Part shown: positions 1-42,226 of the stretch, piece after piece
Position numbering within the stretch: the first letter of the stretch is position 1
Layout of the letters: each line of letters begins with the position of its first letter
Origin: Lichenifustis flavocetrariae
GTDB taxonomy: Bacteria > Pseudomonadota > Alphaproteobacteria > Rhizobiales > Beijerinckiaceae
Direction of reading: 5' to 3'
Assembly: GCF_026130545.1 (NCBI RefSeq)
Contig: NZ_JAMOIM010000041.1
Span: forward strand, 1-42,226
Length of the DNA: 42,226 nucleotides
Notes under the pieces: model-generated
What the model was told of the DNA's origin: nothing
Database searches by the model: none
The model's input: the letters and a program-made list of their open reading frames with translations, nothing else
Translations under genes and position numbers: made by a program

Positions 1-93
1 CATCGTCTGTAGCGGACGCCACCCCAGCGCGGAATCTACCCCGGCAACGCCGATTCAGTTATCTTCGGCAAGGCCCTTAGGGAAGGTGGTGGG

Positions 94-300
94 TCATCCA
101 ATCAAGGCGACGTCCAGGAGGACGAGTTCCGTGACGAGCATCCGCGCGACGATCTCGACCGTCAAGCCGTCCAGGCCGGCTTCCCTTTCAGCTCCGTTGT
201 AACGCACCCGGACGACGCGATCCGGACCGCTGCCGATGACATCGACGACACCGAAGAACGTGTTCCCCCGATGGACGTAGGATGTCTGCTGTTGTGGCAT
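94..300 (-). CDS. Small conserved-looking protein of unknown function
   Basis: This 68-residue protein has no domain I recognise. It begins MPQQQTSYVHRG and is rich in valine and alternating hydrophobic residues, so it probably forms a small beta-rich fold. No signal peptide or membrane helix is visible. The start is well supported: reading the minus strand, AGAGGT lies just upstream of the ATG at 300. It is divergent from the small gene at 592, and the 290 bases between them hold the palindrome at 518-542. That it is a real gene is inferred from its Shine-Dalgarno site; function is unknown. Confidence 0.55.
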   Translation of the reverse strand: MPQQQTSYVHRGNTFFGVVDVIGSGPDRVVRVRYNGAEREAGLDGLTVEIVARMLVTELVLLDVALIG

Positions 301-517
301 TTCTTACCTCTTTGGAAGGAGACCATAAGCGAGACTTGTGACGGGCCGGAGGCGGCAGGGGCTCCGGCCGGATGTGACCAGAAACGCGATTGGCGCTCCT
401 CACGCGTCCGGCGTCCGAGACACAGCATGAGGACCGGAGCGCTGGAACGTTGTGGTCCCAAAGCATCAAAAGACATCGTTCCCTTTGTTCCGGTTCACCT
501 TGGGCGGTCCAGCGAAT

Positions 518-542
518 CCGAATAGTCACTATCGTTATTCGG
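518..542. promoter_or_regulatory. Inverted repeat, possible operator
   Basis: CCGAATA (518-524) and TATTCGG (536-542) are perfect inverted arms. The spacer side contains a second nested palindrome, ATAGTCACTAT (522-532). It sits 50 bases before the small plus-strand gene at 592 and in the shared upstream region of the divergent gene ending at 94. Part of it (CGAATAGTCACTA) recurs at 6155. It could be a dimeric-regulator operator, but no bound protein is known. Confidence 0.35.
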
Positions 543-591
543 TGGTGCAGCTAACGGCGGGGGAAAGCCTAAACGTAATGAAGCTGAGGGC

Positions 592-852
592 TTGAGTGCG
601 GATTGCTGCGGGGCAACACGAATGTCTTTGGAGCCAGGGCGATGGAGCACCGAGCCGGATGGGGCGATCGTCTACGAGAGCGAGTCGTTCCGACTCGTGA
701 CACAACAAATCGCTGGGGCCACCCGGTTTCTGGTGTTCCGCCTGACCGCTGGCGAGGGGGCACCCCGGACGCTTCTGGGATCCGGAACGGCGAACGATCA
801 ACGCTCCGCGATGGCGTTGGCTTGCAGAATGGCTAAAAATTTTGCGTTGTAA
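592..852 (+). CDS. Small protein of unknown function
   Basis: This 86-residue protein (TTG start) has no recognised domain. Its middle part reads like a single small alpha/beta domain with a long hydrophobic strand (RFLVFRL near residues 45-51) and an alanine-rich C-terminal helix. No membrane segment is visible. The TTG at 592 has GAGG a few bases upstream; an in-frame ATG at 622 would give a 76-residue protein and cannot be excluded. It lies alone between a divergent small gene and about 490 bases of apparently non-coding DNA. It may be a small stress-associated protein like many in such islands, but that is a guess from context only. Confidence 0.45.
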   Translation: MSADCCGATRMSLEPGRWSTEPDGAIVYESESFRLVTQQIAGATRFLVFRLTAGEGAPRTLLGSGTANDQRSAMALACRMAKNFAL

Positions 853-1342
853 AAGGAGACCGCGTCAAGCGGCCCGAGTCTAGGAAGTGACAACGCCACC
901 CGCCGAACCTTGGCTTGACGGGTCAGGACGCGGGATCAGTTCACGCCGGCTGCGAGAGCGCAAGCTGATCTTGGCCAATCGAGGGGACGGGAGCCGAATG
1001 GTGGGTTGGACGCTTTAGCGCGTCAATCAGGAAGACCGCCGACGCGGCGATAAGCCTTCGGACCGCGTTGCCCGAGAGGAGACCAGCATGCTATGGCAGT
1101 CGACAAGGGCCATCATGCTAGTGTCCGGTCAAGTCGTGCAAGAAGCACCGTCCACCGATTTTTATGATCACCAAACGGGACCAGGGATGGTTCGCCCCAC
1201 CATAGATCGATCTCGCCGCGTTTATAGGCTCGGGTCGTAGCGCCAGACACGGCAATCGACTTTTAAACCAAATTCTATCCCTTCAGGAGACTGAACCCAG
1301 GCCAGGGTCCCCCCGGTCGGGCCTCTTCAAGAGTCTTGCACT
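853..1342. other. Gene-poor stretch
   Basis: About 490 bases with no convincing open frame on either strand. I see no clear terminator stem with a T-tract, no tRNA and no recognisable insertion-sequence end. It should carry the promoter of the PRC-barrel gene at 1343, but I could not pick a confident -35/-10 pair. Confidence 0.5.
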
Positions 1343-2068
1343 ATGAATATACCGCTCTGCCCCCTTAAAGGCTGTGCCGTGGTTGCGAGGCACGAGAAGG
1401 TGGGGACGGTGGTCGACGTTCTCGTCGATGACGTGGTCTGGAAGGTTCGGTGGCTGGTCGTCGAGACTGGGTCATGGCTGACGCAACGCCGGGTGGTGAT
1501 TCGTCCGGGCGAAATCGAACAAATCGAACGCGCAGCGAAGACGATCGTCGTTAAGCTGACACGAGCTCAGATCGAGGCGAGCCCTCACGTCCCTATCGAT
1601 GCAGCCGTCCCGCGGGGAACCAGCAGGTTGATCCACAGCCACTACAAATCCAACCCCCATTGGGGCAACTGCTGTTCCGGCGAGAACTGGCCGCCTGGGC
1701 CGCTGGTCTCGTCGCCCTTGGTCGGCGGAACCTACGACAGCGATACAAGTGCCGGGCGACCCTGGACATCGCGCGGGGAGCCGAACCTGCACAGCATCAC
1801 GTCACTGATGGGCTGCCACGTCCACGCGACCGACGGCGCCATTGGACATGTCGCGGACCTTCTGGTGGACGACGTTCATTGGGACGTCCGGCATCTTGTC
1901 GTAGCGACCCGAAATTGGTGGCCCGGACGGCGTGTGCTCGTGTCTCCGCACGAGGTCAACGCGCAGTTCACTGATGCGGACATTCACCTCGGCATCGGAT
2001 GCCAACAGGTGAAGAACAGCCCATCCTGGGAGCCAAACCTCGCGACGGATCGGGGCCAAGAAGGGTAA
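1343..2068 (+). CDS. Double PRC-barrel domain protein (copy 1)
   Basis: This 241-residue soluble protein has two PRC-barrel-like units, at about residues 5-75 and 150-220. Each carries the typical pattern of a small beta-barrel: a start like LKGCAVVA, then VGTVVDVLVDD, VWKVRWLVVETG and RRVVIRP; the second repeats it as MGCHVHATDGAIGHVADLL and WDVRHLVV. PRC barrels bind protein or small-molecule partners (RimM, photosynthetic reaction centre H subunit); these stand-alone doublets have no settled role. It is a clear paralogue of the protein at 4166-4936. Its C-terminus is about 15 residues shorter: after VKNSPSWEP the match ends and it stops at NLATDRGQEG. The +1 frame just past this point reads KKGKWNQEHRDYRAN, loosely like the paralogue's basic, tyrosine-rich tail, so a late frameshift is possible. 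No strong ribosome site precedes the ATG. Confidence 0.85.
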   Translation: MNIPLCPLKGCAVVARHEKVGTVVDVLVDDVVWKVRWLVVETGSWLTQRRVVIRPGEIEQIERAAKTIVVKLTRAQIEASPHVPIDAAVPRGTSRLIHSHYKSNPHWGNCCSGENWPPGPLVSSPLVGGTYDSDTSAGRPWTSRGEPNLHSITSLMGCHVHATDGAIGHVADLLVDDVHWDVRHLVVATRNWWPGRRVLVSPHEVNAQFTDADIHLGIGCQQVKNSPSWEPNLATDRGQEG

Positions 2069-2335
2069 ATGGAACCAGGAGCATCGGGATTATCGCGCAA
2101 ATTGAGGTGGTCGATAGCCACAAGTTGCCAGCTCGTCACCAGGTGCACATCACCTCGAGTTGGCCGAGGGCCGGCGGCCCGGTAGATGTCGGGTGACAGA
2201 CGGAACATTCGTCGCCGGGAGCCTCGTACCGGAGGGGCCCGGCTCTCCGGGGAAATCTCGTACCGGCGGTGACAAGACGGCGGTCGCGACGGGTCGGGCC
2301 ATGGGGATAGGCTCGGAACCACCGCGCGACGTGGC

Positions 2336-3985
2336 TCACGCATGAATGTCGTGAAGGGCCAGAAAGGCATTGAATAAGACGCGCGGGTCAAAACGCCCCT
2401 TATAGACAGGCGGCGGCTCGCGCTTCAGGCCGAGCAACTTGTAGACGGCGGTCTGAGCCGAGCGGATCGAATACTCGACGGTGAACACGACGTCCTCGGG
2501 CATCTCGCAAAACTGGCCGATGCAGGCAATGTCCTTCGTGCCCGCGGGGATCACATCCGGGCGGTCACCCTTGTTCCGCGGTAGGAACTGGCTCGTGATA
2601 AAGGGCATCATGCAGGGGACGCAGAGGCAAGTCTCGATGATCGTCGACAGATCGGTGGTCACGTGCAGGTGGCCGAGCATCTCCGTCATGATCTCGCGGC
2701 CCGTACAGGCCGCCATAGGCTTCCGCACGAAATCGCCGGGATCGTCGACCTTGAGGCCGTACCCCCAGAACACGCCGACGTCGGCGGGCTGGTCGATGAA
2801 GTGGGGCTGATGCGGAATGACGATCGACATGAGCCAGCTCGACTCGGGGAACGTAATCAGCCCGCCCTCGCCCGGCACGTTGCCTGTGAGGTCGCGCATG
2901 ACCCGCAGCAAGGTGAGGTCATAGAGGGTCGTGGTGAAGGACACCCATTTCGATCGTCCGACATGGTCGGAAAAAACCGACGGATTGCCGAATTCTGGCC
3001 GGTCGTCGGCGATCTTCTTCCACAGCGCCCAGGCGCCAGTGCCAGACTTTGTACCGGCCGTCTCCGCTCCGCCAGAAGGCGCCCGGTTCATCGACCCGAG
3101 GCTTGAGGCTTCGGTCATCGAACCAAGCGTGACGAGGACCAGATCGCCCGACGCAACCTCAACCTGACCGCCCCAGCCCTCACGCTCCGTATCGATGCGC
3201 GTCACGCTCGTCCCATCCGGCTCGGTGCGGAAATGCAGGTCTATCACACGGGTTCCCCGCGCGAAGACGACGCCACGCGCGTCGAGCCATTTGTGGAGCG
3301 GCCGCACCATGGAATCGTACTGGTTGTAGACCGTCCGCATGATTCCTTCGAGCCGATCAAACCCCGAGACCATATGGGCGAAGCGCACGAGATAGCGCTT
3401 GAATTCGACCGCGCTGTGCCACGGCTGGAACGCGAAGGTGGTGCACCACATGAACCAGAAATTTGTTTTGAAGAACGTGGGATCGAACTGGTCGGCTATG
3501 GTCGAGGCGCCGAGCAGTCCCTCGGGCTCGATTGCGAGGCGCTCGATCGTCAGGATATGCCGCTCGCTCAATCCGAAATCAGGCGCGGTTTGCCGCTGGC
3601 CGTTGCGGATCAGGCGCGATTTGGACGAGGTCTTCATCGTCTCGTTCCAGGCGAAGATCTCGTCCGTCACGGACTTGCTCTCGTCGAGGGTGGGGATCGA
3701 GGAGAACAGGTCGTAGGTGCAGAGGTACTTGCGCTCGATCATGCGGCCGCCGCGCAGGACGTAACCCACCTTCGGTGAGCCCGCCCCGTCGAGGCTGCCG
3801 CCGACCTTGTCGGTTTCCTCGAAGATGGTGATGTCATGGCCGAGGAGATCGCCGTCGCGGATCAGGAAGGCTGCTGCCGCCATGGAGGCGATGCCGCCGC
3901 CCACGAGATAGGCCTTGATCGATCGACGCGCGGCGCCAGGTGCAGGTGGTGCCGGTTCGGTGAAGGGCTGGCTAGCTTCGTTCAT
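2336..3985 (-). CDS. ohyA: Oleate hydratase-like FAD protein (MCRA family)
   Basis: The family adds water to the cis-9 double bond of unsaturated fatty acids, giving 10-hydroxy acids, and needs bound FAD structurally. This 549-residue protein has the N-terminal dinucleotide fold (VGGGIASMAAAAF at 28-40, ending in the acidic FEE near 55-57, then DKVGGSLDG) and family motifs such as YLCTYDLFSSIPT and FWFMWCTTFAFQPWHSAVE. In the best-studied members the catalytic glutamate directly follows GGR; here that position is Met82 (RGGRMIE), with Glu84 two residues on. This matches my memory of a shorter monomeric subgroup known from Rhodococcus, which I could not check. The first 20 residues are proline-rich and probably disordered. 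AAGGA precedes the ATG. The gene lies downstream of, and on the same strand as, the PRC-barrel gene at 4166-4936 (180-base gap), so co-transcription is possible. Confidence 0.9.
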   Translation of the reverse strand: MNEASQPFTEPAPPAPGAARRSIKAYLVGGGIASMAAAAFLIRDGDLLGHDITIFEETDKVGGSLDGAGSPKVGYVLRGGRMIERKYLCTYDLFSSIPTLDESKSVTDEIFAWNETMKTSSKSRLIRNGQRQTAPDFGLSERHILTIERLAIEPEGLLGASTIADQFDPTFFKTNFWFMWCTTFAFQPWHSAVEFKRYLVRFAHMVSGFDRLEGIMRTVYNQYDSMVRPLHKWLDARGVVFARGTRVIDLHFRTEPDGTSVTRIDTEREGWGGQVEVASGDLVLVTLGSMTEASSLGSMNRAPSGGAETAGTKSGTGAWALWKKIADDRPEFGNPSVFSDHVGRSKWVSFTTTLYDLTLLRVMRDLTGNVPGEGGLITFPESSWLMSIVIPHQPHFIDQPADVGVFWGYGLKVDDPGDFVRKPMAACTGREIMTEMLGHLHVTTDLSTIIETCLCVPCMMPFITSQFLPRNKGDRPDVIPAGTKDIACIGQFCEMPEDVVFTVEYSIRSAQTAVYKLLGLKREPPPVYKGRFDPRVLFNAFLALHDIHA

Positions 3986-4165
3986 AAGGAAAATCCTTCC
4001 GCTGAGCGGCGTGTCGACCTCCGAGGACCCCTGGTTTAGGCGGCGATGGCAGTCGAGGGCTTGGCGGCCTGACCTGATACAGGTTGCCCCGGTAATCGTG
4101 GTGAATCGGGAGGATAGACCGGTCAGCCAACGTTATCGTTGGACAGCGGCCCGGGGATCCGGCTG

Positions 4166-4936
4166 TTAAAAGCCGTAGCCGCGCCACCCGTAATGGCGAT
4201 GCAGTTTCTTTTCGTAGACCTGATCAATCATGGCGATCGGATCCCAAGGCGGACTGGTCTTGACCGTCTCGCGATCGACGTCGAGCCGGATCTCGCCCTC
4301 GGTCCAGCGCACCGCTTGGACGGCGTAGGGTGAGATCAGGACGCGGGCGCCGGGCCACCAATCTTTCGTGTCGATGATGATGTACCGAACGTCCCAACTA
4401 CCGTCGTCGATGAGGAAGTTTGCGGCGTGGCCGATCATGCCGTCGGTGGCGTGCATGTGGTAGCCGATCACCTCCGCGAAGCTGCGCAGGTTCGGGTCAC
4501 CGCTTTTTCCCGCCGGCTCATCCTCGATTGGCGAATCGGCCATGCTCCCACCGGTGGGGATCATGGCGGATAGGGGCGATCCGAAAGCGCCAGCGCCGAA
4601 ATAGCCTGAGCCCCAGATCGGGCCTGATCCGTAATAGTCGTAGAGACGGGTTTCCATCCGGGCGGAGACTGGTTCGTGCAGCAGAGACGACGGACTTGCT
4701 TCGACCTGGGCTTTCGTCAAGGCCAAGGAAAGGATCTCGCCGACATAGTCCGGCGCCCGGATGGCCGAGGGATGGACCAAGACCTTGCGGTCGTTCAGCC
4801 AGGAGCCGACGTCGACCACGAGCCATCTCATCTTCCAGGTCCGATCGTCGAACAGAATGTCGTGGATCGTGCCGATCCTCCCCGCGTCGCTCGCCTCGAC
4901 GGCGTATCCCTTGAGAACTGAAATCGCGATAAGCAC
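4166..4936 (-). CDS. Double PRC-barrel domain protein (copy 2)
   Basis: This 256-residue protein is the fuller paralogue of the protein at 1343. It has one PRC-barrel unit at about residues 4-80 (LKGYAVEASDAGRIGTIHD, WKMRWLVVDVGSWL) and another at about 158-225 (GYHMHATDGMIGHAANFL, WDVRYIIIDT), joined by a glycine- and serine-rich linker. It ends in a basic aromatic tail (KKLHRHYGWRGYGF). There is no signal peptide, so it is probably cytoplasmic. The start is GTG at 4936 with GAGGAG ideally placed upstream. It sits ahead of the oleate hydratase gene on the same strand. The two copies bracket the hydratase in convergent orientation, which suggests a segmental duplication. Function is unknown; PRC barrels usually act as docking modules. 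Confidence 0.87.
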   Translation of the reverse strand: MLIAISVLKGYAVEASDAGRIGTIHDILFDDRTWKMRWLVVDVGSWLNDRKVLVHPSAIRAPDYVGEILSLALTKAQVEASPSSLLHEPVSARMETRLYDYYGSGPIWGSGYFGAGAFGSPLSAMIPTGGSMADSPIEDEPAGKSGDPNLRSFAEVIGYHMHATDGMIGHAANFLIDDGSWDVRYIIIDTKDWWPGARVLISPYAVQAVRWTEGEIRLDVDRETVKTSPPWDPIAMIDQVYEKKLHRHYGWRGYGF

Positions 4937-5119
4937 TGATGATCTCCTCTTCCGCAGCGTTGTAGGGCGCGGCGGCAGCTGATGTTATTTGCTCCTCGTC
5001 GCGTCCGAGCCCGGGGCGCTAAGAAGACGGCTGCGGCTGAGGTCGTCAGTCCCGTCGTCGAGGTCGCGACCGGCATCGCAGCAATGGTGCGGTCCCTCTT
5101 CGAACGCGTGGGATGGCTG

Positions 5120-5925
5120 GACAGGAGCACCCGTTTTTGCGTTGGGACTATGCGTTTGTGCGCCCGCCTGGCTGTCCCCCTCCCATGCGTTTTCGTATTT
5201 CCCGCAAACCGGCTTTGGTGGCCGCCGGTTCACGCGGGCCCGCCTATGCCGCCATGGGAGAAGCCATCGGCACGGCCAGCGAGCTCGCCGGCGACTTGGG
5301 GCCTAAGCGCTCGCGCTGGAGCGGCAGGTCATCGGTCGCGACACGCGATGCGCCGGGCTCGTGCGTGTCACCTGCTCCGAAACAATTGCCAGCAATCTGA
5401 TGGCGCCATGTCTCGGCACGCTGCACGTGCCGATCCCGATATTATGATCGAACTGATCCCAACCCACGCGAGCTCAGCCTGTCGAGCGTGAGGCGAACGT
5501 CTCCGTGCGGCTGCGGCAGCCCGACCAGCATGATCTCGTGGTGGGTCGAAAAGGCGTCGTCGCTTTCGGGCTTTATGCGAGCGGCGACTATCTCAAGCGC
5601 CATGGCGATGTCGATTTCGACGACGGCTCCCCCGGCCACCACCTGATCACGAAGCTCGATGGTATTCAGGATGCGACGCAGACCGATTGGCTCGAAGAAC
5701 TCGCGCCGCCCGCCCGCATTGCGATGCAGACAAGCAGCCATGCCGCAGCGCTCGCGGCGACGGTCCACGGTGGCGGCTTGGCAAGCCTTCTCCGATTCCC
5801 TGCCAATCGCGAGCCCGAATTGGTCCGCCTGACGGTGCCGCCTCTTCCCTCTTCGATTCCGAGCGCTGGCACCTGGCTGATTGTGCACAAGGACAATCGC
5901 GAGATGCCTCGAATCCGAGTGACCT
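5120..5925 (+). pseudogene. LysR-type regulator pseudogene
   Basis: Pieces of one LysR-family regulator can be followed through three frames. AYAAMGEAIGTASELAGDLG (about 5245-5305) matches the end of the DNA-binding linker. LERQVIGRDTR and LVRVTCSETIASNLMAPCLG (about 5315-5420) begin the effector domain. DPDIMIELIPTHAS (about 5432-5472) is in another frame, and from 5505 the open frame RLRQPDQHDLVV through AGTWLIVHKDNREMPRIRV (to about 5925) is the rest of the effector domain. Frameshifts fall near 5310, 5430 and 5480. The helix-turn-helix is essentially absent: only WDYAFV near 5140 resembles a LysR start. It cannot make a DNA-binding regulator. The last part runs in frame into an IS110 transposase fragment. 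Confidence 0.75.
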
Positions 5926-6095
5926 ACCTCGGCGAGATCGACAACGGCCCTGATGCGGTCCGGAAGTTATGCGAGCGGCTCGCGCGTCAGGGCAAGCCGT
6001 TGGCGTTTTGCGACGAGGCGGGACCGTGCGGTCGCGGCGTTCATCGCCAACTCACGAGCCTGGGTCATCGCTGTGAGGTGGTTGCGACATGGGAC
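5924..6095 (+). mobile_element. IS110-family transposase fragment
   Basis: In frame with the LysR remnant, the sequence changes abruptly to YLGEIDNGPDAVRKLCERLA, then GKPLAFCDEAGPCG and HRQLTSLGHRCEVVA. This is the conserved stretch of IS110-family transposases that follows the first catalytic aspartate of the DEDD domain. It ends at about 6095, after VVA, where family members continue into PSLIPR; the frame then runs unrelated to a stop at 6131. Both the N-terminal catalytic start and the whole C-terminal half are missing, so it is inactive. No inverted repeats are visible, as expected for a family that usually lacks them. Confidence 0.75.
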
Positions 6096-6150
6096 GTCAA
6101 GCAGTGCTTGTTATGCCGTAAACTGAATTGAGACCGGCCGCCGGGACACA

Positions 6151-6167
6151 TTTTCGAATAGTCACTA
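6151..6167. repeat. Copy of the CGAATAGTCACTA motif
   Basis: TTTTCGAATAGTCACTA lies about 245 bases before the universal stress gene. Thirteen bases match the palindromic site at 518-542 exactly. A related form occurs on the other strand at 17633-17650. It could be a shared regulatory site or a chance match. Confidence 0.3.
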
Positions 6168-6409
6168 CCCAAGATCGCTCAGCGCTTTCAAGGTCCAACA
6201 CGACTAGTCTTTGACGCAACGACGACGTTTCGTCAGGAGAACGCGCCCTAGCTGCCCGAGTGCTTCCAGGAAGGCCATGAGAAAGGGCAACGTTCCAGTT
6301 ATGCGGAATACCGATGCCCATTCGATGCCTGGATACCACCGTGACGCCCTGACTTTCCAGAAAAATTCGCCCCTTCGAGGGATGACCTGTCGATGCCCGA
6401 GGAGCGACC

Positions 6410-7267
6410 ATGACGATCCGCCGAATTCTAATTCCTTCAACGTCTGAAAATGACTGCGTGCAGCGTTTAGGGACAGGGCTCGCATTGTGTCGAAGCCTCG
6501 ATGCCCACCTTCGGCTACTCTTCCTTCGCGCCGACCTCGATCGGACGATGCGCGCTCTGCCCGTTGTCATCCGCGACAAGGGAGTCACAGTCACGGACAT
6601 TGAAGCCGAGGCAAAGCGCACTGCCGAGCGAAGCAAGGCGGCGTTCGCGCACGTCTGCGAGCAAGCCGGCATCCGTAGCGACGGGAAATTCGACGACCTG
6701 CGTACAACTTTTGGCGAATGGGACGAAAGGATCGGCGATCTCGAACCCAGCGTCGCCCTCGCGGGCAGGGTCTGCGATCTGATCATCGTCAATCGCCCGA
6801 CGGCCACCAATCTGGCATCCGAACTGATCTTCGACGCAGCCGTCTTCGCGACGGGGCGACCCACCTTGGTGCTGTCTCCCAAGGTTCCCGACAACGTGCT
6901 GCGCCACGTCGTGATCGCCTGGAACGGCAGCCTGGAAGCGACTCGCCTCATCGGACATTCTCTGGATTTGTTGCATGCGGCAGACCGCGTCTCGATCATC
7001 ACCGCCGATAGGAGTGGCAGCGCCGCCGAAACGCCTGGGGATTTGGCGAACTACCTGATGTGGCACGGGATTCGGGCACATCCGCTATCGGCCGTGTCAG
7101 AATCCAATAGCGTTCCGGAGGCGATCCTCGCCGGGGCGTCGAAAGGCGAAGCGACGATGCTGCTCATGGGTGCCTATACCCATAGTCGTATCCGGCAATT
7201 TCTTCTCGGGGGTGTGACCCGCCACGTTTTGGAGAATAGCGAGATCCCGGTTCTCATGGAACATTAG
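6410..7267 (+). CDS. Tandem universal stress protein
   Basis: This 285-residue cytoplasmic protein has two UspA-type domains. The first (about 1-150) begins RRILIPSTSEND, where the usual nucleotide loop is poorly kept. The second (about 158-285) has HVVIAWNGSLEATRLI and ends with MGAYTHSRIRQFLLGGVTRH. That end corresponds to the family's ATP-loop pattern, though the second glycine of G-x-x-G is threonine here, so ATP binding is uncertain. Tandem USPs of this type are induced by starvation, oxygen limitation or oxidative stress in many proteobacteria. The ATG has GAGGAG just upstream. It precedes an alcohol dehydrogenase on the same strand by about 250 bases. The upstream region holds a copy of the CGAATAGTCACTA motif (6155-6167). 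Confidence 0.9.
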   Translation: MTIRRILIPSTSENDCVQRLGTGLALCRSLDAHLRLLFLRADLDRTMRALPVVIRDKGVTVTDIEAEAKRTAERSKAAFAHVCEQAGIRSDGKFDDLRTTFGEWDERIGDLEPSVALAGRVCDLIIVNRPTATNLASELIFDAAVFATGRPTLVLSPKVPDNVLRHVVIAWNGSLEATRLIGHSLDLLHAADRVSIITADRSGSAAETPGDLANYLMWHGIRAHPLSAVSESNSVPEAILAGASKGEATMLLMGAYTHSRIRQFLLGGVTRHVLENSEIPVLMEH

Positions 7268-7515
7268 AATGTGCCGTCACCGGACCCTTCGTCAGGTAAG
7301 GCGGCGGATTATTGTCGACAACGCGGTCCCAAGAAACCTATCGCCTGGCCGCAATCTCCTGATGCATCCCTCTGGTTACTACTTCGTGTCTCAATAGACC
7401 GACCTCGAAATGTGCCGCTTCGGCAACCAGCACACGGCGATCTTGGCGACGGGCTTTCGATCGGCACGACCGCGGTTCCGTGAATGCTCCTCAATCCCGC
7501 AACCCGGAAACGATC

Positions 7516-8499
7516 ATGCATGCGATGGTATTGAAGCACCTGCGTGCACCACTGGAGTGGTCTGAGCTGCCCGATCGTGTCCCGGGTCCGGGCGAGGTCC
7601 GCGTCAAGGTCGCCGCCTGCGGGGTCTGCAGAACGGATTTGCACGTCGTCGATGGCGAGTTACCCCATCCCAAGGTCCCGATCATCCCCGGCCACGAAAT
7701 CGTCGGCCGGATCGATGCCGTCGGATCGGGTGTAGTCGACCTGCGGGTCGGCGAGCGCGTGGGGGTTCCCTGGCTCGGGCATACGTGCAGGACCTGCCTG
7801 TACTGCAGGGAGCACCGGGAAAATCTATGCGACGACCCGCTGTTCACCGGCTACACGCGTGATGGCGGGTTCGCGACGTCGATCACCGCCGACGCCCGCT
7901 TCGCCTTTCCGCTCGGCGAAAGCGGTGAAGCCGTGGATCTCGCGCCCTTGCTCTGCGCCGGGCTGATCGGCTGGCGATCCCTGGCCATCGCCGGAGCGGG
8001 CAAGAGGGTGGGCCTCTACGGCTTCGGCGCCGCGGCCCACATCGTCGCGCAGGTCATGCGCTATCAGGGCCGATCGACCTACGCATTCACCCGGCCGGGC
8101 GACCTCGCCACCCAGACCTTCGCCAGAAATATCGGGGCAATTTGGGCCGGGGGATCCGACACGATGCCGCCCGAGCCGCTCGACGCCGCCATCATCTTCG
8201 CGACCGTCGGCGATCTCATTCCGTTGGCGCTGCGGGCAGTGCGCAAAGGCGGTCGGGTGGTCTGCGCCGGCATTCACATGAGCGATGTGCCGCGCTTTCC
8301 ATACCGGGATCTGTGGGAGGAGCGGCAGCTTGTCTCCGTCGCCAATCTCACGCGTCAGGACGGGCTCGATTTCTTGTCGCTCGTTCCCCGCATGGGAATC
8401 GACGTCAAGACGACGCGTTATCCCCTGATGCAGGCGAACCAAGCCCTGTCGGATCTTCGCGCCGGACGCTTTGAAGGTGCGGCTGTCCTGGTGCCCTGA
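7516..8499 (+). CDS. Zinc-dependent alcohol dehydrogenase
   Basis: This medium-chain dehydrogenase of about 327 residues oxidises alcohols or reduces aldehydes with NAD(P). Catalytic zinc ligands appear in ACGVCRTDLH and in PGHEIVGR. The four-cysteine structural zinc site is CRTCLYCREHRENLC. The nucleotide fold has GLYGFGAAAHIVAQ, so the usual GxGxxG is slightly altered (G-F-G-A-A-A). I chose ATG 7516 because homologues start at that point (MHAMVLKHLRAP); an in-frame GTG at 7480 would add 12 residues. It resembles the AdhA-like zinc-binding subgroup often found beside universal stress and phosphoketolase genes. It is distinct from the AdhP-type enzyme at 14749: the two agree only in the shared zinc-binding motifs. 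Confidence 0.9.
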   Translation: MHAMVLKHLRAPLEWSELPDRVPGPGEVRVKVAACGVCRTDLHVVDGELPHPKVPIIPGHEIVGRIDAVGSGVVDLRVGERVGVPWLGHTCRTCLYCREHRENLCDDPLFTGYTRDGGFATSITADARFAFPLGESGEAVDLAPLLCAGLIGWRSLAIAGAGKRVGLYGFGAAAHIVAQVMRYQGRSTYAFTRPGDLATQTFARNIGAIWAGGSDTMPPEPLDAAIIFATVGDLIPLALRAVRKGGRVVCAGIHMSDVPRFPYRDLWEERQLVSVANLTRQDGLDFLSLVPRMGIDVKTTRYPLMQANQALSDLRAGRFEGAAVLVP

Positions 8500-8559
8500 C
8501 GCGCAGCGATCGTAGCTTGCCGACTTTGCCCGGCGAGATTAGGTACCTGCATCTCGGCG

Positions 8560-9618
8560 CTACCTCCACTTCGGGAAAAGTGTCCTGTCAGGTTCTGCAT
8601 TCAGCTTCGCAAGAATCCTACGGATCAGGATGGTCTTGACCCGCCCTGCTTCCTTAGGGTCGACCAAGTATCGGACGATCGCGTCCAGCCATCCATCCTC
8701 GTTGGTCCGAAAGAAAACGGTCGGCTCTTCGCGCACGTCGAGCTGATCGACCGGCGTCCGGTCGAGAATGCTTCGGTAGGCGCGCACCCGTTCGGCCATG
8801 ACGAGCCCGATCTCGTCCTTCGCTTCGGCCAGCATCACCGCTGACACGAAATCGAGATCGCTGTTATAGGCAACGTAGAAGCGGATCTCATCCCACATAT
8901 AGGGAAATAATTTCCACGAGTAGTTATATACCGGTTCAGTGAGAACAATCGAATTCGGAAATTTTATGATCCTTCCGCTCGGGTGATCTGTGGAGAGATA
9001 ATGACCACCGAATTCCCAAAGTGTCGTGTCGAAATAGCTTACATCAATGACGTCCCCGGTCGCACCGCCGATCTTGACCCGGTCACCCACGCGATAGGGT
9101 TTACGAGACAAGATATAGACCCAGCCGACGAAGCTCGTCATCGGCGTCTGCAGCGCGAAACCGGTCACGACTGAAAACATGCCGAGCGCGATCGGGACGG
9201 TGTACCAAGTCTGTGAGATCGCAGAGAGAGAAATCAGGCAGACGAGGATTGTGGCGACGAGCCGAACGACCAGCTTGAGATTGAAGAACGTGACATTATC
9301 GTCGACGGTCTTTTTGCTTAAGAATCCCCTCACCAGTCGTTGGCTGGACAAGATCAGTGAGCTGAGCAGGACGGCGAGCAGAAGGTGATTGATAAGCGGA
9401 CCATAGGACGCATCAATTCCGAAGGTCGTCGGGCCGAACGCGTAATCGATGGCGAGCGACAATCCCGAAAGGAAAACGCCGATCAAATACCAATAGAACG
9501 CCGGATGACGACGCGCGCCGAAAGCGGCGCTGCGACGTCCCCCAAGGGCGTGGGGCCGGACGTCGGGCGTCGCAGTTGCTTCGGGCGACGCTTTCGACTC
9601 CCTGCGCCCATTCTTCAT
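8560..9618 (-). CDS. MscS-family mechanosensitive channel
   Basis: This 352-residue inner-membrane protein would release solutes on hypo-osmotic shock. Three or four hydrophobic segments occupy about residues 40-185 (for example YWYLIGVFLSGLSLAI, INHLLLAVLLSSLIL and VPIALGMFSVVTGFAL). They are followed by the MscS beta domain with PYRVGDRVKIGGATGDVIDV and FPNSIVLTEPVYNYS, and then the alpha/beta cage domain. The ATG overlaps the stop of the GH65 phosphorylase gene (ATGA), so translation is probably coupled. The same frame stays open further upstream inside the phosphorylase gene, but that part is a shadow. Grouping with osmolyte-sugar catabolism suggests a role in osmotic adjustment. Confidence 0.9.
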   Translation of the reverse strand: MKNGRRESKASPEATATPDVRPHALGGRRSAAFGARRHPAFYWYLIGVFLSGLSLAIDYAFGPTTFGIDASYGPLINHLLLAVLLSSLILSSQRLVRGFLSKKTVDDNVTFFNLKLVVRLVATILVCLISLSAISQTWYTVPIALGMFSVVTGFALQTPMTSFVGWVYILSRKPYRVGDRVKIGGATGDVIDVSYFDTTLWEFGGHYLSTDHPSGRIIKFPNSIVLTEPVYNYSWKLFPYMWDEIRFYVAYNSDLDFVSAVMLAEAKDEIGLVMAERVRAYRSILDRTPVDQLDVREEPTVFFRTNEDGWLDAIVRYLVDPKEAGRVKTILIRRILAKLNAEPDRTLFPKWR

Positions 9619-11936
9619 GCCGTTCGGCAAGGTGCCAGACCCGGCACGTCTTCTGGCTCCACGGAACTCAGCTCGATGCTCAGCGCCGGTCCGCGGAAAA
9701 CGGAGTACGACACGCCTGCGACGATGACCGTCATAGTCTCTCCATCTTCCAGAGTCGCGAGGAGCCGCCGGCTGACCTGCTCGATCCGTATATCGAGGGT
9801 ACGTCCGCGCCATTGCACGCGAAACTGGAGAGAGTTCCAACTCTCGGGCAAACGGGGATCGAAGGCGACCCCCTGTTCTTGGATGGACATGCCGGCGAAA
9901 CCGAACACGGCGGCCTGCCAGAGACCACCCAATGTCGCGATATGGACGCCACCGGCGCTGCGCCATGAAGTGTCCGCGAGGTCGATCGACGCCGCCTCCT
10001 TGAAATAGCGCATGGCGAGCGTCGTTTCGCCGACCCGTGCGGCGACCTGCGCGTGCATGGCGCGGCTGAGCGAGCTGCCGTGATCGCAACGGCGCTCATA
10101 GTAGTTGAAGTTGTCGAGGCGGCTCTTCTCGTCGAATTCCTCTGGCACCAAGGCGAGAAGGGCCACGACGTCGGCCTGCTTGATCACCTGGGAGCGCTGT
10201 GTCTGGTCTCGCCCCAGCAGGACGTCCATCGCGCTCGTCCGGCCCGCATAGGAGGCGAGGTCGATCTCATTCAGCTCGAAGTAGCCCGCAAATTGCTCGA
10301 CGAGTCCGGACGCTGCTTCACGGCCCGTCGCAATCGAGCCCGCCACCTTCGTCCAGGAGACGAGTTCCGCATCGACGAGGGTAAGCCGTCTGGCGAGCGC
10401 CGTCCAGCAGGCTGGCCAGCGCAAGCGCAGCAAAGCCACGATTTCGAGGGCGCGTCGAATGTTCCATCGGGCCATCACGTTGGTGTAGGCGTTGTCGTCG
10501 ATATGCTCATGGTATTCGTCTGGGCCTTCGACGCCACGAATGTGGCTTTTGCCGTCTGTCTCCAGTTGGGCGCGGCTAGCCCAGAAGCGGGCCGTCTCGA
10601 ACAGGATCTCGGCCCCGGCGTCTCGAAGGAAGCCGTCATCGCCGGTCGCCTGCCAGTAATGCCACACGGCATAGGCGACATCGGCGCTGATGTGCTCCTC
10701 CTCCTGACCGCTGAGGATCTTGACGAGGGTCCCGTCAGCGCTGATTCCGTAATCCGGCGTGGTTTCATCGCCGGAGCTGGCCGATTCCCAGGCATAAAAG
10801 GCGCCGCGCCACCCCATTCGGATCGCCTTCGCGCGAGCCCCGTCGAGGCCGTGGTATCGATATATCAGCAACGCGCGAGCCGCTGCCGGCCATGTCAGCG
10901 TGTAGAAGGGCAGGAGGAAAATCTCCGTGTCCCAGAAAACGTGCCCGTGGTAGTCCTCGCCTGTCAGGGCTCGCGCTCCGATGGAGACCTGCTCATCCTC
11001 GGGATTGGCGGCGCTGTTCAGGTGATAGATCGCGAATCGCAGCGCGTGCTGGGCGACGGGATCGCTGCCGATCGCGACGTCGCTACAATGCCACCGCTCC
11101 CGCCAAGCCGCCTCGTGACGCCCGATGATGCCGTCGCTTCCGATAGCCCTCGCGGCCGCCTGAGCCTTGAGAGCCCTGGGAAGGGCATCGCCGTCTTTCT
11201 CGTCGCGCCTTGCGAAGCTGACCATGCGTTCGAGGGTGGCGACCTGGCCGGCCTCCGACCTCCAGCGCCAAAGCCAGGTTTCGCCATCAGGCGTGGCTGG
11301 AGCCTGCTCGCCGCCGTCGAGCCGAAGGGAAGCTTCTGTCGCCATGGCAATTCCTTTGCCTGTTTCCTCGATGCTCCACCGCCCTTGACCACGCGTGACT
11401 TTCGTCGGCTTGAGACAGGGATCGGCCGACGCCCCTGCGGCTTCCAGCGAGATGTCGGCTTCAGCGCCGCAGTCGATCTCGATGAGTTCAAGGCCCATCC
11501 TACGATCGGCGAGCGACACCAGACGAACTGAGCGCACGGCGACAATGGGACTGCCCGCAATCGCGCAGCGCCAACTGCAGAACAGCATTCCCCGCTTCAT
11601 ATCGAGCGTCCGGCTATGCAGATCCATGTCGGCGGCCACCCGCAGCAAGGGCACGCCGTCCACCAAAATCGAAACGGCGACCCAGTCGGGCACGGATACG
11701 AGGGACAGGATGTGCGGAAGGCTGGCCGGGGTATCGAACAAGCCCGAGACATAGGTTCGAGGCCAGGACACGCAGACCTTGTCCGCGGAGATCGAGGGCA
11801 CGCCGCGCACGCCAAGAAATCCATTGCCGATCGCGAAGCGGGACTCGATCCCCCGTTCACGCAGCGGATCGTAACCGTGCTCGCGCACGGTCCATGCCGG
11901 GTCGACCGTCGGCTGGATAAATTCAGGCATGGGCAT
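9615..11936 (-). CDS. GH65 family disaccharide phosphorylase
   Basis: Glycoside hydrolase family 65 enzymes phosphorolyse alpha-glucosides such as maltose, trehalose, kojibiose or nigerose into beta-glucose 1-phosphate and a sugar. This roughly 773-residue protein has the N-terminal domain (RFAIGNGFLGVRG) and the (alpha/alpha)6 catalytic domain with GHVFWDTEIFLLPFY. The general-acid motif VEGPDEYHEHIDDNAY is near residue 472, and phosphate-loop motifs KQADVVALL and DHGSSLS follow. It is full length. The substrate cannot be fixed by eye. The start could be ATG 11936, ATG 11930 or GTG 11948; all overlap the end of the upstream HAD gene. The downstream MscS gene overlaps its stop by 4 bases. The adjacent beta-phosphoglucomutase-like gene supports a phosphorylase rather than a hydrolase. 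Confidence 0.9.
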   Translation of the reverse strand: MPMPEFIQPTVDPAWTVREHGYDPLRERGIESRFAIGNGFLGVRGVPSISADKVCVSWPRTYVSGLFDTPASLPHILSLVSVPDWVAVSILVDGVPLLRVAADMDLHSRTLDMKRGMLFCSWRCAIAGSPIVAVRSVRLVSLADRRMGLELIEIDCGAEADISLEAAGASADPCLKPTKVTRGQGRWSIEETGKGIAMATEASLRLDGGEQAPATPDGETWLWRWRSEAGQVATLERMVSFARRDEKDGDALPRALKAQAAARAIGSDGIIGRHEAAWRERWHCSDVAIGSDPVAQHALRFAIYHLNSAANPEDEQVSIGARALTGEDYHGHVFWDTEIFLLPFYTLTWPAAARALLIYRYHGLDGARAKAIRMGWRGAFYAWESASSGDETTPDYGISADGTLVKILSGQEEEHISADVAYAVWHYWQATGDDGFLRDAGAEILFETARFWASRAQLETDGKSHIRGVEGPDEYHEHIDDNAYTNVMARWNIRRALEIVALLRLRWPACWTALARRLTLVDAELVSWTKVAGSIATGREAASGLVEQFAGYFELNEIDLASYAGRTSAMDVLLGRDQTQRSQVIKQADVVALLALVPEEFDEKSRLDNFNYYERRCDHGSSLSRAMHAQVAARVGETTLAMRYFKEAASIDLADTSWRSAGGVHIATLGGLWQAAVFGFAGMSIQEQGVAFDPRLPESWNSLQFRVQWRGRTLDIRIEQVSRRLLATLEDGETMTVIVAGVSYSVFRGPALSIELSSVEPEDVPGLAPCRTA

Positions 11937-12648
11937 GATCCGTTTCACCCGCGATGCGAAGGAGAACGCCGTCCGTCAATCGATCGACGTCAACATCATC
12001 GAGGCTGTCGACCACCAGGTCGGCGGACACCGCATGGAGTATGGCTTCGTCGTGAAGGCGTGCGACGCCGAGTCCAGCCATGCCGCCGGCATGCGCGGCC
12101 TTGATGCCGACCGCGGCGTCCTCAATGACGAAGCATCGGGAAGGCGCGAAACCCAACTCGGAGGCCGCAAGGAGAAAGATCGCCGGATCTGGCTTTCCCC
12201 GTGGCAAGTCGCGCCCACAAACGTTGACCTGGAAGGCGTCGAAAAGGGTCCCGCCGCGGTCCATCGGGATCAATTTCAACATCTGGTTGGCGTTCTTCGA
12301 CGAGGACGCGACGGCCAGACGGAAACCAAGCCCGATGAGCGACCAGACGAACCGAAGTGCGTCCGGAAAGGCCCTGAAGCTTCCGGATGCGATCAGGGCC
12401 TCCAGGCGCCCCTGCTTGCTTTCGGCATAGATCGAGGCCTTTGCCTTCGCGTCGAGCACGCCCAATTGCTCGAGAGCGGCACGCGCGCCGACCAGACGGG
12501 GCTTCCCCGCGACAAACGTCTGATACATGGTGGACGTGAACCGGCTGGGATCCGCGAAACCGTCGAGCGCCTCACGCCAGGCCCGTTCATGTGGGGATGA
12601 CAGGAGCACGCCGTCGACGTCAAAGATCGCAGCCTCAATCCCGGTCAT
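11923..12648 (-). CDS. Beta-phosphoglucomutase-like HAD enzyme
   Basis: This 241-residue haloacid-dehalogenase-fold protein probably converts beta-glucose 1-phosphate to glucose 6-phosphate. Motif I is FDVDGVLLSS, with the nucleophile and second aspartates spaced DxD. The cap region contains GKPRLVGA, resembling the family's substrate loop. Motif II is VASSSKN, motif III is the lysine in RGKPDP, and motif IV is VIEDAAVGIKAA. The ATG at 12648 is preferred; GTG at 12657 would add three residues. The gene is first in an operon with the GH65 phosphorylase (overlapping starts and stops) and an MscS channel. The pairing of a GH65 phosphorylase with this mutase is a known gene arrangement and supports both assignments. 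Confidence 0.88.
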   Translation of the reverse strand: MTGIEAAIFDVDGVLLSSPHERAWREALDGFADPSRFTSTMYQTFVAGKPRLVGARAALEQLGVLDAKAKASIYAESKQGRLEALIASGSFRAFPDALRFVWSLIGLGFRLAVASSSKNANQMLKLIPMDRGGTLFDAFQVNVCGRDLPRGKPDPAIFLLAASELGFAPSRCFVIEDAAVGIKAAHAGGMAGLGVARLHDEAILHAVSADLVVDSLDDVDVDRLTDGVLLRIAGETDHAHA

Positions 12649-13294
12649 TAAGACCACTTTCCCGCACGTGCGGATGCTTGATCTCGGTGCGGTCGGCGAG
12701 TGTGCGAGGTCCAGAGTAGAGTTCTTCAGAGCGAGGCGTGGTGTGCGGCCTCATCTTTCAGGTCGCTCCTCGACCGCAGCAACGCGATCCGAACAGGGAA
12801 GCCCCGCGCCCGCGAGGGGAATGGGCGCGATGAAACCGATTTCATCCATCGTGGTGGCAGTCCTCGAAAAACTGTGACGCCCGCACGCCGCTGCAACGGT
12901 CGAGCCGCGTGGTGTCGACACCGTCGTCAGCCTCTGAGAAGCGCACATGCCTGACTGCCCATGTAAGGCTTTGACGCGCACGGGTGACGAAGCAAAGTCA
13001 GTTAGCGGCCATGCGGAAACGCACACCCCAAGGCCGGCGCCGAGCGATCCTGGCGTCTCGACCGCATGCGTATCCGCATAGTCGGAACCCGAAATCAGAC
13101 GCTCGCTCTCGTCGGCCATTTAGCTCCAAGATCGGTTTGGAACATGCGACCTCGATGCGCATGGCATTCGCCGTCGACGTCTTCGAATACCGCATGCGAC
13201 CGTCTGATTCTCTTGATCGTTGGCGGTCAAGACCTCGATTATTCAATCCGTGTGGCAAACGCGCGTTGCGTCTGACCGCGTGCAATGGAATTCA
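12649..13294. other. Divergent intergenic region
   Basis: About 645 bases between the divergent HAD/GH65 operon and the aldehyde dehydrogenase gene. No convincing gene is seen. TTGATC (13213-13218) and GGTCAA (13225-13230) form an imperfect dyad about 65 bases before the dehydrogenase start. It resembles an FNR/FixK site, but the spacing between half-sites is too long by about four bases. I therefore do not call it one. Confidence 0.4.
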
Positions 13295-14680
13295 ATGATG
13301 GGATATGAGAGCGTCAACCCGTTCAGCGGAGTGAGTTTCGGTGTCTTCACGGAACTGACGGATGCGGAGCTCGACAGCAAGCTTGAAGCCGCCTCTGCCT
13401 GCTTCGCGACCTGGCGGGAAAAGACCTATCGTGAGCGCGCGGCCATCGTCGTCAGGGCGTCCTCGCTCATGCGGGAGCGTATCGACGTCCTTTCGCGCAC
13501 AATCACGCTGGAAATGGGGAAACGCATCGCGGAGGCGCGGGGTGAGATCGAATTCAGCGCGAGCATCCTCGCCTATTACGCGAAGAACGCCGAGCGCTTC
13601 TTGGCCCCTCAGGAGCTTCATCCGATCCTCGGCGAGGCCCACATGGAGAGCTCCCCGATCGGAATCATCTTTGGGGTGGAACCATGGAATTTCCCCTTCT
13701 ATCAGCTCGCCCGGGTCTCCGGCCCGCACTTGATGGCGGGCAATGTCCTGCTGGTGAAGCACGCCGAGTGCGTCCCGCAATGTGGCATGGCGTTCGAGGA
13801 CCTGTGGCGCGACGCCGGCGCGCCCGCGGGCCTCTATACGAACCTGATCATCTCGCATGACCAATCAGCGCGTGTCATCGACGACCCCCGCGTCAAGGGC
13901 ATCGCCCTGACCGGCAGCGTCGCGGCGGGCCGGATCATCGCCGCAAGGGCGGGCTACAACCTCAAGCCCTCGTCGATGGAACTCGGTGGCAGCGACGCCT
14001 TCATTGTCCTCGAAGACGCAGATCTCGAACATACGCTGAAATGGGCGGTGTGGGGGCGGATGTACAATGGAGGGCAGACGTGCTGCGCGGCCAAACGGTT
14101 CATCGTGGTCGATCGCATCGCCGACGTTTTCCTCGAAAAGTTCAAGACCGCGCTCGGCGACCTGCAGGCGGGCGACCCCCTCGACGAGAGGACGACGCTC
14201 GGACCTCTGTCTTCCGAACCCGCCTTGCTCCAGCTGCTGGAGCAGGTCGACCTCGCGGTCGCCAAGGGCGCGAAGGTCATTCTCGGAGGTAAGCGCATCC
14301 AGCGCCCGGGCTCCTATATGGAACCGACGATCTTGACGGACATCAGGCCCGAGAACCCGGCCTTCCGCGACGAGTTCTTCGGCCCCGTCGCGCTATTCTT
14401 CCGGGTCGCCGACGAAGATGAGGCCATCGCGCTCGCCAACGATTCGGACTTCGGCCTCGGCGGCTCGGTGTTCACAAGGGATATCGCTCGTGGCAAGCGC
14501 GTGGCTAGCCGGGTCGAGACCGGGATGATGTTCGTCAACAACATCTCCTGGTCGGACGCCGAGCTGCCTTTCGGCGGCATCAAGGATTCGGGCTATGGGC
14601 GCGAACTTGGCGACATGGGAATCCAGGAATTCGTGAACAAGAAACTGGTCCGCTACGCGGCGATCGAAGCGCCGGTCTGA
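13295..14680 (+). CDS. Aldehyde / succinate-semialdehyde dehydrogenase
   Basis: This 461-residue NAD(P)-dependent dehydrogenase oxidises an aldehyde to the acid. Visible family features are the N-terminal NPFSG start, the cofactor region EPWNFPFYQ, ALTGSVAAGR, the general-base glutamate in MELGGSD, the catalytic cysteine in GGQTCCAAKR, and EFFGPVALFF. The sequence is closest in style to the short succinate-semialdehyde dehydrogenase group (GabD/Sad-like), but the substrate is not determinable by eye. Two adjacent ATG codons (13295, 13298) fit the usual family start; the frame is open further upstream but that part is not family-like. An AdhP-type alcohol dehydrogenase follows 68 bases later on the same strand, so an alcohol-to-aldehyde-to-acid route is plausible. 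Confidence 0.9.
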   Translation: MMGYESVNPFSGVSFGVFTELTDAELDSKLEAASACFATWREKTYRERAAIVVRASSLMRERIDVLSRTITLEMGKRIAEARGEIEFSASILAYYAKNAERFLAPQELHPILGEAHMESSPIGIIFGVEPWNFPFYQLARVSGPHLMAGNVLLVKHAECVPQCGMAFEDLWRDAGAPAGLYTNLIISHDQSARVIDDPRVKGIALTGSVAAGRIIAARAGYNLKPSSMELGGSDAFIVLEDADLEHTLKWAVWGRMYNGGQTCCAAKRFIVVDRIADVFLEKFKTALGDLQAGDPLDERTTLGPLSSEPALLQLLEQVDLAVAKGAKVILGGKRIQRPGSYMEPTILTDIRPENPAFRDEFFGPVALFFRVADEDEAIALANDSDFGLGGSVFTRDIARGKRVASRVETGMMFVNNISWSDAELPFGGIKDSGYGRELGDMGIQEFVNKKLVRYAAIEAPV

Positions 14681-14748
14681 CCCTTGCCCTTCCTACTTAT
14701 CGCGACGGGCCACCCCTGCCTCCGCGCTCAATCAATCACGGAGTTTTC

Positions 14749-15783
14749 ATGGCATCCCGGATGCACGCCGCCGTCGTCGAACAATTCGGCAAGCCCTTGG
14801 TCTTCCAGGAATGGGCCATTCCAACACCCAGTCCCGGCCAGATCCTGGTCAAGACGGAGGCCTGCGGCGTCTGCCACACCGATCTGCATGCTGCGCACGG
14901 TGATTGGCCCCTGAAACCGACCCTCCCATTCATTCCAGGTCACGAAGGCATCGGGCGCGTCGCAGCGGTCGGCGCCGGCGTCACGATCGTCAAGGAGGGA
15001 GACCGCGTCGGCGTCCCCTGGCTGTACTCAGCCTGTGGCCATTGCGAACATTGCCTGTCGGCTTGGGAGACGGTGTGCGGTGAGGCGCAGTTCGGCGGCT
15101 ATACCAAAAATGGCGGTTTTGCTGAATACATCCTCGCCGACCCCGACTATGTGGCCCACATTCCGGACGGCCTCTCCCCAAGGGAGGCCGCACCACTGAT
15201 CTGCGCCGGGATCACCACCTACAAGGGCATCAAGGAGGCTGACGTGCGTCCCGGCGAGTGGATCGTCATCTCGGGTGCGGGTGGACTGGGGCACCTCGGG
15301 ATCCAATACGCCAAGGTCATGGGCCTTCAGGTCTGCGCGGTCGACATCGACGACGGCAAGCTGGCGCACGCGACCCGCCTGGGCGCGGACCTCGTGGTCA
15401 ATGCCAAAACGGCAGGCGCGGTGGAAGCGGTACGGAAGGGCACCGGCGGTGGCGCGCATGGCGTCCTCATCACGGCGCCCTCCCTTGGCGCCTTCAGGCA
15501 GGGCATCGGCATGGCGCGAAAGCGCGGCACATGCGTCCTTGTCGGGCTGCCGCCCGGCGAGTTCCCGGTGCCGCTCTTCGATGTCGTCGCGAACTGCCTC
15601 ACGATCCGCGGCTCGTTCGTGGGAACCCGCGAGGACATGGCCGAGGCCTTGGCCTTCGCGGCGGACGGCAAGGTCAAGGCCGATATCGAGGTTCAGCCGC
15701 TTTCGGCGATCAATTCGGTGTTCGATCGTCTCGAACATGGAGACGTGCCGTCCCGGGTCGTGCTGGAATTCGAATCGACGTAA
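14749..15783 (+). CDS. adhP: AdhP-type zinc alcohol dehydrogenase
   Basis: This 344-residue medium-chain dehydrogenase belongs to the ethanol/propanol-preferring AdhP group. The catalytic zinc site is formed by EACGVCHTDLHAAHGDW and PGHEGIGR. The structural zinc site is CGHCEHCLSAWETVC. The Rossmann motif is SGAGGLGHLGIQYAKVMG, followed by the acidic NAD-selecting VDIDDGK. GGAG lies ahead of the ATG. It follows the aldehyde dehydrogenase by 68 bases and is probably co-transcribed. AdhP enzymes commonly work in fermentation or alcohol oxidation, which agrees with the phosphoketolase and acetate kinase genes elsewhere in the window. Confidence 0.93.
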   Translation: MASRMHAAVVEQFGKPLVFQEWAIPTPSPGQILVKTEACGVCHTDLHAAHGDWPLKPTLPFIPGHEGIGRVAAVGAGVTIVKEGDRVGVPWLYSACGHCEHCLSAWETVCGEAQFGGYTKNGGFAEYILADPDYVAHIPDGLSPREAAPLICAGITTYKGIKEADVRPGEWIVISGAGGLGHLGIQYAKVMGLQVCAVDIDDGKLAHATRLGADLVVNAKTAGAVEAVRKGTGGGAHGVLITAPSLGAFRQGIGMARKRGTCVLVGLPPGEFPVPLFDVVANCLTIRGSFVGTREDMAEALAFAADGKVKADIEVQPLSAINSVFDRLEHGDVPSRVVLEFEST

Positions 15784-16681
15784 GCAAGGGGCTCGCGGAG
15801 TCCCGTTACCGGGAGCGGACTTCAGCTTAGGGCCCTGCAATGTACCCTGGCGAGCCCGAACTCGCGACAGTGCCGCTGCCCCCAACGAGTAAAGTCCATC
15901 GGATCTGGGCGATGCATCGTGGTCCGCGCCATCGCTGAATTACATTCCCCGGACGGCCCGATATTCAGCCGTGTCAGCGATCAACCAGCGCCGGTGGAAC
16001 AAGGAGCATCTTGGCTCGTAAACGGACCCAAGTTCGCGCCATGGTATTCCAGAGGTCCGTAGCCGGAGAGATGGGTGCGGAGGTGAAGTCGTAATACCGA
16101 GGAAAAGGCGAGGTGGACGAAGGCCAGCTGGCCGGATGAGACGACGAGGCATCGGCTTGGAATAGCGGCAAGCCAAATGGCTACATTGCCCTCATCAGGA
16201 TCCCGGCTTTTGATGTGCCCGGGCGCAACACCCTTCACGTTCGAAGTACGACGAGCGCGCTCGTTCGGCGATCATCCTCATTGCCGGCATTGTGAGATTG
16301 CGTTCCGGGATCGCTTTATGGCCCGGCGTGATGCCGTAGAAGACGCGCAGTGCGCAGACTGTCTGGTTTAGCGCGGGCCACGAGAGCCCGGTCTAAACGA
16401 GGTAAACCTGAAAGGCGCGCACGTCTTCCGGACCGAGACGGTTGGGGGCACAGCAAAATCGGCTGACTTGTGTCACACCATGCAGGTACGATCGTGGTGT
16501 CGCTGGCGACAAGTTGAGGACGTCATGTTCTCATCCGTGCGGCGGCGAAGAGTGCTTATCTCGGCTATCGGGGTGCTCCGGAATCAAGGATTGGGCGTCA
16601 ACATCCACAATCCTCACAGACAGGACACGTCGCGCTAAGGGCGCAACTTCCGTGACAGCGTGTCCGTTCAATCCCAAAGTC
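15784..16681. other. Gene-poor stretch
   Basis: About 900 bases with only short, unconvincing frames on both strands and lower coding character than the flanks. I looked for transposase scraps, tRNAs and repeats and could not support any. It lies between two genes that point toward each other (AdhP and the PAS gene), so no promoter is required here. Confidence 0.45.
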
Positions 16682-17383
16682 TTAAACATCTTCACGACTG
16701 ACATACCCTCGGGGTGCATGCGAAATCTCGGCACTCGTCTGAGCGTTTCGTGTTTGGCTTCCATCGGTATCAGGTCTGTTTTTCGCGATTTCCGATATGA
16801 TCATGCGGGCACTACGTTCGAACTCGTCCACGACATTCTGGGCAACGGCTCCTCGCAACGCGCCGATCGCCAACGCCGTAAGGGCTTTCAGGGACTGCTG
16901 AGCACGATAGTGCGACTCCTCCAACACGAGCCGAAGGTGGTCCTCCAGTTCCCTGTCACGATCGATATTCAGGAACGAAGCGAAGTGCTGTAGCAAATCC
17001 CCGTTCTTGTCACGGACGGGATTTATGAAGATCAGAACCCAGAGAACGCTGCCACCTTTCTTGCAACAACGAATCTGTGTTTGAAGATCTCGTCCCCCCT
17101 CAAACGCGGTCTGAATTTCCGCAAGCGCCTCCGGGTCGGAATCATGCTCAATTAAGGATAGGAAGCTGCGGCCTAGCACTTCGTCCTCCTCGAACCCGGT
17201 CAAAGTCAAGAAAGCTTGGTTGACGAAGACGATCGGCTTGCCGGCGACTTTGGCATTCGTGAAAACCATCGGCATTCTGGTCGTCTCGGCAGCGACCACG
17301 AACGGACCAAGATCCTGTCTGAAGTCGTCGATATCGGCTTCGGCGGCCTTCTGTATCCCAAAGAGTTTCCCAGGCTCCGACAT
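16682..17383 (-). CDS. LOV-like PAS protein without cysteine or kinase
   Basis: This 233-residue protein has a PAS domain at about residues 28-145 of the LOV type: FVNQAFLTLTGFEEDEVLG, then a CKKGGSVLWVLIFINPVRD strand pair and HFASFLNIDRDRE. In photoactive LOV domains the motif GxNCRFLQ carries the flavin-reactive cysteine. A gapless alignment puts Phe74 at that place (GRSFLSLIEHDSD), so light-driven adduct chemistry is not expected. After the PAS domain, EESHYRAQQSLKALTALAIG (around His158) resembles the dimerisation helix of HWE/HisKA_2 kinases (HRVKNtL...), but the R-V-K-N part is lost and no ATPase domain follows. It is probably a sensor-only or decaying protein. It stands alone in gene-poor DNA. 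Confidence 0.75.
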   Translation of the reverse strand: MSEPGKLFGIQKAAEADIDDFRQDLGPFVVAAETTRMPMVFTNAKVAGKPIVFVNQAFLTLTGFEEDEVLGRSFLSLIEHDSDPEALAEIQTAFEGGRDLQTQIRCCKKGGSVLWVLIFINPVRDKNGDLLQHFASFLNIDRDRELEDHLRLVLEESHYRAQQSLKALTALAIGALRGAVAQNVVDEFERSARMIISEIAKNRPDTDGSQTRNAQTSAEISHAPRGYVSREDV

Positions 17384-17632
17384 CTCTCTAGTCTCCTTTG
17401 CCTTATCGATCGTTCATGGGAGATATTTGCGATCGATAAGGGCGAAACTGACCCGGACTGTCGCCCTCTCGGGCAATGGGTCAGCCCGCTGGATTGGAGT
17501 GGCTTTCCTAACCAATTCGGTTTGACGGGTCTAAACCTGGCGTTATCGCCCTGGTAGATTGGTGTCGAATTGATAGGTGCGACTAAGGACAATACGCTTT
17601 GGATGGGTCAGCTAAATAATCCAGATCAATTA

Positions 17633-17650
17633 GCGGCTATTCGAAAACGC
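17633..17650. repeat. CGAATAG-type motif copy
   Basis: GCGGCTATTCGAAAACGC; its complement contains TTTTCGAATAGCCGCTA, which matches the copy at 6151-6167 in 15 of 17 bases. It is about 250 bases upstream of the PAS gene. A related form, TCGGCTATTCGGGAACGC, is at 26027-26044. Confidence 0.25.
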
Positions 17651-18138
17651 TTAGCGAAGGTGAAACGAGCGCCTCCTTCGGGTCGAACGCTGCCCGTAAG
17701 GCCTCAGCCTTCGTTATTTACAACGTAGCACCGGCCCATTGCGCACATCGCCTTTCGGACTGCGAAAACCACTCTTGGATGGTGAGTGCTTGGATTCATT
17801 GACGCGGCGGCGGCCCGGCCCCCTAGCGATCGCGTCTCACAATCGGATCTTTACACGATCATCTCTGCCCAGCGCTTGATGCGAATCTGGCCGCGATGAT
17901 CGAGGCGCTCTCTACGGGGGCCTCGCGCTTGGCGTTGGCTGCGCCACCGACCAGGTGACCGACCCGCTCCCTGCAAACCATCGACCGTTTGTCGTGATGA
18001 CACTTGATGCGAGACGACAGTCGCGAATTCGAGCCGACCTGTCGCCTCAGATCGCTATCGCCCAGGACTCCGCGAAATTCGTGGAGCACGTAACCACGAC
18101 CCAGATTGTCTCAACGTAATTCTCCCATGGCTTGCGGC

Positions 18139-18160
18139 AAAAAAGCTTCTTGCGAAGCTT
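18139..18160 (-). terminator. Rho-independent terminator
   Basis: On the minus strand AAGCTTC, loop GCAA, GAAGCTT forms a perfect 7-base stem and runs straight into a T-tract (six T, two of them in the stem). It lies about 130 bases past the stop of the nitroreductase gene and would end that transcript (and pstB, if co-transcribed). Confidence 0.6.
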
Positions 18161-18291
18161 GCAGGCCAAGATATTTACGATTGTCAGCTCGGGCACGTCC
18201 ATGCCGCAGTACAGCTGGTAAATAAATATCCTTTTTGTCAGGGCGCTGCCCTTCCCGAACGCGAGCAGTTCCGACATTTGGAACTCTGCGG

Positions 18292-19389
18292 TCAAGGCAG
18301 TATTACTGCCTGCGGCGACCTGCGCGCCGAGAACGGTCGCTCCGCCGCGTGGCCGAAGCGCATCAGGATGTCGGGCCGGCGCCCACCCAGACCGACGAGA
18401 TCCGCCAGAGCCGGCCGCAGTGCTGCAACCTCGACCGGTTGGTTGACGAAGGCATGCTTTAGGCCAAGCGCCGTCGCCTGCAAGGCAAAGCGTTCACACG
18501 ATCTGCCTACCTGAATCCAGTGCTCCGGGCCACTCGCCTCCGACACGAAGACGGCGATGCCGGACGAGGATCGCAGTTGGCTCGCGTAGATCTCGTTCTC
18601 CGACTGCGCGCTGACGAAGCAATCGAACAGGCCCGGTCCCGCCCACGTAGGAAGGATCGGATTGCCGCTTAGGACGCTGAACAGCCCATCGCCGGTCTCT
18701 AAGGCCTCGCGTGGATTGAAGCGCAGCCAATGCTTGAGTTCACGCATGAAGGCCGGGTCGGTCATCTGCGTCGTGTTGCCTTCGATGACCAGCTCGCACA
18801 CCTTGTCCTTGCGAAGCCGATCAGTGATCAGAACGACGTCGACGCCGGGAATTCCGGCCGCGTCCGACAGCGCTTGAAGATCGGCATTGCTTACCTGCTG
18901 TCCGTCGAATTCCGTTCGCGTCGACTGACGTTTTGGGATCGCATCGGCCAGCGCCATGTCCCCTGCCGTCCCGTCCTCCAGGGAGACGGTCACGACGCTA
19001 TCGTTCGCGGCAGAAAAGCCGACCGTCCCCCGGTAACCGCCGGCTCCCGCAGCAAGCACAATGTTCTCGGCGGCGCAGCCAAGGGCCACGTAGAGATGAT
19101 GATTGTCTGGGTCGACGACCGGGGTGATCCGCGAAAGGTCGGGGACAATCTCGATATGGTCTTTTCCGATCCGGAACCGCCAAGGTTGCGTGTTGTGCCC
19201 GCTTGGCGCGAGCGTCGCCATACGAATGAACTCAAGCATTCCAGGCCGGGCCGAAAGCGCCGCCCGCGTGGTCGCCATGGCCGCGTCGTAGTCCGTCATC
19301 GACCCCATACGATGCAGCGTTCCATAGGTCCCGCCACCACCAACCGCGGTCAGTGCCCCGACGCCAATCAGGATCTCACGCCTCTTCAT
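18292..19389 (-). CDS. Acg-type nitroreductase-fold protein, Tat leader
   Basis: This 365-residue protein is a tandem nitroreductase-fold, FMN-type protein like the Acg group (dormancy-linked in Mycobacterium). The best motif is MATLAPSGHNTQPWRFRI (about residues 57-74), the flavin-binding start of the fold. A second half carries SSGIAVFVSE and GRSCERFALQATALGLKHAF, which is typical. The N-terminus KRREILIGVGALTAVGGG has twin arginines, a hydrophobic stretch and small residues, so it looks like a Tat or membrane-anchor leader; export of a folded FMN protein would fit Tat. The role in Acg proteins is unclear: some sequester FMN rather than reduce nitro compounds. The pstB gene ends 73 bases upstream on the same strand. 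Confidence 0.82.
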   Translation of the reverse strand: MKRREILIGVGALTAVGGGGTYGTLHRMGSMTDYDAAMATTRAALSARPGMLEFIRMATLAPSGHNTQPWRFRIGKDHIEIVPDLSRITPVVDPDNHHLYVALGCAAENIVLAAGAGGYRGTVGFSAANDSVVTVSLEDGTAGDMALADAIPKRQSTRTEFDGQQVSNADLQALSDAAGIPGVDVVLITDRLRKDKVCELVIEGNTTQMTDPAFMRELKHWLRFNPREALETGDGLFSVLSGNPILPTWAGPGLFDCFVSAQSENEIYASQLRSSSGIAVFVSEASGPEHWIQVGRSCERFALQATALGLKHAFVNQPVEVAALRPALADLVGLGGRRPDILMRFGHAAERPFSARRSPQAVILP

Positions 19390-19462
19390 CGCGGCCTGGG
19401 TGTATCACACGACTGTGTGCCGGCCGAAGTTCCGTCGGAGGTCGCTGAGAACATGCGCGCTC

Positions 19463-20308
19463 TTATCCGAAGCGACCGGTCACGTAGTCCCGCGTGCGCG
19501 GGTCCTTTGGATTGCTGAAAATCTGTTCGGTTTTGCCGACCTCCACGAGATCGCCGAGGTACATGAAGGCAGTGACGTCCGCGACGCGGGCGGCCTGCTG
19601 CATGTTGTGTGTGACGATCACCACGCAAAAGCGTTTTGCAAGCTCACCGATGAGAGCCTCGATATGCGCCGTCGAGATCGGGTCGAGCGCCGAGCAGGGC
19701 TCGTCGAACAATAGGATCGCGGGTCCGGTCCCAATGGCCCTTGCGATGCAGAGGCGCTGCTGCTGACCACCCGAAAGTGAAGCCGCCGGTGTGGTCAGGA
19801 TGTCCTTGACCTCGTCCCAAATGGCTGCGTCGCGAAGGGCGGTTTCCACCATCCTTTCTCGATCCGAGCGAGGGGCCTGGAAGAGGACCCCGATCGGCAG
19901 GGCAACATTGTCAAAGATTGACATGGGAAGCACCGTCGACGCCTGGAAGACCATGCTAACGTCGGCGCGCAATTGTTCCAGGTTCGTTCCAGGATCGAGG
20001 ATGTTCTTCCCATCCATGAGGATTTCTCCGGTCGCGTGTTGACCAGGGTAAAGATCGTAGAGACGGTTCAAGCAGCGGAGCAACGTACTTTTGCCGCATC
20101 CTGAAGGACCAACCAGCGCAGTCACACTTCGGTCCTCGATATCGAGGGTGATGTGCCTGAGTGCCTGCGTTGTCCCATAGAAGAAATCGAGGTTTTGAAT
20201 CGAGATCTTGATCCCACTTTCGATGCACCCAAGACGCGCCATCTGATGGCGGCGCGCCAACTCACCCAGCGCCGTCACGTCAGATTTGAAGGGCGGAATG
20301 GAGGTCAT
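19463..20308 (-). CDS. pstB: PstB-type phosphate ABC transporter ATPase (orphan)
   Basis: This 281-residue ABC ATPase belongs to the phosphate-import group. Walker A is GPSGCGKSTLL, followed by RCLNRLYDLYPG, the Q-loop in VFQASTVLPMSI, the signature LSGGQQQRL, Walker B ILLFDEPCSALDP and the switch histidine in VTHNMQQAARVAD. The LNRLyDL, GEILMDG and NMQQAARV stretches are characteristic of PstB. ATG 20308 has AAAGGAGA ideally placed upstream; the frame is open to 20404 but that extension is not family-like. No pstS, pstC or pstA is in the window, so the partner permease is elsewhere or the ATPase has another role. It diverges from the PhoU-like/DUF47 gene at 20648, which is suggestive because PhoU proteins work with PstB. 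Confidence 0.88.
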   Translation of the reverse strand: MTSIPPFKSDVTALGELARRHQMARLGCIESGIKISIQNLDFFYGTTQALRHITLDIEDRSVTALVGPSGCGKSTLLRCLNRLYDLYPGQHATGEILMDGKNILDPGTNLEQLRADVSMVFQASTVLPMSIFDNVALPIGVLFQAPRSDRERMVETALRDAAIWDEVKDILTTPAASLSGGQQQRLCIARAIGTGPAILLFDEPCSALDPISTAHIEALIGELAKRFCVVIVTHNMQQAARVADVTAFMYLGDLVEVGKTEQIFSNPKDPRTRDYVTGRFG

Positions 20309-20647
20309 ATCATTCTCTCCTTTGATCCCCCGAAGGTTCACCAATATCTGTTCGATCAGGAAGCGGCGCTCATCTTCGGGCGTGACGTGTTTCAACAGGC
20401 CCAAAGGTGTTGCAGTACCAAAGCGGCTCGAGACGTCCGTTAAATGACACTGCGGTGAAAACTTCGATCCGATTTCGCATAGTAAAGACGCGTTCTTGCT
20501 GCCGAACGTGGCGCAAAGATCTCGCTATGATCAATGGCGGTGAGAGCCGAGTTCGAATCGGTCAAGCCATCGATCTCTGCAAGGCCTGCCAGTGTCGGCA
20601 TTCTCAACGGGCCGTCCCGTCTGGCGTAACATGGTATCGAGGCGGTC
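20309..20647. promoter_or_regulatory. Divergent promoter region, pstB and DUF47 genes
   Basis: 339 bases shared by the divergent pstB and PhoU-like genes. It should contain promoters in both directions. I looked for Pho-box-like direct repeats (CTGTCAT type) and did not see convincing ones. A loose TTTCGCATAGTAAA near 20473 recalls the CGAATAG motif but has mismatches. Confidence 0.35.
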
Positions 20648-22555
20648 ATGAAAACACAGGTGCTCGATACCCTCGGCGAGGACGGGCTCGCGCTGCCCGC
20701 GCAGATCGAGGCGGGTCTCGCGGCCAATGATCGGTTAAAATACTATTTCTCTTTGCTTCAGGTCGCCCGGTCGCATGCCGATCACCCTGATCGGCCGTCT
20801 TCTTCGCTCAAGCGAGAGCGCCTCGCGGCGGGCATCCACGAAAACGGCCTTGATGAACTGGTGGCAGCGGCGAGGCAGGACGGGGCATCCTACCGGTTTG
20901 CCGGGTGCAGTCACCTGATGTCCGCGATTATGGACGACGCGCGCATCATGGCCGCTCCGGCTGATGCGGAGAAGAAGGAGCGCTTAGCACTCCTTCTGAA
21001 GGCCATACCGCACGCCGCCGACGACAAGGTCCTCGGTTCTGACATCGACACGATCACGCGAGCCGACGACGATCACGGCGACAGCCTGCACCGGCTGGTG
21101 ATGGACCTGCACAAGGTCCTCAATGCCTTGCAGGTCGGGCTCGCGGAAGAGAAGATCGGCGGCGCGGCCGCGTATCATCTCGGCGAGGGCGACAAGGATC
21201 TGGTCCGTGCTTTCATGGAGGGCGTGAACCGGACCGCGCCGCTCAAGTTCGATCACCCCGGGCTGGGGACGACAGCGACCCGGTCCGGAACCCGGCTCAT
21301 CATCCAGAACGACATCGGCACCACGGATGCCCACGTGATCGTCGTGCATGTCGAGGCGAACAAGGTCAGCTTGACCTACAGCGACGTGCATCTCCAGCGG
21401 CTTCAATACTTCCAGGGCCTGCTGGAGCCGTTCGCCGTCGTGTGGTCGAATCCGAACAGCAACCAGGTTCCGACGCTGGCCGGCGGGCAGCCGTTCTTCC
21501 TCTCAACCGCAACCTTCGACGTCAAGGACAACAAGGATCTCCTGGCCTACCTCGATCACCTCGGCTCGCGACTCGTCTTCCTGATCGACTGGAACCATGC
21601 CCGCAAGCAATTGCGCGGCTTTCTCGTGAAGGAGGATCGCTCGCGCTTGCTTCGCTGGGCGGCCGATGCGGACGTCGGGCATCGGGGTTTTCTGCAAATG
21701 GGCGGCGCCCGGTTGATATGGAGCGCGGTCGAGACGGCTGCCGTCAGCGCGGTCCGTCTCGGCGATCGCCTGTGCGACGTGCTCGGAACGGAGAGTGCCT
21801 ACGCGTTTGTCCAATTCGTCTTCACCACGGCCAGCGAGGGACTGCGCGCGCGGCAATCGGACAGCCTTATCCGGGATCGTGTGCGGGCCGAACTGCTCAA
21901 CCTCCTGCACACGGCCGGCACTCGTCTGCTTGGGACGGCGGCCGATCATGCCGGATATGTTTTCGAGATCGCGACGGCCATCCGCGATCAACTCGTTGAC
22001 CCTCGCGGCGATACCGCCGAGCTGAAAGACCTCACGAAACGGGCTCGGCACTGGGAACATGAGGCAGACCTGCTCGTCGCGGGCGTCGCGGAAGCGATCC
22101 GTCGCCGCCCGGAGCTGGAGCCGGTGCTAAGACTGATCCAGGCGGCCGACGACGCGACCGACAGTCTGGAAGAAGCGACGTTTCTGCTAAGCCTGTTAGA
22201 CGACCACGGCGACCGCAAGGGGCTGGAGGCGTTGCAGCCTATGGCCACCGTCCTCGTCGAATCCGCGCAGGAATGGGTCAAGGCTCTGAACCACGCCAGG
22301 CATGTGCGACGTCACGGCTTGCGGGACGACGCCGACGACTTTCTGGTTGCAATCGATCGTCTGGTGGCGCTGGAGCACGACGCCGACACCGCGGAACGCG
22401 ACGTCACCGTCGCGATCCTGAAGACAACCAAAGACTTCAGATCACTACACGTCCTTTCGAAGATCTGGCACGGGCTCGGCGACGCATCCGATTCGTTGAA
22501 GCGGGCCAGCCTGATCCTCCGTGACCATGTGGTGGGCGATGTTCTCGCAGCTTAG
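20648..22555 (+). CDS. Large protein with PhoU-like/DUF47 C-terminus
   Basis: This 635-residue protein has a C-terminal helical domain (about 410-635) of the PhoU-like/DUF47 type. Metal-binding acidic motifs repeat there: HWEHEADLLVAGV, QAADDATDSLEEAT, LEHDADTAERDV and LGDASDSLKRAS. DUF47 proteins act with phosphate permeases (Pit) or bind metal and phosphate-related ligands. The N-terminal 400 residues are not recognised. They look like a helical segment (1-150) followed by an alpha/beta region with strands DAHVIVVHVEANKVSLTYSD and RLVFLIDWNHARKQLRGFL, the latter suggesting a globular enzyme-like or ligand domain. No signal peptide or membrane helix is seen. GAGG precedes the ATG. The stop overlaps the start of the dikinase-like gene, indicating coupled translation. 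It diverges from an orphan pstB. Far longer than the usual 210-residue DUF47 protein, so a fusion. Confidence 0.75.
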   Translation: MKTQVLDTLGEDGLALPAQIEAGLAANDRLKYYFSLLQVARSHADHPDRPSSSLKRERLAAGIHENGLDELVAAARQDGASYRFAGCSHLMSAIMDDARIMAAPADAEKKERLALLLKAIPHAADDKVLGSDIDTITRADDDHGDSLHRLVMDLHKVLNALQVGLAEEKIGGAAAYHLGEGDKDLVRAFMEGVNRTAPLKFDHPGLGTTATRSGTRLIIQNDIGTTDAHVIVVHVEANKVSLTYSDVHLQRLQYFQGLLEPFAVVWSNPNSNQVPTLAGGQPFFLSTATFDVKDNKDLLAYLDHLGSRLVFLIDWNHARKQLRGFLVKEDRSRLLRWAADADVGHRGFLQMGGARLIWSAVETAAVSAVRLGDRLCDVLGTESAYAFVQFVFTTASEGLRARQSDSLIRDRVRAELLNLLHTAGTRLLGTAADHAGYVFEIATAIRDQLVDPRGDTAELKDLTKRARHWEHEADLLVAGVAEAIRRRPELEPVLRLIQAADDATDSLEEATFLLSLLDDHGDRKGLEALQPMATVLVESAQEWVKALNHARHVRRHGLRDDADDFLVAIDRLVALEHDADTAERDVTVAILKTTKDFRSLHVLSKIWHGLGDASDSLKRASLILRDHVVGDVLAA

Positions 22556-24149
22556 CCCCGTGGGGCCGCGCCAGCCCTTCTACATGGTCCTTGCCGGCGA
22601 GGCTCTGCCGCCCGGCAAGGCCGTGGAGGTGGGCAACAAGGCCTACAACCTGATGTGCATGGCCTCCGTCGGACTGCCGGTTCCCGCCGCTTTCGTCCTT
22701 CCCACGCATTGGTGCGAGGGATGCCCGCCGGGACACGAACGCGCGACGGCGCTTACGAACGCGCTTGCCGACGGGATCGCGCGCCTGGAGCGGGCAACCG
22801 GCCAGACTTTCGGCTCAGGCCGCAAGCCGCTGCTTGTATCGGTGCGGTCCGGAGCCTCGATCTCGATGCCTGGTATGATGGAAACAGTCCTCGACGTCGG
22901 CTTGAACGACGAGAGCGTCGAGGGCCTGATCCGCACGACCGGCAATCCCCGCCTTGCCTGGGACAGTTACCGGCGTTTGATCCAGGGTTTCGCCGAGGTC
23001 GTGCAAGCCTTGCCCGTCGAGCCGTTCGACCGGCTCATCCAGGAAGCTCTCGTCACCGAGCTGTGCGCGAATGAGCGTGGCCTCGATCACGTTGCGCTGC
23101 GCCAGCTCGCCAAGGCCATGCTGGCGCGGTTCCGGGATCTAGCGGGCACGCCTTTCCCGCAATCCCCAACCGACCAGCTGTCCCGCGCCACGGATGCCGT
23201 CTTTCGGTCCTGGGACGCGCCGAAGGCGGCCGAATACCGGCGTCTGAACCACATCGACGACGCAATAGGTACCGCCGTCACGATCCAGACCATGGTGTTC
23301 GGGAACGCCGGCGGCAGGTCGGGGGCCGGCGTCGGCTTCACGCGCGACCCTGCGACCGGCGAGAACGTCCTCTACATCGACTTCCAATTCGACGGCCAAG
23401 GGGAGGACGTCGTCGCTGGGCGCATCGCAATCCGCGACCCGGAAAGGCTTCGGTCGGCGCTTCCCGCCATTTGGGATCGGCTCGAAGAGATCCGAGGCAT
23501 GCTCGAAACGATGTTCGGCGACGTCCAGGATTTCGAGTTCACCGTCCAGGACGGGAAGTTGTACTTGCTTCAGACCCGCACCGCCAAGCGCACCCCTTGG
23601 GCCGCGCTCAGGATCGCAGTGGATCTCGTCGAGGAAGGGCTGGTCAAGCCCGCCGATGCATTGGAGCGGCTGCACGGGATCGATCTCGACGGAGTCGTCC
23701 GGAACCGTCTGTCGGGAACGCAGGATCCGCCCCTGGCGTCGGCGACCGTGGCGGGGATCGGCGTCGCGGCTGGGCGGATCGCGCTCGATCCCGCCGCGGC
23801 GAAGCGCTACGCCGCCGGGAGAGACCCTGCGATCCTGGTCCGGCGCGAGACGACGACGGCCGACATCCTTGGGATGGCCGATGCCGCCGGCATATTGACC
23901 GCCTTGGGGGGGCGGACCTCACATGCAGCCGTGGTCGCCCGCCAGCTCGGAAAGGTTTGCCTGGTCGGCTGCTCTGAACTTTCGAGCGATCTCGGAGACC
24001 GCACTTGCCGCATCGGGCCGCGGACCTTGGCTGAAGGCGACTGGTTGACCCTCGATGGCAATTCCGGTTTCGTTTACGCTGGGCACCTGCAAACCTTGGT
24101 CGAGCATCCGGAACGCGAGTTGGCGGCAATCCGGAAATGGGTTCGGTGA
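22539..24149 (+). CDS. Pyruvate phosphate dikinase-like, no PEP domain
   Basis: This 536-residue protein has the ATP-grasp and phosphohistidine domains of pyruvate phosphate dikinase. Signatures are NKAYNLMCMASVGLPVPAAF, LLVSVRSGASISMPGMMETV, GVGFTRDPATGEN, DGQGEDVVAG and QDFEFTVQDGKLYLLQTRT. The swivelling-domain motif GGRTSHAAVVARQLGK has the phosphate-carrying histidine near residue 461. Full dikinases are about 880 residues; the C-terminal barrel that binds PEP/pyruvate is missing, and the protein ends shortly after the swivel domain. It can probably phosphorylate its histidine from ATP, but the acceptor is unknown. ATG 22539 overlaps the end of the DUF47-type gene by 17 bases; an ATG at 22521 is also possible. 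About 460 bases of gene-poor DNA follow, with no detached barrel gene in this window. Confidence 0.85.
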   Translation: MFSQLSPVGPRQPFYMVLAGEALPPGKAVEVGNKAYNLMCMASVGLPVPAAFVLPTHWCEGCPPGHERATALTNALADGIARLERATGQTFGSGRKPLLVSVRSGASISMPGMMETVLDVGLNDESVEGLIRTTGNPRLAWDSYRRLIQGFAEVVQALPVEPFDRLIQEALVTELCANERGLDHVALRQLAKAMLARFRDLAGTPFPQSPTDQLSRATDAVFRSWDAPKAAEYRRLNHIDDAIGTAVTIQTMVFGNAGGRSGAGVGFTRDPATGENVLYIDFQFDGQGEDVVAGRIAIRDPERLRSALPAIWDRLEEIRGMLETMFGDVQDFEFTVQDGKLYLLQTRTAKRTPWAALRIAVDLVEEGLVKPADALERLHGIDLDGVVRNRLSGTQDPPLASATVAGIGVAAGRIALDPAAAKRYAAGRDPAILVRRETTTADILGMADAAGILTALGGRTSHAAVVARQLGKVCLVGCSELSSDLGDRTCRIGPRTLAEGDWLTLDGNSGFVYAGHLQTLVEHPERELAAIRKWVR

Positions 24150-24612
24150 AGGCGAGACCGTTGATTTCGGTCGCGGCAACGTCGCTCGCAGCGGTTATCC
24201 TGAAGACCAATCTTTTTGTCAGTTTATTGGCAAGTCATGCGCACCAAGATTGCACTCGCCCGTCAATGCGAAAATCGCCGCGTGCTCCATCGCCATCGAT
24301 GATAATCCGGCGCAGAGTCGACAGGGCCGTGGTCATTGCGGACGAATTACTTCAGTAGGATCGATCGACTGGCGCTATGAAAGGATCGACATCATCGATT
24401 TACGCTGGATAGATTTGCCATTGCTTGTCCATGAAACGCAGCATACGGACCCCTTGGGCCAAGCGCCTCAATGAATGCCGCATACCGAGTATGCGGAAAC
24501 GCGTCGTCGGAACGATGAAGCGGTGGAACATTGGATCAAATCGACGTGAGTTTCGTGCAAGGTCGGGGCGGTTCCGCCATGACCGGTGGTCCCGTCGAGG
24601 AAGATGTATCCG
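24150..24612. other. Convergent intergenic region
   Basis: About 460 bases between the converging dikinase-like gene and cbpM. I looked for a remnant of the missing PEP-binding domain and saw none. Only short unrecognised frames are present and no clear terminator stem was found. Confidence 0.45.
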
Positions 24613-24960
24613 TCAGACTTCGCCATTCCCGTTCTCCGTCCGGGACGACAAGGCATCGAGCAGCGTCAGCCGCATGTCGAAGGGCGCAAGCCGGTCGACG
24701 ATGTCCCGCAAGCGACGAAGACGCCGACGCTCCCCGTAGAGCTGGTCGATGAGACTGAGGACGATCGGCAGCACGTCCTCTTTCAGCCCGAGGTCATGTC
24801 GGAGTTCCCGTATGAGGCGCAGCCGCGCCACGTCGATCTCACGGAAGAGCCAGGTGCCCCGGCTGCCGTCCGGCTGTACCCAGTTCTCGTCGATCCAATG
24901 CTCTACCTCCGCGCGATCAAGCCCGGCAACTTCGATGATCAGCGCGTCGAAGGTGATCAT
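24613..24960 (-). CDS. cbpM: Chaperone modulator CbpM
   Basis: This 115-residue MerR-like helical protein should bind the J-domain of CbpA and restrain its co-chaperone activity. Family features are an N-terminal beta/helix start (MITFDALIIEV), the aromatic WIDENWVQPDG block at about residues 22-32, the FREIDVARLRLIRELRHDLG helix and the C-terminal coiled stretch. ATG 24960 overlaps the stop of cbpA (ATGA), which fixes the start and argues for coupled translation; the frame is open 11 codons further upstream inside cbpA but that part is not family-like. It ends with a short charged tail. Confidence 0.87.
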   Translation of the reverse strand: MITFDALIIEVAGLDRAEVEHWIDENWVQPDGSRGTWLFREIDVARLRLIRELRHDLGLKEDVLPIVLSLIDQLYGERRRLRRLRDIVDRLAPFDMRLTLLDALSSRTENGNGEV

Positions 24961-25877
24961 ATCGATTCCTCCAGTCCCTTCCGTGGATCCCAAGCGGGCG
25001 GATCTTTCCGATCGCGGAGAAACGCGGCCAAACCCTCGTCGGGGGGACCGAGCACGATCCTCAGCGTCACATAGGCATCCCCCGCCGGGTGGCCCGCGGA
25101 TGCGGGAACCCCCTTGCCCCGCAGGCGGAGCTTGGTTCCGGAGTCGGAGTGGACGGGAATCGTCATGGTGACCGGACCGGCGATCGTGGGCACCGACACG
25201 GGACCACCCAGCACGGCCTCGGCGACTGTCACCGGCAGTGCCAAGTGGATATCCCGTCCATCCCTCGTGAAAAGCGGGTGCTCTGCGACTTCGACTTCGA
25301 TCAAGGCGTTGCCGGGCGGATCACCGGGGGCACCCTTGCCACGCAGTCGCAGCACCTGCCCGCTTTCTAAACCCGGCAAGATTTTGACTTCGAGGCTGCC
25401 GCCCTCGGGCAGAACCAGGCGCTGTGTCGTCCCCCGCGCCGCATCCAGGAACGGGACCGAAAGGGAATAACGCCGGTCCGCGCCACCTCTTGGGGCTTCC
25501 TGCCGGCCCCGTGCGCCGAACATGCCCGACAGGATGTCGCCCAGATCGTCGTCTCCACCGCCAAAACCCGCTCCGTAGCGCCTGCCGGCGGGGCCTTCGG
25601 CGTGGTCACGATACGTTCGCTGCCGTTGCGTCGGTCCCTGCGGTGGCCGTTCTTGTCCAGCCCCGTCGATCTCTCCGCGATCGAAGCGCGCGCGACGCTC
25701 GGGGTCGGTAAGCAGGTCATTGGCGGCATTCGCCGCCTTGAAACGCTCCTCCGCCTTGGCGTCACCGGGATGGAGATCCGGATGGGACGTCTTGGCCAGC
25801 TTCAGGAACGCGCTGCGGATCTCCTTGTCCGTCGCGTCGCGGGCGACTCCTAGGATTTTGTATGGATCGTCGGCCAT
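24957..25877 (-). CDS. cbpA: CbpA-type DnaJ co-chaperone
   Basis: This 306-residue J-domain protein works with DnaK and binds curved DNA in E. coli. The J-domain (1-70) starts ADDPYKILGVARDATDKEIR and has the HPD triad in TSHPDLHPG. A glycine-rich linker follows (GAGFGGGDDDLGDILSGMFG). Then come the two C-terminal substrate-binding domains with GGSLEVKILPGLESGQVLRL and TMTIPVHSDSGTKLRLRGKG. There is no cysteine-rich zinc finger, so it is a CbpA (class II) rather than DnaJ. ATG 25877 has GGAG upstream; the longer open frame to 25976 is not family-like. It forms an overlapping pair with cbpM. Confidence 0.92.
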   Translation of the reverse strand: MADDPYKILGVARDATDKEIRSAFLKLAKTSHPDLHPGDAKAEERFKAANAANDLLTDPERRARFDRGEIDGAGQERPPQGPTQRQRTYRDHAEGPAGRRYGAGFGGGDDDLGDILSGMFGARGRQEAPRGGADRRYSLSVPFLDAARGTTQRLVLPEGGSLEVKILPGLESGQVLRLRGKGAPGDPPGNALIEVEVAEHPLFTRDGRDIHLALPVTVAEAVLGGPVSVPTIAGPVTMTIPVHSDSGTKLRLRGKGVPASAGHPAGDAYVTLRIVLGPPDEGLAAFLRDRKDPPAWDPRKGLEESI

Positions 25878-26390
25878 GATGTCTCCGCGATCCCACAACG
25901 ATGGCCGCACCTGCTCCGACACGTCCGACCCGGGCGGATGACTCGGAACGAAGCGCGCGCCCTGACGCCGGACCATGCAGTCATCTATCCTGGATGATCC
26001 TGGGATGCGCGAAGCGACAACGAAGATCGGCTATTCGGGAACGCATCTCATCGCGGCCGATTTGGACCACTGTGTGTGGTTCGACGACCTGGCAAATGGT
26101 GGAGGACAAGTTGCGCCTCGCCGAACTCACCTATTGAACTGCCATCCACGATCGAGGTTCGGTGCGACGCCTGCTCATATTCGCATACTCGATGCGCAAA
26201 ATAGGCGCCCGACGCGCTTCAAGTCGTTTGCTACCGTTCGGGGGACATGATGCGTCCGATCACCGGGCTGGCGATCGCTGATCCGCTTCGGGCATTCTCG
26301 AACCGAAGACTTCGGCAAGATGCCGTGGGAGCAATGGGCGATGGCCGAGGTGATGCCTATTGCATCCGACAAATAGCGGAGGAATGAGAA
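25878..26390. other. Divergent intergenic region
   Basis: About 510 bases between divergent cbpA and the aldo/keto reductase gene. TCGGCTATTCGGGAACGC (26027-26044), a relative of the motif at 17633, lies 150 bases before cbpA. A short frame reading EDFGKMPWEQWAMAEVMPI ends just before 26390 and could be the tail of a lost gene; I cannot name it. Confidence 0.35.
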
Positions 26391-27269
26391 ATGAAGGGTT
26401 TGGACGCTGGAAAGGCCGGCACGTTCAGGATCGGCGGTAATATCTCGGTGAACCGCCTGGGCTTTGGCGCCATGCGGTTGACGGGCAAAGGGATCTGGGG
26501 CGATCCGGCCGACCGTGCTGAATGCCTGCGCACGCTACGATGCCTGCCGGAGCTCGGGATCAACTTCATCGACACGGCCGATTCGTATGGTCCGGACGTC
26601 TCCGAACACCTGATCCGCGAAGCGCTCCACCCCTATGGCGACATCGTCGTTGCCACGAAGGCCGGATTGGTGCGGACCGGACCCGAGCAGTGGCACCCGG
26701 TCGGGCGGCCGGAATACCTGCGGCAGCAGGCGCTCATGAGTCTCAGATTTCTTGGCGTGAGCCAGATCAGCCTCTGGCAGCTGCATCGCATCGATCCGAA
26801 AGTGCCGCGCGACGAGCAGTTCGGCGCGATCAAGTCCCTTCTCGACGACGGCCTCATTCGACATGCCGGGCTAAGCGAGGTCTCGGTCGAGGAGATCGAG
26901 GCCGCCGAGAAGGTATTCCCGGTGGCAACGGTGCAGAACCGCTTCAACCTGATCGACCGGACGAGCGAGGCCGTCCTCAATCATTGCGAGTCAAAAGGTA
27001 TCGGCTTCATCCCGTGGTTCCCGCTGGCCTCGGGCAGCCTTGCAAAACCGGGTTCTATGCTGGACAACATTGCCAAACGCCACACCGCTGTCCCGAGCCA
27101 GATCGCCCTTGCTTGGGTGCTCAAGCGCAGTCCCGTGCTTCTCCCTATCCCGGGCACGTCGCGTGCCCGGCATCTCGAGGAGAATGTCGGTGCCGTGAAT
27201 ATCGTTCTGTCCGACGAGGAGTTCTTCGCGTTGGATAAAGAGGGCCGTGCAGCGTTCCAGCGAGCTTGA
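26391..27269 (+). CDS. Aldo/keto reductase
   Basis: This 292-residue NADPH-dependent TIM-barrel oxidoreductase reduces aldehydes or ketones. The catalytic tetrad is visible: Asp and Tyr in [11 protein letters not shown], Lys in [10 protein letters not shown] and His in LWQLHRIDP. The cofactor-binding end has [30 protein letters not shown] precedes the ATG, an excellent ribosome site. The VIT-type gene begins 3 bases after its stop, so it is the first gene of a run of four. The substrate is unknown. Bacterial relatives of this shape reduce small reactive aldehydes, which would suit the stress setting. Confidence 0.92.
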
Positions 27270-27272
27270 TGC

Positions 27273-28016
27273 GTGGCCAAAGGCTCAGGAGATGACAGGT
27301 CCGCGGCCAGGGAACCCAGGAGGCGTTTCGCGGGAGACGAAAAACACGTCACTGGCCGCCTCGGTTGGCTGCGCGCCGCGGTCCTCGGCGCAAACGACGG
27401 CGTCCTGTCGACCTCCAGCCTGATCATCGGCGTCGCCAGCGCGCAGGGAACACCTCGCAACATCCTGATCGCCGGCGTCTCCGGCCTGATCGCGGGGGCA
27501 ATGTCGATGGCGGCCGGCGAATATGTCTCGGTCAGCTCTCAAGCCGATTCCGAGCACGCCGACATCGCCCGGGAAACGCTGGAACTGCGGGACGACTGCG
27601 GCGGCGAAGTGGCGGAACTCGCCGCGATCTATGTCGGAAGGGGTCTTGATAACGGGTTGGCCGCCCAGGTCGCCGAGCAGTTGATGGCCCGCGATGCCCT
27701 TGGTGCACACACCCGCGACGAACTCGGCATCTCCCCGGCGAATGCGGCGAGGCCAGTGCAGGCGGCCCTGGCCTCGGCCGCATCCTTCGCGGTCGGCGCG
27801 GCGCTTCCTCTTGCGATGGCGCTCCTCGCGCCGGCCGGCTTCGTGGTCGGGTCCATATCGGTCGCCTCGCTCCTGTTCCTCGCGTTCTTGGGAGCCGTCG
27901 GAGCCAGGATCGGCGGCGCCGGCGTGCCGCGAGCCGCGCTCCGTGTTACCTTCTGGGGCGCCCTGGCCATGGCCATCACGGCTGGGATCGGAATGCTTTT
28001 CGGAACGGGGGCGTGA
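27273..28016 (+). CDS. VIT/CCC1-family metal transporter
   Basis: This 247-residue membrane protein belongs to the vacuolar-iron-transporter family (Fe2+/Mn2+ export or storage across membranes). Signatures are LRAAVLGANDGVLSTSSLI in the first helix and LIAGAMSMAAGEYVSVSSQ in the second. A charged metal-binding domain follows (about 92-160, with acidic and histidine residues), then three C-terminal helices (SAASFAVGAALPLAMALLA, SVASLLFLAFLGAVGA and ALAMAITAGIGMLFG). It starts with GTG at 27273, three bases after the aldo/keto reductase stop. The next gene overlaps its stop by four bases. Removing Fe2+ would limit oxidative damage, an inference from the family. Confidence 0.9.
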   Translation: MAKGSGDDRSAAREPRRRFAGDEKHVTGRLGWLRAAVLGANDGVLSTSSLIIGVASAQGTPRNILIAGVSGLIAGAMSMAAGEYVSVSSQADSEHADIARETLELRDDCGGEVAELAAIYVGRGLDNGLAAQVAEQLMARDALGAHTRDELGISPANAARPVQAALASAASFAVGAALPLAMALLAPAGFVVGSISVASLLFLAFLGAVGARIGGAGVPRAALRVTFWGALAMAITAGIGMLFGTGA

Positions 28017-28906
28017 GCCGTGTCGTGACCTGCATCCTCAACGAGTCGGCTGGGTCGCACCGCGCCGCCGAGGCTCGGCGGCTGATCACCCGAATCGCGG
28101 CCGAACAAGGAGGGACGGCGCACATTATTCTTTCCACGGACGGATCCACGCTATCCATGCTCGCGGGGCAGGCGCTTGCGGACGGCGCGTTGCTGGCGGC
28201 TGGGGGCGGCGACGGGACCGTCGGAACGGTCGCGGCGGCGTTGGTTGACACGAATGTCGCCCTTGGGGTCCTGCCGATGGGAACCCGCAACCACTTCGCG
28301 AAGGATCTCGGCATCCCGCTCGGCCTCGAGGCGGCGGTGCGGACGCTGTTCACCGGCCGGATCGACAGCGTAGACGTCGCCGAGGTGAACGGGCGCGTCT
28401 TCGTCAACAATTCCAGCATCGGCATCTACCCGCAGATCGCGCGGGAGCGAAGCCTAGAACGCCATCGCGGCGGTCGCGGCTGGTCCGCCCTCGCGCGCGC
28501 CGCGGCGCGGCTCCTCCGACGATCTCCGATGTTGCATGTCGATCTCGACGTCGATCAGGGGCAGTGGCTTTCCACTGAGACGTCACTCGTGTTCGTCGGC
28601 AACAATCGATATTCGATTGAAGGCCTGTTCCTCGGGTCCCGCGCCTCCCTTCGGAGCGGCTCGCTGTGGATCTTCGTGGCTCCGGGCAGCAATCGTTTCA
28701 CGCTGCTCGGCTTGGCCTTGCGGGGACTGATGGGACGCGTCCACGACTCAGATCTGGCGACGTTCGACGGCGTCCAGGCGTCGGTGCGAATGCATCGGGC
28801 CTTCGTCGAAGTCGCCACCGACGGCGAGGTGAACCTCATGCCGACCCCACTCCACTATCGAATCCGCCCGGCCGCGTTGCGCGTGGTCGTGCCGCAGGCG
28901 TCCTGA
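28013..28906 (+). CDS. Diacylglycerol kinase-like lipid kinase
   Basis: This 297-residue protein has the DAGK catalytic domain. The ATP-binding motif is AAGGGDGTVGTVA (around residue 65), followed by LGVLPMGTRNHFAKDLGIP. The YegS/DgkB-like C-terminal beta-sandwich carries VFVNNSSIGIYP and a late VATDGEVNL acidic motif. Relatives phosphorylate diacylglycerol or similar lipids with ATP; the substrate here is unknown. The GTG start overlaps the VIT stop (GTGA), so translation is likely coupled. A metallophosphoesterase follows 21 bases later. It may recycle lipid headgroup products in envelope stress, but this is inference. Confidence 0.88.
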   Translation: MSRVVTCILNESAGSHRAAEARRLITRIAAEQGGTAHIILSTDGSTLSMLAGQALADGALLAAGGGDGTVGTVAAALVDTNVALGVLPMGTRNHFAKDLGIPLGLEAAVRTLFTGRIDSVDVAEVNGRVFVNNSSIGIYPQIARERSLERHRGGRGWSALARAAARLLRRSPMLHVDLDVDQGQWLSTETSLVFVGNNRYSIEGLFLGSRASLRSGSLWIFVAPGSNRFTLLGLALRGLMGRVHDSDLATFDGVQASVRMHRAFVEVATDGEVNLMPTPLHYRIRPAALRVVVPQAS

Positions 28907-28927
28907 GCGCGACGGAACCGGATCTCC

Positions 28928-29848
28928 TTGCGCACGATCGCACATCTCTCCGACCTTCACTTCGGCCGCGTCGACCCGGCTATCCCGCCGGCGCTGCTCC
29001 GCGCGGTGTCGGCGGCGATGCCGCACCTTGTGGTCATGTCGGGTGACTTCACGCAGCGGGCGCGCGTGCGGGAGTTCGAAGAGGCGGCTCGATTCGTCGA
29101 GGCGCTGCCAGTGCCGGTCCTTTCGGTACCCGGCAACCATGACGTGCCGCTCTACGACGTAATGCGGCGTTGGCTGTCGCCACTGGGCCGGTATCGGCGC
29201 TACATCGCGAGCGATCTCGCGCCATTCTACGGCGATGCGGAAATCGCCGTGCTGGGGGTCAACACTGCCAGATCGCTGACCTTTAAGAGCGGGCGCATCA
29301 ACCGGCGCCAGATCGGCGCCGCTGTGGCACGGCTGGCGCTCTGCGGTCCGGACGTCATGCGTATCGTCGTCACGCACCATCCATTCGACGCGACTGATGG
29401 AGATCCAGCCGATGAAGCGAGGCTGGCCGTCCTCGGCCGGGCGGACATGGCGATGGCCGGGTTGCTCCGAGTGGGCGTCGACATCATACTATCCGGTCAC
29501 TTGCACGCCAGCGGCATCGGCCAGACCACCATGCGCTACCCCCTGCCGGCTCATGCGGCGCTTCTGATCCAGGCAGGTACCGCGACGTCGACGCGGCGAC
29601 GCGGCGAGGAGAATTCATTTAACGTGGTCCGAATTGCCGAGCGCGAGGTGGCGATCGAACGGATGGTCTGGCGCCCCGATCGCGGCGACTTCACTTCCGC
29701 GGGGACGGACCGCTTCCTGAAGGCAGAGGTCGATTGGGTTCATTTCGGACCACCGGCGGGACCAGCTCCCGAAGGAGGTCGAGATCTTGGATCCGGAGCA
29801 ACCCCCCTCGTGACCGCTCCAACGGCTGCAAACACGAAGACGCCATGA
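28928..29848 (+). CDS. Calcineurin-like metallophosphoesterase
   Basis: This 306-residue phosphoesterase has the complete dimetal motif set: HLSDLHFG (DxH), MSGDFTQRAR (GD), VPGNHDVPLYD (GNHD), VTHHPF and SGHLHASG (GHxH). It resembles the CpdA-type (3',5'-cyclic nucleotide phosphodiesterase) branch, but lipid or nucleotide pyrophosphate substrates are equally possible. The start is TTG at 28928, 21 bases after the lipid kinase stop. No signal peptide is seen, so it is cytoplasmic. It converges with the P-type ATPase, whose stop lies 8 bases beyond its own. The C-terminal 50 residues are low-complexity and probably flexible. Confidence 0.88.
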   Translation: MRTIAHLSDLHFGRVDPAIPPALLRAVSAAMPHLVVMSGDFTQRARVREFEEAARFVEALPVPVLSVPGNHDVPLYDVMRRWLSPLGRYRRYIASDLAPFYGDAEIAVLGVNTARSLTFKSGRINRRQIGAAVARLALCGPDVMRIVVTHHPFDATDGDPADEARLAVLGRADMAMAGLLRVGVDIILSGHLHASGIGQTTMRYPLPAHAALLIQAGTATSTRRRGEENSFNVVRIAEREVAIERMVWRPDRGDFTSAGTDRFLKAEVDWVHFGPPAGPAPEGGRDLGSGATPLVTAPTAANTKTP

Positions 29849-29856
29849 TCGGCCCT

Positions 29857-32478
29857 TCACCCGCCGAGGGGTTCGGCCGCATGGGACAGGATCGCGACAT
29901 CCTTCGCGGCAGGTGAGCCTCCCTCGGGGCAGAAAGGTCGAGCTTCGCGCAACATGCCGATCGCCCATGGCTTTAGGAGTTCGGCCGAGACGAGGTAGAC
30001 GACCACGAGAACGCCGATGCCGGCCAGGGTCGCGGGCGGCGGTACCTGGAAGCCGAACCAAGCTCCGGCCGGCGTAAAGGGCAGCGCCATGGCGGCGGCG
30101 AGCGCCACCAAGGAGGACGCAGCCAGGGCGAGACTGGGGCGGTTGCGCCAAGGGCGACTGTTCGTGCGGATGATGAAGATGACGAGGATCTGCGTGACCA
30201 TCGACTCGAGAAACCATGTCGTCCGGAACTCGGCGGGAGAGACCTGAAACACGAACAGCAGCGCGCCGAATGTCAGGAAGTCGAAGACCGAGGACATCGG
30301 GCCCGTGATCGCGGCGAACCTGATGAGGCCCTTCAGGTCCCAGACCTGCGGCTTCGCCGTCGCCTCAGGACGGACCTCGTCGAAGGGGATGCCGATTTCC
30401 GAAAGAACATAGATCAAGTTGTTCAGTAGGATTTGTGTCGGAAGCATCGGTAGGAACGGGAGCGCGATTGAGGCGATCGCCATTGACAGCATGTTGCCGA
30501 AATTCGAGCTGGCTCCCATGCGCACGTATTTGAGGATGTTCGCGAAGGTGCGGCGCCCTTCCTGGACGCCGTCCGCGACAACCGCGAGGTCGGAGGCGAG
30601 AAGGATCATGTCCGCGGCCGCCTGAGCCACGCCGGTCGCCCCATCGACCGATAGTCCGATGTCGGCCAGCTTGAGAGCCGGGGCATCGTTGATGCCGTCG
30701 CCCAGATAGCCGACAATCTCGCCTCCGGCCTGAAGCGCCTTGACGATGCGGGATTTCTGGTTCGGCGCCAGACGACCGAAGGCGGCGACCGTGCGGACCT
30801 GAACCGCCAATGCGTCGTCGCCCATCGCCGAAACGTCGGCGCCGGAAAGGACGGTCCCCGCCTGCAAGCCGACAAGACCGGCGAGCCGCTTAACCACGAT
30901 CGGATCGTCGCCCGACAGGATCTTCAGCTTGATGCCCGCCGCCGCCAGTCGAGCGATGGCCGCCTTGGCGGTCGGCTTCGGAGGGTCAGCAAAGGCGCAG
31001 AGGCCCTCGAGAACAAGGTCGCATTCATCGGTGGCGTCGACATCACGGGTCGGCCCCGACCATGGACGGGAGGCGACCGCAACCGATCGCATGCCGTCCT
31101 CAGCCAAGGCGACGACGCGGCTCGCCGCTTGCTTCCGTTCCGCTTCGCCCATCGGGCTGGAGGTATCGCCGGACCGTTGCAGGGTACAAAGCGCCAGGAC
31201 CGCCTCGGGCGTGCCCTTGACGATCAGGAGCACGCCGTCCGGACCCTTCGCAAGGACGGATCCGAGCCGCCGCGTGAAGTCGAACGCATGCCGACCCTCG
31301 AGGGTCCAGCCTTTTGCAGCGTCCTTGTCGCCCCGGGTCAACGCCGCATCGAGCGCCCCTCGGTCGCCGCTCAAGCTGGCCGCGATCGCTCCAAGCCTGG
31401 CAGCCTTGGCATCGTCGGCGCCGGAAGGATCGAGGCTACGGGCAACCGTGATCTCGGGCGAGGTCAGCGTGCCTGTCTTGTCCGTGCAGAGGACCGTCAT
31501 GGCGCCGAGATCGTGAATGGACGCGAGGCGCTTGACGATGACCTTGCGCTTGGCCATGCGAACCGCGCCGCGCGACAGCGTGACCGTCATGATCATCGGG
31601 AGGAGTTCGGGCGTGAGGCCGACCGCGAGCGCAACGGCGAAAAGCAGCGAATCCAGCACGGGCCGCCCGAGAAAGACGCGCGCGGCCAGAACCACGACGA
31701 CCAGCGCCATCGTCAGCCGCGCCGTCACGAGAGCGTACTCGCGCATGTCGCGCTGGAATGGGGACGGAGCCTGAACCTCGGCGAGGGCCGCCGCGGCGGT
31801 GCCGAAGACGGTTGCGCTCCCGGTGTTGACGACGAGGGCGATCGCCTCTCCACTCTGGGCGACGGCACCACGGAACAAGGCGTTGGATGCCTCCCCGGCC
31901 GTCGTCGCGGTCACCTTGCCTGCGTGCTTTTCGACCGGATAGGGCTCTCCTGTCAGGGCCGCCTCGCCGGCCATGAAGGCCGTGCTTTCGAGGATCAGCA
32001 CATCGGCCGGAATGATGTCGCCCGAACGGACGCGCACGACGTCGCCTGGAACCACCCTTTCGACCTCGATGTCCCGAAAGCCCCGTCGCGCTTGACCTCC
32101 GCCTTCAGCGCAACCGAGCGGCGCAGGATATCGGCGGCCTTGACCGCATGTCCTTCCTGGAAGGTGTCGAGACCGAGCGACACCGCGAGGATCGCAACGA
32201 TGATCGATCCTCCGATGGTGTCACCGGTCGCGACTGAGACGATCCCGGCCGCCAGGAGGATGAGCGACAGCGGCTCGAGCAGGCGCCTGAGGACGGCGCG
32301 GAAAAGACCTGCCTTCCTGGTCGGAGCGTCGCTGTTAGGCCCATACTTAGAGAGGCGACGAGCGGCCTCCGCAGCATTTAGGCCTTCGGTACCGCATCCC
32401 AGCGCGGAGCAAAGCGCCTCCGGCGTCCGCGTCCAAAAGGCGCCCACCGTCGCGGAGGGGGGAGGATCCGGGTGTCAT
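29857..32478 (-). pseudogene. MgtA-type P-type Mg2+ ATPase, frameshifted
   Basis: All parts of an about 870-residue P3B-type (Mg2+ import) ATPase are present but in more than one frame. The actuator loop has FMAGEAALTGEPYPVEKH. The membrane motif is LTPELLPMIMTVTLSRGAV, the phosphorylated aspartate is in LCTDKTGTLTSPE, and the hinge is GDGINDAPALKLADIGLSVD. The first 120 residues (NAAEAARRLSKYGPNS onward) lie in another frame; after KRDGAFG they should continue RDIEVERVVPGDVV, which needs one base more at a CCC run near 32073. A second shift is at six G (32457-32462): with five, the ATG at 32478, which overlaps the acetate kinase stop, would read MTPGSSPSATVGAFWTRTPE. Both shifts are at homopolymers, so sequencing error is possible. 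If real, the pump is dead. Confidence 0.8.
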
Positions 32479-33666
32479 AGGCTGCGTCCCTGGGCCCGCA
32501 AGACCGCGTGGGTCTCGTCCGCGATGACCTGCTCTTCATCGGTCGGGACGACGAGCATGGCGACCTTCGCGTGAGCGGCCTAGATCCGTGTGAGATTGCG
32601 CGCATTGGCGTCGGCGTCGACCGCGACGTCGAGCCAGGCGAGGCGGGCGCAGATGGCGGCGCGGATCTCGGGCTGATGCTCGCCGATTCCGGCTGTGAAG
32701 ACCAAGCCGTCCAGTCTGCCGAGGGTGTTGGCGGTGGCGGCCACTTCCCGGGCAATGCGGAAGGCGAAGAGGTCGAGCGCCTCGCGTGCGGCCGATTCGG
32801 GGCTGGCGAGGAGATCCCGCGTGTCGGCGCTGAGGTGTGAGACCCCGAGGAGCCCCGCGCGATAGTAGAGCATGTCCTCGACGGCCTCGATCGTCATGCC
32901 GCGCACCTTGACGAGATGCACCAGGACGCCCGGATCCAGCGCGCCCGAACGCGTCGCCATCGGGATGCCGTCGAGGGTCGAAAAGCCCATGCTGGTGTCG
33001 CGGCTGACCCTGCGTCCATCCTGCAGAGGCTCGCGCCGCTGCCGAGATGCGCGACGACGACGCGCCCCGCCGCCACCTCCGGCGCGACCTGACGGAGACG
33101 GGAGGCGATGAACTTGAACGAAAGGCCGTGGAAGCCGTAGCGCTTGATCCCCTCGTCGAACAAGGCACGCGGCAGGGCGAAACGGCGCACGAGGTCGGTC
33201 TGGCTGCGGTGGTACGCCGTGTCGAAGGAGGCGACCTGCGGCAGGTCGGGCCTGAGATGCCGCACCGCACGGATCAACCGAATGCTTTGCTGCTGGTGCA
33301 GGGGTGCGAGTGGCACGAGGCCCTCGATGGCGGCGAGCGTTTCATCCGTGATCGCCGTCGGCCCGTTGGGTCGGTCTCCGCCGTGGACGACCCGGTGTCC
33401 GACTGCCGACAGATCCGCCACCGCGAACTGATGGACGACCCAATCGAGGATCTGCTCGATCACCGCGTGGAGGTCGTCCGTCACCTTTGCCTTCACCGGG
33501 ATATCGATCCGCGTCCCCCCCGGTCGACCCGCAGGGTCAGAGGCTTTTCGGGCAGGTCGACCTCGCCCCCGCCGATGGCACGCATGCCGCGCGGTTCGAT
33601 CGCGAACAGGCCGAGCTTGATCGACGACGATTCCGGGTTGAAAGCGAGTAGGGTGTGATCGCTCAT
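32475..33666 (-). pseudogene. ackA: Acetate kinase, two frameshifts and an amber stop
   Basis: Acetate kinase makes ATP from acetyl phosphate. The whole about 397-residue gene is present in pieces. From ATG 33666 the frame reads LLAFNPESSSIKLGLFA (the family usually has NAGSSSIK) to KPLTLRVDRGG. One more base in the seven-C run at 33515-33521 would restore KAKVTDDLHA. The middle has VGHRVVHGGD, VASFDTAYH, RYGFHGLS and VVVAHLGSGASL, then a shift near 33023-33026 (probably a 4- or 7-base loss). The next piece is MGFSTLDGIPMATRSG, ending FTAGIGEHQPEIR and NARNLTRI, then TAG at 32580. Past it, AAHAKVAMLVVPTDEEQV continues to a natural stop at 32475. It follows the MCE gene by 30 bases. As sequenced it encodes no functional enzyme. 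Confidence 0.82.
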
Positions 33667-33696
33667 GTCATACCCTGTCGTTCACGGAGACTATCC

Positions 33697-34854
33697 TCAG
33701 AGATTGGCCGGCGGGTGAACGGCAGCATCCTTCAGGATCGGCGCGGCGACCCAAGTCCCGAGGTCGGCGACCGCCGCGCCGAAGGCGGCGTTCAGGGCCT
33801 TCACGGAGGCGACCTCGTCTGCGTCGGCGCTTGGCGCCTTGGCTTCGAACAGCCGGGTCGCGAGCACATGCCCATCCCCCGACAGGAGCTTGGCCGAGAA
33901 AACCACCTCCGCCACCCTTTCGGGACCGGTGAGGATGTCGAAGCGGCGAAGGTCGAGTTGGAGTTGCCGGTCGTCCTTGCCATAATCCATGGGCGCCACC
34001 AAGGTCGTGACCAGCTTCGCATCGTCGAAGCTTTGTGAGACCTTCTGCTGGAGCAGCGTCGGGAGCGCGTCGCTCCACTGCATCGTTCCGATGGGGCTGA
34101 TTTCCCCATCCGGCGACCGGGTCAGCAGGTGTTGGGTCTGAAGGGCGACGACAGCCGTCGGCGTGCCGATCACGATCTGCCCCAACGACGGTGCGGGTAG
34201 ACCAGCAAGCTTTGGTACGGCGAGGTCATAGACCGGTGGCGCCGCCTGCGCCGGCCCGCCACCGGCCATCTTCGCCAGACCGGCCATGACCGCGTCGACG
34301 CGTCCCGCGTTGTTCGCCAGGGCACCCGAAAAGACCTTCAGACTGTCCATCGTGGACTTGAGCGCATCGGAATTGTCGGCGAGGATCGCATCGACGTGTC
34401 CGAGCGTGTCTTGCGCCGATTGTGTCAGACTGCGGCCAGCGGCTGGATCAGCGACCAGCATCGGGGGGGCGCCATCCTGTGGCGCGAGCGGCAACGCGTT
34501 CGGATCCCCGCCCTCCAGGGACACCGCGACTGTTCCCATCAGGCCTTGGCTCGCGATGCCGGCCCGCGTGTCCTGACGGACCGGCGTGCCGGCAGCAATC
34601 GCGAGGGTTGCCAGGACCCGCCGAGGATCGTGAGTATCGACCGCGAGGTCCGCAACGGACCCGACCCGCATCCCGTCGAAGAGCACCGCGGCGCCGGGCT
34701 GCAGTCCGGAGACCTGGTTACCGAAGCGGACTCTTATAATCTGCTGATTGGACATCCCGCCGCTGTGGTTGAGCCAGAACACGAAGCCGAGGCAGGCCAG
34801 GATTGCAGCGAGCGTGAAGCCACCGATCGTCAGATAGCGGGCGTTGGTTTCCAT
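33697..34854 (-). CDS. MlaD-type MCE protein fused to auxiliary domain
   Basis: This 385-residue protein is the substrate-binding part of a lipid ABC system. One N-terminal membrane helix (YLTIGGFTLAAILACLGFVF, about 6-25) anchors it to the inner membrane. The MCE domain is at about 38-118 (IRVRFGNQVSGLQPGAAVLF, GTPVRQDTRAGIASQGLMG). A helical region (about 145-190) follows. The C-terminal domain (about 205-385: YDLAVPKLAGLPAPSLGQIV, WSDALPTLLQQKVSQSFDD and the rest) matches the ABC-transport-auxiliary (PqiC/DUF330-like) lipoprotein domain, here fused rather than separate and without a lipobox. It follows mlaF by 10 bases; GAGG precedes the ATG. Acetate kinase starts 30 bases downstream. Confidence 0.85.
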   Translation of the reverse strand: METNARYLTIGGFTLAAILACLGFVFWLNHSGGMSNQQIIRVRFGNQVSGLQPGAAVLFDGMRVGSVADLAVDTHDPRRVLATLAIAAGTPVRQDTRAGIASQGLMGTVAVSLEGGDPNALPLAPQDGAPPMLVADPAAGRSLTQSAQDTLGHVDAILADNSDALKSTMDSLKVFSGALANNAGRVDAVMAGLAKMAGGGPAQAAPPVYDLAVPKLAGLPAPSLGQIVIGTPTAVVALQTQHLLTRSPDGEISPIGTMQWSDALPTLLQQKVSQSFDDAKLVTTLVAPMDYGKDDRQLQLDLRRFDILTGPERVAEVVFSAKLLSGDGHVLATRLFEAKAPSADADEVASVKALNAAFGAAVADLGTWVAAPILKDAAVHPPANL

Positions 34855-34864
34855 CAATGCGGCC

Positions 34865-35659
34865 TCAAGGCTTTTGCGGCGGCGGCGCCACTGCTTTGCT
34901 CTCGGCCCGCGCGCGCGGGCCGCCGAAATAGGCCTTCACCCAAGGATGTTGGCAGGCCAACATGGTCGTCATCGATCCGACGGCGACGATGCGCCCGTCC
35001 GCAAGCGCCGCGATCCGGTCGCAAACCGCTTCCAGGCTGTCGAGGTCGTGCGTGACCATGAACACCGTCAGCCCGAGCGTCCGCTGCAGCGTCTTGATCA
35101 GGACATCGAACTCGCCGGCTGCGATCGGGTCGAGCCCGGAGGTCGGCTCATCGAGGAATACGATGTCGGGCTCGAGGGCGAGCGAGCGGGCCAGCGCGAC
35201 CCGTTTCGTCATCCCGCCGGAGAGTTCCGCCGGAAATTTTTCCATGTCCTCGTGGGCGAGGCCTACCATCCGCAGCTTGGTCTCGGCGACCTCGGTCCGG
35301 AGCGCATCGGGCAGTTCCAGATACTCGCGCATCGGGAATTCGACATTCTGGCGAACGGTCAGCGCGGAGAAAAGGGCACCTTGCTGGAACAACACGCCCC
35401 AGCGTCGTTCGACGTCGCGCATCGCCTCGATGCCGATGGCGTCAGGGTCGTTTCCGAGGACCCGAATGCTGCCGGAGCGCTTCGGCAGCAGGCCGAGGAT
35501 CGTCCGCAACAACACGGACTTGCCGCCGCCCGATGCGCCCACGATCCCCAGGATTTCGCCCTGCCGCACATCGAGGTCGAGGTTGTCGATCACCAGATGG
35601 GCGCCGAAGCTGACGACGAGTCCATGCACGCTGATTGCGTAATCGTGCGGCTGATCCAT
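34865..35659 (-). CDS. Mla-type lipid ABC transporter ATPase
   Basis: This 264-residue ATPase energises an MCE-type lipid transporter. Walker A is GASGGGKSVLLRTILGL, the Q-loop is in VLFQQGALFSALTVRQNVEF, the signature is LSGGMTKRVALARSLAL, Walker B is DIVFLDEPTSGLDP and the switch histidine is in MVTHDLDSLEAV. FQQGALFSALTV and GGMTKR are hallmarks of the MlaF branch. It starts 3 bases after the permease stop and precedes the MCE gene by 10 bases, so the three form one unit. The C-terminal proline- and alanine-rich tail (about 20 residues) is probably disordered. Confidence 0.92.
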   Translation of the reverse strand: MDQPHDYAISVHGLVVSFGAHLVIDNLDLDVRQGEILGIVGASGGGKSVLLRTILGLLPKRSGSIRVLGNDPDAIGIEAMRDVERRWGVLFQQGALFSALTVRQNVEFPMREYLELPDALRTEVAETKLRMVGLAHEDMEKFPAELSGGMTKRVALARSLALEPDIVFLDEPTSGLDPIAAGEFDVLIKTLQRTLGLTVFMVTHDLDSLEAVCDRIAALADGRIVAVGSMTTMLACQHPWVKAYFGGPRARAESKAVAPPPQKP

Positions 35660-35662
35660 CGC

Positions 35663-36805
35663 TCACATCCCGATCGCAGCGAAAATCATGGCGAAGAAGC
35701 CGTCGAGCACGATCACGAGGAAGATGGACTCCACGACGGACGCGGTCGTGCGGAGCCCGAGCGACTCGGCGCTGCCCTGCACGCGGAGCCCTTCGGCACA
35801 GGCGACGATGCCGATCACCAGCGCCATGAACGGTGCCTTGAGCAACCCGACCTCGAGATGGGTCACCGACACGGCGTCCCGCAATTGCGCGAGAAAGACG
35901 ATCGGGTCTGTGCCCCCGTAGAACCAGACCACGAGGCCGCCACCGGTCAGGGCCGCCATCGACCCGATGAAGGCGAGGATCGGTAACGCCAGGACCAGCG
36001 CGATGACGCGCGGCAGGATGAGCACCTCGACCGGGTCGAGCCCCATGGTGCGCAGCGCGTCGATCTCCTCGCGCATCTTCATCGAGCCGAGTTCCGCCGT
36101 ATAGGAGCTGCCCGAACGTCCCGCCACCATGATGGCCACGACCAGCACGCCGAGTTCCCGCAGCACCAGGATGCCGACGAGATCCACGACGTAGCTTTCG
36201 GCGCCGAACTTGCGGAAGTTGAAGATACCCTGCTGGGCGATGATGGCGCCGATCAGCAAGGTGATCAGCACGATGATGGGGATGGCCTGGAAGCCGACGC
36301 GATCGAGCTGGTGGACCATCGAGGTGAAGCGGAATCGGCGCGGCTGGACGACGACCCGTCCAGCCGCCGCGCTGACCGCGCCGAGCGTGGCTAGGAATTC
36401 GAAAAAGGAACCGCCAATGCCGCTGACACCGCGCCCGAGCGCCTCGACGCCAGCCAGCGGGCGCCTCTGGCGCGGTGACACCGGTCGCCTGTCATCGGCG
36501 AGGGCAACCGCATCCAACAAGGCCCGATAACGCGTAGGAGGGCCGCTGACCGCGACCGTGCGGCCGGCCGTCTTAGCGGCGCCGATGAGCCGGTCGAGGA
36601 GACAAGCGCCAAACGTGTCGATCGCGCTGACACCCTGAAGGTCCAGGGCTATTAATCCGGTGCCGGGCACTCCACCTGCCGCTTCGATCAGGGGATCGAG
36701 GGTCGCGGCGTGCGCGACCGTCCATGTGCCATCGGCGACCGCGGCAGCCGTTCCGTCTGGCTGAACGGACCAACGCAGCCCTCCCGGGCGTGTGAGGGAT
36801 CTCAT
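35663..36805 (-). CDS. MlaE-type permease with N-terminal STAS domain
   Basis: This 380-residue inner-membrane permease carries an N-terminal STAS-like domain (about 12-105, with LIALDLQGVSAIDTFGACLL) fused to an MlaE permease (about 130-380). Membrane segments include IPIIVLITLLIGAIIAQQGI, VDLVGILVLRELGVLVVAI, VIALVLALPILAFIGSMAAL and SIFLVIVLDGFFAMIFAAI. The family loop VAGRSGSSYTAELGSMKMRE and DALRTMGLDPVEVLILPR are clear. In many genomes the STAS protein (MlaB) is separate; the fusion form is common in alphaproteobacteria. I chose ATG 36805; the frame is open much further upstream inside the phosphoketolase gene but that part is a shadow. It is first in the lipid transporter unit, 170 bases after phosphoketolase. 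Confidence 0.9.
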   Translation of the reverse strand: MRSLTRPGGLRWSVQPDGTAAAVADGTWTVAHAATLDPLIEAAGGVPGTGLIALDLQGVSAIDTFGACLLDRLIGAAKTAGRTVAVSGPPTRYRALLDAVALADDRRPVSPRQRRPLAGVEALGRGVSGIGGSFFEFLATLGAVSAAAGRVVVQPRRFRFTSMVHQLDRVGFQAIPIIVLITLLIGAIIAQQGIFNFRKFGAESYVVDLVGILVLRELGVLVVAIMVAGRSGSSYTAELGSMKMREEIDALRTMGLDPVEVLILPRVIALVLALPILAFIGSMAALTGGGLVVWFYGGTDPIVFLAQLRDAVSVTHLEVGLLKAPFMALVIGIVACAEGLRVQGSAESLGLRTTASVVESIFLVIVLDGFFAMIFAAIGM

Positions 36806-36974
36806 GGGCTCTGCGACCCCTGACTCAGTAATAGCCGAGGTCCACTCGGACCTTGCCAAGGAAGACCCAGCGGCAGCAGCTCGTGTTCGTGCCAAATCGA
36901 ATGGGCACGGCGATGCCCGAGATGACCCGCAGGAACGGGAGGCGAGACAGGACCAGCGGGTCGAGGTGCATGGT

Positions 36975-39380
36975 TTAAGCCTCGCCGGACCGTTGAGAGG
37001 GCCACCGCCAATGCAACACCTCCGGCATGTCGATTCCGTATTGGTCGATGTAGCGCCAATGCTCGGCCAGCTTGTCGCAGATCGCCTGCTTGGCATAGGC
37101 CACCTCTGGCCCGAGGTGCGGCAGGCGGTCGATGACGTCCATGACGAGGTGGAAGCGGTCCAGCTTATTGAGGACCACCATGTCGAACGGCGTCGTGGTC
37201 GTGCCCTCGTCCTGCAAGCCATGGACGTGAAAGTTGCGGCTGTTGGTGCGGTTGTAGATGAGCCGGTGGATCAGTGTCGGATAACCATGGAAGGCAAAGA
37301 TCACCGGCTTGTCGGTCGTGAACAGCGCGTCGAAATCAGCAGCCGGCAGGCCATGGGGGTGCTGAGTCTTCTGCTGCAACGTCATCAGGTCGACGACGTT
37401 GATCACCCGCACCTTGAGCCCGGGTAGGTGCTGATGCAGCAGGTCGACGGCTGCCATGCATTCGAGCGTCGGGACATCACCGGCGCAGGCCATGACGACG
37501 TCCGGCTCGCCGCCACGGTCGTTGCTGGCGAAATCCCAGATGCCGAGGCCACGTTCGCAGTGCTTGATCGCCGCATCCATGGCGAGCCATTGCGGTTCGA
37601 GCTGCTTGCCGGCGACGATGACGTTGATGCGGTTCCAGGAGCGCAGGCAGTGGTCAGTGACCCAGAGCAGCGTGTTGGCGTCCGGCGGCAAGTAGATCCG
37701 CACTGTGTCGGCCTTCTTGTCCGCGACGTGGTCCATGAAGCCGGGGTCCTGGTGGCTCGACCCGTTATGATCCTGCCGCCAAACGTGGCTGGTGAGCAGG
37801 TAGTTCAGCGAGGCGATGGGCCGGCGCCATTCCACCTCGCGGCTCGTCTTCAGCCATTTGGCATGCTGGTTGACCATGGAATCCACGATATGGATGAAGG
37901 CCTCGTAGCATGAGAACAGGCCGTGCCGGCCGGTGAGGAGATAGCCTTCGAGCCACCCCCGGCAGGTGTGCTCTGAGAGGATTCCCATGACGCGGCCATC
38001 GGGGCTCAAATGCTCGTCGTCGTCCGGAGTCGTCGCCGCATTCCAATCGCGGCCCGTTGCCTCGAACAGCGCCTGCAAGCGGTTGGACGCAGTCTCGTCG
38101 GGACCGACGACGCGAAAATTCCGGGTCTCGGCATTCAGATGCATGACGTCGCGCAGGAAGCCGCCCATCACCGCCGTGGCCTCGCCGTCCGTTGCCCCGG
38201 GACGCACCACCGGAACCGCATGGCTCGCGAAATTGGGCAGGTGCAGGGGCCGCATGAGTGCGCCGCCGTTGGCGTGCGGGTTGGCACTCATGCGCCGATT
38301 GCCTACGGGTGCGAGGGCCGCGATGTCCGGGCGCAGGGTTCCCTTGTCGTCGAAAAGCTCTTCGGGCCGGTAGCTGCGCATCCAAACTTCGAGCGCTTGC
38401 AGATGGCCGGGCTTCTCCATGTCGCTGATCGGCACCTGATGGGACCGCCATGAGCCCTCGGTCTTGAGGCCGTCCACGGTTTTCGGGCCCGTCCAACCCT
38501 TCGGGCTCCGCAGCACGATCATCGGCCAGCGCGGCCGCTCATGCGCCCGGCCGCACCGGGCTGCGTCCTGGAGTTCGTGAATGGCCGCAACCGCGCGGTC
38601 GAGCGCGGCCGCCATGGCATGGTGCGTGAGAGCGGGGTCGTCCCCCTCGACGAAGATGGGCGTGTGCCCATAGCGCACAAGCAGGCTTTCCAGTTCGCTG
38701 TGGGACAGGCGCGCCAGCACGGTGGGATTGGCGATCTTGAAGCCGTTGAGATGCAGGATAGGCAGCACCGCACCGTCGGTCGCCGCGTTGATGAACTTGT
38801 TGGAATGCCACGCCGCCGCGAGCGGCCCCGTCTCCGCTTCGCCATCGCCCACCACGCAGGCGACGATCAGGCCGGGGTTGTCGAGCACGGCCCCGTATGC
38901 GTGGGCCAGCGAATAGCCGAGTTCGCCGCCCTCATGAATCGATCCCGGCGTTTGCGGTGCAGCGTGGCTCGGAATACCGCCTGGAAAGGAGAACTGCCGG
39001 AACAGCTTGCACATCCCGTTCTCGTCCCGGCCAACCTCGGGATAGAGCTCGCTGTAGGTCCCTTCGAGATAGGTGCTGGCCACGACGCCCGGCGCGCCAT
39101 CGCCAGGTCCGGCGACAAAGAGCACCAAGAGGTCCCGCGCTTTGATGAGGGGGTTGAGGTGCAGGTAGATGAAATCGAGCCCAGGCGTAGTGCCGAAATG
39201 GCCGAGCAGGCGCGGCTTGACGTGCGCCACCGTGAGCGGCTCGCGCAGCATCGGGTTGCCGAGCAGGTAGATCTGACCGACCGAGAGATAGTTGGCCGCA
39301 CGCCACCAGGCATGCATCAGGTCAAGTTCGGCGGGCGTAAGTGGGCCGGCGGCTACCGGCATCGGGGCGTGAGTGTTCAT
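36975..39380 (-). CDS. xfp: Phosphoketolase
   Basis: This 801-residue thiamine-diphosphate enzyme splits xylulose 5-phosphate (and often fructose 6-phosphate) with phosphate into acetyl phosphate and an aldose phosphate. The family signature [18 protein letters not shown] is near residue 148. The cofactor motif [19 protein letters not shown] is near 178, and the C-terminal part has [20 protein letters not shown] and [10 protein letters not shown]. Length is normal. GGAAGG lies before the ATG at 39380. Its product, acetyl phosphate, would be used by the acetate kinase three genes downstream on the same strand, which is broken in this sequence. The BON protein gene lies 75 bases upstream on the same strand. 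Confidence 0.95.
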
Positions 39381-39455
39381 CGTGTCGGTCCTTCCTGCAA
39401 TGGCGCGGGATCGTGCATCTCAGCTGACAGAGCCGGCACCGTCCTCAGCCCCCAG

Positions 39456-40106
39456 TCAGATGATCGAAAGATTGTTCTCGACGGCGGTAACGCCTGGGGA
39501 AGCCCATGCCGTGGCTGCTGCGACCTGTCTCTCATGGGGCGAGTGGACCGTGCCATCGAGGCGAACGGCTCCAGCGTCCACGCTCAACGTGATCGACGTT
39601 GGATCGAAGAACCATGAGCGATGCAGGGCATGAGTGATGTCGTCACTCACATTCGACACACTGACTTTGGGCTTGATCAAAATTTGGTTGTCGAGGCCAA
39701 CGACGCCGAGAACATGTCGAACATCGGCTTCAGCCGCTTCCTTCTGGAAGTGCCAAGTGACGTGCCCAGAGAGGGTCATCCACCCTTTCTCGACCTTGAT
39801 ATGAACGTCGTAGCCAGGATCGACGTCGTGCCATGCCAACCGGTCGACGGCCCGCTTCGCGATTTCGTCGTCATTCCACAGGTGATCGGCCGGCAACCGA
39901 ACCTCGATCTCTTCAACGACGGCTTTGACACCCTTCACTCTGCCGGCGGCAATCTCCGCAGCATGCTTCTGACCAAAGTCGTCGACGTAGCCCATAAGGC
40001 AGACCACGCCGTCTTGAGCGGTCACTCCGAGATGAGCTGCGTCCACGCGAGGTTCCCAAGCCAATTCGTCGAGAACGGATTTCTTCAAAGCGATGTCGTG
40101 ATTCAC
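39456..40106 (-). CDS. Triple BON-domain protein
   Basis: This 216-residue protein has three BON repeats (about 5-70, 77-146 and 150-215), each with a helix, a GxVxLxGxV strand pair and a second helix: DGVVCLMGYVDDFGQK, KGWMTLSGHVTWHFQK and AGAVRLDGTVHSPHERQ. BON domains in OsmY and related proteins bind phospholipid or the envelope and are induced by osmotic and stationary stress. OsmY is periplasmic, but no signal peptide is visible here, so this copy is probably cytoplasmic as in many alphaproteobacteria. The start is GTG 40106 with GGGGGA upstream. It is probably the first gene of the phosphoketolase-lipid transporter strand. Confidence 0.88.
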   Translation of the reverse strand: MNHDIALKKSVLDELAWEPRVDAAHLGVTAQDGVVCLMGYVDDFGQKHAAEIAAGRVKGVKAVVEEIEVRLPADHLWNDDEIAKRAVDRLAWHDVDPGYDVHIKVEKGWMTLSGHVTWHFQKEAAEADVRHVLGVVGLDNQILIKPKVSVSNVSDDITHALHRSWFFDPTSITLSVDAGAVRLDGTVHSPHERQVAAATAWASPGVTAVENNLSII

Positions 40107-40778
40107 TCAAAAGTCCCCCAACGGGAAGATGGCTAGGCGAACGCCGGACGACTCGTGCAACGACAAGCGCCAGATGACATGACGGAGATTGCCACAGTCA
40201 ACGTTATGGAAAGCGGCGACTTGGCCTTTTTCAGACCTTAGATGTTATGGGCGGATGCGACACGAACTGAGTTCGCGAAGCGACTATGCATTTACGCAAA
40301 GCCTTAAGGTATTCCAATTTGGTAGGCAGCTCTCACTTGAGCGAATTGCTTTCAATCTGAAGCGGTTCCTTCGGATGTAGGCGACATCTCTACCGGCCGG
40401 AACGACCTTACGAAGCCTATGCATTTTCGCACTGACTCTCGCCCTTTTTCGTTGCACAACATATTTTGTCTTGCGGCTATCCTGCCGGCGGTGGAAGTGT
40501 GCCGACCCATGTCATTCGAGGTGCGCACTTCAGTTTAACCGCCCGCATCGACGAGCGTCTGCGTCCCAATGCTTGGAGGATGCCCAAATTGGACGACTTC
40601 TATTGCCCGGTGGCGTTCAATGAGATGAGCCGGTGACCTATTCGATCTTGATGACGCACATGGAAGTGGGCACCACCAACGACGCAGTGCTGCGGGTGAC
40701 GGCCGGCCTCGCCAAACGCTTCAGCGCCGGCGCATTGGCAACCCCCGCGTCCCAGCCCATGCTGACCACCGCCCATAA
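40107..40778. other. Gene-poor stretch
   Basis: About 670 bases between the BON gene and recognisable transposase sequence. It should hold the promoter for the BON/phosphoketolase strand. The last 140 bases may already belong to the IS1380 element, whose outer end I could not define. I saw no inverted repeat end and no gene I can support. Confidence 0.4.
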
Positions 40779-41892
40779 ATGATCGAGCATGCCGTGACGA
40801 CGCTGGTCGGCCAACTGGTGTTCGGCCTCGCGCTGGGCTACGAGGACCTCAATGACCATGACGAACTGCGGCACGATCCGATCATGGCGGTGCTGGCGGG
40901 CAAGCTTGAGGCGCGTCGATCCGATTGCCCGCCGGTCGCCGGCAAGTCGACCCTAAACCGGCTCGAACTATCGCGGCCGCAGGCGAGCCGCTACCACAAG
41001 ATCAGCCACGATCCGCAGGCGGTCTAAGCGCTACGCGTCACGCTGTTCCTGTAGGCTCATCGCACGGTGCCGAAGCAGATCACGCTCGATCTCGACGCCA
41101 CCGACGACCCGTTGCATGGCGATCAGGAGGGGCGCTTCTTCCACGGCTATTACGGCGGCTATTGCTACCTGCCGCTCCACGTGTTCTGCGGCCGCCACCT
41201 GCTGTGCGCCAAGCTGCGGCGCTCGAACATCGATGCCAGTGTCGGCGCGGTCGAGGAGACGGCACGGCTCGTCAGCCAAATCCATCAGCGCCGGCCACGT
41301 GTGCGCATCCTGCTGCGCGCCGACTCGGGCATTGCGCGCGAGGCGCTGATGGCTGATGGCCTGATGCGAGTAGAACCGGGTCGACTACGTGTTCGGCCTG
41401 GCACGCAACAGCCGGCTCGTCGAGGCGATCGCGGTCGATCTCATCCAGGCCGAGGACGAGGCCGTCCGAACCGGCAAGCCGGCTCGCCGCTTCAAGGACT
41501 TCGCTACGCGACACTCGACAGTTGGTCGTGCCGGCAGCGGGTCATCGCCAACGCGGAATGGACCGGCGGTGACGCGAACCCCTACTTCATCGTCACCTCG
41601 CTCACCAGGGCCGAAGCGTCGGCGCGCTTCCTCTATGAACGGATCTACTGCGCGCGTGGAGAGATGGAAAACCGCATCAAGGAATGTCAGGGCGACCTGT
41701 TCGCCGACCGCACCTCGAGCGCCACCATGCGCGCCAACCAACTGCGGCTCTGGTTTGCTTCGATGGCCTATGTCCTGCTTTATGCGCTGAGCTGGATCGG
41801 GCTCGCCCACACCCACTTTGCCGACGCCAAGGCGGCACGATCCGCCTCAAGCTCCTCAAGATCGGCGCTCTCGTGACAACCAGCGTGCGAAG
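40779..41892 (+). pseudogene. IS1380-family transposase, decayed
   Basis: The frame opens with VFGLALGYEDLNDHDELRHD and RSDCPPVAGKSTLNRLELSR, typical of IS1380 transposases. It is then broken by two in-frame stops where glutamate is expected: TAA near 41025 (QAV*ALRVTLFL) and TAG near 41053. It continues with LDLDATDDPLHGDQEG, FHGYYGGYCYLPLHVF and ILLRADSGIARE, shifts near 41360 (VFGLARNSRLVEAI) and near 41510 (RYATLDSW, ECQGDLFADRTSS, then LRLWFASMAYVLLYALSWI), and again near 41830 (GTIRLKLLKIGALVTTSVRR). The N-terminal ~60 residues are unclear. At least five lesions show an old, dead copy. The right boundary abuts a short-chain dehydrogenase remnant at about 41892. Confidence 0.82.
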
Positions 41893-42170
41893 AGGCGCGT
41901 CGCGATCGGTCCGGGACAAGCCGCGGTGACCTTCACGCCGGTCTTCTCCAGATCAAGGGCAAGCCCCTCGGTGAAAAACAGGACGATGCCTTGGAAGCGG
42001 CATAGAGGGTCGCGCCGGCAAGCGGCTGGAAAGCCGCCGTCGACGCGAGGTTGATGACCCCGCCACGCCACGCCGCGACCATTTCGGGAGCGAAAGCATA
42101 GGTCAGCGCAACAAGCACGTGCAAGTTGGGGTCGACCTGCTCGATCGTTTAGCCCGGATTATGCAGGCCA
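41893..42170 (-). pseudogene. Short-chain dehydrogenase remnant
   Basis: On the minus strand TIEQVDPNLHVLVALTYAFA, PEMVAAW, GVINLASTAAFQPLAGATLY and the active-site AASKA (YxxxK as YAASK) identify the middle of a short-chain dehydrogenase. A frameshift near 41990 leads to LFFTEGLALDLEKTGVKVTA and ACPGPIATRLFAR, after which homology ends at the IS1380 element. Upstream a stop (near 42146) sits where the NNAG motif is expected. Both ends and the nucleotide-binding start are missing, so it is a fragment. The transposon probably truncated it. Confidence 0.7.
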
Positions 42171-42226
42171 ATAAGCATTGAGGTGGATTTTCTCTACCGG
42201 ACCGTGCCGTTTGTCCGATTTTGCGC

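Follow-up and report, generated by a model that had tools for sequence, protein, structure and literature searches.

The window analysed here, a stretch of 42,226 nt from Lichenifustis flavocetrariae (contig NZ_JAMOIM010000041.1), carries between positions 19,463 and 24,149 a gene for a PstB-type ABC ATPase on the - strand and, divergent from it, two + strand genes whose frames overlap by 35 nt (ORF coordinates). The first of these encodes a 635-aa fusion protein with a PhoU-like C-terminus (20,648-22,555), and the second a 542-aa pyruvate,phosphate dikinase (PPDK)-like protein lacking the PEP/pyruvate barrel (22,521-24,149; Pfam, NCBIfam and alignment to 1kbl). This layout had been described in an earlier note and was borne out by TIGR00972, PF01865, tblastn and the structural match to 3l39 for the divergent genes, and by PF01326 and PF00391 matches without PF02896 for the overlapping dikinase.

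Gene and domain architecture of the locus

The PstB-type ATPase (19,463-20,404, - strand) matches TIGR00972 over residues 67-313 with 342.3 bits (342.9 in a second scoring), just under the equivalog cut-off of 343.2; its true start may lie up to about 65 codons into the ORF. No match to PstS, PstC or PstA was found in the window by tblastn with the host's own proteins as queries, and the canonical PstB of the host (383.6 bits with TIGR00972) lies on another contig, C169, where it is adjoined by PstC and PstA (NCBIfam), with PstS, PhoU and PhoB also assigned by eye from the ORFs. The window gene is thus a second, orphan copy of PstB. It is separated from the fusion gene by a divergent intergenic region of 243 nt (20,405-20,647; ORF coordinates). 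Searches of the window for Rfam families and tRNAs gave no match, scans for promoters and terminators yielded nothing informative, and an FNR-type box pattern matched once, against 0.53 matches expected.

In the fusion, a helical PhoU_div domain (residues 433-621; 21,944-22,510, + strand) passes the PF01865 gathering score (28.2 bits vs 24.4), and its acidic ExxxD/DxxxD motifs are conserved (E470/D474, D501/D505/E508, E576/D580). An AlphaFold2 model of the 635-aa protein (mean pLDDT 90.2) matches the PhoU-like structure 3l39 in Foldseek (E 3e-4, TMt 0.80). PF01865 was detected at E<=0.01 in 45 of 60 aligned relatives of the fusion, some of them under the gathering score.

Conservation is mostly found in the N-domain rather than in the PhoU part: among the 60 sequences, 81 of the 404 N-domain positions are at least 95% identical, against 17 of 231 in the C-terminal part, and 38 of those 81 are polar, Tyr or Trp. 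This N-domain (residues 1-404; 20,648-21,859, + strand), proposed here as an acceptor domain, has as conserved residues H148, H155, H203, QND 220-222, H229, D246 and H248, together with DWN 314-316, R319, K320 and H345. The suspicion that these roughly 400 residues belong to no nameable family held up in the profile searches (Pfam and NCBIfam), and a Foldseek search of the N-domain model (pLDDT 88.9) against PDB and BFVD returned nothing at E<=0.001. Faint fold matches to Arp2/3, SpcU and YbjN were set aside, and no known polyphosphate binder was present among the fold matches shown. DUF1045, matched by 2 of the 60 members over residues ~100-195, was taken as noise because it fell below the cut-off.

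The dikinase, whose translation may really begin a few codons into the ORF, retains the first two PPDK domains. Its ATP-grasp domain is matched by PF01326 in two stretches, the better one covering residues 77-303 (22,749-23,429, + strand), and is followed by a phosphohistidine swivel domain (PF00391; residues 435-516, GGRTSHAAVVAR; 23,823-24,068, + strand). Alignment to PPDK 1kbl spans residues 18-512 of 873 and stops there, and the PF02896 barrel is absent from the window dikinase (Pfam). By the same alignment, K40, R109, R152, D337, E339, Q351 and R353 correspond to the PPDK ATP-site residues K22, R92, R135, D321, E323, Q335 and R337, and H468 (codon 23,922-23,924) to H455. The ATP-site residues are conserved among the dikinases that accompany such fusions (hereafter, module dikinases), and H468 is conserved together with T466, which we take to be the position of the PPDK regulatory threonine, in 13 of 13 (A2) and 16 of 16 (A4) sequences.

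The window dikinase misses the TIGR01828 cut-off (512.3 vs 843.45 bits) and also that of NF004531 (PRK05878; 432.8 vs 456 bits), a family that presumably covers Rv1127c. Five more module dikinases are likewise below the NF004531 cut-off, which is exceeded by the three non-module truncated dikinases of Rhodococcus, Skermanella and Azospirillum. Matches to PigC, RedH and RPH profiles were weak. In a tree built without the VadK sequence, 22 chosen module dikinases grouped in a single clade (support 100/100) that excluded full PPDKs and three other truncated dikinases. Two plasmid records annotate the dikinase merely as "PEP/pyruvate-binding domain-containing protein".

Conservation and genomic context of the pair

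Relatives of the fusion were found in 475 coding stretches in one scan, of which 80 were examined, 15 from archaea and 65 from bacteria. In 78 of these 80 loci the dikinase immediately follows the fusion downstream; the two remaining contigs end 128 and 9 nt past the fusion gene. The pairing is therefore beyond chance; neighbourhood conservation was a check suggested in the earlier note. A sample of 32 archaeal regions, seven of them contigs already among the 80 loci, contained the pair in 31 cases, the exception (L188) being cut at a contig end. Out of 72 closed dikinase ORFs, 70 measure 525-595 aa, indicating that barrel loss is fixed in the module dikinases; the other two (28 and 459 aa) look interrupted. 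At L030, L060 and L063, an interrupted dikinase was observed beside the pair, which may reflect sequence error or decay.

Diverged homologues of the N-domain occur without the pair in 6 of 199 archaeal genomes, as frames of 332-361 aa in five and 184 aa in one. They are uninformative, since no dikinase was found in the five regions read and the QNDIG and DAHV motifs are missing by eye. Among 398 Pseudomonadota genomes, the N-domain was matched in four, host included.

An orphan PstB adjoins the pair in the window and in 7 of the 80 loci, all seven alphaproteobacterial; none was found at the other 73, with at least 2 kb available past the pair on both sides in 49 of the 80. Six of these seven PstBs exceed the TIGR00972 cut-off; the seventh (L081, 334.3 bits) is below it, and its frame overlaps that of the dikinase. 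In a PstB tree of weak support, the orphan PstBs did not form one clade. Of the three-part module originally envisaged, the pairing of fusion and dikinase was upheld, whereas PstB is a side component.

Neighbour clusters at the bacterial loci are mostly common to few loci, and no recurrent metabolic pathway stood out around the pair; recurrent neighbours include PstB, Ppx, PPK1 and CHAD. The Geobacteraceae locus L102 displays the row CHAD-Ppx-PhoU fusion-dikinase on one strand (Pfam names), and G253 the row phosphoketolase-acetate kinase-PhoU fusion-dikinase, also on the same strand. Links to polyphosphate are few in bacteria: with a few reference proteins as queries, Ppx, CHAD or PPK2 was detected at 5 of the 65 bacterial loci (L102, L119, L072, L086 and L104), PPK2 and the pair sharing a stretch in the last three, and a weak CHAD match (47 bits) was obtained at L079. 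The same searches revealed no PPK1 at the 65 bacterial loci, of which 41 extend at least 2 kb past the pair on both sides. The host itself encodes PPK1 and two PPK2s, one of the latter on an island carrying homologues of window genes.

In archaea, 199 genomes were compared, 37 with the full module and 162 without. PPK1 was present in 35 of 37 module genomes vs 88 of 162 others (Fisher p 8e-7) and CHAD in 35 of 37 vs 77 of 162 (p 2e-8), genomes being treated as independent in both tests and the co-occurrence being confounded by common descent. In 8 of the 37 archaea, PPK1 shares the contig with the module and lies within 10 kb of it, against 0.41 expected. A phosphate- or energy-sensing system had been suggested for this locus; a sensor role was not established, and the archaeal context points to polyphosphate or storage metabolism.

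Possible reactions of the proposed split dikinase

The best reading is that the histidine serves a different acceptor, perhaps the neighbouring N-domain or phosphate, as first guessed. In the explanation we favour, with a probability of roughly 0.4, the products of the two + strand genes together make up a split dikinase in which the N-domain of the partner replaces the barrel and the acceptor is polyphosphate or phosphate. After binding ATP, the truncated PPDK would phosphorylate H468 in its swivel domain and set free AMP together with PPi or Pi; both the conserved residues and the activity published for barrel-less VadK support this step. The swivel domain would then dock on the ~400-residue N-domain, which would substitute for the PEP/pyruvate barrel and present another acceptor, and the partner of the dikinase probably passes the phosphate on. 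Judging from the gene neighbourhood, polyphosphate or phosphate is the most likely acceptor, and the pair might make or spend polyphosphate while cycling ATP and AMP. The PhoU_div domain, plus the orphan PstB in some alphaproteobacteria, would adjust or anchor the pair. If reversible like PPDK, the reaction could regenerate ATP from AMP and stored polyphosphate under energy stress.

Since the pair is kept together in many bacteria and archaea, at times near polyphosphate genes, it may be an enzyme of energy or phosphate storage that has escaped notice. A bolder version makes it a polyphosphate-ATP enzyme with no relation to PPK1 or PPK2, namely a two-protein polyphosphate dikinase of bacteria and archaea working through a swivelling phosphohistidine and a new acceptor fold; this version is rather unlikely to hold in full. 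No literature on the pair was found by title or abstract start among open PubMed Central papers.

The acceptor could instead be a protein, given that VadK has been proposed as a regulatory kinase. The dikinase would then be a protein histidine kinase with the PhoU-like fusion as its dedicated target or adaptor, relaying the ATP/AMP/Pi state to enzymes of phosphate storage or to phosphate transport, the orphan PstB being one output. This is possible, if doubtful. VadK, a barrel-less PPDK, autophosphorylates a histidine, and its interaction with methylcitrate-cycle enzymes has been reported (PMC13400623); H148, H155, H203, H229, H248 and H345 of the N-domain offer possible phosphate acceptors, and PstB adjoins the pair at the window and seven other loci, with the frame overlap at L081. 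However, 73 of the 80 loci showed no such PstB, the module clade stands apart from the three other truncated dikinases in the tree lacking VadK, and a partner domain that resembles an enzyme, is highly conserved and is coupled strictly one to one with the dikinase is more suggestive of two parts of one enzyme than of a kinase with its regulator.

A kinase of a soluble metabolite, comparable to rifampin phosphotransferase acting on rifampin, with the N-domain as substrate binder and the neighbours merely sharing a stress island, appears improbable: there is precedent for an ATP-grasp and phosphohistidine enzyme with a private acceptor domain (PMC4844700), and neighbour clusters at the bacterial loci are mostly common to few loci, but the recurrent neighbours of the pair include PstB, Ppx, PPK1 and CHAD, and no metabolic pathway was seen to recur. 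Least probable is a remodelled PPDK or PEP synthase still forming PEP, with pyruvate bound in trans by the N-domain or a borrowed barrel. The first two PPDK domains are kept, including T466 at what we take to be the regulatory-threonine position, and barrels exist in three other host proteins; however, the host has its own full-length PPDK, no free-standing barrel was found in it, and no PDB structure, TIM barrels among them, matches the N-domain model significantly. The barrel in trans, which the earlier note had set against its own proposal, was rejected as the main reading because the only host frames found to carry PF02896 are three large ones (696, 796 and 920 aa).

If the split-dikinase reading is true, a widespread phosphotransfer enzyme has been overlooked so far, as judged from the 475 stretches with fusion relatives; a barrel-less dikinase would gain a defined acceptor domain, and PhoU-like fusions and orphan PstBs a role. 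Methanogens, Nitrososphaerota archaea and Candidatus Accumulibacter (L114), a genus known as a polyphosphate accumulator, would also have a route linking ATP/AMP with stored phosphate.

Comparison with known systems

The module dikinase shares with PPDK (TIGR01828; 1kbl, 1dik; EC 2.7.9.1) the ATP-grasp and swivel domains, the catalytic residues and the histidine, but lacks the PEP/pyruvate barrel and forms a separate clade (100/100). Polyphosphate, as the proposed substrate, would be common to the pair and to PPK1 and PPK2, and PPK1 co-occurs and clusters with the module in archaea; nevertheless, neither module protein has a PP_kinase or PPK2 match (Pfam). The C-terminal ~190 residues of the fusion resemble PhoU/PhoU_div proteins (DUF47; 3l39) in family, fold and ExxxD-type motifs, whereas here they are fused to a ~404-residue domain in a window with no match to PstS, PstC or PstA.

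PigC and RedH are related ATP-grasp/phosphohistidine enzymes with the same domain logic. Rifampin phosphotransferase also combines an ATP-grasp domain, a swivel histidine and a private acceptor domain (PMC4844700), but in the module, unlike in these three enzymes, the acceptor part would be a separate protein of unknown fold.

The closest precedent for the truncation is VadK (Rv1127c), reported in 2026 as a barrel-less PPDK with ATP/Mg-dependent histidine autophosphorylation and proposed as a regulatory kinase that interacts with methylcitrate-cycle enzymes; its operonic partner, Rv1126c, improved VadK solubility (PMC13400623). The 542-aa window dikinase is equally truncated, keeping only the first two PPDK domains. 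It is set apart by its score under the NF004531 cut-off, a separation drawn without the VadK or Rv1126c sequences, and the word PhoU is absent from the main text of the VadK paper (PMC13400623). Thus, whereas barrel loss itself is already known from VadK, the module clade and its PhoU-like partner seem to be new.

A conserved gene pair and its orphan PstB

In the 7.5-Mb genome of Lichenifustis flavocetrariae, the window (contig C116) carries at 19463-24149, by its ORF coordinates, a pstB gene divergent from two overlapping plus-strand genes. The first encodes a 635-aa protein with a PhoU_div domain at residues 433-621 (Pfam and NCBIfam searches), and the second a 542-aa protein with PPDK_N and phosphohistidine domains, which according to domain search and alignment to pyruvate phosphate dikinase (PPDK) ends before the PEP/pyruvate-binding barrel. 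The remaining window genes include those for a phosphoketolase, a GH65 enzyme, a USP protein, an Acg-type oxidoreductase, a P-type ATPase, BON and VIT1 proteins, and an acetate kinase (32490-33496) that is apparently divided between two overlapping ORFs (32580-32990 and 32894-33496) and may therefore be frameshifted.

The 635-aa protein was matched in 13 out of 297 genomes of the order, host included; in G266 the match is weak and confined to the PhoU part. The dikinase adjoins the PhoU fusion in the other 11 fetched regions, with the pair split across two contigs in G296 and the dikinase ORF interrupted in G210. Three plasmid records also matched; the pair was present in both that were opened, and the dikinase match of the third starts 5 nt past the end of its PhoU-fusion match. 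A profile scan of genome contigs (alignment A1) retrieved 475 stretches encoding PhoU-fusion relatives, and the best 80, a sample biased to close relatives, comprised 15 archaeal and 65 bacterial loci, as judged from the record titles. In 78 of these best 80 the dikinase lies directly downstream, its start, extrapolated from the alignment, falling -55 to +103 nt from the end of the PhoU fusion; in the other two the contig ends 128 and 9 nt past the fusion. Conservation of the neighbourhood, which the earlier note proposed as a check, is borne out: the pair is real and strongly conserved. Among the 72 dikinase ORFs in the best 80 loci that end in a stop codon, 70 measure 525-595 aa.

The window PstB, the second of the genome, scores 342.3 bits with TIGR00972, slightly below the cut-off, versus 383.6 bits for the canonical host PstB, which adjoins pstC and pstA on contig C169 (on that contig pstS, phoU and phoB were assigned by visual inspection). 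A strong PstB without PstS, PstC or PstA in the fetched DNA accompanies the pair in 7 of the 80 loci (L041, L049, L059, L060, L061, L067 and L081), a count that may be low because only 49 loci extend at least 2 kb beyond the pair on both sides. All seven carry alphaproteobacterial record titles, and all except L081 pass the TIGR00972 cut-off. In L081 the dikinase stop falls inside the PstB frame, and in L059 PstB lies immediately upstream of the pair; the orphan PstBs were not recovered as a single clade in the PstB tree. The host also holds a decayed second copy (L039, contig C167, 719-3300), with a BON protein, an Acg-type reductase, the C-terminal portion of a PstB and a stop-containing fragment of the PhoU fusion.

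Catalytic residues and the N-terminal domain

Among 31 dikinases analysed in one tree, the 22 chosen module members are set apart, at a branch supported 100/100, from six full-length dikinases (including the host's own, on contig C31) and three other truncated ones encoded on plasmids of Rhodococcus, Skermanella and Azospirillum. The positions corresponding to PPDK K22, R92, R135, E323, Q335, R337 and H455 are invariant among the sequences that have a residue there, in both dikinase alignments (A2, 13 sequences; A4, 16), and the one corresponding to D321 carries D in 13 sequences of A4 and E in the other 3. Outside the module clade, another truncated-PPDK group on Azospirillaceae plasmids (L123 and L218) has a pyruvate kinase gene close by, that of L123 within a glyoxylate/hydroxypyruvate cluster. 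A truncated PPDK on a Rhodococcus opacus B4 plasmid (L121, 5833-7545) is flanked by P450 and ferredoxin genes and scores above the NF004531 cut-off.

An AlphaFold2 model of the whole PhoU fusion, based on 60 sequences (the window and 59 of the best 80 loci), reached a pLDDT of 90.2, and one of the N-domain alone, from 40 sequences, 88.9. The C-terminal part of the fusion model matches PhoU-like structures. The earlier note could name no family for the N-terminus, and this still holds: the residues upstream of PhoU_div gave no match to Pfam or NCBIfam profiles, nor did the N-domain model match any PDB or viral structure at E<=0.001. Out of 98 positions at least 95% identical across the 60 sequences, 81 fall in the N-domain, 38 of them polar, Tyr or Trp. 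This pattern is consistent with an active or binding site and makes the N-domain the leading candidate to form the acceptor side. Diverged stand-alone N-domain homologues (L168-L172; ORFs of 330-339 aa) occur in archaeal genomes of about 3.0-3.9 Mb, with no dikinase match nearby and the conserved N-domain motifs absent by eye.

Polyphosphate genes around the pair

PPK1, Ppx/GppA, SixA-like histidine phosphatases and CHAD proteins recur near the pair in archaea and some delta-type bacteria; PMC6537752 describes CHAD domains as polyphosphate-binding modules. At least one of the four occurs in 6 of the 15 archaeal loci (L076, L080, L082, L091, L117 and L118). Within 199 genomes of the class of the Methanoculleus genome G655 (L118), the N-domain was matched in 43: 37 encode the full-length form, in some cases divided between frames or contigs, and the remaining 6 a diverged homologue only. 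PPK1 is encoded by 123 of the 199 genomes and by 35 of the 37 (Fisher p 8e-7), and CHAD by 112 and again 35 (p 2e-8), the six diverged-homologue genomes being placed among the 162 others; G819 and G846, among the 37, have neither. At least 8 of the 37 (G655, G848, G668, G849, G695, G750, G674 and G707) have PPK1 on the same contig no more than 10 kb away, versus 0.41 expected under flat placement; all these archaeal statistics are inflated by shared descent.

Among the 65 bacterial loci the polyphosphate link is thin: Ppx occurs in L102 and L119, and CHAD in L102 and weakly in L079; PPK2 is located 3.5-7.5 kb away from the pair in three loci (L072, L086 and L104), Pst genes are present in two (L083 and L114), and PPK1 was matched in none. 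The host itself encodes PPK1 and two PPK2, one of the latter in an island (L224, contig C106) with homologues of the window phosphoketolase, GH65 and HAD genes. The succession phosphoketolase, acetate kinase, PhoU fusion, dikinase on a single strand is present in G253 and was not seen in the other loci searched. The host gene context would be compatible with ATP/AMP management under energy limitation. Separately, a gene that groups with a ribonucleotide reductase large subunit (confirmed by Pfam in L099) lies near the pair in seven loci labelled Betaproteobacteria, Burkholderiales or Proteobacteria (L089, L090, L093, L097, L098, L099 and L108).

Likely mechanism and comparison with VadK

The pair is likely a split phosphohistidine-transfer enzyme, for which polyphosphate is a plausible acceptor. 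Full-text searches of open PubMed Central papers listed none on the pair. A comparison is offered by VadK of Mycobacterium tuberculosis, a barrel-less PPDK relative for which PMC13400623 reports histidine autophosphorylation with ATP and Mg and interaction with methylcitrate-cycle enzymes, showing that a working histidine kinase is possible after barrel loss. A similar regulatory histidine-phosphotransfer role for the pair is a serious alternative on this precedent, if somewhat less probable than the split enzyme. The module clade differs from VadK in having a PhoU-fusion partner, in occurring in both archaea and bacteria and in scoring below NF004531.
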